This document shows positions 1 through 64,000 of a stretch of 64,000 bases of DNA, in pieces (positions within the stretch are counted from its first letter, which is position 1; each line of letters begins with the position of its first letter). Below the pieces are notes generated by a model. It had not been told where the DNA came from and made no database searches. It was given only the letters and a program-made list of their open reading frames with translations. The position numbers were made by a program, and so were the translations under genes. Source of the stretch: Jannaschia helgolandensis (lineage in GTDB: Bacteria; Pseudomonadota; Alphaproteobacteria; Rhodobacterales; Rhodobacteraceae); NCBI RefSeq assembly GCF_900109285.1, contig NZ_FNZQ01000002.1:186001-250000 (forward strand), in the 5' to 3' direction.

Positions 1-87
1 GATGTTGGGCAGCTAGCGGGCCATTGTCAAAGCGATATGAACGCGGCGCGGCTTGACGTGACAGAACCGCACGGGCATCCCGGCGCA

Positions 88-423
88 ATGATCTACAAAT
101 TGTTCCGAACGCCCGAATGGCAGGCCCTCCGCGCGGAGGGGTCATCCACGGGCGCGCCGATTGATCTCTCCGATGGCTTCATCCATTTCTCGACAGCGGA
201 GCAAGTCGCCGAAACCGCCGTCAAACACTTTGCCGGGGTCGAAGGTCTGTGGCTGATCGGCGTCGAGGATGCCGTCGTCGCCGATAACCTGCACTGGGAG
301 ATCTCGCGCGGCGGCGCGAAATTTCCGCACCTCTATGCGCCGTTGCGCCTGGATCAAGTTGCCTGGGCGCAGCCGCTGCCGATGGTCGGCGGCGTTCACG
401 TCTTCCCTGCAGGCCTGATGTGA
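88..423 (+). CDS. DUF952 domain protein
   Basis: Protein of 111 residues beginning [14 protein letters not shown], the usual opening of the DUF952 family of small cytoplasmic proteins whose biochemical role is not established. The longer frame starting at 37 adds 17 residues outside the family, so the ATG at 88 is preferred. A conserved central stretch, [16 protein letters not shown], is typical of the family. Its stop codon TGA overlaps the GTG start of the dihydroorotate dehydrogenase gene, so the two are probably co-translated; this pairing is an observation and does not by itself show a role in pyrimidine synthesis. Confidence 0.85.
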
Positions 424-1472
424 TCGAAGCGGCGGGCCTTGCCCTGATGCACCGTTTCGACCCGGAACGTGCGCACCGGTTGGCCCTGTCGGCACTGAAC
501 TCCGGGCTGGGGCCGCGCGGCGGGCCGGTCACGTCCCCCCGCCTGGCGACAACACTGGCGGGGATGGATCTGCCGAACCCTATCGGGCTGGCTGCCGGGT
601 TCGACAAGAATGCCACCGCCCTGCATGCCCTGTCGCGCTGCGCATTCGGCTGGCTGGAGGTCGGGGCCGCCACGCCTCACCCGCAACCCGGCAACCCCCG
701 GCCGCGCCTGTTCCGCCTGACCGAGGACGGGGCGGCAATCAACCGCTTTGGCTTTAACAATGACGGTGCAGCGATCATCGCCGACCGGCTGGCGAAACGA
801 CCTGAGGGCGCGGTCGTCGGCCTGAACCTTGGTGCGAACAAGGACAGTGACGACCGTGCAGATGATTTCGTAAAGGTCCTAGCGCATTGCGACAGGCACA
901 TCGATTTCGCGACCGTCAATGTCAGCAGCCCGAACACTGAACGGCTGCGCGACCTTCAGGGCAAGGCCGCACTGGCGGGCATTCTGGACCGGGTTTGCGC
1001 ACAACGCGACGACCGGGGGCTGGATACGGCGATCTTCCTCAAGATCGCGCCCGATCTGGACGCCGCCGCGTTGGAGGATATCGCAGAGGTCGCGCTGAGC
1101 TCCGGCGTGAACGGCATCATCGCGACCAACACAACGCTGGCCCGCGACGGTCTGCACAGCGTCCACGCTTCGCAAACCGGTGGCCTGTCCGGTGCGCCGC
1201 TGTTCGATGCCTCGACCCGAATCCTGGCCCGCCTGTCGGTGTTGACGAACGGTAAACTGCCGCTGGTGGGCGTTGGCGGCATTGCCAGCGCCGACCAAGC
1301 CTATGCCAAGATCCGCGCAGGCGCGTCTGCCGTGCAGCTTTACACCGCGTTGGTTTATCACGGCATCAGTCTGCCCGCGCGTATCGCAAAAGGTCTCGAC
1401 GATCTGTTGGCCCGCGACGGGTTCGCCAATGTCGCCGACGCCGTGGGTACCGACCGCGACCGCTGGCTCTAA
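420..1472 (+). CDS. pyrD: Dihydroorotate dehydrogenase, quinone-dependent (class 2)
   Basis: Oxidises dihydroorotate to orotate, the fourth step of de novo pyrimidine synthesis, passing electrons through FMN to membrane quinone. The 350-residue length and N-terminal extension before the barrel fit the membrane-associated class 2 enzyme. GLAAGFDKN lies near residue 56, the motif NVSSPNT at about 167-173 carries the catalytic serine typical of class 2, and the phosphate-binding GVGGIAS and QLYTALVY motifs sit near the C-terminus. The start is GTG at 420, overlapping the stop of the upstream DUF952 gene. Its TAA stop overlaps the stop codon of the convergent MATE gene by two bases. Confidence 0.95.
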
Positions 1473-2821
1473 GCCGCCCCGCCCGTCGCCGCCCGCTCCA
1501 GCCCCGGATATTTCCACCCCAGCGTCACGCCGCGCACTGCAAACGAGACCATCAGCGCCGCCCAGAGTCCGTGATTGTCCAGCCACGGCACCAGCACTGC
1601 CAAAGCCACCAGATAGACCCCAAAGCTCAATACCATCATGTTGCGCATGTCGCGCGTGCGGGTCGCGCCGATAAACACACCATCCAGCATCCATGATGCG
1701 AACCCGATCAAGGGTGCCGCGACCATCCACGGCAGATAGTCGCGCGCGACCTCCCGGACCTCGGTTGCCTTGGCCATCACGTCGACCAGCAGTCCGCCGA
1801 ACACCGCGAACGCCAGCGCCAGAACTGCCACCGTCCCCAGCCCCCATGCACCGCACAGGACCACCGACCGCCGCAAGCGTCCCCTGTCGCCCGCACCGAA
1901 GAAACGCCCGACCAGCGCCTCGACCGCAAAGGCGAACCCGTCCAGCGCATAGGCCGTGATATACAGGAATTGCAGCAGCACCTGATTGGCCGCCAGCGTG
2001 ACCGTCCCGAACAGGCCACCCATCAACAGAAACGACGCGAAGGTGATCTGCAACAGAACCGACCGGATCAGGATATCGGTGTTGACCGCCAGCATTCGCT
2101 TCAGACGCGCGGACTCGAATACCTGCACCCTGTCGCGCCAATCCGACCCGACGAAGGCATCCCGGCAGAACCATACCGCCAGCATCACGCCCGACCATTC
2201 CGCGATGAAAGTGGCCCAGGCGACCCCCTCGACGCCGAATCCCAGACCCAGCACGAACCAGACATCCAACGCGATATTCGCCCCGTTCATCGCCAGTTGG
2301 ATCACCAGAACGGCGGCGGTGCGTTCCTGCGCGATCAACCAGCCGGTCAGGCCATATATCGCGATCGCCGCAGGGGCCGACCAGATGCGGACCTGCATAT
2401 AGGATCGCGCCAGTCCCTCGACCTCCGCTGATGTGGGTGCCAGCCAGAACGCGCCTGTGAAAATTGCCCATTGAAGTGCGATCAGTCCCGCCCCCGCCAC
2501 GGCGGCAATCAGCAGTGCCCGTGACAGCAGCGCGACCAATTCGGGACGGTCGCCCGCACCCAGGGCCTGCGCCGCCAGACCTGTGGTGCCCATCCGCAGG
2601 AACCCGAAAATCCAATAGACCGACGACAGGATGATCGCGCCCGCGCCCACGGCGGCAATCGGTGCGGCCTGCCCCAGTTGACCCACGACGCCGGTATCCA
2701 CCGCGCCCAGAATCGGCACGGTGGCGTTCGACAGGACGACGGGTATGGCGACCTTCAGGATGCGGCGGCTCGACAGCGCCGCCTCGGGCCGCCCTTTCGT
2801 CAGGGGCACAGGGTCACTCAC
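1469..2821 (-). CDS. MATE family efflux transporter (DinF-like)
   Basis: Integral membrane protein of 450 residues with about twelve hydrophobic segments arranged as two similar halves, as in the MATE family that exports drugs or metabolites against Na+ or H+. The opening ...[18 protein letters not shown] and [10 protein letters not shown] are typical of the DinF branch. It is the third gene of an operon with two thioesterases; its ATG overlaps the upstream thioesterase stop as ATGA. The substrate cannot be read from sequence. The stop codon lies on the opposite strand to the pyrD stop and shares two bases with it, so there is no room for a separate terminator between the two genes. Confidence 0.9.
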
Positions 2822-3330
2822 CCGTCCGGGTCCGTCCTCTGCGGCATGAGAAAATGGCCGGTGGCCTGCGCAAACAGACGCTCGCGATTGTCCTGCCAGC
2901 CTTCGACATGGACGCTGGCATATCGACGACCGGACCGGTTCAGGCGGGCGCGGGCATAGGCGTCACGGGGCAGCCCGGCGCGCAGGTAGTCGACAGAAAA
3001 GTCGATGGTCTTGGGCAGACGCGGCAGAGCGTCATGGGTCAGGCCCTCCGGTTCCAGCCGTCCGGCCTCTAGGTCGTCCCAGAGCATCGACCACGACAGG
3101 GTGACGATAGCCGTGACCTCGAGGAATGCCGCCGTCACACCGCCATGCAGTGCAGGCAGCGCAGGGTTGCCGATCAGCTTGGGGTCGTAATGCAGAACCC
3201 CGGTCAGCTCGTCGCCGCGCCGGTCGAAGGTGATATTCAGAAACTTGATATATGGCACGCCGTCGATCAGGCCACGCAGGGCGGAATCGCGTCGTTGCTT
3301 GACGACCTGAACGGGTTCCGGCGTCTTCAT
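2818..3330 (-). CDS. PaaI family hotdog thioesterase
   Basis: Predicted acyl-CoA thioesterase of 170 residues with a single hotdog domain. The motif LHGGVTAAFLEVTA (HGG followed by an acidic residue) is the PaaI-type active-site helix. Such enzymes hydrolyse short or aromatic acyl-CoA thioesters in the cytoplasm. It overlaps the upstream thioesterase by ATGA and the downstream MATE gene by ATGA, so the three are translationally coupled. Together with the neighbouring copy it resembles an ancient tandem duplication, but the two are clearly diverged. Specificity is unknown. Confidence 0.88.
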   Translation of the reverse strand: MKTPEPVQVVKQRRDSALRGLIDGVPYIKFLNITFDRRGDELTGVLHYDPKLIGNPALPALHGGVTAAFLEVTAIVTLSWSMLWDDLEAGRLEPEGLTHDALPRLPKTIDFSVDYLRAGLPRDAYARARLNRSGRRYASVHVEGWQDNRERLFAQATGHFLMPQRTDPDG

Positions 3331-3782
3331 TTCGCCCGCGCCCGTTCCAGTGTAAAGGCTCCGTTGGCGACTGCGACGGGGCCCTTGTCGGTATCTTCGT
3401 CAAAGGCTTCGGCCCGAACGAAGGCGACAGACCGCGTGACATGATGACAAACGGCCCGCGCCGTGATCGTCTGGTGCGGCGTGGCTGCGCGCATATAGTC
3501 GATCCGCAGGTCCATGGTAGCCGTGGCAATGGGAGCGGTCGGATGGCTGAGGACAGCAGCACCCCCGGTCGTGTCCATCAGCGCGGAGACCGCACCGCCA
3601 TGGATCACGCCGGTCAGCGGATCGCCGACAAGATCGGCGGCCCAGGGCATGGAGATCGCTGCCTCCCCCTCGCCCACCGACTCGACGGTCATCGACAGGG
3701 CGCGACAATGCGGCAAGGCGGAGATGAACTGATGCGCGGCCCTGATGCGTTTGGCGGCGGCTTCTGAGGTGTCGTCGGTCAT
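3327..3782 (-). CDS. PaaI family hotdog thioesterase
   Basis: Second hotdog-fold thioesterase, 151 residues, first gene of the thioesterase-thioesterase-MATE operon. The active-site helix reads HGGAVSALMDTTGGAAV, a closer match to the PaaI consensus (HGG, Asp in the general base position, GG) than its downstream neighbour. It presumably releases CoA from small acyl-CoA thioesters. The gene lies back to back with the MerR gene at 3908, with about 125 bases between the two starts that must hold both promoters. Confidence 0.9.
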   Translation of the reverse strand: MTDDTSEAAAKRIRAAHQFISALPHCRALSMTVESVGEGEAAISMPWAADLVGDPLTGVIHGGAVSALMDTTGGAAVLSHPTAPIATATMDLRIDYMRAATPHQTITARAVCHHVTRSVAFVRAEAFDEDTDKGPVAVANGAFTLERARAK

Positions 3783-3907
3783 GCCGCAGCCTTGCCGCGA
3801 AGCGTATCGACCTGCAAGCCCGTTTGGCGTCCGGCTAAGTGACCCGGCTGCTGGCCCGGATGGACAGAACGGTCCTGACCGTGCCAGACTGACGCAGGGA
3901 GGAATCG

Positions 3908-4285
3908 ATGACGGAACGGCTGGATTTCAAACAGATGTGCGCTCGTTTCGACGTGACGCCCCGGACATTGCGTCACTACGAGTACATCGAACTTCTGTTC
4001 CCCGAGCGTGAAGGACGCGCGCGATATTATGGCGCGCGGGAAATCGCGCGAATGACGCTGATCCTTCGAGGTCGCAAATTCGGCTTTTCCCTCGAAGAAA
4101 TCCGCCAATGGCTGGAACTGTATGACGCGGATCCCGAGGGACGCACACAGATGCAGGCCTGGATCAATCTTGCCGATGGCCAATTGGCCGAACTGGCCGA
4201 CCGCAAGCGTCATCTCGACGAGGCCATCGCAGAACTTCAGGCTCTGCGGGATGGCGTAAACGCCGATCTGAAAACCAGGGACTGA
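3908..4285 (+). CDS. MerR family transcriptional regulator
   Basis: Protein of 125 residues with an N-terminal MerR winged helix (FKQMCARFDVTPRTLRHYE near residues 6-25) followed by a coiled-coil-like helix. It has no cysteine-rich effector loop, so it is not a metal sensor of the MerR/CueR kind and is more like the regulators of acyl-CoA degradation genes (LiuR type). A strong ribosome site, GGGAGGAA, precedes the ATG. It is a paralog of the second MerR gene at 4520. The position upstream of a beta-oxidation operon suggests control of fatty-acid use; this is inferred. Confidence 0.9.
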   Translation: MTERLDFKQMCARFDVTPRTLRHYEYIELLFPEREGRARYYGAREIARMTLILRGRKFGFSLEEIRQWLELYDADPEGRTQMQAWINLADGQLAELADRKRHLDEAIAELQALRDGVNADLKTRD

Positions 4286-4410
4286 ACACAACCTCAAGGT
4301 GATTCATCTCCACCCGACGCAACCTCAGCGATCTGGCTCGCCCTATATTCAGTGTTGCACGTTATCCGCGCAGCGATTGACGCAAGCGATCCTTACGTCA
4401 ACCCGATAAG

Positions 4411-4440
4411 TGACGTTACGTTCGGGTTACGTAAACGTCA
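4411..4440. promoter_or_regulatory. Candidate MerR-type operator
   Basis: The 30-base stretch begins TGACGTTACG and ends CGTAAACGTCA, an imperfect inverted repeat. Inside it, TTACGTAAACGTCA at 4427-4440 is itself a compact palindrome of the form T(T/G)ACGT-NN-ACGT(C/A)A. A further half site, TTACGTCA, lies at 4393-4400. Sites of this general composition are described for MerR regulators of branched-chain and fatty acid degradation. It sits 80-110 bases before the second MerR gene, in the gap between the two regulators, consistent with autoregulation and control of the operon downstream. The link to a specific regulator is inferred. Confidence 0.5.
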
Positions 4441-4519
4441 GCCTGGGTTGTATCGCTATGGTCGGACCCGCATCTCGACTGCATCGCCATAAGTGGCACC
4501 GAGACAAGGATGGAAAGTA

Positions 4520-4915
4520 ATGTCTGACGAACTGATGACGATCCGACAGATGTGTGACGCGTTCGACGTTACACCCCGGACGCTTCGCTTCTATGAGGCG
4601 AAAGAACTGATCAGTCCACAACGCGAAGGCCAGAAACGCTGGTTCACCCGCCGCGACCGGGCGCGCTTGAAATTGATCCTGCGCGGCAAGCGGTTCGGAT
4701 TCTCCCTCGAGGATATCCGCCAGTTGCTGGATCTTTACGATCTGGACGACGGCCAGCTGACACAGGTTTCCCGCACCTACGAGATCGGTCACGAGCGTCT
4801 GGCAGCGATGACCGCCCAGCGCGATGAACTGAACACCGCCATCGCGGAGCTGTCGGAACAGCTGCGTTGGGGGGAGAAAATAATGAATCAGGCGCAGCCC
4901 CGAAAGTTTGGCTGA
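4520..4915 (+). CDS. MerR family transcriptional regulator of the beta-oxidation operon
   Basis: Protein of 131 residues starting MSDELMTIRQMCDAF; the ATG at 4520 follows an AAGGA ribosome site and is preferred over a GTG at 4493 that adds nine residues outside the family. The wHTH (VTPRTLRFYEAKELISP) and the RGKRFGFSLEDIRQLLDLYD helix are typical MerR features, followed by a dimerisation helix. It is similar throughout its first 80 residues to the regulator at 3908. It immediately precedes the acyl-CoA dehydrogenase gene, separated only by a hairpin, so it is the most likely regulator of that operon. Confidence 0.9.
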   Translation: MSDELMTIRQMCDAFDVTPRTLRFYEAKELISPQREGQKRWFTRRDRARLKLILRGKRFGFSLEDIRQLLDLYDLDDGQLTQVSRTYEIGHERLAAMTAQRDELNTAIAELSEQLRWGEKIMNQAQPRKFG

Positions 4916-4926
4916 CCGCGACCAAC

Positions 4927-4946
4927 GGGGGCGCAGAGACGCCCCC
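4927..4946 (+). terminator. GC-rich hairpin between regulator and acyl-CoA dehydrogenase
   Basis: GGGGGCG and CGCCCCC form a perfect 7-bp stem around CAGAGA, just after the MerR stop. No T-run follows, so it is either a weak terminator, an attenuator or an mRNA stabilising element at the start of the catabolic operon. Confidence 0.45.
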
Positions 4947-4968
4947 GACGATTTGAGGAGGATCGAAC

Positions 4969-6747
4969 ATGCCCAGCTATATCGCACCCACCAAGGACAT
5001 GCAGTTCGTGCTGCACGATGTTCTGAAGGCTTCAACGCAAGACATTTCAGGCTATGACGAGATCGACCGCGATTTCACCGGTGCCGTGCTGGAAGAAGCA
5101 GGGCGTATGGCGTCCGAAGTTCTGCACCCTCTCAACGTTGTCGGCGACCGCGAAGGCTGCGTTCTCGAGAATGGCGTCGTCCGCACGCCCACTGGGTTCA
5201 AGGCGGCTTTCGATCAGGTCCGCGATGGCGGCTGGACGGCACTGGATTGCGATACAGAATACGGCGGCCAGGGCCTGCCCTATCTTATGCACACCGCGGT
5301 GGGCGAGATCCTGTCCTCGTCCAACATGGCCTTCAACATGTACCAGGGCCTGACCCACGGTGCCTATTCCGCGATCCACGCCCACGGCACGGACGCTCAG
5401 AAGCAGAAATGGCTGCCCAAGCTGACCACCTGCGAATGGACCGGCACCATGAACCTGACGGAGCCGCATTGCGGCACCGACCTGGGACTGATGCGCACCA
5501 AGGCCGAACCGCATGACGATGGTTCTTACAAGATTACCGGCCAGAAGATATTCATCTCGGCGGGCGATCACGACATGGCGGACAATATCGTCCACCTCGT
5601 GCTGGCCAAGATCGCCGGCGGACCCGAGGGCATCAAAGGGGTGTCGCTGTTCATTGTCCCCAAGATCATGGTCGACGACGATGGCAATCTGGGCGCGCTT
5701 AACGACGTCTCGGTCGGCAAGATCGAGGAAAAGATGGGCATTCACGGCAATTCGACCTGCGTAATGAACTATGATGGCGCGACAGGCTATCTGTTGGGTG
5801 AGGCGCATAAAGGCATGCGCGCCATGTTCACGATGATGAACGAGGCGCGCCTCGGTGTCGGCCTGCAAGGCTATGCCCAGGCCGAAATCGCCTATCAGAA
5901 CGCGCTGGCCTACGCGCTGGACCGCCTCCAGGGCCGCGACGTGACCGGCGTCAAGAACCCCGACGGCCCGGCCGATCCGCTGATCGTTCACCCCGACATC
6001 CGCCGCAACCTGATGGACCAGAAATCCTTCGTCGAAGGTGCGCGGGCCTTCGTATTCTGGGGCGCGATGATGATCGACCGCGCGCACCGCAACGAAGACA
6101 AGGACGCCGATGGCCTGATCTCTCTGCTGACGCCGGTCATTAAGGGTTTCCTGACCGACAAGGGCTATGAGATGGCCACCAATGCGCAGCAGGTCTATGG
6201 CGGTCACGGATATATCGAGGAATGGGGCATGTCGCAGTTTGTGCGCGACGCCCGCATCGCCCAGATCTACGAGGGCGCGAACGGTGTGCAGGCGCTGGAT
6301 CTGGTCGGTCGCAAGCTGGCCCTCGATGGCGGCAAGCATGTCATGGCTTTCTTCGACATGGTCAAGACGTTCTGCAAGGACAACGCCGAGGACGAGACTC
6401 TCAAAGCGGGCTTCCTGGAACCGCTCAAGGCCGCATCCAAGGACCTTCAGGCGGCGGGCATGTACTTTATGCAGCAGGGCATGAAGAACCCGAACGCCGC
6501 GCTCTCGGGCAGCTATGATTTCATGCACCTTTTTGGCCACGTCTGCCTTGGCCTTATGTGGGCCCGCATGGCGCAGGCTGCCGGTTCAAAACTGGGCGAA
6601 GCAGGTGCGGATCGCGATTTCCTTGACGCAAAAATCGCCACGGGGCGCTACTACATGGCGCGTCAGCTTCCGGCGACGGGGATGCACCTTGCGCGCATCC
6701 AGACCGGGTCGGAGACGGTAATGGCGCTTGAACCCACGGCTTTTTAA
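4969..6747 (+). CDS. Acyl-CoA dehydrogenase (long form, DmdC/FadE-like)
   Basis: FAD-dependent enzyme of 592 residues that introduces the trans-2 double bond into an acyl-CoA. The sequence has the N-terminal acyl-CoA dehydrogenase domain, the beta domain with [13 protein letters not shown], and the C-terminal helical domain with the catalytic glutamate in IYEGANG (Glu435), then a roughly 130-residue C-terminal extension found in the long forms. These long forms include 3-methylmercaptopropionyl-CoA dehydrogenase (DmdC) of marine roseobacters, so that substrate is an alternative to ordinary fatty acyl-CoAs. An AGGAGG ribosome site precedes the ATG. The neighbouring thiolase and FadB-type genes favour a general beta-oxidation role. 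Confidence 0.9.
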
Positions 6748-6758
6748 GGCAAAACCAC

Positions 6759-6783
6759 GGTCGGTCCGCACGCCGGGCCGACC
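6759..6783 (+). other. Intercistronic hairpin
   Basis: GGTCGGTCC pairs with GGGCCGACC (one G-U pair) around a 7-base loop between the dehydrogenase stop and the ribosome site of the next gene. It may limit read-through or protect the upstream message; there is no T-run. Confidence 0.4.
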
Positions 6784-6798
6784 CCGACCGGAGGATAC

Positions 6799-7020
6799 AT
6801 GCCCCGCCCGCAACGCCTGACCCGACGCTTTCCCGCCCGTATGACCGAGGCGGGATACCGACGTCTCCGCAAATTCGCGGAGGAGGCTGGACTGGACGAA
6901 GGTGAAGCGCTGTCGTTCCTGTTCGAGAACTTCGACAGCGTGACGCACCGGGACAATCTGATGCACCGGCTGGACCTGCATCTGGCGATGCTCGCGAAAC
7001 GCGGCGACACCGGCGCGTAG
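6799..7020 (+). CDS. Small conserved-type protein, ribbon-helix-helix-like
   Basis: Basic protein of 73 residues with a clear ribosome site (GGAGG) before its ATG. The order is a short basic strand-like segment (RLTRRFPARMTE), a first helix (AGYRRLRKFAEEAG) and a second helix (EGEALSFLFENF), which is the layout of ribbon-helix-helix DNA-binding proteins, but I cannot confirm the fold. It sits inside the beta-oxidation operon between the dehydrogenase and the glutathione transferase. It could be a small regulator or partner protein of the pathway. Function not recognised. Confidence 0.7.
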   Translation: MPRPQRLTRRFPARMTEAGYRRLRKFAEEAGLDEGEALSFLFENFDSVTHRDNLMHRLDLHLAMLAKRGDTGA

Positions 7021-7057
7021 ACACAGACAACGACCGTATTTCGGGAGGGAAGCGCAT

Positions 7058-7690
7058 ATGACCATCAAGCTGCATTGCTTCGGCGAGTCGGGGAATTCCT
7101 ACAAGGCCGCGCTGGCGCTGGAACTGTCCGGGCTGGATTGGGAGCCGGTGTTCGTCGATTTCTTCGGCGGTCAGGCCCGCACACCCGAATGGCGGGCCGA
7201 GAACGGCATGGGCGAAGCGCCCGTGCTGGTCGATGACGACATGCGCCTCAGCCAGTCGGGGGCAATCCAGCAGTGGATTACGGACAAGACCGGCAAGTTC
7301 GGCGGCACACCCGAGGACCGTTACGAGGTTCTGAGGTGGATCTTGTGGGACAACCACAAACTGTCGAGCCAGGCGGGCATGACCCGGTTCCTGATGAACT
7401 TCCTGCCCGAAGACAAACGCCCCGCCGAAGTGATCGCCTTCAGCCAAGGCCGCCTGAAGGCAGCCTATGACGTGCTGAACCGCCATCTTTCGGGGCGCGA
7501 CTGGATCGTCGGCAAGGGTGTCACCAACGCCGACCTGTCGTGCTGCGGCTACCTCTACTACCCCGAGCCGTTCGGTTTTGATCGCGCCGACTGGCCTAAT
7601 ATCGACGCCTGGCTGGACCGCATCGCCGCCCTGCCCGGCTGGAAATCCCCCTACGACCTGATGCCCGGCCGTCCCTCGGACCGCCAGTAA
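7058..7690 (+). CDS. Glutathione S-transferase family protein
   Basis: Protein of 210 residues with an N-terminal thioredoxin-like domain (IKLHCFGESGNSYKAALAL; the glutathione-contacting SQSGAI motif near residue 66) and an all-helical C-terminal domain ending in the WKSPYDLMPG segment. It would conjugate or use glutathione on electrophilic substrates in the cytoplasm. It is preceded by GGGAGGGAA and followed after ten bases by the thiolase gene, so it belongs to the beta-oxidation operon. Why a glutathione transferase is needed there is not known; detoxification of reactive enoyl intermediates is a guess. Confidence 0.88.
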   Translation: MTIKLHCFGESGNSYKAALALELSGLDWEPVFVDFFGGQARTPEWRAENGMGEAPVLVDDDMRLSQSGAIQQWITDKTGKFGGTPEDRYEVLRWILWDNHKLSSQAGMTRFLMNFLPEDKRPAEVIAFSQGRLKAAYDVLNRHLSGRDWIVGKGVTNADLSCCGYLYYPEPFGFDRADWPNIDAWLDRIAALPGWKSPYDLMPGRPSDRQ

Positions 7691-7700
7691 GGAGTCTCCC

Positions 7701-8915
7701 ATGACCGAAGAAGCCTATATCTACGATGCCATCCGCACCCCCCGTGGCAAGGGCCGAAAGGACGGATCGCTGCATGAGGTCACCGCAGCGCGCCTGTCCG
7801 CCGACGTGCTGAACGCACTGAAGGACCGTAACGGGTTCGAAGGCCATGCGGTCGAGGACGTGATCTGGGGCAACGCCACCCAGGTCGCCGAACAGGGCGG
7901 ATGTCTTGCCCGGACCGCCGTTCTGGCCTCCGATCTGGACCAGCGTATTCCCGGCCTGTCGATCAATCGCTTCTGTGCATCGGGCATGGAGGCCGTGAAC
8001 CTGGCCGCCAACCAGATCCGCGGCGGGGCCGGTGACGGCTATATCGCGGGCGGTGTGGAATGCATGAGCCGCGTCCCGATGGGCAGCGACGGGGCTGCCA
8101 TCGCCGTCGATCCATCTATCGCGATGAGCACCTATTTCGTCCCGCAGGGAATTTCGGCTGACATCATAGCCACCGAATATGGCTTTACCCGCGATCAGGC
8201 CGATGCCTTCGCCGTCGAGAGCCAGAAGCGCGCCGCCGCCGCGTGGAAGAATGACCGCTTCAAGAAGTCGATCGTTACCGTGCGTGATGTGAACGGCCTG
8301 CCCATTCTGGACCACGACGAATACATCCGCGAAGGCACCGACATGCAGTCGCTGGGCGCGCTCAACGCTGCGTTTCAGGCGATGGGCGAGGTCATGCCCG
8401 GCTTCGACAAGATCGCCCTGATGAAATACCCGCATCTGGAGCGGATCAATCACATCCACACGGCGGGCAATTCGTCGGGCATCGTCGATGGCGCGGCAGG
8501 CGTTTTGATCGGCAATAAGGAATTCGGCGAAAAATGGGGCCTGAAACCCCGCGCCCGCATCCGCGCCACAGCCAAGATCGGCACCGATCCGACCATCATG
8601 CTGACCGGTCCGATCCCAGTGACTGAAAAGATCCTGTCGGAGAATGGCTTGACCATCGGCGACATCGACCTGTTCGAAGTCAACGAGGCGTTTTCTTCCG
8701 TCGTGCTGCGCTTCATGCAGGCTTTCGATGTCGACCATGACAAGCTGAACGTGAATGGCGGCGCTATCGCCATGGGCCACCCGCTGGGGGCGTCCGGCGC
8801 GATCATCATCGGCACCCTGCTGGATGAGTTGGAGCGCGCGGACAAGGAAGTTGGCCTTGCCACCCTGTGCGTGGCGTCCGGCATGGGGGCAGCCACGATC
8901 ATTGAGCGGGTCTGA
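7701..8915 (+). CDS. Acetyl-CoA acyltransferase (thiolase, FadA-type)
   Basis: Thiolase of 404 residues that cleaves 3-ketoacyl-CoA with CoA to give acetyl-CoA and a shortened acyl-CoA, the last step of beta-oxidation. All catalytic residues are visible: the acyl-accepting Cys92 in NRFCASGME, His360 in GGAIAMGHPLGASGA and Cys390 in CVASGMG. The gene lies between the glutathione transferase and the paralogous unknown genes, and its stop TGA overlaps the next ATG by one base (TGATG). A biosynthetic acetoacetyl-CoA thiolase is possible but less likely given the neighbouring FadB-type gene. Confidence 0.93.
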   Translation: MTEEAYIYDAIRTPRGKGRKDGSLHEVTAARLSADVLNALKDRNGFEGHAVEDVIWGNATQVAEQGGCLARTAVLASDLDQRIPGLSINRFCASGMEAVNLAANQIRGGAGDGYIAGGVECMSRVPMGSDGAAIAVDPSIAMSTYFVPQGISADIIATEYGFTRDQADAFAVESQKRAAAAWKNDRFKKSIVTVRDVNGLPILDHDEYIREGTDMQSLGALNAAFQAMGEVMPGFDKIALMKYPHLERINHIHTAGNSSGIVDGAAGVLIGNKEFGEKWGLKPRARIRATAKIGTDPTIMLTGPIPVTEKILSENGLTIGDIDLFEVNEAFSSVVLRFMQAFDVDHDKLNVNGGAIAMGHPLGASGAIIIGTLLDELERADKEVGLATLCVASGMGAATIIERV

Positions 8916-9220
8916 TGCAGGACGCGCAAGCCATCTATCAGGACCACCTCTACATGGTGTTGATGCCGCAATGGCAGCGGGTCTTCGATAGTGTCTGCGC
9001 GTATTTGCATTTTTCCCTGCGGATCGAGACGGCGGATGCTGTGGCTATCATTCAGACGGCTCAGAAAATGCGAAAATCGCTGGAGGCGTTCCATGCGTCG
9101 CTGGTGCGTCTGGCCGCGCAGGCCTGTCACCGCGTCTGCTTGTCGGCGGCGGTCGGCCCGCCCCGCCCCCAACACATTGTCGGACGGCATCGCACCTGTA
9201 ACATGAGGAGTGGGCAATGA
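8915..9220 (+). pseudogene. First of three tandem paralogs, C-terminus lost by frameshift
   Basis: Frame of 101 residues, coupled to the thiolase stop by TGATG. Its N-terminus (AQAIYQDHL) and middle (LVRLAAQACHRVC, then HIVGRHRTCNM) align with the next two genes (AHDIYQDFL, LKGLGATAYHRLC, ITGAHTTYIM). The match ends at a stop at 9220. A different frame, 9217-9345, continues with MMDLVLAGDRW, resembling the SLMRQPDGRW segment of the second copy, and runs to a TGA overlapping the second copy's ATG as ATGA. This suggests an original gene spanning about 8915-9345 that suffered a deletion with frameshift. A genuine short protein cannot be excluded. Confidence 0.6.
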
Positions 9221-9341
9221 TGGATCTGGTGCTTGCCGGTGACAGGTGGTGCAGTTCGTGCATCCGGTCCAACCATCGGAACGCTGCCTGTCCTGTCATC
9301 AGCCCCGAACGTCACAAAACGTTCGGCAAGGAGGACGGAGG

Positions 9342-9797
9342 ATGACGCAGGCGCACGATATCTATCAGGACTTCCTCGACACGGCCTCGATCGCGCTGTG
9401 GAACCGTGACTACACTACCGTCGCCGCAATGTTGTCTTATCCCCACCTGATCCGCCTGCCCGAGACGGACCGCATCATCCAGAATGCCGCCGAACAACAG
9501 CTGGACGCGCAGGCGTTCCGGGAAAGCCTCAAGGGCCTGGGCGCGACGGCCTACCACAGGCTGTGCCGTGACGCGCAATTCGACCCTGACGGGCCGGATC
9601 GGATTACGGGCGCGCATACAACCTACATCATGCGCGGCGGCAGTTATCTGACCGATCCCTATGAATGCCGGATGTCGCTAATGCGTCAGCCCGATGGACG
9701 CTGGCTTGCGGACGCCATCAATGTTTCTGTTCGTAAAAGCGGCATGGCCTACTATCATCCCGACAACATCCGCGCTCGCACCGGGCGCCCGAAATGA
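9342..9797 (+). CDS. Second tandem paralog, unknown function, possible NTF2-like fold
   Basis: Protein of 151 residues; the ATG at 9342 follows GGAGGACGGAGG, whereas the longer frame from 9246 adds unrelated residues. The N-terminal helix (HDIYQDFLDTASIALWNRDY), the SYPHLIRLPET segment, the LGATAYHRLC strand and the GSYLTDPYECRMSLM strand are shared with the copy at 9844. The pattern of long helices and then antiparallel strands is compatible with an NTF2/SnoaL-like fold, which is inferred only. Placed between thiolase and the FadB-type gene, it may handle an acyl-CoA intermediate or act as a partner protein. No catalytic motif is recognised. Confidence 0.75.
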   Translation: MTQAHDIYQDFLDTASIALWNRDYTTVAAMLSYPHLIRLPETDRIIQNAAEQQLDAQAFRESLKGLGATAYHRLCRDAQFDPDGPDRITGAHTTYIMRGGSYLTDPYECRMSLMRQPDGRWLADAINVSVRKSGMAYYHPDNIRARTGRPK

Positions 9798-9843
9798 TTA
9801 CCAGCACCGCTGCCGCTCTGGACCCGAACTGGAAGAGACCCCG

Positions 9844-10266
9844 ATGAAAGACGCCCTGACCATCTATCAATATCACCTCGACTCCGTATCTCAGCTTATC
9901 TGGGACCGCGATTTCGAAGGCGTTACGGCACTCATGACCTATCCGCATGAACTGGCGACCGCGCGCGGTGTCACGGTCGTCGATCGCCCCGAGACGATGG
10001 TCGACTGGGCGCGCGAGTTTCGCGCCCACCTCGATCAACTGGGCGCGACTTCGTATCACCGGGTCGCCGTCGCCGCCGCCATCAGCGGCGAGGACGAAAG
10101 CGAGATCAGTGGCTTTCACCGCGTCTATGTCCTGTCTGGTGCGACCCATCTGATCGACCCCTACATCAGTGAAGCCACCCTGAAACTCTGCGACGGGGTC
10201 TGGCTGGGCAGTGGTGTGCGCGCCGTCCTGCGCAGCACCCGATATCCGGTGGACGACGAAGCCTGA
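9844..10266 (+). CDS. Third tandem paralog, unknown function, possible NTF2-like fold
   Basis: Protein of 140 residues beginning MKDALTIYQYHLDSV; this ATG matches the N-terminus of the other two copies and is chosen over an upstream start at 9694. Shared elements with the second copy are IYQ.HLD, LIWDRDFEGV / LWNRDYTTV, YPH.L, LGATSYHRV and THLIDPY. It is followed after about 40 bases by the FadB-type gene. Retention of two intact copies in an operon suggests a useful function in fatty-acid degradation, but none can be assigned from sequence. Confidence 0.75.
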   Translation: MKDALTIYQYHLDSVSQLIWDRDFEGVTALMTYPHELATARGVTVVDRPETMVDWAREFRAHLDQLGATSYHRVAVAAAISGEDESEISGFHRVYVLSGATHLIDPYISEATLKLCDGVWLGSGVRAVLRSTRYPVDDEA

Positions 10267-10307
10267 CGTTCATCCCCACCTTTCCCCTTTACCGAAAAGA
10301 GACCGCC

Positions 10308-12497
10308 ATGACCGATTTCACCCTGACCAAGGACGCCGACGGCATCGCTACCATCACATGGGACGTGGTGGGCAAATCGATGAACGTCCTCAGCCTCGAA
10401 GGCTGGGACGATCTGGATGGCTGTGTCACCGACGCGCTGGGCGACGACGCGGTGAAGGGCATCGTCATCACTTCCGGCAAGGACACGTTCGCCGGTGGCA
10501 TGGATCTGAACGTCATCGCCAAGATGAAGGCAATGTCCGGCGACGATCCGGCGGCGGGCCTGATGGACGGCTTGATGAAATCCCACGCGATCCTGCGCAA
10601 GATCGAGCGGGCCAATCTGGACCCCAAGACCAATAAAGGGGGCAAGCCGGTTGCCTGCGTCCTTCCGGGCACAGCGCTCGGTATCGGGTTCGAGATCCCC
10701 CTTGCCTGCCACCGCATCTTCGCCGCCGACAACCCCAAGGCCAAGATCGGCCTGCCGGAAATCATGGTCGGGATCTTCCCCGGCATGGGCGGCACGACCC
10801 GTCTGGCGCGCAAGATGGGCGCGATGGCCGCTTCGCCGTTCCTGCTGGAAGGCAAGCTCTCCGACCCGAAGAAGGCCAAATCGGCCGGTCTGATCGACGA
10901 GGTTTCCTCCGATCCGATGGCCGACGCCCGCGCCTGGGTCCTGTCGGCGACCGATGCCGATATCGTCAAACCGTGGGATGCCAAGGGTTACAAGATGCCC
11001 GGCGGCACGCCCTATCACCCGGCAGGCTTCATGACCTTCGTCGGAGCCAGCGCGATGGTGAATGGCAAGACCCAAGGCGCCTTTCCCGCCGCCAAGGCCC
11101 TGCTGTCGGCAGTATACGAAGGTGCGCTGGTGCCCTTCGACACGGCGCTTAAGATCGAAGCACGCTGGTTCACCCACGTTCTGATGAACCCCTCGTCCGA
11201 GGCGATGATCCGCAGCCTGTTCATTAACAAGGAAGCACTGGAGAAAGGCGCGAACCGGCCCGATGCGCCCGATCAGAAGGTGTCCAAGCTGGGCGTCATC
11301 GGTGCGGGCATGATGGGCGCGGGCATCGCCTATGTTTCGGCGAACGCCGGTATCGAAGTCGTATTGATTGACCGCGAACAGGCCGCCGCCGACAAGGGAA
11401 AGTCCTATTCCGAAGGCATCCTCGATAAGGGCATCTCTCGTAAGAAGGTGACCGAAGACAAAAAGGCCGAGGTTCTGAGTCGCATCACTGCCACCACGGA
11501 CCTGAAGGCACTCGAAGGGTGCGACCTGATCGTGGAAGCCGTCTTCGAAGACGTTGACGTCAAGGCCGATATGACAAAAGCGGTCGAAGCAATCGTGGGC
11601 AAGGATTGCATCTTCGCCACCAACACCTCCACCCTGCCGATTACCGAACTGGCCAAGGCCAGCGCCCGGCCCGATCAGTTCATCGGCATTCACTTCTTTT
11701 CGCCCGTCGACAAGATGCTGCTGGTCGAGATCATCAAGGGCAAGCAGACGGGTGACATCGCCGTGGCCAAGGCGCTCGATTTCGTGCGCCAGATCCGCAA
11801 GACCCCGATCGTGGTGAACGATGCACGGTTCTTCTATGCCAACCGCTGCATCATCCCTTATATCAACGAAGGAATCCGCATGGTCGCCGAAGGGGTTTCC
11901 CCGTCGCTGATCGAAAACGCGGCCAAGATGCTGGGCTTCCCGCTGGGGCCGCTGCAACTGGTGGACGAGACCTCCATCGATCTGGGCGTCAAGATCGCGG
12001 TCGCGACGCGGGCGGCAATGGGCGACGCCTATCCCGATGGCGCGGTGGACGAGGTTCTGTTTGCGTTCAAGGACGCGGGCCGTCTGGGTAAAAAGTCGAA
12101 TGCGGGCTTCTACGACTACGACGACAAGGGCAAGCGGCAAGGCCTGTGGCAGGAGTTGGGCACGCGCTATCCGGAGGCCGGGGAGCAGCCCGACCTGCAT
12201 GAGGTTCAGAACCGCCTGATGTTCGCGCAGGTACTGGAGGCGGTTCGCGCTCTGGAAGAAGGCGTACTGGAGGACATTCGCGAAGGCGACGTCGGTGCGA
12301 TTTTGGGGTGGGGCTTTGCGCCGTGGTCCGGCGGACCGTTCAGCTGGCTCGACATTGTTGGCGCGGCCTGGGCTGCGGATACCTGCGATGCACTGACGGT
12401 CAAGTACGGCGACCGTTTCAAGACGCCTTCGATGCTGCGGCGGATGGCCGAAGACGGAACGGCGTTCTATGGCGACACCGCGCAGCAGGCGGCCTGA
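10308..12497 (+). CDS. Bifunctional enoyl-CoA hydratase / 3-hydroxyacyl-CoA dehydrogenase
   Basis: Protein of 729 residues carrying steps two and three of beta-oxidation. The N-terminal crotonase domain (about 1-190) contains GGMDLNV and the LPEIMVGIFPGMGGT stretch with the hydratase glutamate. The NAD-binding dehydrogenase domain starts near residue 325 (GVIGAGMMGAGIAY) and has the HFFSPVDKM motif, followed by two C-terminal helical domains (FFYANRC, KSNAGFYDY). It is the FadB/FadJ type. It completes the pathway with the dehydrogenase and thiolase encoded upstream. A hairpin lies just after its stop. Confidence 0.94.
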   Translation: MTDFTLTKDADGIATITWDVVGKSMNVLSLEGWDDLDGCVTDALGDDAVKGIVITSGKDTFAGGMDLNVIAKMKAMSGDDPAAGLMDGLMKSHAILRKIERANLDPKTNKGGKPVACVLPGTALGIGFEIPLACHRIFAADNPKAKIGLPEIMVGIFPGMGGTTRLARKMGAMAASPFLLEGKLSDPKKAKSAGLIDEVSSDPMADARAWVLSATDADIVKPWDAKGYKMPGGTPYHPAGFMTFVGASAMVNGKTQGAFPAAKALLSAVYEGALVPFDTALKIEARWFTHVLMNPSSEAMIRSLFINKEALEKGANRPDAPDQKVSKLGVIGAGMMGAGIAYVSANAGIEVVLIDREQAAADKGKSYSEGILDKGISRKKVTEDKKAEVLSRITATTDLKALEGCDLIVEAVFEDVDVKADMTKAVEAIVGKDCIFATNTSTLPITELAKASARPDQFIGIHFFSPVDKMLLVEIIKGKQTGDIAVAKALDFVRQIRKTPIVVNDARFFYANRCIIPYINEGIRMVAEGVSPSLIENAAKMLGFPLGPLQLVDETSIDLGVKIAVATRAAMGDAYPDGAVDEVLFAFKDAGRLGKKSNAGFYDYDDKGKRQGLWQELGTRYPEAGEQPDLHEVQNRLMFAQVLEAVRALEEGVLEDIREGDVGAILGWGFAPWSGGPFSWLDIVGAAWAADTCDALTVKYGDRFKTPSMLRRMAEDGTAFYGDTAQQAA

Positions 12498-12517
12498 ACG
12501 CGTGCATTCCGAACGTG

Positions 12518-12538
12518 CCGGGGGTTTCACACCCCCGG
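12518..12538 (+). terminator. Hairpin after beta-oxidation operon
   Basis: CCGGGGGT and ACCCCCGG form a perfect 8-bp stem around TTCAC, 20 bases after the stop of the bifunctional enzyme. No clear T-run follows. It is the best candidate for the operon's transcription end. Confidence 0.6.
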
Positions 12539-12540
12539 AC

Positions 12541-12569
12541 CCCCGCGGGATATTTTCACCAAAAGGATG
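12541..12569 (+). repeat. Interspersed intergenic repeat, copy 1
   Basis: The segment CCCCGCGGGATATTTTCACC followed by AAAAGGATG resembles the short repeat commonly seen after genes in Rhodobacterales. A second copy lies inverted at 12711-12743 and a more diverged one at 55434-55462. Confidence 0.55.
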
Positions 12570-12710
12570 CCGGTTTTAGGTGGCTGTTAAGACTTGTGTG
12601 CTTTGATAATCGGGCGGTACAGGCGGGGACGCCGATGACCGTCCAAGGGGAAGCCCCGGCTTCTTCGATCCCCATGGGCAGCCAGTCAAGTCTACTGCTC
12701 ATCGGGGGTC

Positions 12711-12743
12711 TTCCTCTTGGTCAAAATATCCCCGCCGGAGGCA
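12711..12743 (-). repeat. Interspersed intergenic repeat, copy 2 (inverted)
   Basis: On the minus strand it reads CCGGCGGGGATATTTTGACC and then AAGAGGAA, matching copy 1 over GGGATATTTT-ACCAA-AGGA. The two copies face each other and could pair in a transcript. Confidence 0.55.
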
Positions 12744-12922
12744 TCTTGCGAAGGCGAACAGGCCGCGCGGTCAGGCCTCGATTGTTTCCCAACGACCCAT
12801 GTGTCCGTCCACGGTCCCGCCGTATTTCGCCTGTATGGTTAACCCCTAAGCCCCCCAACTGACTGGGATATGGGAACCGAAACCGACACCTGAAAAGCAA
12901 CACCCGCGATCAACGCCTTGCT

Positions 12923-12947
12923 CGCCTGCGCCGTTACGGCGCAGGCG
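12923..12947. terminator. Perfect 11-bp hairpin
   Basis: CGCCTGCGCCG and CGGCGCAGGCG are exact inverse complements separated by TTA. It lies about 75 bases beyond the 3' end of the minus-strand Hint gene, so it probably ends that transcript; no T-run is visible on either strand. Confidence 0.5.
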
Positions 12948-13020
12948 CTGGACCTTCCGTAGGGTTCCCCGGGTCTGACGTTCTCTTCCGGGCACCACGG
13001 ACGCCGGAACGGACGCAGAC

Positions 13021-13593
13021 CTAGCGCTTCATGACCGGTTCACCCACTGCGTGCATCGCCTGAAAGGCTGCCCGCACCAGGTCGCGGTCCAGTGTCGCGG
13101 CCTCTCCCGTGTCGACTTCGCAGGGCACGCCTTCGGCCTCGACCACCGCCGGGAGGCCAAAGGACAGGCCATGGTAGCGCAGGTCGGCAAGGGGCCGTTC
13201 GACGATCAGACCGCGCAGGCCGATCAGGTCGCGGACCGGTACAGACACTTCCGCGACGCCGCAGATCCGCGCCAGAGTCTCACCCGACAGCAGAATGCGC
13301 TGATCGGGCGACAGGCGCATGGGCCGACTGTTCCCCAGGCTGCCGACCGGAATGCGGACGGGCCAGGCCGACCTGTCGAACGTCCAGTCTGCGCGGGATT
13401 TCCGCATCTCGCCCAGACGCGCGATCCGCATCGGTCCGGCACGTGTGATGACGGTATCGCCGACAGCCAGCATCTCGATGCCGCACGGCCCGTCCGGCGT
13501 GGACAGCCGGGTGCCCGGCACGAACCGTGGGATGGTTTCGGGCGACCCGGCAATCGGAAAAGCGTCGTGACTGAACAATTTGACGTCTGACAT
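13021..13593 (-). CDS. Stand-alone Hint (hedgehog/intein-type) domain protein lacking the nucleophile
   Basis: Protein of 190 residues dominated by a Hint_2 domain: RFVPGTRLSTPDG near residue 24, IEMLAVGDTVITRAG, and RLSPDQRILLSG in the middle. Family members usually begin the domain with CFTPGT, where the cysteine starts self-splicing or cleavage; here that position is Arg, so autoprocessing is unlikely. Proteins of this class in Rhodobacterales are often secreted or attached to large repeat proteins, but here the domain is alone. Physiological role unknown. Its message probably ends at the hairpin at 12923-12947. Confidence 0.82.
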   Translation of the reverse strand: MSDVKLFSHDAFPIAGSPETIPRFVPGTRLSTPDGPCGIEMLAVGDTVITRAGPMRIARLGEMRKSRADWTFDRSAWPVRIPVGSLGNSRPMRLSPDQRILLSGETLARICGVAEVSVPVRDLIGLRGLIVERPLADLRYHGLSFGLPAVVEAEGVPCEVDTGEAATLDRDLVRAAFQAMHAVGEPVMKR

Positions 13594-13675
13594 GCGGGTT
13601 TCTTTCGTCCCTTGGGTGTTACGGCAGAAGATGTACTGGCAGACACCGATGCGACCCTGCCGCGCTTTGGCCGCC

Positions 13676-13712
13676 GCCGTGGCGAAACCTAGCGTCGCCT
13701 TGATGCCACGGC
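13676..13712 (-). terminator. Stem-loop after the sulfotransferase gene
   Basis: GCCGTGGC and GCCACGGC form an 8-bp stem with a 21-base loop, immediately downstream of the minus-strand sulfotransferase stop. There is no T-run, so this is a weak candidate. Confidence 0.35.
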
Positions 13713-13716
13713 GAGT

Positions 13717-14367
13717 TTACGCCGGTTCACCCGGATCGAATGAGTAGGAAAAGGCCGAGATATCCTGCGCGCAGATATCCGCCACACGTTTCTGTGTGGC
13801 ATCGTCGTAATAGCCGCGCCAATCGCGTATCCGCACCGAACGGTTGGCCATCGGCAGCATCAGGTCGAAGCCAAGCAATGCGCTGAACGGGGCAAGGTCG
13901 GTGTCCAGATGCTCCAGCCGAAGAAAGATCGGATCGCGCCCCCCGGCGACGTAGCTGGCATAGGGATTGCGCCGGAATCCCTCGCCGACCTCCGCATCCA
14001 TCACGAAGTCCGCAAAGCCGGACGTTTTTGCCCGCCCGACCGCCGGATGATCAAAGCTTTGTTCCTTGAGCCAGTGATAGTAGCTGACCATACGATCCCA
14101 TGGATTGCGCACCAGCGTCACTGGCACCAGGGCGTCCAGAACGCTATCGGGGATCAAACCGCGCACGTCCCGCAACGTGGAATGTTTCCAGAGCCGCCCC
14201 GCCGTTTGCGCACCCTTCAACCGGCCCCGGCGACGCCGCGCTTTGGGTGTGTCCCCGATCAGGATGTCGTCGGCCATCGCCCGCGCCTCCAGCGCAAGTG
14301 CCATGGCGGTGCCGCCGGTCTTGGGGGCATGGACGAAGGCATATCCCCGGCCCGGTGACAGGATCAT
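13717..14367 (-). CDS. Sulfotransferase family protein
   Basis: Protein of 216 residues beginning MILSPGRGYAFVHAPKTGGTAM. The PKTGGTA segment near residue 15 is the 5'-phosphosulfate binding loop and LVRNPWDRMVSYYH is the 3'-phosphate binding motif of PAPS-dependent sulfotransferases. It would transfer sulfate from PAPS to a carbohydrate or small molecule. The start at 14367 is supported by an ATGA overlap with the stop of the upstream permease; a longer frame reaching 14760 is the shadow of that permease. The acceptor is unknown; the glycosyltransferase genes a few kb away make a polysaccharide plausible. Confidence 0.85.
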   Translation of the reverse strand: MILSPGRGYAFVHAPKTGGTAMALALEARAMADDILIGDTPKARRRRGRLKGAQTAGRLWKHSTLRDVRGLIPDSVLDALVPVTLVRNPWDRMVSYYHWLKEQSFDHPAVGRAKTSGFADFVMDAEVGEGFRRNPYASYVAGGRDPIFLRLEHLDTDLAPFSALLGFDLMLPMANRSVRIRDWRGYYDDATQKRVADICAQDISAFSYSFDPGEPA

Positions 14368-15260
14368 GCCGGAACACCCCGCCCGCGCAAGGCGATCAGA
14401 CTGCCCGCGGCTGCGATAAGAAGCAGCCCGAGCATCGCCGGCACCGACAACACATCGCCCCAGACCAACAGGCCGAACAGCGCCGAGAACCCCAGAACGG
14501 AATATTCGAACACCGACACCAGGGACGCCTCGGCCAGTTGATAGCCCCGTGTCAGCAGGACCACGGCGATCAGGCTGCCCAGCGCCTGTACGATGCACCA
14601 CCACAGGACCTCGGGCGTCGGCCAGACCCATCCGCGCGTCAGGAAATCGGCCCCCTCGCCCCCCGCGACCGCAATGCTGACGATACCCAAAAGACCCCAA
14701 AGCCCCATGAAAGCAAATCCACCCAGTGTCAGGGTAAGCGCGTGTTCGTCCGGGCACCATTCGCGCGTGGCAATGGCCGCCATGGCATAGAACAGCCCCG
14801 CGGCCAGCGGCACGAATGCGGCAGGTGAAAGGGTCGATACATCCGGCGAAAGAACCATAAGAACACCAGCGAACCCCGTGAAGGCCGCGACGATCCGCAC
14901 CGGCCCAATCCGCAACCGGAACAGCGCGACCGACAGGATCAGCACGAAGATCGGTGCGGAGAACAGGCCCGCCGCCGCCTGCGCCACGGGCAGGAACCCA
15001 AGGGCACCGAAATAGATGAGCAGACCCGTGGCATTGAATGCCGACCGGGCCAACACGCCCCTCCAGCTGACCACCTCCAGCCGTTTGCGAGAGATCGCCA
15101 GCCAGGCCAGCGCGATCGTCCAGATCATCACCGACCGCAGCAGATGGAACGTCCAGAGGCTGCTGTCGATGGCGATGACACGGATGAACTGGTCGATCAG
15201 CCCGATGATCGCCATCGCCGTCATGATATGTGCGGCCGCAATGAGGGGTCTGTTCTGCAT
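14364..15260 (-). CDS. DMT superfamily (EamA) permease
   Basis: Membrane protein of 298 residues with about ten hydrophobic helices in two EamA repeats, as in drug/metabolite transporters. It starts MQNRPLIAAAHIM; the enormous frame extending to 16619 is antisense to the acyl-CoA synthetase and is not coding. The second repeat contains WWCIVQALGSLIAVVLL and SVFEYSVLGFSALFG, typical of the family. It is co-translated with the sulfotransferase and transcribed divergently from the acyl-CoA synthetase, with about 80 bases between starts. Substrate unknown. Confidence 0.88.
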   Translation of the reverse strand: MQNRPLIAAAHIMTAMAIIGLIDQFIRVIAIDSSLWTFHLLRSVMIWTIALAWLAISRKRLEVVSWRGVLARSAFNATGLLIYFGALGFLPVAQAAAGLFSAPIFVLILSVALFRLRIGPVRIVAAFTGFAGVLMVLSPDVSTLSPAAFVPLAAGLFYAMAAIATREWCPDEHALTLTLGGFAFMGLWGLLGIVSIAVAGGEGADFLTRGWVWPTPEVLWWCIVQALGSLIAVVLLTRGYQLAEASLVSVFEYSVLGFSALFGLLVWGDVLSVPAMLGLLLIAAAGSLIALRGRGVPA

Positions 15261-15341
15261 CTCGTCCCTTGTCCTCGGCGGCCCTGTCTGCACACTATCG
15301 CGAGCCCGGGGGACAAGGGCAACGGCGCAGGGGGGAAACGC

Positions 15342-16979
15342 ATGGGCTGGCTCAGCGACGAGATGGGACTGGAGCGATGCGCGGCGAACCACGTCGCGCT
15401 GACGCCGCTGTCGCACCTGAACCGTGCCGCGCAGATCTGGCCGGGGCGCGAGGCGCTGGTTTACGGCGCATCCCGCTGGACCTATGCGCAATATCGCGAC
15501 CGCGTGACCCGGCAGGCCGCGATGCTGGCCGCGCGTGGTATCCGCCCCGGTGACGTCGTGGCGACCCTTCTGCCAAATGTCCCCGCGCAGGTCGAAGCCA
15601 GCTTTGGCGTGCCTTCCTGCGGGGCCGTCCTGAACACGATCAATACGCGGTTGGATGTGGACACCGTTGCCTACATCCTGTCGCACGGTGGCGCGAAACT
15701 GATGCTGGTCGACACGCAATTCCTGTCGCTGGCCGAAGACGCCTGCGCCACGCTCGACACGCCGCCCCTGTTGATCGAGATCGCGGACGACGCTGCGGGT
15801 CACCCGGCATCCGGTCGTCATCCGGAATACGAGGATGAACTCGCCCGCGCTGACCCGGCGTTTGACTGGATATTGCCGCAGGACGAGTGGGAAAGCATCG
15901 CGCTGAACTACACGTCGGGCACGACGGGGCGGCCCAAGGGCGTCGTCTACCATCATCGCGGCGCCTATCTGATGACCATGGGCACCGTAGTCAGTTGGCG
16001 CCTGACCCTCTATCCCCGTCTGCTGGTCGTCGTGCCGCTGTTCCATTGCAATGGCTGGTGTCACAGCTGGATGGTGCCGGTTCTGGGTGGGACCATCGTC
16101 TGTCTGCGTGACGTCACCGCACCTGCGATTTTCGACGCATTGGCGGACGAAGGCGTGACCCATTTCGGAGGCGCGCCCATTGTACTGAACGCGCTGGTGA
16201 ATGCGCCCGACCGCCGGGATTTTACCCAGCATGTCGAAGTCTATACCGCCGGTGCCCCGCCCCCCGCCGCGACGCTGGCGCGGATGGAGTCGCTGGGTTT
16301 CAACGTCACCCATGTCTACGGCCTGACCGAAACCTACGGCCACGTCGTCGAGAACGTCTGGCAGCCTGGCGAGTGGGACGCACTGGACCCTGCCGCGAAG
16401 GCCGCGCTCAAATCGCGACAGGGGGTCGCTTATCCGATGATGGAACATGTCGATGTGCTGGACGACTCCGGCCGGCCTGTGCCAGCCGATGGCACGACTC
16501 AGGGTGAAATCGTGATCCGAGGCAACGCCGTGATGAAAGGCTATCTCAAGAACGCCGATGCCACAGCCGAAGCGTTTGCGGACGGCTGGTTCCATTCCGG
16601 CGATCTGGGCGTCAAACACCCCGACGGCTATGTGCAGATCCGCGACCGCGCCAAGGACATCATCATTTCAGGCGGCGAAAACGTCAGTTCGGTCGAGGTC
16701 GAAGGCGTGTTGATGCACCACGATGCCGTCTCGCTTTGCGCCGTGGTTGCCGCGGCCGACGATTACTGGGGCGAAGTGCCGCACGCCTTCGTCGAACTGC
16801 GCGACGGGGCGGACGTGACCGAGGCGGAGATCATCGCCCACGTCCGTGCACGCCTGGCTGGTTTCAAGACGCCCAAGGCGGTCACCTTCGGGCCATTGCC
16901 GAAGACCTCGACCGGCAAGATCCAGAAATACCTGTTGCGCGATCAGGTGCGCGCCGCCCCGGCAGGTCGCCCCGGATGA
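15342..16979 (+). CDS. Acyl-CoA synthetase (AMP-forming)
   Basis: Enzyme of 545 residues that activates a carboxylic acid with ATP and CoA. Visible motifs are the P-loop YTSGTTGRPKGV near residue 190, YGLTETYGH, GWFHSGDLG and the hinge RDRAKDIIISGGENVSS, and the C-terminal lysine in PKTSTGKIQKYLLR needed for adenylation. The start at 15342 (MGWLSDEMGLERC) follows a GGGGGGAAA ribosome site. It is of the medium/long-chain fatty acid type; the N-terminus does not look like the DMSP-pathway ligase DmdB. The stop overlaps the ATG of the next gene as ATGA, indicating co-translation. Confidence 0.92.
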   Translation: MGWLSDEMGLERCAANHVALTPLSHLNRAAQIWPGREALVYGASRWTYAQYRDRVTRQAAMLAARGIRPGDVVATLLPNVPAQVEASFGVPSCGAVLNTINTRLDVDTVAYILSHGGAKLMLVDTQFLSLAEDACATLDTPPLLIEIADDAAGHPASGRHPEYEDELARADPAFDWILPQDEWESIALNYTSGTTGRPKGVVYHHRGAYLMTMGTVVSWRLTLYPRLLVVVPLFHCNGWCHSWMVPVLGGTIVCLRDVTAPAIFDALADEGVTHFGGAPIVLNALVNAPDRRDFTQHVEVYTAGAPPPAATLARMESLGFNVTHVYGLTETYGHVVENVWQPGEWDALDPAAKAALKSRQGVAYPMMEHVDVLDDSGRPVPADGTTQGEIVIRGNAVMKGYLKNADATAEAFADGWFHSGDLGVKHPDGYVQIRDRAKDIIISGGENVSSVEVEGVLMHHDAVSLCAVVAAADDYWGEVPHAFVELRDGADVTEAEIIAHVRARLAGFKTPKAVTFGPLPKTSTGKIQKYLLRDQVRAAPAGRPG

Positions 16980-17965
16980 CTGCAATCGACGGACTGGAAC
17001 GACTGGAATCCCCCGCGCTCTGGCGCCCCGGAGCGGGGCAGCAGCGGCGCGATGTCTACGTTGCCATCGGCAACGCCGAACTGGTCATTCAGGACAGTAC
17101 CGGAGCGGCCTTGTCGCATTGGTCCCTGCCTGCACTAGTCCGTCGCAATCCGGGCGAGACGCCTGCCCTCTATGGGCCTGCCGCCGCCGATGACGAGGAA
17201 CTCGAAATCGAGGAGACTGCGATGATCGCCGCCCTCGACCGGGTCATGGCCGCCGTCGAGAAAGGCCGCCAGCGACCGGGGGCGCTGCGGCGACTGATCC
17301 TCGGGTTGGTCGCGGGCTTTTTGGTCGGGGTCGCGTTGATCTGGTTGCCAGATACGCTGCGCCGTCAAGCCGAGAATTTCATGCCCGTCGCACAGCGGGC
17401 CGAAGTGGGCGACCGGATGCTGGGCGAACTAACCCTTCTGACCGGTGCACCCTGTGGCACGGCGATAGGAAACGAAGCCTTGTCCATCCTGCGACAGCGT
17501 ATTCTGCCGACCACACCGATCCGGCTGACAGTACTGCGAGATCTGCCGCAACCGGCAATGGCCCTTCCCGGCGGAACAATTGCGATCTCGGACAGTATCC
17601 TGGTCACTCAGGACGACCCCGACGTCGCCGCCGGGCATATTCTGGCCGCCGCCATATCGGCCCGACAGCAGGCTCCCCTGTCCCGGTTCCTGAAACAGAT
17701 GGGCTTCATCGACCTGCTGCGGCTTCTGATGAAGGGGCAGATCACCGACCGGGCGATCACCGAACATGTCGAGGGCTTGTTGCTCGCGCCCGAACGCAGC
17801 CTTTCGGTCGAGATACTGCGCCCGGGTTTCGACATGGCGCGCCTGGCATGGGGACCCTATGCCACGGCCGTGGGCCTGCCCCGTGGCGACGTCCCGCCAT
17901 CGCGGATGCCCCCGGCGCTGGACGATCCAAGCTGGCAGGCGCTGCGCGAAATCTGCAATGGCTAG
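16976..17965 (+). CDS. Membrane-anchored, degenerate M48-peptidase-like protein
   Basis: Protein of 329 residues with one transmembrane helix near residue 105 (LILGLVAGFLVGVALIWLP). The part after it resembles the M48 peptidase fold: a conserved cysteine (GAPCG), then ALPGGTIAISDSILVTQDD, which corresponds to the 'ALPGG...GLL' strand before the zinc motif. The expected HExxH is replaced by GHILAAAI, so zinc-dependent catalysis is not expected. The start overlaps the acyl-CoA synthetase stop as ATGA, suggesting a partner role at the membrane. Assignment to M48 is by pattern only. Confidence 0.7.
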   Translation: MTAIDGLERLESPALWRPGAGQQRRDVYVAIGNAELVIQDSTGAALSHWSLPALVRRNPGETPALYGPAAADDEELEIEETAMIAALDRVMAAVEKGRQRPGALRRLILGLVAGFLVGVALIWLPDTLRRQAENFMPVAQRAEVGDRMLGELTLLTGAPCGTAIGNEALSILRQRILPTTPIRLTVLRDLPQPAMALPGGTIAISDSILVTQDDPDVAAGHILAAAISARQQAPLSRFLKQMGFIDLLRLLMKGQITDRAITEHVEGLLLAPERSLSVEILRPGFDMARLAWGPYATAVGLPRGDVPPSRMPPALDDPSWQALREICNG

Positions 17966-17977
17966 CCTGTCACGCGT

Positions 17978-20227
17978 TCAATGCGCCGTCTCGTCCACAT
18001 CTCCCACGGTGAAGAAGAAATCCCCGGCCACGTCGGCGTCCAAAACTTGGTCGGGCACGCAATCCGGCCCCGCCAGAAACACGTTCGCTCCGAAATGTCC
18101 GTGCATCCGGCTGAGCCGTTGCATCCGCCGCCCGGTGATCTCAGCATAGAATGCGGCGAAGGCATCCCCGTTCCGCAATTCCGCGATCCGTTTGCGGTGT
18201 GCCGCGACACAGGCCTCATGCTGCGCCGCCACGCCGGGCAGCGCTTTCAACGCCGCCATCTCCGCCTCCAGCGCGGGTAACATCCGTTGAATCGACCGAT
18301 CCTGCTCCGCATTGTTGTTCATTCGAAACCAGTACCCAAGTCCCTGATCGCGCTCGACGTGATTCACGCGACCCCGGTCGCGTTTGACAAGAAAGCTTTC
18401 GGCATCCCGCACGGCATAGTGGTTCAGCGTCACCAGATCGTATCCATAGGTATCCAGCGACGACCTCCATCCGGTCCGCAGCATGTCCTTGGGCATCGGC
18501 TGTCCCGACCCGTTGACCCAGGAAATCTCTTCCCACAAGCCGGGTTTCAGGCCCTTGGGACGATGCACCCCCATCTTGCGATAGATGCCGTTGTTGCGGA
18601 ACAACGTCTTGAACCCCCAGGCCTGATGCGGTTTGCGGATCAGTTGCGGCGCACAGCGATCGAACCTTGCGGGCGTCGGCGCATCCTCGAAATCGTGCAG
18701 GTCCGAGTTGCCGAACAGACGCCATGTCATCGAAATCATGTTCGCGTCGCCGACCGCTGCATAGAGGTCGCGCAGATGGCCGTTCCCGGCATGAATGTTG
18801 ATGAACTCGTCCACATCCATGCAGATCGCCCATCCGGCACGGGCCATGATCGGCTCTGCCTCGGCGGCCTCCAAAGCGGCATGCTGGGGCTTCATATCCG
18901 TGGCTCGGAACGGATTTTCGCGATGCGCGACGATGCCCTGATCCTGTAACAGGTCCAGAAGCGTGTCGGTCCCGTCCGAGCAGTCGTTCGTATAGACAAG
19001 AAAATCATCGACCCCGATTGCACGATGATAGGCGATCCATTCCAGAACGAACGGCCCTTCGTTCTTCATGCAGGTCACGATGGCCGTCCGACCGGGTACC
19101 GACGCCGCAACCCCGATGGCACCCGACCTCTCGGACACCGGAGGCAGGATCGGGTCGTGACCGAAACCATTGCGGGCCAGCGCCAGCAGGTCGTCGTCCA
19201 CCACCAGCCCGGCCTTGGGGGCCAGTGGCGCGTCGGCGTCATTCTCGGGGGTCTTGGCCGCCATCGCACGATAGAAAAACGCCACATCGCGCGCGCCAGG
19301 CTTCAACCCGCCGACGCGCACCAGACGAAACGGCGCATCCCTAGGCAAGCGCGCAGGTGCCGCGACCCAGCGCCGGTTGCCACCCGGATTGTCGAACTGG
19401 TCGCAGATATGATCGCCGAATGTCGCAGCCTGCCCCTTGCGCACGCGCCACGGGTATATCCGCCGCCCGATCAGCGCGACCACGCCCAGATCGGACCCGT
19501 CGATCAGGTCGAAAGCGCGGCGCCCCGGCGGCGCGGGGGACAACATGTCCGACACGTCCAGAAAGGCCACAGCGCGCGCATCGGTCAGGAACCGCCAGCG
19601 CAACGCCTCCCAGACGATCATCGCCGCCATCGGTGCGGTCCACGGATCGGTTTCGGGTACCGCCATCCGGTCCTTGCCGGGCGCGTCCGGGGCCTGAAGC
19701 GGATGCCGTTCGCTGATCGCGTCATGGCCCAGGGGCACGGGACTGCTGACCACGACCACCCGTGTCAGACCCGCCACGGGCGCGGTCTCCAGCAACATGT
19801 CCAGCGCCGGTGCCAGCCCTTTTTCGCCCGGTCGCACCCGGTCGAGGATCAGCGCGGCATCAGCCCCCTGCGTCGCGACATGATGGCGCAGCCAGTCGCG
19901 CACCAGTTCAGGTGTCTCGCCATTGCGGGCCCCCATCAGGACGCGCGCGCCCGTGAATAATCCAGGCTCGGGTGCGGCGACGTCAATCCTGGCCGCGATC
20001 CCCCGCACCGGCAACGCGGCCCGGCCCTTGCCCGACCAGTCGCAGCGCACCATCAGCGACGAATTGACCGAAATCGCCTGTTGCGGCACCACCTTGCCCT
20101 GCCGCCCTATCTGGTTCGGATCGGTTCCGGCAGCGAAAAATACCCGCAGGCCCTCGGCATCGCCAATCGCGTCCAGCACGGTGACGCCTTCGATCACCTG
20201 CCCGTTCAAAACCCGCGTTTCGATCAT
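17978..20227 (-). CDS. Large glycosyltransferase family 2 protein with unknown N-terminal domain
   Basis: Protein of 749 residues. The C-terminal third is a GT2-type (Glyco_tranf_2_4) domain: TAIVTCMKNEGPFVLEWIAY, FLVYTNDCSDGTD, the metal-binding AICMDVDEFIN and WGFKTLF. The first 390 residues or so contain no motif that I recognise. The start at 20227 overlaps the stop of the upstream glycosyltransferase as ATGA; a longer frame to 20326 is not needed. The two glycosyltransferases share motif order and are likely paralogous. They probably build a surface or secreted polysaccharide, or glycosylate a cell-surface component; acceptor and sugar are unknown. Confidence 0.82.
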   Translation of the reverse strand: MIETRVLNGQVIEGVTVLDAIGDAEGLRVFFAAGTDPNQIGRQGKVVPQQAISVNSSLMVRCDWSGKGRAALPVRGIAARIDVAAPEPGLFTGARVLMGARNGETPELVRDWLRHHVATQGADAALILDRVRPGEKGLAPALDMLLETAPVAGLTRVVVVSSPVPLGHDAISERHPLQAPDAPGKDRMAVPETDPWTAPMAAMIVWEALRWRFLTDARAVAFLDVSDMLSPAPPGRRAFDLIDGSDLGVVALIGRRIYPWRVRKGQAATFGDHICDQFDNPGGNRRWVAAPARLPRDAPFRLVRVGGLKPGARDVAFFYRAMAAKTPENDADAPLAPKAGLVVDDDLLALARNGFGHDPILPPVSERSGAIGVAASVPGRTAIVTCMKNEGPFVLEWIAYHRAIGVDDFLVYTNDCSDGTDTLLDLLQDQGIVAHRENPFRATDMKPQHAALEAAEAEPIMARAGWAICMDVDEFINIHAGNGHLRDLYAAVGDANMISMTWRLFGNSDLHDFEDAPTPARFDRCAPQLIRKPHQAWGFKTLFRNNGIYRKMGVHRPKGLKPGLWEEISWVNGSGQPMPKDMLRTGWRSSLDTYGYDLVTLNHYAVRDAESFLVKRDRGRVNHVERDQGLGYWFRMNNNAEQDRSIQRMLPALEAEMAALKALPGVAAQHEACVAAHRKRIAELRNGDAFAAFYAEITGRRMQRLSRMHGHFGANVFLAGPDCVPDQVLDADVAGDFFFTVGDVDETAH

Positions 20228-21291
20228 CTGCCCGCCTCCTGCGCGCGGGCATAGAGGTCCAGAAGGCTGCGGCCAAGGGCGGGTGCGGGGGCGCGACTGC
20301 CCGCTGCCAGCACCAACCTGCCGCACAAACGCGCGCCGTCGGGCGTGGCCAGAATGCGCGAAAGCTCCGCGTCATGCCATGCCCGTGCCGCCGCCTCGGC
20401 CATTGCGACGCCAGGCATGTCGCGCAGGCGCGCTGTCTCCGCCATCATGGCAGGCAGTTGGGAAGCGATCATATTGCAGCGCGTCTCGTTGAAATTGCGT
20501 TCCACCCAATATTCCAGATCGACCGGCTTGCCGACGTGGTTCGGCAGGCCCCTGTCCCGCTTGACCAGAAATTCATGAACGGACCGTGTAGAATAATGGT
20601 TCAGTTGTGCAATACGCCCGTCCGGCACCTGCCCGCCGCGCCACAGCAGGATGCGTTTCGCGGCCTGCGCAAGTGCGTCGTTCCGCGCGCCGGTATCGTC
20701 ATACAGGACCGGGGGCGCGGACTGGCGCGGGCGGTGGATGCCGAAACCGGTGAACGGGCCGTCACGCCGGAACAGCGTCTTGAAGAACGACGCCAGCGCC
20801 GGATAGGCCACGCCCGCGGGGGCGGCGCGGTCGAACCGCTCCGGTGTGCTGCCCTGCCCCGGCTCCAGCCGTCCGGCACAGCCGAATAACCGCCACGGCA
20901 GCACGATGGCCTGTGCGTCGGGCATTCGGGCGACAAGGTCCGGCAAGGTCGCGGGCCCGTCCAGCGCAATGAATTCATCCGGGTCCAGATGCGCCAGCCA
21001 ATCCGCGTCGCGGCAGGCCGGATGATCCCATGCCGCGGCCATAGCGCGCCACTGCGGCGCAGGGTTCGACCCTAGAATGTCGCCCTGCGGCATATGAACC
21101 ACCCCTGCGGGTGCCAGTGCATCCAGCAACGCGCCGGTCCCGTCGCGGCAATCGTTTGTGAAGGCGAGGATTTGCCCGACACCCAAAGCCCGCAGGTGGG
21201 CGATCCATTCAACCGCGAACGGTCCTTCATCGCGCAGGCAAGTGACAACGGTAATCGTCGGTAGGGGGTGTTGGATCGGGGATTCGGTCAT
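20224..21291 (-). CDS. Glycosyltransferase family 2 protein
   Basis: Protein of 355 residues with a single GT2-type domain: TVVTCLRDEGPFAVEWIAHL, ILAFTNDCRDGTG, the DxD-like motif WLAHLDPDEFIALDG near residue 115 and FFKTLFRRDGPF. The ATG at 21291 is preceded by AGGAGCAAC, so the alternative at 21333 is rejected. It is the first gene of a two-gene operon with the 749-residue glycosyltransferase. It is divergent from the gene at 21448, sharing about 155 bases of promoter region. Confidence 0.85.
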   Translation of the reverse strand: MTESPIQHPLPTITVVTCLRDEGPFAVEWIAHLRALGVGQILAFTNDCRDGTGALLDALAPAGVVHMPQGDILGSNPAPQWRAMAAAWDHPACRDADWLAHLDPDEFIALDGPATLPDLVARMPDAQAIVLPWRLFGCAGRLEPGQGSTPERFDRAAPAGVAYPALASFFKTLFRRDGPFTGFGIHRPRQSAPPVLYDDTGARNDALAQAAKRILLWRGGQVPDGRIAQLNHYSTRSVHEFLVKRDRGLPNHVGKPVDLEYWVERNFNETRCNMIASQLPAMMAETARLRDMPGVAMAEAAARAWHDAELSRILATPDGARLCGRLVLAAGSRAPAPALGRSLLDLYARAQEAGR

Positions 21292-21447
21292 GTTGCTCCT
21301 GACGGGTAAATCCGCGGCAGGCGGCTTCATCATTGCCGATACGGCGACAATGCGGCAGGAATATCAAGCAAAGAGGACGTTTTTTGGCCTGAAACTGCGG
21401 GGTTTTCGCGTTACGATATACCCCTGTCCCGTGACCCGAGGATTCTC

Positions 21448-22431
21448 ATGTCCAAACCCATGCCCCAGTTGATGACCCGCGCCGCCCACCGCGCCGCGCT
21501 GACGCAGGCGGCAGGAGACGTTGGGTATCTGCGACAGATCGGTGACGAGCATCTGGCGCTGCACCGGCCCGGCGGCGACACTCTTTTGGTGACGTTCGAA
21601 TGCCTGGACACCACGCGGGCACGTGACGGCGGCCTGCCGCTCAGCAGCGGATTGGCGCGCAAACGGGGCTGGGCCACCCTCGATATCATGGCCGAGGGGC
21701 GGACCTGGTTCCGTGACGACGACCTGCACGACTTCTTCGACGGCCTGACCGACGATGGCTTCTTCGACGACTACGACACCGTAGTCTTCGCGGGCGGCGG
21801 CATGGGAGCCTACGGTGCCGCGGCGCACAGCGTGGCAGCCCCCGGTTCGATCGTCTTTCTGATGCAGCCCTATGCCACACTCGCCCGCGATATCGCGCCC
21901 TGGGAACGCCGGTTCCGCAACGCGTGGTCGCTGCCTTTCGGCCCGCGTTATGGCAATGCCGCGCGGATGATCGACGGGGCGGCGCGGGTCTATCTGATCA
22001 CGGACCCGACCGAGTCTGCGGATGCGATGCACGCCAGCCTGTTCCAGGCCGGCCACGTCATGCGCCTGCCCGCGACCCATGCAGGCACGGACATTCAGGC
22101 CCGGATCGAAGGGATCGGCATCCTCAACCGCCTGATCGCCGGGGCCGTCAACGACACGCTGACCCCGCTGCGGTTCGCCCAGCTCTGGCGCGGACGTCGG
22201 CAGGACCCGGTCTGGCTGACGGGTCTGATGCGCAAGATCGATCGCCTGGATCGTCCGTGGCTTGCGGCGCTGATCACAGGATACATGGTTCGCAAGGGGG
22301 CGGGTCGAATTGCCCGCCGCCGCCTGAACGCGGCGCTGTCGCAACTGGCCGCCGAGGGTCGCACGGCCCCCGGCAATCTGGAACCGGCCCCCCGGCCCGA
22401 TCATGCCCGGACCTTACTGGCGGGAGAGTAG
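21448..22431 (+). CDS. Uncharacterised protein, alpha/beta-hydrolase-like with altered nucleophile elbow
   Basis: Protein of 327 residues not assigned to a known function. The stretch YDTVVFAGGGMGAYGAAAHS near residue 110-130 looks like an alpha/beta-hydrolase nucleophile elbow (GxSxGxYGA), with Gly at the usual Ser position, so hydrolysis would not be expected. Upstream is GGDTLLVTFECLDTTRAR, a strand plus loop as in the same fold. The C-terminal 100 residues are basic and helical. A GAGGA ribosome site precedes the ATG. It lies divergent to the glycosyltransferase pair and may belong to the same surface-polymer function. Confidence 0.7.
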   Translation: MSKPMPQLMTRAAHRAALTQAAGDVGYLRQIGDEHLALHRPGGDTLLVTFECLDTTRARDGGLPLSSGLARKRGWATLDIMAEGRTWFRDDDLHDFFDGLTDDGFFDDYDTVVFAGGGMGAYGAAAHSVAAPGSIVFLMQPYATLARDIAPWERRFRNAWSLPFGPRYGNAARMIDGAARVYLITDPTESADAMHASLFQAGHVMRLPATHAGTDIQARIEGIGILNRLIAGAVNDTLTPLRFAQLWRGRRQDPVWLTGLMRKIDRLDRPWLAALITGYMVRKGAGRIARRRLNAALSQLAAEGRTAPGNLEPAPRPDHARTLLAGE

Positions 22432-22464
22432 CGCGGGCGGGCACATGGCCCCCCGCCTCTTGCG

Positions 22465-22884
22465 TCAGCCTTGAGTTTCGAACCGTACGTTGCTGCCCAG
22501 CGGCGCGGCGAACAGACGGCGTACACCATCCACGTCAACTACCAGTATTTCCGCGCGCGGCCCGGTGCCCGCAGCGGGGACCTCGATCTGGAATCGCTGC
22601 GGCACGCTGCCTTGCTTGAACATCACCGTATATGGCAGCGCATAACCGCAATCGGCAGTCACGCCCGACCAACCGCCCGGCGTCCCCTCGGGGCGGGTTC
22701 CGGTGCAGCGCGCTCCATCCGACAACCGGATCGTGACTTCGCCGGGCGTTGCTGCGGCCGAGACGACCCGCACCTCACCCGGAGGCACGATCACATCGGA
22801 TTGCGGCACATCCCCGCCAGTCGCGGTAGCAAGGGTTTGGCACGCCCCGAGGACGAGCGGCAGAAAAATCAGGATAGAGCGCAT
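22465..22884 (-). CDS. Putative lipoprotein, unknown function
   Basis: Protein of 139 residues with a signal peptide ending in the lipobox LVLGAC (Cys15), so it is predicted to be lipid-anchored after export. The mature part is rich in strand-forming residues and has two cysteines (ARCTG and ADCGY) that could form a disulfide. GGGAGGC precedes the ATG. It follows the SLC13 permease gene on the same strand with about 30 bases between. No domain is recognised. Confidence 0.75.
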   Translation of the reverse strand: MRSILIFLPLVLGACQTLATATGGDVPQSDVIVPPGEVRVVSAAATPGEVTIRLSDGARCTGTRPEGTPGGWSGVTADCGYALPYTVMFKQGSVPQRFQIEVPAAGTGPRAEILVVDVDGVRRLFAAPLGSNVRFETQG

Positions 22885-22915
22885 TTAGGCCTCCCAGGCA
22901 GTTCCAGATGATCGT

Positions 22916-24697
22916 TCAAAGCGGCCAGATCAGAGGGATCAGCGCAGACGAGACGAGAGCGACAATGACATTCAAGCCGATTCCCACCCGTGCGAAATCG
23001 GTAAACCTATATCCGCCCGGACCATAGACCAGCATGTTCGTCTGATAGCCAATGGGTGTCGAAAAGGCACAACTCGCCCCCACCATCACTGCCACCACCA
23101 GTCCGCGCGGGTCTACGCCAAGGGTCTGCCCCAAGGCTATGGCAATCGGCGTGACCACCACGGCCACGGCATTGTTACTGACCAGTTCGGTCAGGGTCGA
23201 GGTCAGCGCGAACACCGCCAGTACCAGAAGCGGCCCCGGCAATCCCTGCAAATACGGTGCGACCGCGTTAACGATCATCTCGACCGCACCCGAAGATTCC
23301 AGCGCCGCGCCCACGGCCAGCATTGCGAAGATCATCGCCAGCAACCGGCCGTCGACGAAACCGAACGCCTCGTCCGCGTCTACGCTGCGCGTCAACAGAA
23401 CGATCACCGCACCCAGCACTGCAAGTGCCAGGATCGGCGCAAGGTCCATTGCCGACAACACAACGATGCCCGCGACCACGACCACCGGGATCCAGCTGCG
23501 CTCGCGGCGGAATGCCTGCTCTCGCGGTGCGCTGACTTCGACAAGATGCATGTCCAGAGCCAGCCTGTGAATATCGTCGCCCGCGCCTTCCAGAAGCAGG
23601 GTGTCACCCACCTGCACGACGATATCGTCCAGTTGCCCCGATATATTCCGGTCCCGCCGGTGCAGGGCCAATGGATAGACCCCGTACCTGCGCCGCAACC
23701 GCAGGTTACCCAGCCGTCGACCGACCATTCTTGCGTCCGGGGTAATCAGAACCTCGACCGTCGTGGTCTCGACCGCGCCCACCTGATCCAGTCGCTTCAG
23801 GTCGGGATTGCGCTGCAAGGTCAGCAGTTCCGCGATCTCGGTGCGAAGGATCACGCGGTCGCCGGTCTGAAGCGTCACGGCGCTCAGGTTGCGGCGCAAC
23901 GACGCATCGCCCCTCACCACGTCGACCAGTCGCACACCATCGCGTTTGAAAAGTTGCACGTCTGTCGCCTCGCGCCCGATCAGGTTCGAATCAAGCGGGA
24001 TAATCGCCTCGGCAAAGAATTTCGCGGCCTTGCGCGATCCGCCCAGCATGGCCGCCATCGACGTCCGCTCGGGCAAGAGGTGCCGACCGATGAAATACAG
24101 GTATGCCATGCCCACCAACGCCACAGGAATGGCCAGCGGCGAGACTTCGAAGATGGTGAACGGCTCCATCCCCCGCGCCCGTGCCACCCCGTCGACCAAC
24201 AGATTGGTCGACGTCCCGATCAGGGTGATCGTGCCGCCCAGGATCGACGCATAGCTGAGCGGGATCAGCAACTTCGACGGTGCCAGCTTCATCGCGCCCG
24301 CCAGTTGCACGAACACCGGAATCATCACGACCACGACGGGCGTATTCGCCACGAAAGCCGAGGCGACAAGAACGAAGGCCAGCAACATGCCGATGGCCAG
24401 CCGGGGCCGGGTGCCGACCTGCGCCTCGGCAAAGCGCGTAAACCAGTCCAGCGCGCCGGTCCGCACCAGCGCGCCCATCAACAGGAACATCGCCGCGATA
24501 GTCCAGGGTGCCGGGTTGGACAAAACCGCAACGCCCGCCTCGTAGGGCAATATCCCCGTCGCCAGCAGGATTGCCGCGCCGCCCATCGCCACCACTTCGG
24601 TCGGATAGACCTCACGGATGAACAGACCCAGCATCACCGCGAGAACGCCCAATGTAATCCAGGCTTCGGCGGGTTGCGACAGGTCGAGCCAGCTCAT
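22916..24697 (-). CDS. SLC13/DASS-type permease with two RCK_C (TrkA-C) domains
   Basis: Membrane protein of 593 residues. N- and C-terminal halves each hold several hydrophobic helices (for example LGGTITLIGTSTNLLVDG, and FSTPIGYQTNMLVYGPG near the end, the paired SNT-type signatures of the DASS transporters). Between them, residues about 205-380 contain two cytoplasmic RCK_C modules (VQLFKRDGVRLVDVVRG; LRLRRRYGVYPLALHR), as in the sodium/sulfate or dicarboxylate symporter subgroup. Its ATG overlaps the stop of the phosphoesterase gene as ATGA. The anion transported is not shown by sequence; sulfate is a possibility in marine bacteria. Confidence 0.88.
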   Translation of the reverse strand: MSWLDLSQPAEAWITLGVLAVMLGLFIREVYPTEVVAMGGAAILLATGILPYEAGVAVLSNPAPWTIAAMFLLMGALVRTGALDWFTRFAEAQVGTRPRLAIGMLLAFVLVASAFVANTPVVVVMIPVFVQLAGAMKLAPSKLLIPLSYASILGGTITLIGTSTNLLVDGVARARGMEPFTIFEVSPLAIPVALVGMAYLYFIGRHLLPERTSMAAMLGGSRKAAKFFAEAIIPLDSNLIGREATDVQLFKRDGVRLVDVVRGDASLRRNLSAVTLQTGDRVILRTEIAELLTLQRNPDLKRLDQVGAVETTTVEVLITPDARMVGRRLGNLRLRRRYGVYPLALHRRDRNISGQLDDIVVQVGDTLLLEGAGDDIHRLALDMHLVEVSAPREQAFRRERSWIPVVVVAGIVVLSAMDLAPILALAVLGAVIVLLTRSVDADEAFGFVDGRLLAMIFAMLAVGAALESSGAVEMIVNAVAPYLQGLPGPLLVLAVFALTSTLTELVSNNAVAVVVTPIAIALGQTLGVDPRGLVVAVMVGASCAFSTPIGYQTNMLVYGPGGYRFTDFARVGIGLNVIVALVSSALIPLIWPL

Positions 24698-25521
24698 ACC
24701 GCGGGCCCTGTGGCTGGACCGCTCTGCGACAGGCGCCCGCCCTGCCGCACCTGCACGACCTCGCGTGCCAATCCGGTGGCGTCATCGGTTTCGACGAACA
24801 GTCCGCACAGCGTCGCCTCGCCGTTCGCAGGTTCGAACCTGTCTCTGGTCATGCCGGTGATGAACCGCCGCAGCGGCTCGGTCTTTTCCATCCCGATCAC
24901 ACTGTCATAATCGCCGCACATCCCTGCATCCGATTGAAACGCCGTTCCTCGCGGCAGGATGCAGGCGTCTGCGGTGGGAATATGGGTGTGGGTGCCCACC
25001 ACGATGCTGGCGCGCCCGTCGCAGAAATGGCCCATCGCCATCTTCTCGGACGTCGCCTCGCAATGCACGTCGACCAGCGTGGCATTGACGGCGCGGCCCA
25101 GCGGATGCGCCTTCAAAACAGGTTCGATCGCCGAAAACGGATCGTCATAGGTCCGCGACATGAACACCTGCCCCAGCACCTGCGCGACCAGCAGCTTGCG
25201 GCCCCCGATGTCGAACACCCGCCAGCCCTTGCCGGGTGCGGATTTGGCGAAGTTGATCGGGCGCAGGATGCGGGCGTCCTGTTCGACGGCCTGCATCATG
25301 TCCTTCTGGTCGAAGGCATGGTCGCCCAGCGTGACGATATCCGCCCCCGCATCAAACAGACCCCTGGCCTGACTGGCGTTCAGACCCCGCCCCGATGAGG
25401 CGTTCTCGCCGTTCACAACAACTGCATCCAGTCGCCAATCGGTGCGCAAACCGGGAAGGCGTTCGGTGATGGCAGTGCGACCGGTACGTCCCATGACGTC
25501 GCCAAGGAAAAGAATACGCAT
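24694..25521 (-). CDS. YmdB-type metallophosphoesterase (TIGR00282 family)
   Basis: Cytoplasmic phosphoesterase of 275 residues. FLGDVMGRTGR at the start, VVNGENAS, TLGDHAFD and GTHTHIPTAD with two histidines are the metal-binding motifs of the family, of which Bacillus YmdB hydrolyses cyclic nucleotides in vitro. It is translationally coupled to the SLC13 permease downstream. The physiological substrate in this group is unknown. Confidence 0.9.
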   Translation of the reverse strand: MRILFLGDVMGRTGRTAITERLPGLRTDWRLDAVVVNGENASSGRGLNASQARGLFDAGADIVTLGDHAFDQKDMMQAVEQDARILRPINFAKSAPGKGWRVFDIGGRKLLVAQVLGQVFMSRTYDDPFSAIEPVLKAHPLGRAVNATLVDVHCEATSEKMAMGHFCDGRASIVVGTHTHIPTADACILPRGTAFQSDAGMCGDYDSVIGMEKTEPLRRFITGMTRDRFEPANGEATLCGLFVETDDATGLAREVVQVRQGGRLSQSGPATGPAV

Positions 25522-25809
25522 GGCGCCGGGTTACGCGTCCGCGCAAGGGGTTGAAAGTGCTTTTGCTAAAGACGGCACCGATCCTTCGCGAAAGGGTCGG
25601 CATCGGCTGAATTCGTCGAAGAAGGCATGGCACGACTTTTCCTGGGAAAACCATCGGACAGCCCATGTATGTTCGCATGACGGAAGACGTGGGGTTCCAG
25701 GCTGAGTGTTTTTGCGGACCGGGAAGGCTTCAGTCACGCAGCAGCCCGCTCGTTCGCGCCGTGCAACGCTTCATCGGAGTGTCGCGTCCGGATTATGATG
25801 AACCGGCGT

Positions 25810-26973
25810 TCATCCCTTCACGGCCCCCGCCGTCAGGCCCGATACGATCTGCCGCTGAAAGATCATCACCAGCAGGAACAGCGGTGCCGTGATGCTGACC
25901 GCCGCGGCCACCGCCTCGACCTGATCGGTGGTCGTCGTCTCGCGGTTGAAATACCCGGCGATCGCCGGAACCATCGTCTGGTTCGACGCATCCAGCAGCA
26001 GCGACGTCACGAGGAAATCGTTGTAGGCCAGCAGGAAACTGAACAGACCCGTCGTAATCACCCCCGGCCACATCACCGGCATGATGACCCAGCGAAAGGC
26101 CTGAAAATGTGTGCAGCCATCGACACGCGCGCTTTCATCCAGATCGACCGGGATGTTCTGGAAGAACGAGCGCAGCATCCAGATCGTGAAGGGTTGGTTT
26201 ATCGACACCAGCACCGCGATCACCGCCAGCGGCTGACCGTAGAGCGTCGGTGCATTCTCCCCCAGGACGGGCCGGAGAATTTCGGCCGAGTTGATAAACA
26301 CCGGCAGGTATCCGGCAACCAGAACCGAATGGGGCAAGGCTCTGAAAATCAAAGCGATAATCAAAATCCAGAATGCGAATGTCGACCCTGACCGGGCCAG
26401 CCCATACCCTGCCAATGTCCCCACCGTCAGCGACACTGTGACCACCCCGAATGTCACGATCATTGAGTTGCGGAAGTTTTCGTAGAATGCGTTTTCGACC
26501 CAGACGGCGCGGTAATGTTCCGCAGTCAGCCCCAGCACCGGTCTGCCCAGCGGCCCGAGAAGCGCATTCAGCGGCCCAGAGATCCAGGGCACGATGAAGA
26601 AGAACCCGATGATGAACAGGACCGCGAACCCCAGTGCGATTACCGCCCAACTGAAGATGCGCTGCACGGTCCCCTCGCCCGCCGCCATCGGCATCAGCCA
26701 TTTCGTCGCTGCCCTGATCGACAGCCATGCCACCGTAAGGCCCAGCAGGATATCGACGATGGACAGCCCCTTGCCATCGGCCAGCGTCCGAGGGCCCACA
26801 AGAACGTTGATTGCCGAGGAGGAGAAGGCATCGACAGGCGATTTGAACGACATCGCCACAATCCAGAACAGCGGAAAGGCTGCCAGTGACAGCCATGCCA
26901 GCAGGAACAGGTTTGACGCCAGTTTCAGCGATAATGGCTGCCGCAGGGCGCGTGGAACGGATGCGTCGGACAT
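25810..26973 (-). CDS. Carbohydrate ABC transporter permease (MalG-type)
   Basis: Membrane permease of 387 residues of the binding-protein-dependent sugar family. The EAA-like loop DESARVDGCTHFQAFRWVIMP near residue 290 contacts the ATPase. It is longer than most MalG proteins because of an insertion of roughly 90 residues after the first helix (SIVDILLGLTVAWLS through WVIAL-type hydrophobics). It is the last gene of an operon with the second permease and binding protein. No ATPase gene follows: the next gene 290 bases on is the phosphoesterase. Confidence 0.92.
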   Translation of the reverse strand: MSDASVPRALRQPLSLKLASNLFLLAWLSLAAFPLFWIVAMSFKSPVDAFSSSAINVLVGPRTLADGKGLSIVDILLGLTVAWLSIRAATKWLMPMAAGEGTVQRIFSWAVIALGFAVLFIIGFFFIVPWISGPLNALLGPLGRPVLGLTAEHYRAVWVENAFYENFRNSMIVTFGVVTVSLTVGTLAGYGLARSGSTFAFWILIIALIFRALPHSVLVAGYLPVFINSAEILRPVLGENAPTLYGQPLAVIAVLVSINQPFTIWMLRSFFQNIPVDLDESARVDGCTHFQAFRWVIMPVMWPGVITTGLFSFLLAYNDFLVTSLLLDASNQTMVPAIAGYFNRETTTTDQVEAVAAAVSITAPLFLLVMIFQRQIVSGLTAGAVKG

Positions 26974-26975
26974 TT

Positions 26976-27995
26976 CTATGCCCCTCTGTGGTCGCGCCAG
27001 GTGCGGCGCAGCGGCGCGGCCAGCAATACAACGACCCCGATCATCGTCAGCATCGCCGATGCGCTGGCCGACGAGATCTGACGGTTTCCCGCGTCGTCCG
27101 GCGTCAGGTAATCATAGGTCAGGTATTGCAGCGTGATCCGGTACGATTCGGACGAAAACCCGATGACCTCCTCGAAGGCGCGATAGGCGTCCATCAGGTG
27201 GATCAGCGTGATGAACACGATCAGCGGCATAAGGTGCGGGATCACGACGTATCGTAGTCTTTCCCACCGAGACGCGCCGTCGATGATCGCCGATTCCAGC
27301 GTGTCCTGATTGACCGTTTGCAGGCCCGCGTAGAAGATCACGAAGGCGAAGGGCGCAACGTGCCAGACGCGATAGAACATCATCAGGAATTCGATCGCCC
27401 AGCCATTTGCGGCGACCGAAAGGTTGGTGTCGAACAGCGCCTCCAGCCACACCGTCACGATCCCGTCGCCATAGAACAGCCAGCGGATCGACAGCGCGCC
27501 GATGACCGGTGTTATGATGAATGGCAGCAGCGAAACGAAGATCACCGGTCCTTTCACTGCCGTGGCGGCGTTGTTGACCACGACCGCGATGGCCAGCCCC
27601 AGTCCAAGGACCAATGGCAGCGTGACAAGCGTGAAGGTCAGCGTGAACCGCAGCGCCTTCCAGAAGTCGATCTGCAAGACAGCGCCAAGGTCGAAGTCGG
27701 ACAGGGCGCGGGTCAGACGTTCGCCGCCCAGGACATTGGCATAGGATGAAAAGCCGACCCACCGCGTGGTCGTGACCGTCTTGCCGTCACCGTCCAGAAC
27801 CGGGATCGTCTTGATCTCGGTCGTGCAGGTCTGGGTGATGAAACCGGGGGTGCAGGTTTCGGTCTCGACGACCTGGAACACCGGCTGCGTCACCTGGAAG
27901 GAATTCAGCAAAACCGTCACCAACGGGAACGCGATGAACATCAGCATCATGACGACCGACGGTCCGACGAACATGGCGAAGGTGCGGAACTTCAT
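26976..27995 (-). CDS. Carbohydrate ABC transporter permease (MalF-type)
   Basis: Membrane permease of 339 residues with six or more hydrophobic helices and an EAA-like motif LESAIIDGASRWERLRYVVIP near residue 240. A periplasmic loop near residues 42-75 holds a pair of cysteines (TETCTPGFITQTCTTE) that could form a disulfide. It is separated from the downstream permease by two bases and from the upstream binding protein gene by about 95 bases. It forms the transmembrane pore together with the 387-residue permease. Confidence 0.92.
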   Translation of the reverse strand: MKFRTFAMFVGPSVVMMLMFIAFPLVTVLLNSFQVTQPVFQVVETETCTPGFITQTCTTEIKTIPVLDGDGKTVTTTRWVGFSSYANVLGGERLTRALSDFDLGAVLQIDFWKALRFTLTFTLVTLPLVLGLGLAIAVVVNNAATAVKGPVIFVSLLPFIITPVIGALSIRWLFYGDGIVTVWLEALFDTNLSVAANGWAIEFLMMFYRVWHVAPFAFVIFYAGLQTVNQDTLESAIIDGASRWERLRYVVIPHLMPLIVFITLIHLMDAYRAFEEVIGFSSESYRITLQYLTYDYLTPDDAGNRQISSASASAMLTMIGVVVLLAAPLRRTWRDHRGA

Positions 27996-28092
27996 GGCGC
28001 GGTCCCCGGAGCTGGTGGAACGGGACGTGTGGACGTGTCCTCAGGGGCGGCCGGAGGCGCAATGCGGATTGTGCGCCCCCGGCGGGGTCCGA

Positions 28093-29325
28093 TCATTCCA
28101 GCAGACCGGCTTCTTTGGCTTGGCTGATGTAATCCTCTTCGACGGCGGCCAGCGTCTCCTCGGCGGTCATGTTGCCGGTGAAGAAGCCATCCAGCTTGTT
28201 GCCGAGGGCCGTGTGCATCAGGCCCATCTGGCTGGTCGAGGGATAGCTGATGGGCGCGGGCGTGGCCGTCGCCGTGGCGATCGCACCCGACGCCATGTCA
28301 CCCGGCGTATAGCCTGAAATCAGCCATATCGCGTCTTCGTTCGCACCCTGCACCATCTCGCTGTCGAGGCCCTCCATTGCGACGCGGAAGGCCGCGTCGG
28401 CAGTCGCATCGTCGATATTCTTGGCGATCACGATGCCGTCCCACCAAAGCGTCGTTGCAGGTGGCCCGCCCTCGACCGCGATGGGCGCGGCAGCCGATCC
28501 GACCTTGCCGACGACCTGGCTTTCTGCCGGGTCGTCCATGGCGCCGCCGCGCGACCCCCAGAGGTTTGCCATGGCGATCTTGCCCTGCTGGAATTGCTGC
28601 TGGACGTAGGTGGAATCCGAGACGAGATACTCCGGGTCCATGTATGCAGTCAGCTTTTTCATCATCTCCAAAGCCTTGATCCCGGCTTCGGAATTCACCG
28701 CGGGCGTGCTGTCTTCGTTATAGAAGGTGCCGCCATAACCAAGGAACATGTTGTTGAAATCCTGCGCGATGTTCCAGCCAGAGGCCATGGTGGCCCCCAG
28801 CGGATAATCGACGACCCCGGCGTCCTGAATGGTCTGTGCAGCGACAAGCACCTCGTCATAGGTTCTGGGGACGTCCAACCCCAGATCCTCGAAGATATCC
28901 TTGCGATACATAAGGTGCTGCGTATTCACCATCATGGCGATGGCGATCACCTCGCCGTTGACCCGGATCAGCTGGTTGGGACTTAAGTTTTCACCATATT
29001 TCGCAACCAGATCGTCCAGTGGTCGGATCGTGCCTTCATTCAGAAGCGGCGTGACAGTGCCATTCGAAACGCCACCGATCGCATAGAGCGAGGGGTTGGC
29101 GGCAAAGGCGGCAGGCTGCTTGGTGCGGAACTCCTGATCCAGCTCGGCTGATACGTTGCCGCACTCCGCCATGGCGTCGGTCACGGCCTTCCATGCCTCG
29201 AAACCCGCGCTCAGCGTCTTGATTTCAACATCGTTCTCAAACGAACAGGCGGCCACGGCGGTGGTTGTCATCACCGTGGCCGAAAGCGCGAAGGCGCCCG
29301 CAAGGGCAAGGTTCTTGATCAGCAT
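28093..29325 (-). CDS. Sugar ABC transporter substrate-binding protein
   Basis: Periplasmic binding protein of 410 residues with a signal peptide (about 25 residues, MLIKNLALAGAFALSATVM ending in AVAA). The family-1 type layout is visible: MVNTQHLMYRKDIFEDLGL and a conserved interior WDGIVIAKN. It captures a sugar or sugar derivative and delivers it to the two permeases encoded downstream. A GGGGAGA ribosome site precedes the ATG. A LacI-type palindrome lies about 145 bases upstream, suggesting sugar-responsive repression. The substrate cannot be told from the sequence. Confidence 0.92.
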   Translation of the reverse strand: MLIKNLALAGAFALSATVMTTTAVAACSFENDVEIKTLSAGFEAWKAVTDAMAECGNVSAELDQEFRTKQPAAFAANPSLYAIGGVSNGTVTPLLNEGTIRPLDDLVAKYGENLSPNQLIRVNGEVIAIAMMVNTQHLMYRKDIFEDLGLDVPRTYDEVLVAAQTIQDAGVVDYPLGATMASGWNIAQDFNNMFLGYGGTFYNEDSTPAVNSEAGIKALEMMKKLTAYMDPEYLVSDSTYVQQQFQQGKIAMANLWGSRGGAMDDPAESQVVGKVGSAAAPIAVEGGPPATTLWWDGIVIAKNIDDATADAAFRVAMEGLDSEMVQGANEDAIWLISGYTPGDMASGAIATATATPAPISYPSTSQMGLMHTALGNKLDGFFTGNMTAEETLAAVEEDYISQAKEAGLLE

Positions 29326-29685
29326 CGGTATCTCCCCATCGGTTTGCTATGCGTGTCGTGTGCCCGGTTTTCCGGTGCGGCCGCCCTGTTCCTCCCTCTC
29401 GGGTCATCAAGACGACTTTGGCTGCGAAGGTGCTTCCCTTTCCCGACCTCGCCGTTAGGATCAAGGCGTGCATACGCTTGCAAGAACGCTAGCCGGGCAA
29501 GTGCCGCGCGCGCAAGATGAATCTTCCATGGGTTCAAAGACTGATTTTCGCAGCGATAGAAACACGGGATTTTCGGTTTTTCACCACATCCGGCAGCCCC
29601 TCGCCCCTCCGGCGGCCGGGGTCCGGTGCCGTTGCACGTAACCCGCCACCGTCGTATCCATCCTCCGACAAACGGAGACGACAGC
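29326..29685. other. Divergent promoter region between sugar transporter and argC
   Basis: About 360 bases without a gene, holding the promoters for the sugar ABC operon (minus) and argC (plus). The only pattern I recognise is the LacI-type palindrome listed separately. Confidence 0.6.
29469..29482. promoter_or_regulatory. LacI-family type operator
   Basis: TGCATACGCTTGCA fits the LacI/GalR family consensus TGnAAnCGnTTnCA at every fixed position but one, with the central CG intact. It lies upstream of the sugar-binding protein gene. No LacI-family gene is present in the window, so the regulator must be encoded elsewhere. Confidence 0.55.
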
Positions 29686-30597
29686 ATGACGACCGCAGTG
29701 TTCATCGACGGCGAGTCCGGGACCACCGGCCTGCAAATCCGTGACCGGCTGGAGGCGCGGGACGACATCCGTCTGGTGTCGGTGCCGACCGAACACCGCA
29801 AGGATGCAGCCGCCCGAAAGGATGCCTTCGCCGAGGCAGACGTCTCCATTCTGTGCCTGCCCGACGATGCAGCCCGCGACGCGGTGATACTGGCGGGCGG
29901 CACCCGGATCATCGACGCCTCGACCGCGCACAGGACGGCGGCGGCCTGGGTCTACGGCATGCCCGAATTGCCCGGTCAGCGGGATCGCATCCGCGACGCG
30001 ACCCGTGTCGCGAACGTCGGTTGCTATGCCACCGGGTCAATCGCCATGCTGCGGCCCCTGACAGATGCGGGCCTCGTACCGCACGATCACGGTGTCGTTC
30101 TGACCGGCGTGTCCGGATACACCGGCGGCGGCAAGGCGCTGATCGCGGAGTACGAGGCAGGGACGGCGCCTGACCTTTATCTCTATGCGCTGACCCAGTC
30201 GCACAAGCACATCCCCGAGATCATGAAATACGGCGGCCTGACCCGAAAGCCCCTGTTCCAGCCAATGGTGGCGAATTTCGCTCAGGGCATGATGGTTCAA
30301 TTGCATCTGCATGCGGATCTGTTGCCCGGCGAAATTGCCGGACACGCCCGGATCGAGGCAGCACTGCGCGATTTCTATCACGGCGATCCGTTCGTCAGCG
30401 TCGAAATGGCAGGTGATCGGATTGATCCTCAGGCCACGCGCGACACCAACCGAATGATCCTGTCTGTACAGGGTGACGGCGCAGGCCGGGTGACGGTAAC
30501 GGCGGTTCTCGACAACCTCGGCAAAGGCGCGTCGGGCACGGCTGTCCAGAATTTGAACATCATGATTGGCGCCAAAGAAACCGCCGGGCTGACATAA
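29686..30597 (+). CDS. argC: N-acetyl-gamma-glutamyl-phosphate reductase, type 2
   Basis: Enzyme of 303 residues that reduces N-acetylglutamyl phosphate to the semialdehyde with NADPH, the third step of arginine synthesis. The short type 2 form is indicated by FIDGESGTTGLQIRDRL at the N-terminus and by the catalytic Cys113 in VANVGCYATG, with GVSGYTGGGK following. The start at 29686 comes after a GGAGA ribosome site; the frame begins earlier but the family starts here. It stands alone, with no other arg genes in the window. Confidence 0.93.
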   Translation: MTTAVFIDGESGTTGLQIRDRLEARDDIRLVSVPTEHRKDAAARKDAFAEADVSILCLPDDAARDAVILAGGTRIIDASTAHRTAAAWVYGMPELPGQRDRIRDATRVANVGCYATGSIAMLRPLTDAGLVPHDHGVVLTGVSGYTGGGKALIAEYEAGTAPDLYLYALTQSHKHIPEIMKYGGLTRKPLFQPMVANFAQGMMVQLHLHADLLPGEIAGHARIEAALRDFYHGDPFVSVEMAGDRIDPQATRDTNRMILSVQGDGAGRVTVTAVLDNLGKGASGTAVQNLNIMIGAKETAGLT

Positions 30598-30664
30598 ATC
30601 GTCCTGATTCTCGCCTTATTGACAAGGCAAGCATTGCGGGTCTGCCAACACCGAGGTTTTAGTC

Positions 30665-31180
30665 ATGATCCGTTACATCGCCCTGTCCGTGATGCTGCTG
30701 CCCGGCATCGCACATGCCCAGAAATTTGTGAGCGCCACAGATGGCTCCGACGCGACAGTCGTCGAAACGGCCGTCGAGCAGCCCGCCGACAGCTTCACCG
30801 TCGCATCGACAGAGACCGCCGTAGGCGATCCCGTCCAGACCGCCAGCCTGGAAGAGCCTGTGGATCCCGCCGCCGACTATGGCGACAGCATCGTCATCAA
30901 CTCCACAACCGATCTGGAGCTTCCCGATTTCGTCGTTCAGACGAACGTATCCGGCAGCACAAGCATCGATGGAAACACCCTCATAGCCCGCGTCGAGATC
31001 GACAGCGAAGGCGAATCGACGCTGGCGCTCGCCACGGCCGGATCGAGCGCCGAAATCTACGACGAGAGCACGGCAACATCTGATGCGGCCAACTTCGAAG
31101 TCGGCGAATGCAATGCCGGGACCGACTGGGCCAACAACGACGCCAACTGCTGGAACAGCTACCCAACTGCAGTAGATTGA
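30665..31180 (+). CDS. Secreted protein of unknown function
   Basis: Protein of 171 residues with a cleavable signal peptide (MIRYIALSVMLLPGIAHAQ, cleavage after AHA). The mature part is strongly acidic and rich in Ser/Thr/Val, ending with a two-cysteine segment (GECNAGTDWANNDANCWNSYP) that may form a disulfide. A TTGACA sequence at 30618 could be a -35 box. A hairpin follows downstream. No known domain. Confidence 0.72.
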   Translation: MIRYIALSVMLLPGIAHAQKFVSATDGSDATVVETAVEQPADSFTVASTETAVGDPVQTASLEEPVDPAADYGDSIVINSTTDLELPDFVVQTNVSGSTSIDGNTLIARVEIDSEGESTLALATAGSSAEIYDESTATSDAANFEVGECNAGTDWANNDANCWNSYPTAVD

Positions 31181-31228
31181 CGCATCGACCGGATCGCAGA
31201 CCCGGCACCTGATGAACGCGAAATCCGG

Positions 31229-31264
31229 AACCCGTTGTGGATGGCCTCGTCACCGCAACGGGTT
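31229..31264 (+). terminator. Terminator-like hairpin before fliG
   Basis: AACCCGTTG pairs with CAACGGGTT (9 bp) around an 18-base loop, followed by CTTAACGTTTT. It probably ends transcription from the secreted protein gene. Confidence 0.5.
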
Positions 31265-31321
31265 CTTAACGTTTTGGGTTCATGACTCCGTCACCTGACC
31301 GCGCGGTGAACGGAGTCTGCC

Positions 31322-32371
31322 TTGACCTATCAGCCGACGAATGTCCCGGTTCCGGGCCTTCCACCTTCGGGCGGCCCGCTGACACGGCGCCAGAAAGCGG
31401 CGGTGGTGATCCACCTGCTCGTTTCCGGAGGGGCAGATCCGGGCCTGCGCGACCTGCCGCCCGATCAGCAGCGGCAACTGGTTGATGACATGGCCCGGTT
31501 GCGCTTTATCGATCGCGGCACTCTGGCTGATATCATCGCCGAATTTTCGGCCGAACTCGACAGCATCGGCCTGCACTTTCCGCGCGACCGCGCCAAGGTG
31601 CTTGCTCTTCTGGAAAGCCAGCTTTCGCTGGATGTGGTTGACGCAATGACCAATGAATTAGGGAATGCCGCCCTGCCCGGCAGCGGACCATGGACCAAGA
31701 TTTCCGAACTCGATGCGGCCGGCCTGAAGACAATGATCGACGGCGAATCCGACGAAGTCTGCGCCGTTCTCCTCTCTAAGCTCCCTGCGACGCGGGCCGC
31801 CGAACTGATGCAGTTACTGCCGCCGGAACGGGCGGACCGCATCGCTGCCGCCTTTGCCAAAACCGAAGATGTCACTCCGACTGCCGTGGCTCAGATCGGC
31901 ATTGCGCTCGGCCGCGAAAGGGCATCGCGCAAGCCTGTCGCCTTTGCGACCGACGGGGTGCAGCGGGTCGGCAATATACTGAATGCGGCAACCTCCGGCG
32001 TGCGTCGCGCCATCCTCGACAGTCTGGAGGCGACCCATCCGGATTTCGCGGCCCGCGTCCGCTTCGCCGTGTTCAGCTTCGAGAATATCGCCGACCGCAT
32101 TTCCCCGCGCGACATGCCCAAGGTTCTGCGCGGACTGGACGGGTCTGTGATCGTTACCGCCCTTGCCGGCGCGGCCGACGACATGGCCGAGGTCGTGGAT
32201 TTCATCCTCGGTTCTATCTCCAAGCGGATGGCCGACCAATTCCGCGAGGAGATCGGCGAACGTGACCCTCCGACCCCGGAAGAGACCGAGCTTGCGATGA
32301 GCGAGATCGTCGCGATGATCCGCAAGATGGAAGACGACGGAGAGTTGACGCTGAACGCACCCGAAGGATGA
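31322..32371 (+). CDS. FliG-type flagellar motor switch protein, isolated gene
   Basis: Protein of 349 residues resembling FliG, the rotor protein that couples the flagellar switch to the stator. The N-terminal TRRQKAAVVIHLL, a middle domain (LLSKLPATRAAELMQLLPPE) and the C-terminal torque domain (VFSFENIADRISPRDMPKVLRG, then SISKRMADQFREEI and AMSEIVAMIRKMEDDGEL) appear in order. The start is TTG at 31322 after CGGAG. No other flagellar gene is nearby, so this is either a relocated fliG or a divergent second copy. Confidence 0.82.
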   Translation: MTYQPTNVPVPGLPPSGGPLTRRQKAAVVIHLLVSGGADPGLRDLPPDQQRQLVDDMARLRFIDRGTLADIIAEFSAELDSIGLHFPRDRAKVLALLESQLSLDVVDAMTNELGNAALPGSGPWTKISELDAAGLKTMIDGESDEVCAVLLSKLPATRAAELMQLLPPERADRIAAAFAKTEDVTPTAVAQIGIALGRERASRKPVAFATDGVQRVGNILNAATSGVRRAILDSLEATHPDFAARVRFAVFSFENIADRISPRDMPKVLRGLDGSVIVTALAGAADDMAEVVDFILGSISKRMADQFREEIGERDPPTPEETELAMSEIVAMIRKMEDDGELTLNAPEG

Positions 32372-32493
32372 TACATTATAGGCCTGCGGCCATGACTTCG
32401 TTCCCAGCCATATACGGCAGGCAACGCGCCTATGAACCTGAAAAACGGGAAAGGCCAGTTAAGCCAAGCCTCTCGGTTCCATGTCAGGTCGGT

Positions 32494-32658
32494 TCAGGCT
32501 GGACTGCGGAATACGAAGATCGCCACCACAACCGCCAGGAACGCTAACATTCCCAGACCCGTCTGGGTCATCGTGATGCTTTCACCGTGAACCTGGCTCA
32601 TCACGTCGCCAAGGCAGATTGGGCCGGTTTTAAGGCCATTTAAGCAGACATTCATCAT
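32494..32658 (-). CDS. Small predicted membrane protein (54 residues)
   Basis: Reads MMNVCLNGLKTGPICLGDVM at the start, then a spacer and one strongly hydrophobic helix (GLGMLAFLAVVVAIFVF) ending RSPA. ATG is preceded by a purine-rich GGGGGGTTT. Two cysteines (positions 5 and 15) lie in the N-terminal half, outside the membrane helix. The length, single helix and ribosome site argue for a real small protein, but there is no family match I can name, and spurious ORFs are possible in GC-rich DNA. Confidence 0.5.
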   Translation of the reverse strand: MMNVCLNGLKTGPICLGDVMSQVHGESITMTQTGLGMLAFLAVVVAIFVFRSPA

Positions 32659-32673
32659 AAACCCCCCGGTTTG

Positions 32674-32704
32674 AATAAGGCAGTTATGCCGTTACAATAA
32701 GGCA
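32674..32704. repeat. Direct repeat AATAAGGCA, 22-base period
   Basis: AATAAGGCA occurs at 32674-32682 and 32696-32704, two helical turns apart, just upstream of the small membrane ORF on the minus strand. This spacing is typical of a transcription factor site with two half sites on one face of the DNA. Confidence 0.35.
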
Positions 32705-32927
32705 ATCTGGGGGCAACACTGTGGATCGTGGCACAACTATGGCACGGATTCGACCCTATTGCGGCCCGCAAGTGTCAAAATTCAGGGGCTATCGAGGAGT
32801 GCTCCATGTCGGAGGAATTTGTGATTCGCCACATTCCCGCCTGAATCTGGACGCCGACACAGATGTCGGAAAAGCTTACGGCGTCTGGCGACTGGTCCTG
32901 ATGACGATCAGGCCCTAAATTATCACC

Positions 32928-33929
32928 ATGGTTCTCGAATTTCGTGACGAAGGCATCTATTGCCCCGCCGGCGGCTTCCACATCGATCCGTGGAAGCCGG
33001 TCGATCGTGCGCTGGTGACCCATGGCCACGCCGACCACTCCTATCCCGGGCATCGCCGCTATTTGACAACACACGCAGCCGCCCCGGTCATACGCCACCG
33101 GCTGGGGGAGATCACACTCGACGGGATCGCCTTTGGCGAAAGACGCGATATCAATGGCGTCACCGTCAGCTTTCACCCCGCAGGTCACGTCCCCGGCAGC
33201 GCGCAGATCCGCGTCGAGCACAAGGGCGAGGTCTGGGTCGTGTCGGGCGATTACAAGACCACCGCCGATGGCCTGTCAGAGCCGTTCGAGCCGGTGAAAT
33301 GTCACGCTTTCATCACCGAATGTACCTTCGGATTGCCGGTGTTCGACTGGCGCCCCGAAGCTGAACTGGCAGCGCAGATCAACGATTGGTGGCGGGCGAA
33401 TGCCGAACAGGGCCGCGTGTCCGCGATCGGCGCCTATTCGCTGGGCAAGGCGCAACGCGTCATTACGATGCTGGACCCAGACATCGGTCCGATCCTGACC
33501 CATGGCGCGGTCGAGAACACGAACGAAGTGTTGCGCGCGCAAGGCCTGCGCCTGCCGGACACGGTGCGCGTCACCCCCGACCTCGATCCCAAGGCCTCTC
33601 CCGGTGCCATGCTCATCGCACCGCCCTCTGCACTCGACAGCACCTGGTCCCGACGCTTCGGGCCGGTCGCCACGGCCTTTGCATCGGGCTGGATGGCGCT
33701 GCGCGGCGTGCGGCGCAGGCGGGCAACCGAGCGCGGTTTTGTCGTCAGCGATCATGCCGACTGGAAGGGTCTGAACGCGGCTGTCGCGGAAACCGGCGCG
33801 ACGCGGATCTTCGCGACCCACGGCTATACTTCGACGTTCCGCGACTGGCTGGAGCATCAGGGCTACGATGCGCAGATCGTGCAGACCGAGTTCGGGGACG
33901 AGTTGCTCGACGCCGAGGATATCGCATGA
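32928..33929 (+). CDS. DNA-ligase-associated exonuclease (metallo-beta-lactamase fold, TIGR04122)
   Basis: Protein of 333 residues with the metallo-beta-lactamase zinc motif HGHADH at residues 32-37 and the beta-CASP type region following (AYSLGKAQRVITML, SDHADWKGL near the C-terminus). The family is defined by its genomic link to an ATP-dependent DNA ligase and is predicted to process nucleic-acid ends in DNA repair. The stop overlaps the ATG of the alpha/beta hydrolase (ATGA), and that gene in turn is coupled to the ligase. Confidence 0.9.
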   Translation: MVLEFRDEGIYCPAGGFHIDPWKPVDRALVTHGHADHSYPGHRRYLTTHAAAPVIRHRLGEITLDGIAFGERRDINGVTVSFHPAGHVPGSAQIRVEHKGEVWVVSGDYKTTADGLSEPFEPVKCHAFITECTFGLPVFDWRPEAELAAQINDWWRANAEQGRVSAIGAYSLGKAQRVITMLDPDIGPILTHGAVENTNEVLRAQGLRLPDTVRVTPDLDPKASPGAMLIAPPSALDSTWSRRFGPVATAFASGWMALRGVRRRRATERGFVVSDHADWKGLNAAVAETGATRIFATHGYTSTFRDWLEHQGYDAQIVQTEFGDELLDAEDIA

Positions 33930-34795
33930 GTTGGCGGGATCGGGCGCTGGTGGTGATCTGCCGGGGCATCGTCAAACCGGCTCTGACCCTGCCCCTGCCC
34001 TGGGCGCTGCATCGGCATGCGGTCCGGCTGCTGACTCCGCGCACGCCGCAGCTCGACGGGATGACAGTCACAAGAAGAACAATCGCGGGAGTCCCCTGCC
34101 ACGTTTTCGCACCCATGGATGCGGCAGGTTCCCTTCTCTGGATGCATGGCGGCGGATTCGTTCTGGGATCGGCCCGCAGCTATGCCCGCCTGGCACTTGC
34201 CCTGGCACAACGATCGGGGCGACACGTGATCCTGCCGGAGTATCGTCTTGCGCCGGAACATCCTTTCCCGGCCGGGCCGGACGATTGCATTGCCGTTGCC
34301 CGTGAACTGATCGCCGCAGGCCCGCTTGCCCTGGGCGGTGACAGCGCGGGCGGAACCCTTGCCCTGACGACATTGGCCGACCTGCTGGCGGACGGCACAC
34401 CGCCGGAACGGGTTGTTCTTGTCTCGCCTGCAGTCGACCTTGATCCATCCCGACAGACGCCGGACACTCGTGGCGAGATGATCTTCCCCTTGGCACTGCT
34501 TCACCGTGTCGCCCGCGATTACGTCGGATGCGCCGACCCCAGAAATCCGCGCGTTTCCCCGATCCACGCGGTCTTCGACAATTCTCCGCCGGTGCTGATC
34601 CAATGTGCCACGGGCGAGGTGCTCGAGGCGGATACGGACGCCATCGCGGAGCACCTGGTCCGCGCGGGCGTCTCCGTAGAAGTGCAAAAAACGGACGGTG
34701 TGCCGCATGTCTGGCAATTATTCGTCGGCCGCACGCCCAAGGCCGACCACGCCGTCGACGCGATGGCGGCCTTTTTGCGGGGCGGCACGGCATGA
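33926..34795 (+). CDS. Alpha/beta hydrolase (HSL family) between exonuclease and ligase
   Basis: Esterase-like protein of 289 residues. The oxyanion-hole HGGG motif occurs in WMHGGGFVLGSAR and the nucleophile elbow is GGDSAGGTLAL; a C-terminal His lies in DGVPHVWQLF. These are marks of the hormone-sensitive lipase family. ATG at 33926 overlaps the stop of the exonuclease gene, and its own stop overlaps the ATG of the DNA ligase, both ATGA. This tight placement makes co-translation certain in practice, but a role in DNA repair is not shown by the sequence. Confidence 0.9.
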   Translation: MSWRDRALVVICRGIVKPALTLPLPWALHRHAVRLLTPRTPQLDGMTVTRRTIAGVPCHVFAPMDAAGSLLWMHGGGFVLGSARSYARLALALAQRSGRHVILPEYRLAPEHPFPAGPDDCIAVARELIAAGPLALGGDSAGGTLALTTLADLLADGTPPERVVLVSPAVDLDPSRQTPDTRGEMIFPLALLHRVARDYVGCADPRNPRVSPIHAVFDNSPPVLIQCATGEVLEADTDAIAEHLVRAGVSVEVQKTDGVPHVWQLFVGRTPKADHAVDAMAAFLRGGTA

Positions 34796-36390
34796 AACGT
34801 TTCGCCACCCTGTTCACCGCGTTGGATCAGACCACAAAGACCACGCTCAAGACTGCTGCGCTGGCTGCGTATTTCGCCGATGCGCCGGAACAGGACCGCC
34901 TCTGGACGATTGCCCTGCTGTCGGGACGCAGACCCAAGCGCACGGTCAACGCCAGACGCTTGTCGGAATGGGCTGCCGAACTGGCGGACCTGCCGATGTG
35001 GCTGTTCAAGGCGAGCTATGATGTGGTGGGTGACCTGGCCGAGACCATCCATCTGGTCCTGCCCGAACCGGGCGCGACCTCGGACCGCAGCCTGACCGAC
35101 TGGATCACCGATATACGCGCCTTGTCAGCCGTCGATGAACCCACGCGCAAGGCCGCGATCCTGCAGGCGTGGGATCGGCTGGCAGGCACGGAGCGCTTCG
35201 TCTTCAACAAGCTGATCACAGGCGGGTTTCGTGTCGGCGTGAGCCAAAAGCTGATGACCCGCGCGCTGGCCCGTGCCACCGGCATTGCAGAAGTGGAACT
35301 GGCGCATCGCCTGATGGGCAACTGGACGCCGGACAGCACAGGCTATGCCGCGCTGATTACGGACCCGGACCCTGACGCTGACCTGAGCCGACCCTATCCC
35401 TTCTGTCTGGCCTATGGCGTCGAGGGAGATGTGGCCAACCTGGGTCCGCCTGCGGATTGGCTGGCGGAATGGAAATGGGACGGCATTCGCGGACAGCTGA
35501 TCCTGCGCGGCGGACAGCATCACCTGTGGTCGCGCGGAGAGGAGTTGATGACCGACCGTTTCCCCGAATTCGCCCGCGCCGCCGATTTCATTCCCGATGG
35601 CACGGTTCTGGACGGCGAAATTCTGGTCTGGGACGCCGAAGCACATCGCCCCCTGCGGTTTTCTGCGCTGCAACCGCGCATCGGGCGCAAGACGGTGCCG
35701 AAGAAATTGCTGGCCGAAGCGCCTGTGATCCTGCGTGCCTATGACCTGCTGGAACAGGGCGGGAAAGACCTGCGCGCCCTGCCCTTTGTCGAACGACGCG
35801 CGCGTCTGGCGACGTTGCTGGCCGACCTGCCGTCGGACGCCCCGGTCGCCATGTCGCCATTGATTCCGTTCGAAACTTGGCACGATCTGGCGAAGGTCCG
35901 CGCCACCGCCCGCGATGCGGATGCCGAGGGTCTGATGCTGAAACGCCGCGACAGCGTTTATCACGTCGGCCGCAAGAAGGGCGACTGGTGGAAGTGGAAG
36001 CTGGACCCTCTCTCGCTGGATGCGGTGATGATCTATGCGCAGGCCGGGCACGGGCGACGGGCGAACCTGTACACCGATTTTACCTTCGCGGTCTGGAAGG
36101 GAAACGAGCTGGTGCCGTTCACCAAGGCCTATTCAGGCCTGACCGACGAGGAGTTTCGCAAGATCACCCACTGGGTGCGGCGCAACACGCTGGCGCGCTT
36201 CGGTCCGGTTCGTCAGGTCCCGCCCGAGCATGTGTTCGAGATCGGGTTCGAGGGCATCCAGAAATCCACGCGCCACAAGTCAGGCGTGGCGTTGCGATTT
36301 CCCAGGATGTTGCGCTGGCGCAGGGACAAGCCGGTGCAGGAAGCGAACTCTCATGATGATTTGCTGCAAATGCTGGAGCAATATGGCTGA
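34792..36390 (+). CDS. ATP-dependent DNA ligase
   Basis: Protein of 532 residues with the adenylation lysine Lys228 in KWDGIRGQ (motif I), the NTP-binding VLDGEILVWD, and the C-terminal OB-fold region. The N-terminal 200 residues are the helical DNA-binding domain of the bacterial Lig family linked to the exonuclease encoded two genes upstream. It would seal nicks in DNA repair. The helicase and phosphoesterase genes often found beside this ligase are not next to it here. Confidence 0.92.
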   Translation: MKRFATLFTALDQTTKTTLKTAALAAYFADAPEQDRLWTIALLSGRRPKRTVNARRLSEWAAELADLPMWLFKASYDVVGDLAETIHLVLPEPGATSDRSLTDWITDIRALSAVDEPTRKAAILQAWDRLAGTERFVFNKLITGGFRVGVSQKLMTRALARATGIAEVELAHRLMGNWTPDSTGYAALITDPDPDADLSRPYPFCLAYGVEGDVANLGPPADWLAEWKWDGIRGQLILRGGQHHLWSRGEELMTDRFPEFARAADFIPDGTVLDGEILVWDAEAHRPLRFSALQPRIGRKTVPKKLLAEAPVILRAYDLLEQGGKDLRALPFVERRARLATLLADLPSDAPVAMSPLIPFETWHDLAKVRATARDADAEGLMLKRRDSVYHVGRKKGDWWKWKLDPLSLDAVMIYAQAGHGRRANLYTDFTFAVWKGNELVPFTKAYSGLTDEEFRKITHWVRRNTLARFGPVRQVPPEHVFEIGFEGIQKSTRHKSGVALRFPRMLRWRRDKPVQEANSHDDLLQMLEQYG

Positions 36391-36440
36391 CAGCCGTTGA
36401 TGACATTGTCGCGGGGTGGTCCGGTCGATACACTTGCAAC

Positions 36441-37319
36441 ATGACACTGCCGCGCTCCGATCCGCCGCTGCCCGCGACCGCGCCCGCCCGCCGTGCGCCG
36501 GAGGGGGCCTGTGATACGCATGTTCACATGCTCGGCGCGCCATCGGATGCCCGGCTGTGGGACGGGCGGGTCGAGGATCCGGCCGAGGGCTGGAACTTCC
36601 GCGATTACATTGCCGCCTACCGCGCGCAGATGACGACCCTCGGCACAACGCATACGGTCATCGTCCAGTCCATTCTTTATGGAACCGACAACGGCCTGGC
36701 CGCCCGGACCATAGATACCCTGGGCCGGGAGACGACCCGCGGGATCGGCCTGGTGACCGATACGGCGACCGAGGATCAACTGGATGATCTGCAGTCCGAA
36801 GGGTTCGAGGGCGTGCGCCTGAACTATGTTCATGGCGGCGTCCTGTCGTGGGATGGCGTCGAGGCGATGGCCCCGCGTCTGGCCGACAGGGGACTGCACG
36901 TGCAGATGCTGTTGCAGGCCGACCGCCATATGGCCGAACTTGCCCCCCGGATCGCCGCGATGCCTGTGCCGGTCGTTCTGGACCACATGGGCTGGCCGGA
37001 CCTGTCGAAAGGAGTCGACGAACCGGGGTTTCGCGCCCTGCTCGACCTGATGGAACATGGCCATGTCTGGGTGAAACTGTCGGCGCCCTATCGCTTTTGC
37101 GCGACACCGTTCGAGGCGGCGGATGCGCATGTTGCGGCGATGCTGGCAGCCAATCCGCTGCGCTGTCTGTGGGGGTCGGATTGGCCGCAGATCATGCTGG
37201 GCGGGGCAAAGCGCGGCGCGGCAGGCGCGCTGCTGGATGCGTTTGACCGGGTTTGCCCGGACGACGAGGTGAGGCAGGCCGTTCTGGTGGACAATCCGGC
37301 CCGTCTTTACGGGTTCTGA
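36441..37319 (+). CDS. Amidohydrolase family protein (PDC lactonase-like)
   Basis: TIM-barrel hydrolase of 292 residues with the N-terminal metal motif DTHVHML and the C-terminal GSDWPQIML carrying the catalytic Asp. The subgroup includes 2-pyrone-4,6-dicarboxylate lactonase (LigI), which opens a lactone in aromatic degradation; no other aromatic pathway gene is nearby, so the substrate is open. Its stop abuts the stop of the convergent C26 gene. About 50 bases separate it from the DNA ligase gene upstream. Confidence 0.85.
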   Translation: MTLPRSDPPLPATAPARRAPEGACDTHVHMLGAPSDARLWDGRVEDPAEGWNFRDYIAAYRAQMTTLGTTHTVIVQSILYGTDNGLAARTIDTLGRETTRGIGLVTDTATEDQLDDLQSEGFEGVRLNYVHGGVLSWDGVEAMAPRLADRGLHVQMLLQADRHMAELAPRIAAMPVPVVLDHMGWPDLSKGVDEPGFRALLDLMEHGHVWVKLSAPYRFCATPFEAADAHVAAMLAANPLRCLWGSDWPQIMLGGAKRGAAGALLDAFDRVCPDDEVRQAVLVDNPARLYGF

Positions 37320-38093
37320 TCAGCCCGCGCGTTGCAAAGGTGTCGACCGTTCCGCGCGCCATGCCCGACAGGCATCGCCGAAAGCCTCGAACAGCGGGCG
37401 CGACACCGGGTCGTCGTCCGCATTCCACTCCGGGTGCCATTGCACGGCCAGCGCAAAGCCCGGTGCGCCGTCGATGAAGATGGCTTCGGGCGTTTCATCG
37501 GGGGCCCAGCCATCAATCCGGACGCGCGGCCCCGGTTGCTTGATCCCCTGCCCGTGCAGCGTGTTTGTCAGGACGGTCTCGGACCGCATCAGCCGGGCAA
37601 ACGGCCCGCCCGGCGTGAAATGCACGTCGTGGCGCAGGGCAAATTTCTCCTCGAGCGTGCCGTCGGGGGGCATGCGGTGATTGGTGCGCCCCGGCAGGTC
37701 GCGGATTTCGGGATGCAGCGTTGACCCGAAGGCGACCGCGATCTCCTGAAAACCACGGCAGATACCCAGAACGGGCTGACCCCGCTCGACCGCCGCGCGG
37801 ATCAGCGGCAGGGCCACGCGGTCGCGGTTGCGGTCGAAGGTGCCATGCGCCTCGGTCTCGGCCTCACCGTATTCCTCGGGGTGGACGTTGGGCCGCCCGC
37901 CGGTCAGCAGAAAGCCGTCGAAGGTTTCAAGCAACTCGTCGATCCCGACCACCGAGGGATCGCCGGGAAAGGTCAGCGGCATCGCACCCGCGACCTTGGA
38001 TACGGCATCAGTGTTCATAGAGCCGTTGGCATGGGCAGGATATTGGTCGTTGATAAGATAGTGGTTCGAGATGATGCCGACGATCGGGCGCAT
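37320..38093 (-). CDS. Gamma-glutamyl-gamma-aminobutyrate hydrolase family (peptidase C26)
   Basis: Class I glutamine-amidotransferase-like hydrolase of 257 residues. The nucleophile is Cys112 in LGICRGFQE and the catalytic His lies in AVQWHPEW. Such enzymes release glutamate from gamma-glutamyl compounds (for example PuuD in putrescine breakdown). ATG at 38093 gives the family N-terminus RPIVGIISNHY; the longer frame to 38183 is not needed. The gene stands convergent to the amidohydrolase. Confidence 0.9.
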   Translation of the reverse strand: MRPIVGIISNHYLINDQYPAHANGSMNTDAVSKVAGAMPLTFPGDPSVVGIDELLETFDGFLLTGGRPNVHPEEYGEAETEAHGTFDRNRDRVALPLIRAAVERGQPVLGICRGFQEIAVAFGSTLHPEIRDLPGRTNHRMPPDGTLEEKFALRHDVHFTPGGPFARLMRSETVLTNTLHGQGIKQPGPRVRIDGWAPDETPEAIFIDGAPGFALAVQWHPEWNADDDPVSRPLFEAFGDACRAWRAERSTPLQRAG

Positions 38094-38313
38094 GTCAGTC
38101 CTCCGGTTACAGGGGAAGATAGCGACCCGGATGCGCTCGCGATAGTCCGGCATCGGCAGATGCGGGGATGCGCTGGCGCACAAGGCCCGTCTGGCCCGTG
38201 GATGACGGCAGGAGCGGCCTGCACTATGCCGCTATCCAGATTGATCCCGAACCGAAGATGGGCGCTTGCCGCGGTCCGTGGGCGCAAAACTCCCGCAACC
38301 CGAGCGGTGGCGG

Positions 38314-38742
38314 TCAGGCCTCGCCCTTAAGGCCCGCCGCTTCGATCCCGGCAAGGCCCGCAACCGCGTCGTTGTCCGATGTGTCGCCGGTGACCCCGAC
38401 CGCGCCGATGATATTATCCTTGGCATCACGCACCAGTATGCCCCCCGGCACCGGAACGACCTGCCCGCCGAACACACCGTTCACGGCAGCCATGAAATAG
38501 GCCTGCTGTTCGGCACGCGCCATCTGGGCCTTGCCTGCCATGCCCAGCATGATCGAGCCATAGGCCTTGCCGTGTGCGATGGCGAAACGGCCCGGTGCGG
38601 CGGCATCGTCCCGTTCGAACGCCTTCACGTTACCACCCGCATCCAGCACGATGACGGACAGTGGTTTCAGATCCATCTCCTTGCCACGCGCCATGATGCC
38701 TTTGATGATCTGGCGGGCGCGGCGCAGGTTGATTTCGGCCAT
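38314..38742 (-). CDS. GlcG/HbpS family protein
   Basis: Protein of 142 residues of the GlcG/HbpS family, whose members include a secreted haem-binding protein and a gene of the glycolate operon of unknown job. The family core is visible in SVIVLDAGGNVKAFERDD and GGILVRDAKDNIIGAVGVTG. It follows malate synthase G on the same strand with about 35 bases between, as in glycolate-use operons, but the glycolate oxidase genes glcDEF are absent. Function in this setting is unknown. Confidence 0.88.
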   Translation of the reverse strand: MAEINLRRARQIIKGIMARGKEMDLKPLSVIVLDAGGNVKAFERDDAAAPGRFAIAHGKAYGSIMLGMAGKAQMARAEQQAYFMAAVNGVFGGQVVPVPGGILVRDAKDNIIGAVGVTGDTSDNDAVAGLAGIEAAGLKGEA

Positions 38743-38779
38743 TGATATGGTCCTTTCGATAAGTTTTCGGTGGGTAGCG

Positions 38780-40927
38780 TCAGCTGGCCTTCAGCTCTAG
38801 CCGACGCCGGTGCAGCACCGGTTCGGTATAGCCGGATGGCTGCACCCGGCCCTTGAACACAAGGTCCTGCGCAGCCTTGTAGGCGATACCGTCGAAGCCG
38901 GGCGCCATCGGCACATAGCTTGGATCGCCCGCATTCTGGGCGTCGACCTTGGCGGCCATCTTCTGCATCCCGGCCTCGACCTGATCGGCAGAGATCACAC
39001 CGTGGTGCAGCCAATTCGCCAGCGCCTGTGACGAAATCCGGCAGGTTGCGCGATCTTCCATCAGGCCGACGTCGTTGATGTCCGGGACCTTGGAACATCC
39101 GATGCCGGCATCGATCCAGCGGACAACATACCCCAGGATGCCTTGCGCATTATTCTCGATTTCCGCCGTGACCTCCGCGTCCGACAGGTTGCGCCCCTCC
39201 ATCACCGGTATGGTCAGCAGATCCTCCAGCGTGCCCCGCGCGCCACCGGCGGCCAGTTCGTCCTGACGGGCCAGAACGTCGACATGATGATAATGCGTCG
39301 CGTGCAGCGTCGCGGCGGTCGGCGACGGAACCCAGGCACAGGTCGCGCCAGCCTGCGGATGACCGATCTTCTGTTCCAGCATGTCGGCCATCAGGTCGGG
39401 CATGGCCCACATCCCCTTGCCGATCTGCGCCCTGCCCTTCAAGCCGCAAGCCAACCCGATATCAACGTTCCGGTCTTCATAAGCCTTGATCCAGAGGGTT
39501 GATTTCATCTCGCCCTTGGGCAGCATCGGTCCGGCTTCCATACTGGTATGTATCTCGTCGCCGGTCCGGTCCAGGAAGCCGGTATTGATGAAGGCCACGC
39601 GCGTCTTGGCGGCCCGTATGCACTCCTTCAGATTGACCGACGTCCGGCGCTCCTCGTCCATGATGCCCAGTTTCACGGTATTCGCGGGCAGACCCAGCAG
39701 CGCTTCGACGCGGGAGAATATCTCGTCCGCGAAGGCGACCTCTTCGGGGCCGTGCATCTTGGGTTTCACGACGTAGACCGACCCTGTCACCGAATTGCGT
39801 GGCCCATCGGTCTTCTTCAGATCGTGCATCGCGATCAGCGTCGTGATCGCCGCATCCATCAGTCCTTCCGGAATCTCGCTGCCGTCGCGAAGCAGGATGG
39901 CCGGGTTCGACATCAGGTGCCCGACATTGCGAATTAACATCAGGGCGCGTCCCTTAGCAGTGATGACGCCACCCGGACCGTTGAATTCCATGTCGGGATT
40001 CAGCGCGCGGGTAAAGGTTTCGCCGCCCTTGGTCACCTGCTCCGAGAGATCGCCTCGCATCAGCCCCAGCCAGTTCGCATAGGCACCGATCTTGTCTTCC
40101 GCATCAACGCAGGCAACCGAATCTTCGCAGTCCATGATCGCGGAGAGCGCCGACTCCAGATGAATCGCGTCCAGACCCATCGGATCGTCACGGCCGATCG
40201 TGCCGTCCCGCGCGATCACCAGAACGATCCCCAGCCCGTTATTGCGCAAAAGAACACGGATCGTGACATCAGTCTCGACCCATCCTTGATAAGCGTGTGG
40301 ATCGGCGATCTCCACGACGTCGGCACCCTTGCGCAGGACGGGTCGATCGTCCTCGATCTTCAGATCGGTCACGTGCTTCCACGACCCCTGAGTCAGCGGC
40401 AGCACCTGATCCAGAAACCCCTTGCCCCAATCGATCACCCGCTGACCGCGCGCCGCGTCATACCCCTTGCCAGACGGCAGATCGCCGATCGCATCCGTGC
40501 CGTAGAGCGCGTCATACAGGTTGCCCCAGCGCGCATTCGCAGCGTTCAGGGCATACCGTGCATTGGTGATCGGCACGACCAGCTGCGGGCCGGGAACCTC
40601 TGCGATTTCCGGGTCAACGCCTTGCGTTTCCAGCGTGAAATCGGGGCCTTCGGGAAACAGATAACCGATGTCGGTCAGAAAAGACTTATAGGCTGTGGCA
40701 TCGTGCGGTTGACCGGCGCGGGCCCTGTGCCAATCGTCGATCCGGGTCTGGATCGAAGCGCGTTTGGCAAGCAAGGCCGCGTTCTTCGGTGCCAGATCGT
40801 GGACGAGCTTCGAAAAGCCGTCCCAGAAGGCGGCGCTATCGACGCCGGTGCCGACAAGTGCCTTGTCGTCTATGAAGCTGGCCAGATCGGTCGAGACCTG
40901 AAGGCCGGATTTATTGATACGGGTCAT
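38780..40927 (-). CDS. glcB: Malate synthase G
   Basis: Enzyme of 715 residues that condenses glyoxylate and acetyl-CoA to malate, using glyoxylate from glycolate or C2 metabolism. The monomeric G type is clear from length and from the [12 protein letters not shown] block near residue 270 and the C-terminal [12 protein letters not shown] region. A GGAAGGAUC ribosome site precedes the ATG. It heads a short operon with GlcG. The enzyme would also work in assimilation of acetyl-CoA from beta-oxidation. Confidence 0.95.
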
Positions 40928-41248
40928 GTCGATCCTTCCTTGAGCGTTTGAAGGGATGTAACGCGCAGGTTTCCTATCGGCAACAAGGATTGGTCAAGTT
41001 TTCTTACCGCTTCGCCTCATACGGCATTTGTCTGAACAATATCGCACCTGGTCCCCAACCCTTTGCCCACTTCGACGTCATGTGAACGGTCGCACGCAGG
41101 TCGCGCAGGTTTTCATCGGCATATTCGCCTTCCCCATCATCCTGGCCATGTCGACACCGCCCTCATTTCGCTGTGTTCCCCGCCTCAGCGGAAATAGACT
41201 GGCGCCCCCATTCCGCCAGCCCTAGCTTGCCCGCAAAAGGAGCCTTCC
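40928..41248. other. Divergent promoter region between glcB and pepN
   Basis: About 320 bases without a gene, containing ribosome sites for both divergent genes. I see no RNA gene or recognisable operator in it. Confidence 0.5.
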
Positions 41249-43795
41249 ATGCGCGATGCGACCCCCGAACAGGACCAGACCATCTATCTGGCCGATTATG
41301 CCCCCGTTCCCGTGACGGTGACCCACGTCGATCTGCAGGTCCGTCTGGACCCCTTGGCAACGCGCGTTTCTTCCCGCCTGACCTGTATCCGTCAGGGGCC
41401 GGGCGACATGGTTCTGAATGGCGAACTGCTGAAGCTTCGGGCCGTCCGGCTGGACGGAGAGGAGTTATCTCCAGACGCCTACAGTCTGACCGATACGACG
41501 CTGACGATTCTGAACGCCCCCGACAGCTTCCTTTTGGAAACCGAGGTCGAGATCGCGCCGCAGACCAACAAGGCCCTGTCCGGGCTGTACATGTCCAACG
41601 GCATGTATTGCACACAATGCGAGGCCGAGGGGTTCCGCCGGATCACCTACATGCTGGACCGGCCCGACGTGATGGCGACCTATGACGTGCAGATCGACGC
41701 AGACCTTCCCGTAATGCTGTCGAACGGCGACGAAACCGCTCATGGACACTGGCGCGATCCATGGCCCAAACCGACCTATCTGTTCGCGCTTGTCGCGGGC
41801 GACCTGATCGCGACACACGACAGTTTCACCACGATGGACGGACGCGACGTTGCGCTGAATGTCTGGGTCCGGCCCGGCGACGAGGGGCGGACCGCATATG
41901 CATTGGACAGCCTGAAACGGTCGATGGCCTGGGACGAAAAAGTCTATGGCCGCGTCTATGACCTGTCGGTGTTCAACATCGTGGCGGTCGATGATTTCAA
42001 CATGGGCGCAATGGAAAACAAGGGGTTGAACATCTTCAACTCGAAATATGTCCTGGCTTCGCCTGAAACCGCGACCGATGCGGATTTCGCCAATATCGAA
42101 CGTATCGTCGCGCATGAGTATTTTCACAACTGGACCGGCAACCGCATCACTTGCCGCGACTGGTTTCAGCTGTGTCTCAAGGAAGGGCTGACGGTGTTTC
42201 GCGATCAACAGTTCAGTCAGGACGCGCGCGGTTTTGCGACGCAGCGTATCGGCGATGTGCTGAACCTGCGCGCACGCCAATTTCGCGAAGATGCCGGGCC
42301 GCTGGCCCATCCTGTCCGGCCTGAAAGCTTTGTCGAGATCAATAATTTCTACACCGCCACCATCTATGAGAAAGGTGCCGAGCTTATCGGCATGCTGCGC
42401 ACGCTGGTGGGGGCCGAAGGATATGCTGCCGGATGCGCGCTTTATTTCGAACGGCACGACGGGCAGGCTTGCACCATCGAAGACTGGCTGGCCTGTTTCG
42501 AGGCGGCGACGGGTCGTGATCTGACACAGTTCAAGCTGTGGTATACGCAGGCTGGAACACCAGTCGTGAAGGTGACAGAACACTTTAACGACGGCACGTA
42601 TCGTATTGACCTGGAACAGGTCATCCCCGACACACCGGGTCAGGCAAACAAGAAACCGATGCCGATTCCACTGGCCTTCGGACTACTGGCTCAGGACGGG
42701 TCGGAAGTTGTCGGAACGCAGATCCACGAGCTGACGTCCGAGACCGACCACCTGTCGTTCGATTTGGACGCAAAGCCGGTTCTGTCAATTCTGCGGGGCT
42801 TCTCCGCGCCCGTCATCCTCGACTTCGTCCAACCCGACGCGGAGCGGCTTACCCTGCTTGCGCATGATACCGATCCGTTCAACCGATGGGAGGCCGGTCG
42901 GGCGCTGGCCAAGGACCGGCTGATGCGTGCGGTAACGGACGATGCTGACTTCGACGCGCCATGGCTGGACGCGATGACAACCCTTGCGACTGATACCGAT
43001 GCCGATCCGGCGTTCCGGGCACTGGCGCTTGCCCTTCCGTCCGAAGACGATCTGGCACAGTCGCTGCACAATGCCGATGTCGTCCCCGACCCGGATCGGA
43101 TCTATGCCGTCCGCCGCGCCGCACAGCTTGCGATGGCCGAGCATCTCCGAGACGACCTGTCCGACCTGCGTGAGAGCAATGCCACCCCCGGCAGTTACGA
43201 CCCGAAAGCCGAGGACGCCGGCAAACGGGCGCTTTCCGCTACCCTGCTGCGGTTGCAGACGATGCTCGATGGCGGCAAGGCGGCGCGTGCGGCTTATGAC
43301 GTGGCCAACAACATGACCGATCGCATGGCGGCCTTCGCCTGCCTTCTGGATGCAGGCGACGAGACGGTCGCCCACAGCTTCGAACAGGATTGGCAGGATG
43401 ATCGCCTGGTGATGGACAAGTGGTTCATGGCGCAGGTCGCCCATGCCGCGCCGCGCGATGCGGTGGGTGTGGCCGATCGCTTGACCCGACACAGGGATTT
43501 CGACGCGTCGAACCCCAACAGATTCCGGTCCCTGATCGCGGGGCTGACGGGCGGCAATCCGGCAGGATTTCATAATCCCGATGGTACAGGCTATGAATTC
43601 CTGGCGTCATGGCTGTTGCACCTTGATAAATCGAACCCCCAGACTTCGGCTCGCCTGTCGACGGCATTCGACGGCTGGACCCGCTACGATGCCGACCGTC
43701 AAGCCATGATGAAGGCACAACTGGAGCGAATTTTGGGAACAACAGGTCTCAGCCGTGACCTGTCGGAGATGGTGATCCGGATGCTGAAAGCATGA
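41249..43795 (+). CDS. pepN: Aminopeptidase N (M1 family)
   Basis: Zinc aminopeptidase of 848 residues, the main cytosolic enzyme releasing N-terminal amino acids. The exopeptidase motif GAMEN is at about 253-257, and the zinc motif HEYFHNW begins at His289 with the second zinc ligand Glu in LKEGLTVFRDQQ. The length and C-terminal helical domain match the E. coli type. AAAAGGAG precedes the ATG. It stands alone, ending about 300 bases before the acyltransferase gene. Confidence 0.95.
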   Translation: MRDATPEQDQTIYLADYAPVPVTVTHVDLQVRLDPLATRVSSRLTCIRQGPGDMVLNGELLKLRAVRLDGEELSPDAYSLTDTTLTILNAPDSFLLETEVEIAPQTNKALSGLYMSNGMYCTQCEAEGFRRITYMLDRPDVMATYDVQIDADLPVMLSNGDETAHGHWRDPWPKPTYLFALVAGDLIATHDSFTTMDGRDVALNVWVRPGDEGRTAYALDSLKRSMAWDEKVYGRVYDLSVFNIVAVDDFNMGAMENKGLNIFNSKYVLASPETATDADFANIERIVAHEYFHNWTGNRITCRDWFQLCLKEGLTVFRDQQFSQDARGFATQRIGDVLNLRARQFREDAGPLAHPVRPESFVEINNFYTATIYEKGAELIGMLRTLVGAEGYAAGCALYFERHDGQACTIEDWLACFEAATGRDLTQFKLWYTQAGTPVVKVTEHFNDGTYRIDLEQVIPDTPGQANKKPMPIPLAFGLLAQDGSEVVGTQIHELTSETDHLSFDLDAKPVLSILRGFSAPVILDFVQPDAERLTLLAHDTDPFNRWEAGRALAKDRLMRAVTDDADFDAPWLDAMTTLATDTDADPAFRALALALPSEDDLAQSLHNADVVPDPDRIYAVRRAAQLAMAEHLRDDLSDLRESNATPGSYDPKAEDAGKRALSATLLRLQTMLDGGKAARAAYDVANNMTDRMAAFACLLDAGDETVAHSFEQDWQDDRLVMDKWFMAQVAHAAPRDAVGVADRLTRHRDFDASNPNRFRSLIAGLTGGNPAGFHNPDGTGYEFLASWLLHLDKSNPQTSARLSTAFDGWTRYDADRQAMMKAQLERILGTTGLSRDLSEMVIRMLKA

Positions 43796-44102
43796 CACGT
43801 CCGGATTATCGGGTATCGTCGGGCAATGGGGATCATGCCGACGCGGCTGATTGATTTAGGTGGGTGTTACGGCGCGGCTCATGAGGTCACGCAAGCCATC
43901 ATTCGGGTGCAGAGCGGGCAGGCTTCTTATTTCACCGATATAATGATTAGCGTGCCGCAGGAGCGATGCGTGAAACCCCACGACAGCGGGTTTTTGCGTT
44001 CACCACCAATACGCAGTGGAATTGCTGGCCACGCAGGACTATTTGTCTCATAATCTGACAGGGCTATCATGGACCTGACACTTAGAATGCTGAGGAAGCG
44101 CC
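43796..44102. other. Gap between pepN and acyltransferase genes
   Basis: About 307 bases with no supported gene; a 30-codon frame at 43966 has a good ribosome site but no other support. A hairpin at 43973-43993 is followed by TT, resembling a terminator. Confidence 0.4.
43973..43995 (+). terminator. Weak terminator candidate
   Basis: AAACCC pairs with GGGTTT (6 bp, 9-base loop) with two further T residues. It lies about 180 bases after pepN, so its relation to that gene is uncertain. Confidence 0.4.
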
Positions 44103-44975
44103 ATGCGCGACCGTCTAGATCCAATGATTGCTGAACGGGCCCCATGGTTGTTCGAACCGGGTGTTTCCTCCCGAGCCGCGCGCGGCATCCTTGACCGTCT
44201 TCTGGCCTATGAACGCTCGGTCGAAATCGGCACACATTATATCGATTTGCCCGTCCCCGACATCATGGCGGACCTTGCCCGCCGCATCGCCCGTCGCGTC
44301 ACCGCAACGGGCATTGAAAACGTCCCGACGACCGGTCCCGCCCTTGTCGTGACGAACCATCCCACCGGCATCGCCGACGGCATCATCCTGCACGATCAGC
44401 TGATGCAGCGGCGGTCCGATGCATTCTACTATGCCAACAGCGATATCCTTCGCGTCTTACCGCAGTTTTCGGACATCATCGTTCCCGTCGAATGGCGCGA
44501 GGACAAGCGCACTGTCAGCAAGACACGTGAAACGATGCAACTGACGCGTAAGGCGCTGGAAGCCGGGCGTCTGGGCGTTATCTTTCCCAGCGGACGACTG
44601 GCCAAGCGGCGCGGCCTTCGCCTGCACGAACGTCCGTGGATGGCCTCGGCCGCCATGATCGCGCGCAAGTTCGAATTGCCGGTCATTCCTCTGCACATCC
44701 GGGCGCGCAATTCGGCGATGTTCTATGCCTTCGATGCAATCCACCCGACATTGCGCGATATAACCTTGTTTCATGAAACGCTTAACAAGGACGTGCAGCC
44801 GTATCACCTGACGTTCGGACGGCCACTGGACGGTGCATTGCTGCCAAAGGATGCGAATGTCGGTATCGAAATTCTGCGCGAAGCGACGCTGCGCCTGGGG
44901 TCCGAGCGTCACGGCGAGATCAGTTTGACCGACACCCGCCCGGCATGGCGCGGCTGGGGCACACGGACGGCCTGA
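44103..44975 (+). CDS. PlsC-type acyltransferase
   Basis: Protein of 290 residues from the lysophospholipid acyltransferase family. The active site reads NHPTGIADG, that is His followed by five residues then Asp, one longer than the usual HX4D; a GVIFPSGRLAKRRG block is the second conserved motif. It would esterify a fatty acyl group onto a lysophospholipid or related acceptor at the membrane. GAGGAAG precedes the ATG. A strong terminator follows. Confidence 0.83.
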   Translation: MRDRLDPMIAERAPWLFEPGVSSRAARGILDRLLAYERSVEIGTHYIDLPVPDIMADLARRIARRVTATGIENVPTTGPALVVTNHPTGIADGIILHDQLMQRRSDAFYYANSDILRVLPQFSDIIVPVEWREDKRTVSKTRETMQLTRKALEAGRLGVIFPSGRLAKRRGLRLHERPWMASAAMIARKFELPVIPLHIRARNSAMFYAFDAIHPTLRDITLFHETLNKDVQPYHLTFGRPLDGALLPKDANVGIEILREATLRLGSERHGEISLTDTRPAWRGWGTRTA

Positions 44976-45000
44976 CCTGCCCCGGTTCACGTGCGTTTCG

Positions 45001-45046
45001 AAATGCAAAAACGCCGACCCGATGAAGGGACGGCGTTTTGGCATTT
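45001..45046. terminator. Bidirectional terminator between acyltransferase and tRNA-Leu
   Basis: AAATGC, then AAAACGCCG, pair with CGGCGTTTT and GCATTT around a short loop. The A/T flanks on both sides suit both the plus-strand acyltransferase and the minus-strand tRNA. Confidence 0.75.
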
Positions 45047-45051
45047 CTGGC

Positions 45052-45138
45052 TGGTGCGGTCGGGGGGACTCGAACCCCCACGAGTGTTACCTCACAGCGA
45101 CCTCAACGCTGCGCGTCTACCAATTCCGCCACGACCGC
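45052..45138 (-). tRNA. tRNA-Leu (anticodon GAG)
   Basis: The minus strand folds into a type II tRNA. The acceptor stem is GCGGTCG with CGACCGC, the D region contains GGCGGAATTGGTAGACGC, the anticodon stem CAGCG/CGCTG encloses TTGAGGT (anticodon GAG, reading CUC and CUU), a long variable arm follows, and the T stem-loop is GGGGGTTCGAGTCCCCC. The discriminator is A and CCA is encoded at 45052-45054. Confidence 0.97.
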
Positions 45139-45303
45139 AAAGCCAGTTCAGCGTGGCGCGGGGATAGCCGCGCCGTACGGGAAAGGAAAGAGGGTTTGTC
45201 GGGCGATAGCGCGAAAAGCGCCGTGTCGCGAATGGCCTTTGGGTCGGACCCCAGACCGTGGGCGCGACTTGCGGCGCGGCGGTCTCCGACCTAGTCACCG
45301 ATC

Positions 45304-45969
45304 ATGCAACCCGACTGGATCACTTCGGACGCGCCCGTCCCTTATCCCGACGCCCTGACCGCGATGCAGGACCGGGTCGCGTCGATCCGCAACGGCACGG
45401 CGAACGAGGCGATCTGGTTGCTGGAACATCCAGCGCTGTACACGGCAGGAACCTCGGCCAGACCGGCGGACCTGACCGACCCGGCCCGGTTTCCCGTCTA
45501 CGAGGCCCGGCGCGGCGGACAATATACCTACCACGGGCCGGGGCAGCGGGTCGTCTATACGATGCTGGACGTCGGGGCGCGGGGTCGCGACGTGCGCGCC
45601 TTCGTGCAGACGCTGGAAACCTGGGTCATCGCCGCACTGGCCGAATTCGGACTGACCGGGCATATCCGCGAAGGTCGGGTCGGCGTCTGGATCGAACGGC
45701 CCGATAAACCGCCCCTGCCCGACGGCACCCCGCGCGAAGACAAGATCGCCGCCATCGGCATCCGCCTGTCGAAATGGGTCAGCTTTCATGGCCTGTCGAT
45801 CAACGTTGAGCCAAATCTGTCGCATTTCAATGGTATCGTGCCCTGTGGCATCACCGGACATGGAATCACGTCGCTGGTCGACCTGGGGCTGCCGGTGACG
45901 ATGGACGATCTGGACGCGGCTTTGAAGCGGACGTTCGGGCATGCTTTTCCGAATGTCAGCGACGCATAG
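45304..45969 (+). CDS. lipB: Lipoyl(octanoyl) transferase
   Basis: Transfers octanoyl groups from acyl carrier protein to lipoyl domains, first step of protein lipoylation. Protein of 221 residues with [13 protein letters not shown], the catalytic Lys147 in [12 protein letters not shown] and the nucleophile Cys181 in GIVPCGIT. All residues needed for activity are present. The gene stands alone, after the tRNA and its terminator. Confidence 0.95.
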
Positions 45970-45989
45970 GCGGCATCAAACCGGGTTCG

Positions 45990-46289
45990 TCAAACTGACG
46001 TATCCAGCCCTTCGACACAGACCAGTCGAGCAGAACTGCAGGCATCCCTGATCGTTTTGAGTCCTTGGTAGGTTGGTCCGTTGTAGAACCCCTCCCACGC
46101 GGCGACGGATGGGAACTCGATCAAGACGATCCGTCGCGGTTCCCAATCGCCCTCGTGCACCCTGTGCGGGCCGCCGCGCGCCAGATATTTCGCCCCTGCC
46201 TCGGCCAGGGCTGGCTTCACGCGCGTCATGAAGATCTGATACTCATCCGCATCGCGGATATCGACGTCGAAGATTACGTAAGCCTTCAT
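45990..46289 (-). CDS. DUF1330 domain protein
   Basis: Protein of 99 residues with the DUF1330 dimeric alpha/beta-barrel: MKAYVIFDVDIRDADEYQIF and FPSVAAWEGFYNGPTYQ, EGL near the end. AGGAGG precedes the ATG. Members are small cytoplasmic proteins related to monooxygenase-like ferredoxin folds without known activity. It is convergent with lipB and divergent from the polyketide synthase gene. Confidence 0.88.
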   Translation of the reverse strand: MKAYVIFDVDIRDADEYQIFMTRVKPALAEAGAKYLARGGPHRVHEGDWEPRRIVLIEFPSVAAWEGFYNGPTYQGLKTIRDACSSARLVCVEGLDTSV

Positions 46290-46474
46290 ATCGATTGGCC
46301 TCCTGATATTCGGCAGATACGTCGTCCCACCGCTCAGGCGAATCTACAGGCTGTCGTGACGTGGCGTAAACGGTCGAATGCCGATTTTGTGTTCGATGAG
46401 CGTTTGACGCGACTCTGCGGCGATCCATGTTGTCGCGAACGGCGGTCTTAATCCGCTCTCGGGATAATTGGCCC

Positions 46475-47524
46475 ATGACTGTTATGCTTCACGGGCTGGC
46501 GACCGTATTGCCGCCACACGACCTGCCACAGGATCTGGTTCAGGCCCGTGCCGAAAAGATCCTTGGTCCGCGGTATCCTCAATTCGCCCGTCTCCTGACA
46601 ACCTTTTCGCAGTCCGGCATCGAACGCAGACGCTCGGTCGCACCGCTGGAATGGTTCGACGATGCCGCCCATGGGTGGGAAGAGCGCAACCGCATCTGGC
46701 ACGATGGCTGCGCCGCGATGGTCCGCGATGCCGCTTCGGCCGCATTGGATGACGCGGGTTGGACCGCGAAAACGGTTGACGTGGTCGTGACCGTCACGTC
46801 AACAGGCATCGCCACACCGACGCTGGAGGCAGTGGTCTGGAGCGATATGGGATTCCGCCAGGATGTGATGCGAGTGCCGGTTTTCGGGCTGGGGTGTGCG
46901 GGCGGCGCCTCCGGTCTGTCGATCGCCGCACAGCTTGCCAAGGGGCGTCCCGGCGCGCGTGTCCTGCTGATCGTAGTCGAGGCCTGCACCCCATCGTTCC
47001 GCACGGATCGGCTGCAAAAGTCAGATATCATCGCCACCGTTCTGTTCGGTGACGGCGCTGCGGCGGCCTGTCTGTCGACCAATGGCGCGGCTGCCATCAC
47101 GCTGGACGCGGGCGTTCAGCACATCTGGCCCGACACATTGGAGATCATGGGCTGGGACGTGGACGATTCCGGCCTTGGCGTGATCTTCGACAGGTCCATT
47201 CCCGCCTTTGCCATGGCGCATATGGCAGGGGCGGTCGACGCGGCCCTGACCGCCATGGGTCGGACGCGGGCCGAATTCGATGGCATGATCTGTCACCCCG
47301 GAGGAGCAAAGGTCATCACCGCGCTGGAAACCGCGCTGGACCTGCCCGACGGCACGCTCGACCTGGAGCGCGAAGTGCTCCGCGACCATGGCAACATGAG
47401 CGCGCCGACCGTCCTGTTCGTGCTGGATGCCGCCCGAAAAGCCGGGCGCACGGGCCGGTTCCTGATGATGGCGCTCGGCCCGGGCTTCACCGCGTCCTTC
47501 GTTCCGCTGGAGATTTCCGCATGA
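46475..47524 (+). CDS. Type III polyketide synthase
   Basis: Condensing enzyme of 349 residues of the chalcone synthase-like family. The catalytic triad is complete: Cys141 in FGLGCAGG, His274 in CHPGGAKV and Asn307 in HGNMSAPT. In bacteria such enzymes extend fatty acyl starters with malonyl-CoA to alkylpyrones or alkylresorcinols. Its stop overlaps the ATG of an isoprenylcysteine methyltransferase-like gene, a pairing known for such products. The ATG at 46475 gives the family N-terminus; a start further upstream would add residues of unrelated type. Confidence 0.92.
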   Translation: MTVMLHGLATVLPPHDLPQDLVQARAEKILGPRYPQFARLLTTFSQSGIERRRSVAPLEWFDDAAHGWEERNRIWHDGCAAMVRDAASAALDDAGWTAKTVDVVVTVTSTGIATPTLEAVVWSDMGFRQDVMRVPVFGLGCAGGASGLSIAAQLAKGRPGARVLLIVVEACTPSFRTDRLQKSDIIATVLFGDGAAAACLSTNGAAAITLDAGVQHIWPDTLEIMGWDVDDSGLGVIFDRSIPAFAMAHMAGAVDAALTAMGRTRAEFDGMICHPGGAKVITALETALDLPDGTLDLEREVLRDHGNMSAPTVLFVLDAARKAGRTGRFLMMALGPGFTASFVPLEISA

Positions 47525-48015
47525 TCGGCCCGGTCCTGTTCCTGACCTTCGTGATCGTGCAGCGATTGGTCGAACTGGCGATCGCGCGGCACAATACCGC
47601 CCGCTTGCTCGCACGCGGGGCAGTGGAACATGGCGCGGCGCACTATCCGGCCATCGTCGTCCTGCACATTGCGTGGATCGGGGCGATGGTCGTCTGGGGC
47701 TGGGATGAGCCGCTTCGCCTGCCCTGGTTAGCGGCCTTCGTCATCTTGCAAGTCCTGCGGGTCTGGGTTCTGGTCACGCTGGGCGAGCGATGGACCACCC
47801 GCATCATCGTCCTGAACGAACCGCTGGAGTCACGCGGGCCGTTCCGCATAATCCCCCATCCGAATTATGCGGTCGTCATTGCAGAAATCGCCGTGACGCC
47901 CATGGTTCTGGGACTGACCTGGGTTGCGCTCCTTTTCACGGCCCTGAACGCCGCATTGCTGTTCGGCGTTCGCATTCCTGCGGAAAACCGGGCTCTGGCG
48001 CAGTACCGAACCTGA
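47521..48015 (+). CDS. Isoprenylcysteine carboxyl methyltransferase family protein
   Basis: Membrane methyltransferase of 164 residues with about four hydrophobic helices and the signature LESRGPFRIIPHPNYAVVI plus a closing E-N-R-A-L pattern. In Bacillus and Streptomyces similar genes next to type III polyketide synthases methylate the alkylpyrone or resorcinol product. The ATGA overlap with the polyketide synthase gene favours that role here rather than protein methylation. Confidence 0.85.
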   Translation: MIGPVLFLTFVIVQRLVELAIARHNTARLLARGAVEHGAAHYPAIVVLHIAWIGAMVVWGWDEPLRLPWLAAFVILQVLRVWVLVTLGERWTTRIIVLNEPLESRGPFRIIPHPNYAVVIAEIAVTPMVLGLTWVALLFTALNAALLFGVRIPAENRALAQYRT

Positions 48016-48173
48016 GACAGGACCGATAAAACAACCCCTGCGGCAATTTTCCCGCCCTCCGCGACCTCTTGTGCCGTTGCCCCAGCGGGATACGAGGGCT
48101 AGAACGCCCTGTATCACGGAAGGGTGTCCGCATCCCGCCGCAGAATCGATTTTCACGTCACGGGAGCGACCGC

Positions 48174-49847
48174 ATGGCCGACGCCGCACAGACCGGACAC
48201 GACACGCACGAGAAGCCGGGCTTCTTCACGCGCTGGTTCATGTCTACAAATCACAAGGATATCGGGATCCTTTACCTGTTCGTTTCCGGACTTGCGGGTT
48301 TCATCTCGGTGTCGTTCACCATCTACATGCGGCTCGAACTTATGGAGCCGGGTGTTCAGTTCATGTGCCTCGAAGGGGCGCGGCTGTTTGCGAACGCCGC
48401 GGAAACCTGCACGCCGAACGGTCACCTGTGGAACGTGCTGATTACCGGCCACGGCATCCTTATGATGTTCTTCGTGGTGATCCCGGCCCTGTTCGGCGGT
48501 TTCGGCAATTATTTCATGCCCCTGCACATCGGTGCGCCGGACATGGCCTTTCCGCGCCTCAACAACCTGTCTTTCTGGCTGTTCGTGGCAGGCACTTCGC
48601 TGGCCATCCTGTCGGTGCTGGTGCCCGGTGGCAACGGTCAGAACGGGTCCGGCATCGGGTGGGTGCTGTATCCGCCGCTGTCCACGACCGAAGCGGGCAT
48701 GTCGACCGATATCGCCATCTTCGCCGTCCACGTATCGGGCGCGTCGTCCATTCTGGGCGCGATCAACATCATCACGACCTTTCTGAACATGCGCGCACCG
48801 GGCATGACGCTGCACAAGGTGCCGCTGTTCGCGTGGTCGATCTTCGTGACGGCCTGGCTGATCCTGCTGGCACTGCCGGTTCTGGCCGGAGCGATCACCA
48901 TGTTGCTGACGGACCGGAACTTCGGAACGACGTTCTTCGATCCGGCAGGAGGCGGTGACCCGGTGCTCTATCAGAACATCCTGTGGTTCTTCGGTCACCC
49001 CGAGGTCTACATCGTGATTCTGCCCGCATTCGGCATCGTGTCTCATGTCATCAGCACCTTTTCAAAAAAACCGATCTTCGGTTACCTGCCCATGGTCTAT
49101 GCGATGGTCGCAATCGGCGGTCTGGGCTTCGTCGTCTGGGCGCACCACATGTACACGGTCGGCATGTCGCTGACACAGCAGTCCTACTTCATGGTCGCGA
49201 CGATGATCATCGCGGTTCCGACGGGGGTGAAGATCTTCTCCTGGATCGCGACGATGTGGGGCGGCTCGGTCAGCTTCGAGACCCCGATGCTGTTCGCGGT
49301 CGGGTTTATCTTCCTCTTCACCGTCGGCGGCGTGACCGGCATCGTGCTAAGCCAGGCCGGGATCGACCGGGTCTATCACGATACCTATTACGTGGTCGCG
49401 CACTTCCACTATGTGATGTCTCTGGGTGCGGTATTCGGCATCTTTGCGGGCATATATTACTGGATCGGCAAGATGTCCGGTCGCCAATATCCCGAATGGG
49501 CCGGAAAGCTGCACTTCTGGACCTTCTTCATCGGCGCGAACCTGACGTTCTTCCCGCAGCACTTCCTGGGCCGCCAGGGCATGCCACGCCGCTACATCGA
49601 CTATCCGGATGCCTTCGCGCTCTGGAACTATGTGTCGAGCTGGGGTGCCTTCCTGTCCTTCGCCTCGTTCCTGTTCTTCATCGGTGTGGTGTTCTACACC
49701 ATCCTCGCGGGTCGCAAGGTCACCGAACCGGCCTATTGGGGCGAGCATGCGGACACGCTGGAATGGACCCTGTCAAACCCGCCGCCGGCGCACACGTTCG
49801 AACAGCTTCCCACGCGCGACATGTGGGACAAGCAACCGGGACACTGA
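48174..49847 (+). CDS. ctaD: Cytochrome c oxidase subunit I
   Basis: Catalytic haem-copper subunit of the aa3-type oxidase, 557 residues and twelve membrane helices. [12 protein letters not shown] at the N-terminus, [17 protein letters not shown] (copper B histidine with the Tyr partner), the WAHHMYTVG histidines and [12 protein letters not shown] (haem ligands) are all visible. The gene stands alone except for the DUF2244 gene; other oxidase subunits (ctaC, ctaE) are elsewhere. The start at 48174 is preceded by GGGAGCG. Confidence 0.96.
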
Positions 49848-50356
49848 TGCCCTACGAGGTCACCGTAGACCGACAGCAGGCCCCGGCATCGTCCGGGGCC
49901 TTGTTGTATGAAGTGCGGCTCTGGCCGCATCAGTCACTAACCGGGACCGGCTTTGTCTGGATCATGGGCGGCACCTCCGTCATGGCGATGTTGCCGCTGG
50001 TCGCGCTTCTGGGAACAGTCGCCCTCTGGGGTATCCTGCCCTTTGCGATGTTATCGGTCGTCGCTCTGTGGTGGTCGCTAAATCGCAGCTGGAAAGACCG
50101 CGATATTCTGGAAGTGTTTTCCGTGACGGCAGATACCGCTACCCTGACCCGGACAGACCCCGATGGTTCCACCCGCGACTGGCTGGCGAATTCGCATTGG
50201 GCGCGCGTGAAATGGCACGCGAAAGTGGGCCGGGTCGAGGATTACCTGACACTGGAAGGCGGTCCGCGCGCGGTCGAGATCGGATCGTTCCTGACACCGG
50301 GCGAAAGACGCGCGTTGCTGCCGGGCCTCGAAGCCGCGTTGCATCGCGCGCGCTAA
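49847..50356 (+). CDS. DUF2244 membrane protein
   Basis: Protein of 169 residues with two hydrophobic helices near residues 35-75 and a C-terminal soluble region (LNRSWKDRDILEVFSV and EIGSFLTPGERRAL). DUF2244 proteins are found next to cytochrome c oxidase genes in alphaproteobacteria, role unproven. ATG at 49847 shares one base with the ctaD stop (TGATG), indicating coupled translation. The 3' end overlaps the end of the convergent modC by four bases. Confidence 0.88.
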   Translation: MPYEVTVDRQQAPASSGALLYEVRLWPHQSLTGTGFVWIMGGTSVMAMLPLVALLGTVALWGILPFAMLSVVALWWSLNRSWKDRDILEVFSVTADTATLTRTDPDGSTRDWLANSHWARVKWHAKVGRVEDYLTLEGGPRAVEIGSFLTPGERRALLPGLEAALHRAR

Positions 50357-51402
50357 CTTCCGCCCCCCACGTCCGATCGCGCCACGCCGCTGGTCTTGAG
50401 GACGGCCCAGACCTTCTGCCCCACGCCCAACCCCAGCCTGTCGAACGACCGTCGGGTCAGCCTTGCCAGCAATACCCCATCTCCGGCCTGTAACCGCAGC
50501 ATGACGCCCGGCCCCTGCCCGGCCTGCACTGCTTCGATCACGGCAGGCAGGGTATTGAGCGCGGACAAGCCCTGCGGCTCCTGGGTAGCGACGATAACGT
50601 CTTCGGCCCGGATGCGGATGCGCACGCGGCCCCCGGTCACGCCCGCGACGTGCAAGACGCCCGCCGGGGTCCGGATTGCGGCCAAGCCATCGGCGACCTC
50701 GATCACATCACCCTCCAGCACCGCGCCCGCCTGGCTCGGTCCCATCAGCGCGGCAGCCTCGGGGTCGGAGAGGATTTCGGTCAACGGCCCGGCCCGCACC
50801 ACGCGCCCCTCCCGCAGCAGAACCAGGGTGTCCGCCAATCGCGCGACCTCCTCGATGGCGTGCGAAATATAGAGGATCGGCACGCCAGCCCCCCTCAACC
50901 GCTCCAGCCATGGAAGGATCGTCTCGCGCCGCCGGGCATCCAGCGCCGCCAACGGCTCGTCCATGATCAACAGTTTCGGCTGCCGCAGCAGGGCGCGTCC
51001 GATAGCGACCCGTGCCCCCTCGCCACCCGAGAGACCGCCGGGGCGCCGGTCCAGCAGATCGGCAATACCCAGCATATTTGCCACATCGGTCGGGTCCATG
51101 TCGCGCCGCGCGCCATACATCAGGTTGGCCCGGACGCTCAGATGCGGGAACAACCGCGCCTCCTGAAACACATATCCTATGTCGCGCCGATGCGGCGGCA
51201 GGTCCGTATCGCCATCGAACACGACCCGCCCGTCCACTGCGATCCGCCCGGTATCCGGTCGCGTCAAACCGGCGACGCAACGTGCCAGCGTGGTCTTGCC
51301 CGCACCCGACGGGCCGAAGACCGCCGTGACGCCGGATGCGGTCTGCAAATCGACGTCCAGCGTGAACGCCCCGACCCGGTGCTGAACTGACACGTCCAAC
51401 AT
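50353..51402 (-). CDS. modC: Molybdate ABC transporter ATPase
   Basis: ATPase of 349 residues. Walker A GPSGAGKT is at 30-37, the signature LSGGE at about 124, Walker B LLIMDEPLAALD follows, and the H-loop is ISHAIEE. The C-terminal part (about 230-345, VRIRIRAEDVIVATQEPQG) is the TOBE/molbindin domain that senses oxyanion. Its ATG shares a base with the modB stop. It drives molybdate import through ModB. Confidence 0.95.
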   Translation of the reverse strand: MLDVSVQHRVGAFTLDVDLQTASGVTAVFGPSGAGKTTLARCVAGLTRPDTGRIAVDGRVVFDGDTDLPPHRRDIGYVFQEARLFPHLSVRANLMYGARRDMDPTDVANMLGIADLLDRRPGGLSGGEGARVAIGRALLRQPKLLIMDEPLAALDARRRETILPWLERLRGAGVPILYISHAIEEVARLADTLVLLREGRVVRAGPLTEILSDPEAAALMGPSQAGAVLEGDVIEVADGLAAIRTPAGVLHVAGVTGGRVRIRIRAEDVIVATQEPQGLSALNTLPAVIEAVQAGQGPGVMLRLQAGDGVLLARLTRRSFDRLGLGVGQKVWAVLKTSGVARSDVGGGS

Positions 51403-52094
51403 CAGCGACCCGCCACGCGGGCAGCGATGCGCGGCGCCAGCCAGTTCGAAACCAGGACTGCTCCCACTGCGACCACAACCGCAATCGCCACCAGTCCGCG
51501 CAGGCCCGCCCCGCCATCCGGGACTTGCAAAAAGGCATAGATCGCCGAGGGCAAGGTCCGCGTCTCGCCGGGGATGGAGGCGACGAAGGTGATCGTCGCG
51601 CCGAATTCGCCGAAGGCCTTGGCGAAGCCCAGCGTCGCCCCCGCCAAAACGCCCGGTGCGGCCAGCGGCAACGTGACCGTCCGCCAGACCCGCCAGGGCG
51701 ATGCACCAAGTGTTGCCGCCGCCTCCTCCAGTTTGGGATCGACCGCTTCGAACGCCAGCCGGATCGCGCGTACGATCAAGGGGAATCCCATAATCGCCGC
51801 TGCCAGCGCAGCCCCCGTCCAGCGGAAGGCAAGGCCGAGGCCTAACGGCTCCAGCACCGCGCCCAGAGGCCCGGAGCGCGAGAACAGCAAAAGCAGGGCG
51901 TATCCGGTTACGACCGGCGGCAGCACCAGTGGCAGGTGGACAAGGGCATCCAGCAAACCCCGACCGCGAAATCGGCCCCGCGCCAGAATGTGCGCCACCC
52001 AGATCGCCACGGGCAGCGACAGGACGGTCGCCACGATGGATACCTTCAGAGACAGGCGCAGCGCCTCCCATGCCTCGGGCGGCAGCTCAATCAT
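51402..52094 (-). CDS. modB: Molybdate ABC transporter permease
   Basis: Membrane permease of 230 residues with five or so helices and the EAA-type loop EEAAATLGASPWRVWRTVTLP. It forms the channel with a second copy. FGEFGATITFVASIPGETRT is the usual conserved stretch of ModB. It overlaps the modA stop and the modC start. Confidence 0.94.
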   Translation of the reverse strand: MIELPPEAWEALRLSLKVSIVATVLSLPVAIWVAHILARGRFRGRGLLDALVHLPLVLPPVVTGYALLLLFSRSGPLGAVLEPLGLGLAFRWTGAALAAAIMGFPLIVRAIRLAFEAVDPKLEEAAATLGASPWRVWRTVTLPLAAPGVLAGATLGFAKAFGEFGATITFVASIPGETRTLPSAIYAFLQVPDGGAGLRGLVAIAVVVAVGAVLVSNWLAPRIAARVAGR

Positions 52095-52843
52095 TCGGTC
52101 GGTGCGGCGGTGAAGCCGTAAGCCGCGAGGATGTCACCGGAGGCGCGGAGATGCGACAGGAACTCCGCCGCCTCGGGCCGGGCCGTCACGCAGGCGGCCA
52201 GATAGAGGATCGGCGCATGGCTGTCCGCAGGAAAGGTTGCCGCGACCTCTACTCCGGTGCCGACAGCATCGGACTTGTAGACCACACCCAAAGGCACATC
52301 GCCGCGCGCAACATAGGCCAGCGCGGCGCGCACATCGGTGGTCAGCAGCAGACGATCCGAGAGACCGGTCCACAGGCCCAGCGTCTCCAGCGCCTGTTGG
52401 GCATAGCGCCCTGCGGGCACCGACATCGGATCGCCCATTGCCAGCCGTCCTGGCCCGAGCGCCGCCGATATGCCCCTTCCAGAAAGCATGACGCGACCGA
52501 CACCGGCGGGTCCCACCAGAACAAGCCGGTTGCCCGCCACAGGGACCGGATCGCCGACCAGCACATTCTGTCCGGCCAGCCAGTTCATCCAGTCCGTCGC
52601 CGCAAGCAACACGACATCGGCTGGCGCGCCGGCAGCGACCTGACGTGCAAGGGTGCCGCTTCCCGCATATGATAGCGTCACGTCCCACCCCGCAGCGATT
52701 TCATCCAGAGCGGGCTTGAGGCTGGCGGCTGCGAAGACGGACACCTGTGCATTGGCCAACACCGGCCCTGTAAAAGCCAGCGCCGCACCCGAGGCCAGAG
52801 CGGCCCGTCTGGTGATATCAGACAGGATGAGGCGTCCCATCAT
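52091..52843 (-). CDS. modA: Molybdate-binding periplasmic protein
   Basis: Periplasmic binding protein of 250 residues with a twin-arginine-like signal (ITRRAALASGAALAFTG) and the family opening VSVFAAASLKPALDEIA. SGTLARQVAAGAPADVVL is the oxyanion-binding segment. ATG is taken at 52843, tandem with another at 52840; these lie inside the end of the SDR gene. No ModE gene or typical ModE site is seen. Confidence 0.92.
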   Translation of the reverse strand: MMGRLILSDITRRAALASGAALAFTGPVLANAQVSVFAAASLKPALDEIAAGWDVTLSYAGSGTLARQVAAGAPADVVLLAATDWMNWLAGQNVLVGDPVPVAGNRLVLVGPAGVGRVMLSGRGISAALGPGRLAMGDPMSVPAGRYAQQALETLGLWTGLSDRLLLTTDVRAALAYVARGDVPLGVVYKSDAVGTGVEVAATFPADSHAPILYLAACVTARPEAAEFLSHLRASGDILAAYGFTAAPTE

Positions 52844-53444
52844 AGGTTTCGAATGCACCGGTCTGTGCAAGGGTCAACGCCTCGAATCGATCCCATAATC
52901 CATTGGCCGAGGTCTCGACCGAGATCGCAGCCGAGTTGCCACCCATATCGGTTCGGACCCAACCCGGATGATAGATACCGACCGCGATGCCCCGCTCCCG
53001 CAGGGCATCCGCCAGGCCGAGTCCCAGATTGATCGCCGCCGCCTTGGACGCGCGATAGGCGAAACTGTTGCCGCTGGCCTGTGACGAAGACCCCATCTGC
53101 GATGAGATAATGGCAATCCGGCCCCCTTCGGACAGATTTTCAAGCTGCGCCTGCACGGTCAGGAACACGCCGGTCGCATTGGTCGCGAAACTGTCGTTCA
53201 GCGCCTCGGCGGTCAGGGTCTCCAGCGTCGCGCCTCGATCGAGGAAGACGCCTGCATTGCAGACAAGCAGGTCAATCGCGCCGATTTCTGCCGCGACACG
53301 GGCCTGCGCACTCGTATCAGTTACGTCAAGGGTCGGCGCATCGCCCGAACGGGTCGTACCGATCACTTCGTGCCCGCGCGCGCGGCCCTCGTCGACCAAT
53401 GCAGCACCTATGCCGCGCGACGTGCCGGTAATCAGGGCACGCAT
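52818..53444 (-). CDS. Short-chain dehydrogenase/reductase
   Basis: NAD(P)-dependent oxidoreductase of 208 residues with GTSRGIG near residue 7, CNAGVF, the catalytic Ser in ISSQMG, and YRASK. It starts at 53444 after the DUF1178 stop and ends inside modA. Substrate unknown. The gene order DUF1178-SDR-modABC with coupled starts indicates one transcript. Confidence 0.9.
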   Translation of the reverse strand: MRALITGTSRGIGAALVDEGRARGHEVIGTTRSGDAPTLDVTDTSAQARVAAEIGAIDLLVCNAGVFLDRGATLETLTAEALNDSFATNATGVFLTVQAQLENLSEGGRIAIISSQMGSSSQASGNSFAYRASKAAAINLGLGLADALRERGIAVGIYHPGWVRTDMGGNSAAISVETSANGLWDRFEALTLAQTGAFETYDGTPHPV

Positions 53445-53445
53445 G

Positions 53446-53841
53446 TCAGTTCGCCTTCGATTTCGGCAAAAACGGCAACGGCGCGATGGGCACGCCATCT
53501 TCCAGCAGCGACTTCACTTCTGCCGCATTCGCTTCGCCGTAGATCGCCTTGTCGCCTTGTGTGCCATGGATCGCCCGCGCTTCTTCGGCGAAGCGACCGC
53601 CGACATAGGTGGCTTCGGATTCAACCTTGCGACGCAGGGCCGCGATTTTCTTCTCGATGTCAGACGCGGGTACGGCAAGGCTTCCGACCTTGGGCGCCAT
53701 GAGCGCCTTTTCCACGCGATCACTACCGCATGCGGCACAGGTCACCAGCCCCTTGGCCGCCAAAGCGTCGAAGGCGTCGGCGGACTGGAACCAGCTGTCG
53801 AAGGCATGGCCATCCGTGCATTTCAGCGAATAGCGGATCAT
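53446..53841 (-). CDS. DUF1178 protein
   Basis: Protein of 131 residues with the DUF1178 N-terminus MIRYSLKCTDGHAFDSWFQS and a CAACGS motif; with the Cys at position 8 it may bind a metal ion, which is inferred from the spacing only. First gene of the operon that ends in modC. No known function. Confidence 0.88.
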   Translation of the reverse strand: MIRYSLKCTDGHAFDSWFQSADAFDALAAKGLVTCAACGSDRVEKALMAPKVGSLAVPASDIEKKIAALRRKVESEATYVGGRFAEEARAIHGTQGDKAIYGEANAAEVKSLLEDGVPIAPLPFLPKSKAN

Positions 53842-53965
53842 AGGATCCCCGATGTCGTTACCCCTTTCAATCTAGGAGGTTTTGCGTCCCGCGCAAGCCG
53901 TAGCCCCTTGATTGCAGGCGCGGTCCGGCTAGCCTCGGGGGGATGTACCATGACATCGCCCCCCC

Positions 53966-54277
53966 ATGCTGACCCATACCGACATCGGGTTCGTGTTCGG
54001 CGCGCGCGAAGGCGGAACCATCGGCCTCGACACCCAGAAGGATTGCATGGTTTTGATGGTGCGCACCGCATCGCTGTGCGGGTTCACCGATCAATACGCG
54101 GATCGGCGGACCTTGCAGAAGATATATGGCGAAAGGCCTGACTGGAACTTCAACAAGATGCGGCTGAATCCATCGGGCGGGATTGACGCTGCCGGGCGGG
54201 TGGGCACCCGATCGATGTCGCCGCAGATGACGCGCGCCATCGAAGCCATCCTGCCGAAAAAGAGCCCAATCCCGTGA
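53966..54277 (+). pseudogene. Glutathione peroxidase remnant with internal deletion
   Basis: Frame of 103 residues made from the two ends of a glutathione peroxidase. Residues 28-56 (MVLMVRTASLCGFTDQYADR) match the active-site region with Cys38 in the selenocysteine/cysteine position, and residues 59-95 (DWNFNKMRLNPSGGIDAAGR) match the C-terminal WNFTKFL segment. The roughly 75 residues between, with the catalytic Gln, are missing, and no frameshift is needed to explain this. The stop overlaps the GTG of the deacetylase gene. Activity as a peroxidase is very unlikely. Confidence 0.65.
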
Positions 54278-55404
54278 CACCGCTTCTGCTCGGGTCGGAC
54301 ATCTATCGCGGGTCGAGTTATGGCACGTGGCACCCTCTGCGCGTACCCCGCGTTTCGACGGTGCTGGACCTGACGCGCGCAATGGGATGGCTGCCTGCAT
54401 CGCAATTCCGAACCTCGCCCCGCGCCAAACCCGCCGCCCTGTCCGTCTGGCATACGCCTGCCTATCTTGCTGCCTTGCAACATGCCGAGGTCTCCGGCGC
54501 AGTGGACAAAGATGCCCGCGCGCGACATGGCCTCGGCACAGTTTCGAACCCGGTCTTCCCCGAGATGTTTCGCCGTCCCGCAACCGGAGCGGGCGCATCT
54601 TTGCTGGCCGGAGAACTGCTGCGCGACGGCGGCCGCATCCATAACCCCGGCGGTGGGACGCACCATGGGATGCCGGATCGGGCGAACGGGTTCTGCTATC
54701 TGAATGATGCCGTGCTGGGCATCCTGTCGCTGAAACGCGCGGGTGCTGTCCGCGTGGCCTATGTCGATATCGACGCGCATCACATGGATGGGGTCGAATA
54801 CGCCTTCGCCGATGACCCCGACACGCTGCTGATTTCGACGCACGAGGAAAAACGCTGGCCGTTTACCGGACTGATCGGGGATGCGGGCGTCGGCCAGACC
54901 TTCAACCTGCCCCTGCCGCGCGGTTTGAACGACAGCGAGATGGCGCTGGCCCGAGATCGCCTGATGCTGCCGGCAGTCGAACTTTTCGCGCCCGACGCCA
55001 TCGTCCTGCAATGCGGGGCCGATGCGGTCGACGAAGATCCGCTGTCCCGGCTTGCCCTGTCGAACAATGCGCATTGGGATCTGCTGGCGGCACTGATACA
55101 ACTGGCCCCGCGATTCCTGCTGCTGGGGGGCGGAGGGTATAATCCCTGGTCGGTCGGGCGGCTCTGGTCGGGGAACTGGGCGGTGCTGTCGGGTCAGGAC
55201 ATACCGGACCGCCTGCCCCCCGAAGCCGAAGCCGTGCTGCGGGGCCTGCGTTTTGACGGCAATTCGCGCGGGCGCAACCCGCCGGAGCACTGGTTTACCA
55301 CCCTGCGCGATGCGCCGCATATCGGCCCGGTGCGGACCGAAGTGTCGGATCGGGTGACCTATCTGGCGGGGCGGATCGTTGACATGCCGGGCCTTAGCGT
55401 CTGA
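54274..55404 (+). CDS. Histone deacetylase family protein (acetoin utilisation type)
   Basis: Zinc deacetylase of 376 residues with the family motifs GGGTHHGMPDRANGF (catalytic His130-His131), DIDAHHMDG (zinc ligands Asp167, His169) and QCGADAVDEDP. In bacteria these enzymes deacetylate polyamines, acetoin-pathway proteins or acetylated metabolites; the substrate here is unknown. The start is GTG at 54274, coupled to the peroxidase remnant by GTGA. A diverged interspersed repeat follows the stop. Confidence 0.9.
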   Translation: MTPLLLGSDIYRGSSYGTWHPLRVPRVSTVLDLTRAMGWLPASQFRTSPRAKPAALSVWHTPAYLAALQHAEVSGAVDKDARARHGLGTVSNPVFPEMFRRPATGAGASLLAGELLRDGGRIHNPGGGTHHGMPDRANGFCYLNDAVLGILSLKRAGAVRVAYVDIDAHHMDGVEYAFADDPDTLLISTHEEKRWPFTGLIGDAGVGQTFNLPLPRGLNDSEMALARDRLMLPAVELFAPDAIVLQCGADAVDEDPLSRLALSNNAHWDLLAALIQLAPRFLLLGGGGYNPWSVGRLWSGNWAVLSGQDIPDRLPPEAEAVLRGLRFDGNSRGRNPPEHWFTTLRDAPHIGPVRTEVSDRVTYLAGRIVDMPGLSV

Positions 55405-55433
55405 GGGCGGAGCTAGGGACTTCCCTTCGCGCC

Positions 55434-55462
55434 CCCGGAGTATTTACAGAGCAAAGAAAGAG
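55434..55462 (+). repeat. Interspersed intergenic repeat, copy 3 (diverged)
   Basis: CCCCCGGAGTATTTACAGAG followed by CAAAGAAAG has the same plan as the two copies at 12.5 kb (GC block, TATTT core, CAA-A-GA tail) but is more diverged. It lies between the convergent deacetylase and 2-hydroxyacid dehydrogenase genes. Confidence 0.45.
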
Positions 55463-55492
55463 CGGCCCTGCATGAAGCCGCCCTGATCTTCG

Positions 55493-56449
55493 TCAAAGAT
55501 CACGACACTCCGGCACCGGGGTCTTGACCGTGCCGTCCTTGAGCCATTGCGTCAGATTTCCCACTGCAAGATCGCCCATCGCCTGCCGCGTCTCGTGGGT
55601 GCCGGACGCGACATGAGGGGTCAGCACGACGTTGTCCATCGACTTGAGTGCATCGGGGATTTTCGGCTCCTCCGCGAACACGTCGAGGCCTGCACCTGCG
55701 ATCACGCCATCCTGCAAGGCCTTCACCAAGGCCCGCTCATCCACGACGGACCCGCGCGCGACGTTGAAGAACAGACCGTCGGAGCCAAGCGCCTGCAACA
55801 CTTCGGCATTGACCATGTGCTGCGTCGACGGGCCGCCGGGTGTGATGGCGACCAGAACCTCGACCGCTTCGGCGCAGGATTTCGCCGTATCATGGTAAGT
55901 GTAGGCCACGTCCTTTTTCGACCGGGAGTGATAGTGGATCTCGGCCCCGAAGGCCTCGCACCGGTCGGCGATGGTCTGGCCGATGCGACCCAGGCCGAGA
56001 ATACCCACACGCCGGTTCTGCACGGTGCGGGTCAATGGATAATTCCCCTCCGTCTCCCATTTGCCCGAACGCGCATGACGATCCGACGGGATCAGCGACC
56101 GTGAGACCGCCAGCCAGAGCATGACGAAAGTATCCGCTACCTCGTCATTCAAAACGTCGGGTGTGTGCGCGACCTTCACGCCACGGCGCGCATAGGCGTC
56201 GGCGTCGATGGCATCATAGCCCACGCCATAGCTGCTGACGACCTTGAGATTCGGGGTCGCAGCGGCGACGTCGTCGGGCACCCCCCAGTGCCCGTTGGTC
56301 AGAATCGCCGGGTATTCAGCGCCGTTTTTCGTCAGAAATACTGCGCGGTCGTCCTGATCGAATAGAACGTCAATGTCGAAATGCTCTGACAGGGCATCGC
56401 GCATCCGGTCGGTAATGTCCCCGATCTGGAGGAGGCGCGTCTTAGTCAT
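55493..56449 (-). CDS. D-2-hydroxyacid dehydrogenase
   Basis: NAD(P)-dependent dehydrogenase of 318 residues of the glyoxylate/hydroxypyruvate reductase type. The Rossmann motif is GILGLGRIGQT near residue 149 and the catalytic residues are Arg232 (NVARGS), Glu261 (DVFAEEP) and His279 (TPHVASG). Its ATG overlaps the end of the FAH gene by eight bases. In this sugar-acid operon it may reduce a keto product or interconvert hydroxypyruvate-type intermediates; the substrate is inferred only. Confidence 0.9.
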   Translation of the reverse strand: MTKTRLLQIGDITDRMRDALSEHFDIDVLFDQDDRAVFLTKNGAEYPAILTNGHWGVPDDVAAATPNLKVVSSYGVGYDAIDADAYARRGVKVAHTPDVLNDEVADTFVMLWLAVSRSLIPSDRHARSGKWETEGNYPLTRTVQNRRVGILGLGRIGQTIADRCEAFGAEIHYHSRSKKDVAYTYHDTAKSCAEAVEVLVAITPGGPSTQHMVNAEVLQALGSDGLFFNVARGSVVDERALVKALQDGVIAGAGLDVFAEEPKIPDALKSMDNVVLTPHVASGTHETRQAMGDLAVGNLTQWLKDGTVKTPVPECRDL

Positions 56450-57290
56450 CGATCTTTACCTCCTGACGCTGCGATCCCAGCTTGTCGATCGACAGCTCCA
56501 TCACATCGCCGACTTTCAGATAGACCGGGTTCGGCTTGATCCCCATTCCGACGCCCGGAGGGGTGCCTGTGGTGATGACGTCGCCCGGATGCAGGGTCAT
56601 CAGCCCGCTCAGGTGGCTGATACATTGCGCGACCGTGAAGATCATGGTGTTTGTGTTGCCGGTCTGCATCCGCTTGCCATTCACTTCGCAGGACATGGCC
56701 AGATTCTGCGGATCGCCCAACTCGTCCCGTGTGACCAGCCATGGGCCGATCGGCCCGAAGGTGTCGCAGGATTTACCCTTGGTCCACTGCCCGGACAGCT
56801 GCGTCTGGAAATGCCGTTCGGACACGTCGTTGACGATGCAATAGCCCGCAACGTGGTTCAGCGCGTCATCTTCGCTGACGTATTTGGCGGTCGTGCCAAT
56901 CACTACACCCAGCTCCACCTCCCAGTCGGAACGGGTCGATCCGCGCGGCATGACGACATCGTCGTTCGCGCCGATGATCGAGCTGGTGGCCTTGTGGAAC
57001 ACAATCGGATGTTCGGGAATTGCCGCGCCGGTTTCGGCGGCATGATCGGAAAAGTTGAGGCCGATGCAGAGGAACTTGCCCACGTTGGCGACACAGGGGC
57101 CGTATCGGACCGGGCCTTCGACCAGCGGCAGTTGCATCGCATCGACCTTGGACAGGATGTCGAGCGACATGTCCGACAGGGCTTCGTTCCCGATATCGGC
57201 GACTTCGTTCGACAGATCGCGCAGATCGCCATTGTGGTCGATCAGACCGGGCTTTTCGGCACCCGGTTCCCCAAAGCGGCACAGTTTCAT
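56442..57290 (-). CDS. FAH-family hydrolase (diketo-deoxy sugar acid hydrolase-like)
   Basis: Fumarylacetoacetate hydrolase-family enzyme of 282 residues. The opening MKLCRFGEPGAEKPGLIDHNG is typical of the subgroup including 2,4-diketo-3-deoxy-L-fuconate and L-rhamnonate hydrolases. Metal ligands are Glu124, Glu126 and Asp155 (DWEVELG, IVNDVSER), with GLNFSDHAAE near residue 77. It would split the diketo acid to pyruvate and a hydroxyacid. It lies downstream of the dehydratase gene with 36 bases between. Confidence 0.88.
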   Translation of the reverse strand: MKLCRFGEPGAEKPGLIDHNGDLRDLSNEVADIGNEALSDMSLDILSKVDAMQLPLVEGPVRYGPCVANVGKFLCIGLNFSDHAAETGAAIPEHPIVFHKATSSIIGANDDVVMPRGSTRSDWEVELGVVIGTTAKYVSEDDALNHVAGYCIVNDVSERHFQTQLSGQWTKGKSCDTFGPIGPWLVTRDELGDPQNLAMSCEVNGKRMQTGNTNTMIFTVAQCISHLSGLMTLHPGDVITTGTPPGVGMGIKPNPVYLKVGDVMELSIDKLGSQRQEVKIDD

Positions 57291-57326
57291 GTTGTATCTC
57301 CTAGAAAAGTATTAATATTTTATGAC

Positions 57327-59102
57327 TCAGTGGTTGTCGCGAGCGACACCCTTTTGCGCCGTTCCACGATAGGCATCTGCTCCGCGCAGGGTCATGCCTT
57401 CGGACAGCGGGCCTACGCGGTCGCGGAATATCTCCTGCCACGGCGTCTCGCTGTCGGGTGTGAAAGGATGCGGCGGCAAGGCGGCACGACGTTTGGCCAG
57501 CGTTTCCTCGTCCACCAGCATGTCTGCGGTCCCTTTTCCAAGATCGATGCGCAGGCGATCACCCGTCGCGACCAGTGCAAGACCTCCGCCGACTGCCGCT
57601 TCGGGACTGGCGTTCAGAATCGAGGGACTTCCCGATGTGCCGGATTGTCGGCCGTCCCCGATGCAGGGCAGCGTATGAATGTCGCGTTTCAGCAGATACG
57701 AAGGGGGACGCATGTTCACGACCTCGGCCGCTCCGGGATAACCGATTGGCCCAACTCCACGCATGATAAGGATGCAGTCTTCATCTATTTCAAGGGCTTC
57801 GTCGTCGATCTTCAAGTGATAGTCTTCAGGTCCGTCGAATACGATGGCCCGACCCTCGAAGGCCTCCGGATCATCGGGATTGGACAAGTAGCGTTTACGG
57901 AACTCCGGCGAAATGACCGAGGTTTTCATGATTGCACTGTCGAACAGATTGCCCTTCAGATTGAGAAACCCTGCATCCTTCAGCATCGGCGCGTCGATAG
58001 GCAGAATCACGTCCGGCAGTTCAGAGGTATGCCCTCCGCAATTATCCTGCATCGTCTTGCCGTTCGCGGTAAGCGCATCCGGATAGGGCAACATTCCTGC
58101 GGCCAGAAGCTGTCCGATCACGGCTGGGACGCCGCCTGCATGATAGTAATCCTCGCCAAGATATTTCCCGGCAGGCTGGAGATTTACCAGCAGGGGAACC
58201 TTGTGCCCGATGTCTTGCCAGTCGTCGTTGTCCAGCGGCACACCAAGATGTCGCGCGATGGCATTCAGATGGATCGGCGCATTGGTCGACCCACCGATGG
58301 CGGAGTTGACGACGACAGCGTTTTCAAAGGCATCGCGCGTCATGATGTCTGACGGTTTCAGATCGTCATGGACCATCTGCACGATGCGCTGGCCAGTTTC
58401 ATAGCTGATTTGGCCCCGCTGACGATAGGGCGCTGGAATCGCCGCGGCTCCGGGCAGCTGCATTCCAAGGGCTTCGGCCAGCGAATTCATCGTCGTGGCG
58501 GTGCCCATCGTGTTGCAGTACCCGACGGACGGCGTTGACGAAGCGACAATCTCCATGAACCCGGCGTCGTCGATCTCGCCCGCGGCATGCATCTCCCGCG
58601 CTTTCCAGACAATGGTACCAGACCCTGTGCGAGTGCCCTTGAACCAGCCGTTCAGCATGGGGCCGACGGACAGGGCGATGGCGGGAATGTTGACCGTCGC
58701 GGCCGCCATCAGAAGCGCGGGCGTCGTCTTGTCGCAGCCGATCATCAGGACCACGCCGTCGAGGGGATAGCCGTTCAGCGTTTCGGACAGCGAAAGATAG
58801 GCGAGGTTGCGGTCCAGCGACGCGGTGGGGCGTTTTCCGGTTTCCTGAATGGGATGGACCGGCACCTCCAGCGGCACCCCCCCGGCAGAGATGATGCCGT
58901 CGCGGACCCGTTTGGCCAGTTCGATATGGTGGCGATTGCAGGGGCTGAGATCACTGCCGGTCTGGGCGATGGCGATGATCGGTTTGTTGCCCTGCAACTC
59001 TTCCCGCGTCAGACCGTAGTTGAGATAGCGCTCAAGATAGAGGGCGGTCATCTCGCGGTTGTCGGGGTTGTTGAACCACAGGCGTGAGCGAAGTTTCGAC
59101 AT
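57327..59102 (-). CDS. IlvD/Edd-family sugar acid dehydratase
   Basis: Iron-sulfur dehydratase of 591 residues. The cluster cysteines are visible at Cys55 (LSPCN), Cys123 (MIGCDKTTP) and in GYCNTMGTA, the second also phosphoryl-independent substrate loop. In this subgroup (L-arabonate, D-xylonate and similar sugar acid dehydratases) the enzyme removes water to a 2-keto-3-deoxy acid. Branched-chain dihydroxyacid dehydratase is less likely in this setting. The neighbours downstream continue the pathway. Confidence 0.9.
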
Positions 59103-59125
59103 GAAGGTCGCCTCGTAAGATATTG

Positions 59126-59866
59126 TTATTGTCCGGACCAGCCGCCGTCGATGACATGCGGATGGCCCGTCGTGAACCCGGATTCGTCGGACGCCAGATA
59201 AGTTACAAGCGAAGCGATTTCCCTGGCGGTCGCGACACGCCCCATCGGCTGGCGAGAGACGAATTGTTCCAGCGCCGTGTCGTAGCTGCCCAATTCTTCG
59301 CCCAAGGCTTTCACCCGGTCGTGCCAGGATGGCGATTCCACGGTGCCGGGGCAGATCGCGTTACAGCGGATGCCCTGCTTGATGTAATCGACCGCGACCG
59401 ATTTCGTCAGGCCGATCACGGCGGCCTTTGTGGTGCCGTAGATGAAGCGGTTCGGCGCGCCGATGACCGATGAACAGGCCGATGACATGTTGACGATCGA
59501 CCCGCCGCCCCGTTCGATCATGCCCGGCAAGGCGGTCCGTATGGTGCGGAACATGCTGCGGACGTTCAGATCGAAGCCAAAGTCCCAGTCCGCGTCTGTC
59601 GCGTCGAGGGCATTGCCGTGATGCACGAAGCCCGCGCAGTTGAACAATACGTCCGGTTTCGCTGTCGCGACCCCGGCCTGGACACTTGAATCATTGCGGG
59701 CGTCGATCATCAGGGTTTCGCAATCGAGGCCCGCCAGAAGATCGGTATTCACATCCGAGGCGAAGACCTCTGCCCCTTCCGCAATGAACATCTCGGCGGT
59801 GGCGCGGCCAATGCCTTGTCCGGCCGCGGTGATCAGGGCGCGTTTGCCCTTGAGACGGTCCGTCAT
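59126..59866 (-). CDS. SDR, 2-keto-3-deoxy-L-fuconate dehydrogenase-like
   Basis: NAD-dependent dehydrogenase of 246 residues with [11 protein letters not shown] near residue 13, NMSSACSS carrying the catalytic Ser, Tyr143 and Lys147 in FIYGTTKAA. The [17 protein letters not shown] segment is typical of the subgroup of KDF dehydrogenase and 3-hydroxybutyrate dehydrogenase type 2. In this operon it would oxidise the 2-keto-3-deoxy acid to a diketo acid, feeding the FAH-family hydrolase. First gene of the minus-strand operon. Confidence 0.9.
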
Positions 59867-59891
59867 GTGAATCTCCTGATTGTAAATTGGG

Positions 59892-59908
59892 CTAGTGAGT
59901 TTCTAGTG
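59892..59908. promoter_or_regulatory. Direct repeat CTAGTG in the divergent promoter
   Basis: CTAGTG occurs at 59892-59897 and 59903-59908, an 11-base period, in the 65 bases between the SDR and beta-hydroxyacid dehydrogenase starts. This single helical turn spacing fits a regulator site, but is short enough to be chance. Confidence 0.35.
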
Positions 59909-59931
59909 TAAGCGCAAACAGGGGACCTGAT

Positions 59932-60798
59932 ATGACCAAGCTCACCCTTCTGGGAACCGGCCTGATGGGCGGCCCGATGGCCCGTAACCTCTTGGCGAAA
60001 AAGCACGATCTTACGGTTTGGAACCGATCCGCCGACAAGGCTGCGCCGCTGGCCGGTCTGGGTGCAACGGTGGCCGAAACGCCCGAAGACGCGGTTGCGG
60101 GTGCCGGTATCGTGATCTCGATGCTGTCCGACGGACCGGCCTCGAACGCCGTGCAGCAGGCTGTCTGGGACAGCTTTGCCATAGGCACGACCTGGGTCGA
60201 AATGGCGTCGATCAGACCCGAGGAAGCCCGCGCCCACGCCGCGCGGTTTGCAGGCATTGGAATGGGATACATCGACGCGCCGGTGTCCGGCGGCACCAAG
60301 GGGGCGCAGGGCGCGACCCTGGCAATCATGGCAGGCGGCGACGCCGATACTTTCGCGAAAATCCAGCCGGTCCTGTCCGCAATGGGCCGCCCGGTGCATG
60401 TCGGGCCGGTGGGTGCGGGACAACTGGCGAAACTGGCCAACCAGGCCATTGTCGCCTGCACTATCGGTGCCGTGGCCGAGGCGATGCTTCTGCTGGAACA
60501 GGGGGGCGCCGACCCCGCCGCCGTGCGCGACGCGCTGAAGGGCGGGTTCGCAGACAGTGTGATCCTGCAGCAGCATGGTGCACGAATGACAAATCGCGAT
60601 TTCGTTCCGGGCGGGCTGACCAAGTTCCAGATCAAGGATCTGGACAACGTGCTGAGCGAGGCTGATTCGCTCAACCTGACGCTGCCCACGGTGAGCGCCG
60701 TCAACGACCGGTTCAAGCACTTGCGCGACGCGATGGACGGCGGCGAAATGGATCATTCCGCCCTGTATCTGGAACTGAGGGCGCGCAACGGACTCTGA
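59932..60798 (+). CDS. NAD-binding beta-hydroxyacid dehydrogenase
   Basis: Protein of 288 residues of the 3-hydroxyisobutyrate / tartronate semialdehyde reductase family. The nucleotide-binding LLGTGLMGGPMARNL opens the protein, the substrate-binding DAPVSGGTKGAQ follows near residue 115, and catalytic Lys167 lies in GAGQLAKLANQ. It is divergent from the SDR operon, with a tiny shared promoter region, so it is probably co-regulated. A sugar-acid or C3/C4 hydroxyacid substrate is likely. Confidence 0.9.
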   Translation: MTKLTLLGTGLMGGPMARNLLAKKHDLTVWNRSADKAAPLAGLGATVAETPEDAVAGAGIVISMLSDGPASNAVQQAVWDSFAIGTTWVEMASIRPEEARAHAARFAGIGMGYIDAPVSGGTKGAQGATLAIMAGGDADTFAKIQPVLSAMGRPVHVGPVGAGQLAKLANQAIVACTIGAVAEAMLLLEQGGADPAAVRDALKGGFADSVILQQHGARMTNRDFVPGGLTKFQIKDLDNVLSEADSLNLTLPTVSAVNDRFKHLRDAMDGGEMDHSALYLELRARNGL

Positions 60799-60815
60799 TT
60801 GAGTGGAATGGTGCA

Positions 60816-61466
60816 TCATCCAAAGTGCCGCCGTTGATGATGGCGAATTGCGGCACGCAGGGCATCTTCGTCGCGCGACAGTGCGGCGTCGAGAATCGCC
60901 TGGTGTTCAGCGACGATGTGATGAAGGAATTCGGGCGAATAAGCCTCTTCCAGCCCGGTGATCTGCTGGCGGAACTGTTTGTAGATTGACGCGAACGTCT
61001 CGATCAGTACAGGCATTTCACACGCCGAGATCAGCGTTTCATGGAACGTCAGTTCGGCATCCGACCACAGGCCCAGAAGCGATCCCATCTTGCCCTGCCG
61101 CTCGATCTCACGCTCGATATGGCTCAGGGAATGATGCGCGGCTGTCAGGCGCGCTTCCCATGCAAGTCCCCCCTGGCGCATTGACCCGACCGCCCCCTCC
61201 TGTTCCAGCAGGATGCGAAAACGGGCGATATCGCTGCGCCGCGCAGCCGAAATCCGGCGCGCACGAAAGCCGCGCTGCATCTCGAAATCGACCAGCCCGA
61301 CCTTGGACAGCTGCAACAGCACGTCGCGCACGGTATTGGCTGAACAGCCATACTCATGCTGCAGCGCCGATGGCATCAGCTTGGCCCCTGACGCAAAGCC
61401 CGCCGTCATCAGACGACGCTCCAGATCGGCATAGATATCGGGCGTTCCGGTTCGTTCGGCAGGCAT
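60816..61466 (-). CDS. GntR family (FadR/FCD) transcriptional regulator
   Basis: Protein of 216 residues with an N-terminal winged helix (ALQHEYGCSANTVRDVLLQLSKVGL) and a C-terminal FCD ligand-binding domain (metal-site His in FHETLISA and near EHQAILDAAL). ATG at 61466 is preceded by GGGAGGGA with correct spacing; an upstream ATG at 61493 lies in a palindrome that is likely its operator. It stands between the catabolic operon and the TRAP transporter genes and so probably represses both until the substrate arrives. Confidence 0.9.
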   Translation of the reverse strand: MPAERTGTPDIYADLERRLMTAGFASGAKLMPSALQHEYGCSANTVRDVLLQLSKVGLVDFEMQRGFRARRISAARRSDIARFRILLEQEGAVGSMRQGGLAWEARLTAAHHSLSHIEREIERQGKMGSLLGLWSDAELTFHETLISACEMPVLIETFASIYKQFRQQITGLEEAYSPEFLHHIVAEHQAILDAALSRDEDALRAAIRHHQRRHFG

Positions 61467-61492
61467 TCGTGTCCCTCCCGAACTCGATTGCA

Positions 61493-61538
61493 TGGAATTT
61501 TGATATTCCAGAAAATAATGCAATGTCCATATATTTTC
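61493..61538. promoter_or_regulatory. Two adjacent palindromes, candidate GntR operators
   Basis: TGGAAT-TTTGAT-ATTCCA (61493-61510) is a perfect inverted repeat, followed directly by GAAAATA...TATTTTC (61511-61538, 14-base loop). They occupy the AT-rich gap between the divergent GntR and TRAP-transporter genes, the likely site of control for both. Confidence 0.5.
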
Positions 61539-61643
61539 ATTTTCCTTGTTGCGCCACGCAAAATCCCCGCTAGGCTTTGGCGGCGCCCCGAGGGAGGCCC
61601 GCTGCGGGCACGGGGATAGCCATCGAAAACCGGGAGGATAAAA

Positions 61644-62669
61644 ATGAAAACGTTCACGCTGGCCGCGCTCGCTGCTGCCACCACTGCTCTGACAGGTACC
61701 GCCGCACTGGCCGACGCCCATGCCACCACGACGCTTCGTATCCAGACGCACTATGCACCAGAGACCGAATCGGGACGCCTTGCAGCGGCGTTCGTTGACA
61801 ACGTTCAGACCATGTCCAACGGCGAAATCGCGATCGAGATGTTTTATTCGGCATCCGTGGTGAAACCGACGGAAACTTTCGACGCCGCCGCGTCCGGCAT
61901 CCTTGACTGCGACATGACGGGCGGAGCCTATCAGACCGGCAAGAACCCTGCGTTCCAGTTCGTTGGCGACATCATGGGTGGCTATGCAACCCCGTACCAG
62001 CAGCTGTCCTGGCTGTATTACGGGGGGGGGCTTGAAGCCGCGCAGAAGCTTTACAATGCCTATGACATGCAGCTGGTCGGCTGGTGGATCTACGGTCAGG
62101 AGAGCTTTGCCTCGACCAAGCCGATCGCCCAGATCAGCGACTTGCAGAACTGGAAGTTCCGCTCGCCTCCGGGGATGGAAACCAAGATTTTCGAAAAGCT
62201 TGGCGCGACACCGATTGTGATGGATTTCACCGAGATCTTCACCGCGCTGGAAACCGGCATCATCGACGGGGCCGACGCATCCGGTTTGGCCAACAATGTC
62301 GGTCTGGGTCTGTATGATATCGCCAAATTCGCAAACTACCCCGGCTTCCACTCGATGCCGTCGGATCACCTGGCGTGCAACAAGTCGGTCTGGGACGGCA
62401 TGCCCGAAGCCCATCAGCGGATCATGTCCGTGTCGATGGAAAGCCTTGCGCTTCGGACGGCCCTGACGTTCGAGAAGAAAAACGCCGAGGCCGCAGCGCA
62501 ACTGCGCGAAGAAGGTGTCACCCTGTCGGAATGGTCTGCGGCGGACCTGCAGGAATTCCGCAACGCCGCGCAGTCCACCTGGCCCGAGTTCGCAACGACG
62601 CCGGAAGCCGAGGCGCTGGTGGAATCGCACCTGGCGTATCTGAAGCAGCTGGGCCTCGTGCAGGAGTGA
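61644..62669 (+). CDS. TRAP transporter substrate-binding protein
   Basis: Periplasmic binding protein of 341 residues with signal peptide (MKTFTLAALAAATTALTGTA, ending ALADA). The DctP-family pattern TLRIQTHYAPETESG, DLQNWKFRSPPGM with the conserved arginine near residue 170 that binds the carboxylate, and ALETGIIDGADA are present. It delivers an organic acid to the TRAP permease encoded next. A purine-rich GGGAGGA precedes the ATG. Confidence 0.93.
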   Translation: MKTFTLAALAAATTALTGTAALADAHATTTLRIQTHYAPETESGRLAAAFVDNVQTMSNGEIAIEMFYSASVVKPTETFDAAASGILDCDMTGGAYQTGKNPAFQFVGDIMGGYATPYQQLSWLYYGGGLEAAQKLYNAYDMQLVGWWIYGQESFASTKPIAQISDLQNWKFRSPPGMETKIFEKLGATPIVMDFTEIFTALETGIIDGADASGLANNVGLGLYDIAKFANYPGFHSMPSDHLACNKSVWDGMPEAHQRIMSVSMESLALRTALTFEKKNAEAAAQLREEGVTLSEWSAADLQEFRNAAQSTWPEFATTPEAEALVESHLAYLKQLGLVQE

Positions 62670-62814
62670 TCCGCACCTGACCCGACCCGGATGCGGCCCG
62701 CTTGCAGGGCCGCATCCCACCCTTGACCATGCACCATTCCCGAAAGAACGGTGCAATCCCTTTTCGACAGCCCAAGGCCCGCGCCCGGCGCGCCGTGCCC
62801 GAGGACCGACTCTC

Positions 62815-63663
62815 ATGGCCACACCACGCAACATCACACCGATCGAAACCAGCGCGGACGCCGGAAGCGTGATCTACAAGCCCCGCGCCATCGAGGTGTT
62901 CGTGCCGCTGTTGTTTGTAGGCAGCATGGCCTGGACGATCTGGAATTTCCCCGGCTTCATTATACTCCTGCGTGAACCCGGTCCTGAAGTGGACCGTTTG
63001 GCACGCGAGTGGTCCGTGCTTGGGCCGATAGACTGGGGCATGGCACTGGCCGTGATCGTGTTGTTCGTCATCGGCGTCATGACGGTGCGCCGCGCTCCGA
63101 TGGAATGGCAGGACTGGGGCCTGTTCGACCGAATTTCCTGTTTCCTGGGCCGCGCAACGATGGCGCTGATCGCGATCCTGGTCTGTGTGATGCTATTCGA
63201 GGTTCTGGCGCGATACGTGTTCGAGAAACCGACGCTCTGGGCCAACGAAGTGTCGCTCTGGCTGGCGGGATTCACGTTCCTGCTGTCGGGCCTCTACGCG
63301 ATGCAGCAGCGCAGCCATATCCGCATCTACATCCTGTATGACCTGTTCCCGCGCTGGTTGCAGCGGGTCTGTGACGTTATCTCGACTGTGCTGATCGTAA
63401 CCTTCGCATTCTTTCTGTTCTACGGCGCATACGGCGAAGCCACGCAGAAATTCCTGCGGTGGGAGCTCTATGGCACGGCCTTCAATCCACCGATCCCGGC
63501 GACGATCAAGCCGATGATCATCGTGGTGGTCATTCTGGTCGCGGCTCAGGCCATCGCCAATCTGTTCCGGGACTGGAACATGGTGCCGGTGATCCATACC
63601 GCCGCCGATGACATCGACGAAGACGAGCTGGAGCGGTTGCGCCGCGCGGTTTCCGACGACTGA
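62815..63663 (+). CDS. TRAP transporter small permease (DctQ)
   Basis: Membrane protein of 282 residues with four main hydrophobic helices and the FEVLARYVFEKPTLWANEVSLW stretch characteristic of DctQ. It is longer than typical DctQ (about 160-200) owing to an N-terminal extension (about residues 1-95) with its own helix. Couples the large subunit to the binding protein. Lies between the binding protein and large permease genes. Confidence 0.9.
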   Translation: MATPRNITPIETSADAGSVIYKPRAIEVFVPLLFVGSMAWTIWNFPGFIILLREPGPEVDRLAREWSVLGPIDWGMALAVIVLFVIGVMTVRRAPMEWQDWGLFDRISCFLGRATMALIAILVCVMLFEVLARYVFEKPTLWANEVSLWLAGFTFLLSGLYAMQQRSHIRIYILYDLFPRWLQRVCDVISTVLIVTFAFFLFYGAYGEATQKFLRWELYGTAFNPPIPATIKPMIIVVVILVAAQAIANLFRDWNMVPVIHTAADDIDEDELERLRRAVSDD

Positions 63664-63720
63664 CGCCCACAGGGGGCTGGTAAATACGGCACCCGAAAAC
63701 GGGGCCACAAGGGGGAAGAC

Positions 63721-64000
63721 ATGGACGTCGGAACGATTTCTCTGGTTCTGTTGATCGGCCTGATGCTGTTGCTGGCTATAGGGATGCCACTGGGCCTCGC
63801 GTCGGCGGTGCTTGCGGTTTTGGTGCTTGTCATGAAGTTCGAGCCTGCGCTGCTGACCGCGCCGTGGGACTTCGGCGAAGGCCTGCTGACGGGCCGGTTC
63901 GGATCGGGGCCGTTGAACATTCTCAGTCAGAAGATCTTCGGATTGCTGACGGATTACGTGCTTATCTCGATCCCGCTGTTCATTTTCATGGCCTCGCTGC
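63721..64000 (+). CDS. TRAP transporter large permease (DctM), partial
   Basis: The first 93 residues of the large permease are present before the window ends: MDVGTISLVLLIGLMLLLAI, then IGMPLGLASAVLAVLV and the SIPLFIFMASL helix characteristic of DctM. GGGGGAAG precedes the ATG. The rest of the gene (about 330-360 codons more) lies beyond the window. Confidence 0.9.
   Translation, partial: MDVGTISLVLLIGLMLLLAIGMPLGLASAVLAVLVLVMKFEPALLTAPWDFGEGLLTGRFGSGPLNILSQKIFGLLTDYVLISIPLFIFMASL

Follow-up and report, generated by a model that had tools for sequence, protein, structure and literature searches.

The probable operon and its three tandem copies

In this work we have investigated three tandem copies of a small gene which lie between a thiolase gene and a FadJ/FadB-type gene of the marine bacterium Jannaschia helgolandensis, within a stretch of 64,000 nucleotides (the window) whose relevant features are collected in Table 1. 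According to the NCBI taxonomy the genus belongs to the order Rhodobacterales, family Roseobacteraceae; its GTDB family we take to be Rhodobacteraceae. The ATG of copy 1 shares one base with the thiolase stop codon, and the intergenic gaps from the acyl-CoA dehydrogenase to fadJ are 51, 37, 10, -1, 121, 46 and 41 bp, of which the last four, from thiolase to fadJ, are compatible with a single operon. Gene order is preserved in 16 of 19 congeners, and in all 16 congeners carrying the family the acyl-CoA dehydrogenase appears in the same order. A consensus scan of positions 8700-10400 was little informative, as it found no terminator-like site where 0.9 were expected and one promoter-like site, at 9024-9051, where 0.5 were expected. 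Judging from the layout, the copies are probably co-transcribed with the beta-oxidation enzymes.

Table 1. Genes and remnants around the slot between thiolase and fadJ (window positions)
Feature	Position	Strand	Basis
Acyl-CoA dehydrogenase with PF12806 C-terminal domain	4969-6747	+	Pfam
73-aa ORF	6799-7020	+	
Glutathione S-transferase-fold gene, adjoins thiolase	7058-7690	+	
Thiolase, upstream border of slot	7701-8915	+	NCBIfam PRK08242, above cut-off
Copy 1, decayed member of predicted NTF2-like family (pseudogene)	8915-9220	+	Paralog E-values, profile
Copy 1 3' remnant, other reading frame	9214-9315	+	Family profile positions 109-142, E 2e-4
Copy 2, intact, predicted NTF2-like protein, 151 aa	9342-9797	+	
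Copy 3, intact, predicted NTF2-like protein, 140 aa	9844-10266	+	
FadJ/FadB-type enoyl-CoA hydratase / 3-hydroxyacyl-CoA dehydrogenase, downstream border	10308-12497	+	Best NCBIfam FadJ, below cut-off

The sequence-only reading of this DNA had described three tandem paralogous genes with four motifs in common. The homology stands: copy 2 matches copy 3 with E 1e-25 (32% over 133 residues), copy 1 matches copy 2 with E 1e-18 (37% over 100) and copy 3 with E 5e-16 (34% over 93), and judged by these alignments the three are true paralogs. The number of genes and the full set of motifs do not stand. While copies 2 and 3 carry IYQ, W-RD, LGAT-YHR and DPY, copy 1 retains only the first (as IYQDHL), has WQRVF in place of W-RD and LAAQACHR in place of LGAT-YHR, and lacks the DPY segment, its reading frame being shifted. 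In its own frame copy 1 matches the family profile up to position 101 (E 3e-26 in a three-sequence search) and then meets a stop; the rest of the match lies in another frame. The conserved residues D13, D23 and P34 have become Y, V and S, whereas a comparison with 92 further domains shows P34 retained in 90 (42/43 in subfamily A, 23/23 in subfamily B singles, 13/13 in N halves and 12/13 in C halves; the subfamilies are described below). Could copy 1 be a short functional gene? We rejected this, since the profile continues past the stop in the other frame. Several lesions make a sequencing slip unlikely, and the stop, the frame change and the lost residues together reduce the three genes to two genes and one pseudogene. 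In the tree, the copy 1 of the window groups with copy 1 of two other congeners (support 96/91, long branch) and not with that of its nearest relatives; omega for the copy-1 orthologs of three congeners was 0.17-0.37 (3 pairs).

Positional orthologs in congeneric genomes were found for copy 2 in three and for copy 3 in two. By NG86, six pairs among four species put the omega of copy 2 at 0.10-0.17, and three pairs among three species put that of copy 3 at 0.19-0.25. The glutathione S-transferase-fold gene gave 0.14-0.23, and thiolase, FadJ and acyl-CoA dehydrogenase lie at 0.06-0.10. All these values are rough, because dS, at 0.6-2.1, is near saturation and in most cases exceeds that of the enzymes when measured on the copies. 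Both intact copies thus look constrained. They form clades of their own (copy 2, 4 rows, 98/91; copy 3, 3 rows, 100/99), which makes the duplication that split them older than these species. Between the window and its congeners, copy 2 is 67-70% identical, against 89-90% for thiolase and 91% for FadJ.

Range of the family and content of the slot

The sequence-only reading had called the family unknown, and our searches agree. Among 26 members the best Pfam match had E 0.017, and NCBIfam gave no match for the three window copies, whose sole match in either library was ACD at E 0.12, taken as chance. No NTF2-clan Pfam family matched the window copies at E <=1 and none passed its cut-off for the 26 members, where the only clan match was SnoaL_3 in one member (E 0.21). 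A sequence search of the PDB gave a single match for copy 2 (E 0.48), and the family profile gave weak partial matches there (best E 0.088). There was no family match in the plasmid search, and literature searches, by titles and the beginnings of abstracts, found nothing on NTF2-like proteins in Rhodobacteraceae/Roseobacteraceae or on this operon. The family is therefore uncatalogued in Pfam and NCBIfam, while being a member of a well-known fold class in a conserved place.

Within the taxonomic family, relatives of copy 2 were found in 16 of 19 congeners and in one of 16 further genera; none of 24 genomes elsewhere in the class had one. A 26-row profile detected the family in 82 of the 295 genera sampled there, Jannaschia included, and a class-wide draw of 289 genomes gave two matches, the window's own and one more from the same taxonomic family (kinship is given for 22 rows of this draw, of which four share that family; to judge from the order of the listing, the remaining 267 belong elsewhere). 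In the samples drawn, the family thus appears confined to the taxonomic family of Jannaschia. Ten named matches came from a narrower alignment, an earlier profile search of genome contigs having matched nothing; they include Jannaschia pohangensis, donghaensis, aquimarina, faecimaris and marina, one uncultured Jannaschia, a Lentibacter MAG, a Roseobacter MAG and Rhodalgimonas. The tenth (L092), titled Flavobacteriia, is an unverified record whose numbers are identical with those of L093, the Roseobacter MAG; L093 was dropped as its double, and 15 of 16 family ORFs were used onward.

The slot itself, between thiolase and fadJ, holds one to four NTF2 domains, sometimes with a cupin, or it holds a cupin in their place, or nothing. 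A fadJ gene follows within 3.2 kb on the same strand for 102 of 129 family matches and in 70 of the 81 other genera with the family; in the remaining 11 the family is found only away from the slot. We compared copy number between the fadA- and fadB-type genes, as the sequence-only reading had proposed: among 19 congeners, two slots hold three copies, six hold two and eight hold one, with a cupin, a DUF559 ORF and an empty slot in one congener each; the window has two intact copies and a dead one. Sixty further genera, which are the best FadJ matches listed and not a random draw (G000 and three genera already examined were left out), had 28 empty slots, 16 with NTF2 only, five with NTF2 and cupin, six with cupin only, two with a weak NTF2-like match only and three with something else. 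In the first relatives set, 16 more genera gave seven empty slots, four cupins, one NTF2, one NTF2 with cupin, one weak match and two others. An empty slot means a gap of less than 150 bp; among these 16, three genera without a thiolase in the short stretch examined, together with G030, G033 and G035, were scored empty from gaps of 15-79 bp. Pooled over 76 genera, 41 slots are occupied and 35 empty, and 36 of the 41 hold a cupin or an NTF2-fold gene, the latter represented in three cases by no more than a weak profile match. The tandem array, which had been called unusual for a catabolic operon, is so only in part, as arrays at this slot recur across the taxonomic family.

Other slot contents include a NADAR gene, a DUF559 gene and, in one genome, several other ORFs. 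One slot counted as other (L043) has a sub-threshold NTF2-like match, its ORF reaching 20.5 bits against DUF6841 (PF20795; cut-off 27), and another (L146) is a 173-bp gap. A two-domain ORF at L113 reaches 20.3 bits against SnoaL_4 (PF13577; cut-off 24) and 17.7 bits against DUF4440 (cut-off 25.2); DUF6841 and SnoaL_4 match such other slot proteins only, below their curated cut-offs. One slot without the family (L049) has ORFs which by eye look like Fic/Doc. We also considered whether cupin and NTF2 genes replace each other, and dropped the idea, since both are present in five of the 60 genera where 3.9 would be expected if they were independent.

Away from the slot we examined 17 stretches. 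No common neighbour was seen in them with a simple gene finder, an absence which weighs little because that program called the family gene itself in only six (L038, L155, L160, L161, L162 and L168). In L160 two family genes stand within a ribosomal protein operon, whose genes were identified by eye, and G177 has a family match inside an insert in that operon (L156).

A tree of 93 rows, made by a quick search with 12 of 90 inner branches starred, splits the family with support 99 into subfamily A (44 rows) and subfamily B (49 rows). Subfamily A holds 26 of 29 Jannaschia-type rows, including copies 2 and 3 and the pseudogene, and subfamily B all 26 halves of two-domain fusions. Family domains turned up in 42 genera (80 loci examined), and 13 of these genera have one such two-domain ORF each, with halves 18-41 residues apart by profile envelope; shared open frames in the 26-row profile search, as we read them, suggest fusions in 18 genera. 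The N halves and C halves cluster apart, with 4 and 5 changes where shuffles gave 12.4 and 12.5. Both subfamilies are represented in several genomes (for example G001, G129, G142, G261 and G278), as would be expected if neighbours pair.

Predicted fold and conserved residues

AlphaFold2 models of copies 2 and 3, both built with the same 17 sequences, reached pLDDT 88.2 and 90.2 and pTM 0.81 and 0.83. The order of elements in both is H-H-E-E-H-E-E-E-E, and the helices pack against a sheet that is curved and largely antiparallel, giving the cone shape of the NTF2-like fold. The best Foldseek match was SgcJ (4ovm; E 4.1e-7 for copy 2 and 9.9e-8 for copy 3), and 315 and 491 PDB chains, respectively, were found at E <=0.001. 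Aligned to 1000 chains chosen by Foldseek, copy 2 gave a VIA-align Z of at least 8 for 948 and copy 3 for 953. Designed NTF2-fold binders came first by Z (5iep, 16.0 for copy 2 and 15.1 for copy 3). The other neighbours include 3hx8 (14.9 for copy 2, 3.8 A over 124 aligned residues; 14.8 for copy 3), Aln2 (14.6 for copy 2, 2.6 A over 128), scytalone dehydratase 1idp (12.6 for copy 2; 14.0 for copy 3, 2.9 A over 126), bile-acid 7-alpha dehydratase 4l8p (12.8 and 13.0), CaMKII hub domains at Z of about 13, and SgcJ and SgcE6. Rows within Z 1 were counted as tied, so that prediction, as far as it reaches, settles the fold but singles out no function. The models thus support an NTF2-like fold with SnoaL/KSI/dehydratase-type neighbours for both copies, as the sequence-only reading had suggested. 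Dissimilar copies or unrelated folds would have refuted that reading; the sequence alignments show similar copies, and the models a single fold in the two intact proteins.

The closest natural proteins, together with 3hx8, include SgcJ, SgcE6 and Aln2 (4ovm, 4i4k and 6p7l), which have the same fold but are only 9-22% identical to the family and differ in gene setting, theirs being enediyne or polyketide. No Pfam SnoaL match among the 26 members was better than E 0.21. Scytalone dehydratase and the bile-acid 7-alpha dehydratases (1idp, 4l8p and 4leh; Z 12.6-14.0) also share the fold, and carry their catalytic acid/base residues on helix 1 and strands 3-4. In subfamily A the conserved residues are Q9 (41/43), D13 (42/43), R73 (39/43), H92 (39/43) and W121 (40/43). 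In the models helix 1 carries Q9 and D13, separated by a single turn, while strands 3 and 4, with which the run of four C-terminal strands begins, carry R73 and H92 respectively; Q9, D13, R73 and H92 may face a putative cavity. Judged by position along the fold, this arrangement may resemble the layout of the dehydratases; the family has R73 where the dehydratases have a histidine. At position 92 the singles of subfamily B have H in 11 of 23 and Y in 10 of 23, so that a strict catalytic histidine is not general.

Is the family then enzymatic? It had been said to look non-enzymatic, but both the missing leader and the conservation of Q9, D13, R73 and H92 would suit an enzyme as well. Eberhardt et al. 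(PMC3924330) describe the NTF2 fold as a molecular container, catalytic or not, tie its enzymatic members to an intracellular place and treat conserved polar residues as a sign of catalysis. No hydrophobic leader was found in our copies, and with the conserved polar set both of these signs hold, which is suggestive only.

Possible roles of the family

We tentatively favour, at a little short of an even chance, the view that the family comprises accessory cytosolic pocket proteins of beta-oxidation, either binders or lyases/isomerases. Each protein would form a cone in which three helices pack on a curved sheet and Q9, D13, R73 and H92 lie at the pocket, and would bind, and possibly dehydrate or isomerise, an atypical acyl-CoA intermediate, for example one with a hydroxylated or cyclic chain, which the core thiolase/FadJ pair handles poorly. 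The tandem paralogs might have different ligands or, as the fused two-domain ORFs suggest, assemble into hetero-oligomers. The pocket location, the class of ligand, catalysis and pairing are all parts which we infer. There is a precedent in the NTF2-fold dehydratases SteC and BaiE, which act on steroid-ring hydroxyls in degradation and conversion routes (PMC13101464). SteC, the NTF2-family C12beta-hydroxysteroid dehydratase of Comamonas testosteroni, works in a degradative route which includes beta-oxidation steps; it is steroid-specific (PMC13101464). The 35 empty slots among 76 other genera make the gene optional, so that no core step needs it, and copies in unrelated places such as the ribosomal operon weaken a role in beta-oxidation only.

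Could the slot be simply a permissive landing place in a well-expressed operon, where unrelated small genes gain expression and the NTF2-fold genes are unconnected with beta-oxidation? The cupin, NADAR and DUF559 genes and assorted ORFs found there, the near-independent occurrence of cupin and NTF2 genes, and the copies in housekeeping places all fit this idea. However, random insertion is unlikely to favour two folds in 36 of 41 occupied slots, and orthologs hold the same place across species; we consider the idea unlikely.

The products of thiolase and FadJ/FadB-type genes work together in well-known bacterial fatty acid oxidation complexes. It may be, then, that the copies are non-catalytic partners, small subunits which attach to one another or to the thiolase/FadJ pair and help it to assemble or to stay stable, by analogy with NTF2-fold hubs and dioxygenase beta subunits. 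The fixed place between the two genes, the start codon overlapping the thiolase stop, the tandem pairs and fusions and the CaMKII hubs among the structural neighbours point this way, but the copies diverge much faster than their putative partners and the slot is unoccupied in nearly half of the 76 genera, which leaves such a scaffold quite doubtful to us. It is very improbable that the copies are immunity-like or stress-binding proteins, fast-diverging and directed at toxic small molecules or proteins, for although they form divergent tandem arrays and NTF2-fold immunity proteins of polymorphic toxin systems are on record (PMC3924330), linkage to fadJ would not be expected, the polar set is conserved across the family, and a casual, unsystematic look noticed no toxin gene by family-bearing slots.

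There is also a bolder reading, which we regard as a long shot: a hitherto unrecognised, fast-evolving type of auxiliary subunit of bacterial fatty-acid oxidation, which would dock on thiolase/FadJ and set the substrate range, homomeric or heteromeric, covalently doubled in 13 genera and combinable with the cupin of the slot. The enzymes of fatty-acid oxidation are commonly seen as forming a closed set. Perhaps the family adds to it an accessory step for unusual marine acids, or a subunit for substrate handling; or it may be a passenger.

Cupin and NADAR-domain genes between thiolase and fadJ

The slot between thiolase and fadJ in the beta-oxidation operon is used by a second small family, the cupins, which lie in the same place as the NTF2-fold family. 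A slot cupin was present in 11 of the 60 genera of our slot census, which were taken as the best FadJ matches; such slots, running from thiolase to fadJ, include those of loci L101, L107, L109, L112, L116, L127, L142, L145 and L150, among others. Pfam assigned the L101 protein to Cupin_2 (PF07883, 60.8 bits), and L150 carries a two-cupin ORF, the sole such case among the 60 genera. The slot of G313 (L151) is taken up by a NADAR-domain gene (PF08719, Pfam). By eye, an ORF in the slot of G027 (L049) resembles this gene and adjoins a putative Fic/Doc toxin-antitoxin pair.

Genes upstream of thiolase

Several congeners carry an ORF which we take to be YidD-like from its motif, SPRKGYRC..GCSGYAK. 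The 73-aa ORF of the window had a BLASTP match in 12 of the 16 congeners with the NTF2-fold family and no match in a Pfam search.

Coordinates of features around thiolase and of family members away from fadJ
Feature	Locus	Position	Context
YidD-like ORF (by motif)	L022	7042-7640	between GST-fold gene and thiolase
YidD-like ORF (by motif)	L024	7168-7715	between GST-fold gene and thiolase
YidD-like ORF (by motif)	L031	6855-7462	between GST-fold gene and thiolase
YidD-like ORF (by motif)	L033	3436-3980	between GST-fold gene and thiolase
73-aa ORF	window	6799-7020	between acyl-CoA dehydrogenase and GST
Off-slot family member and preceding 372-aa ORF	L168	2461-4122	
Insert in ribosomal protein operon	L160	3042-4711	G063
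Insert in ribosomal protein operon	L156	about 3868-5572	G177

Family members away from fadJ

In L168 the off-slot member directly follows an ORF that looks, by eye, like a ketoacyl-ACP synthase III. A ribosomal protein operon (its genes named by eye in L160) contains an insert in two genera. On the opposite strand, the L160 insert carries two genes of the NTF2-fold family. The family profile search found a match in the L156 insert as well. An ORF of about 200 aa in the former has a similar-looking counterpart in the latter.
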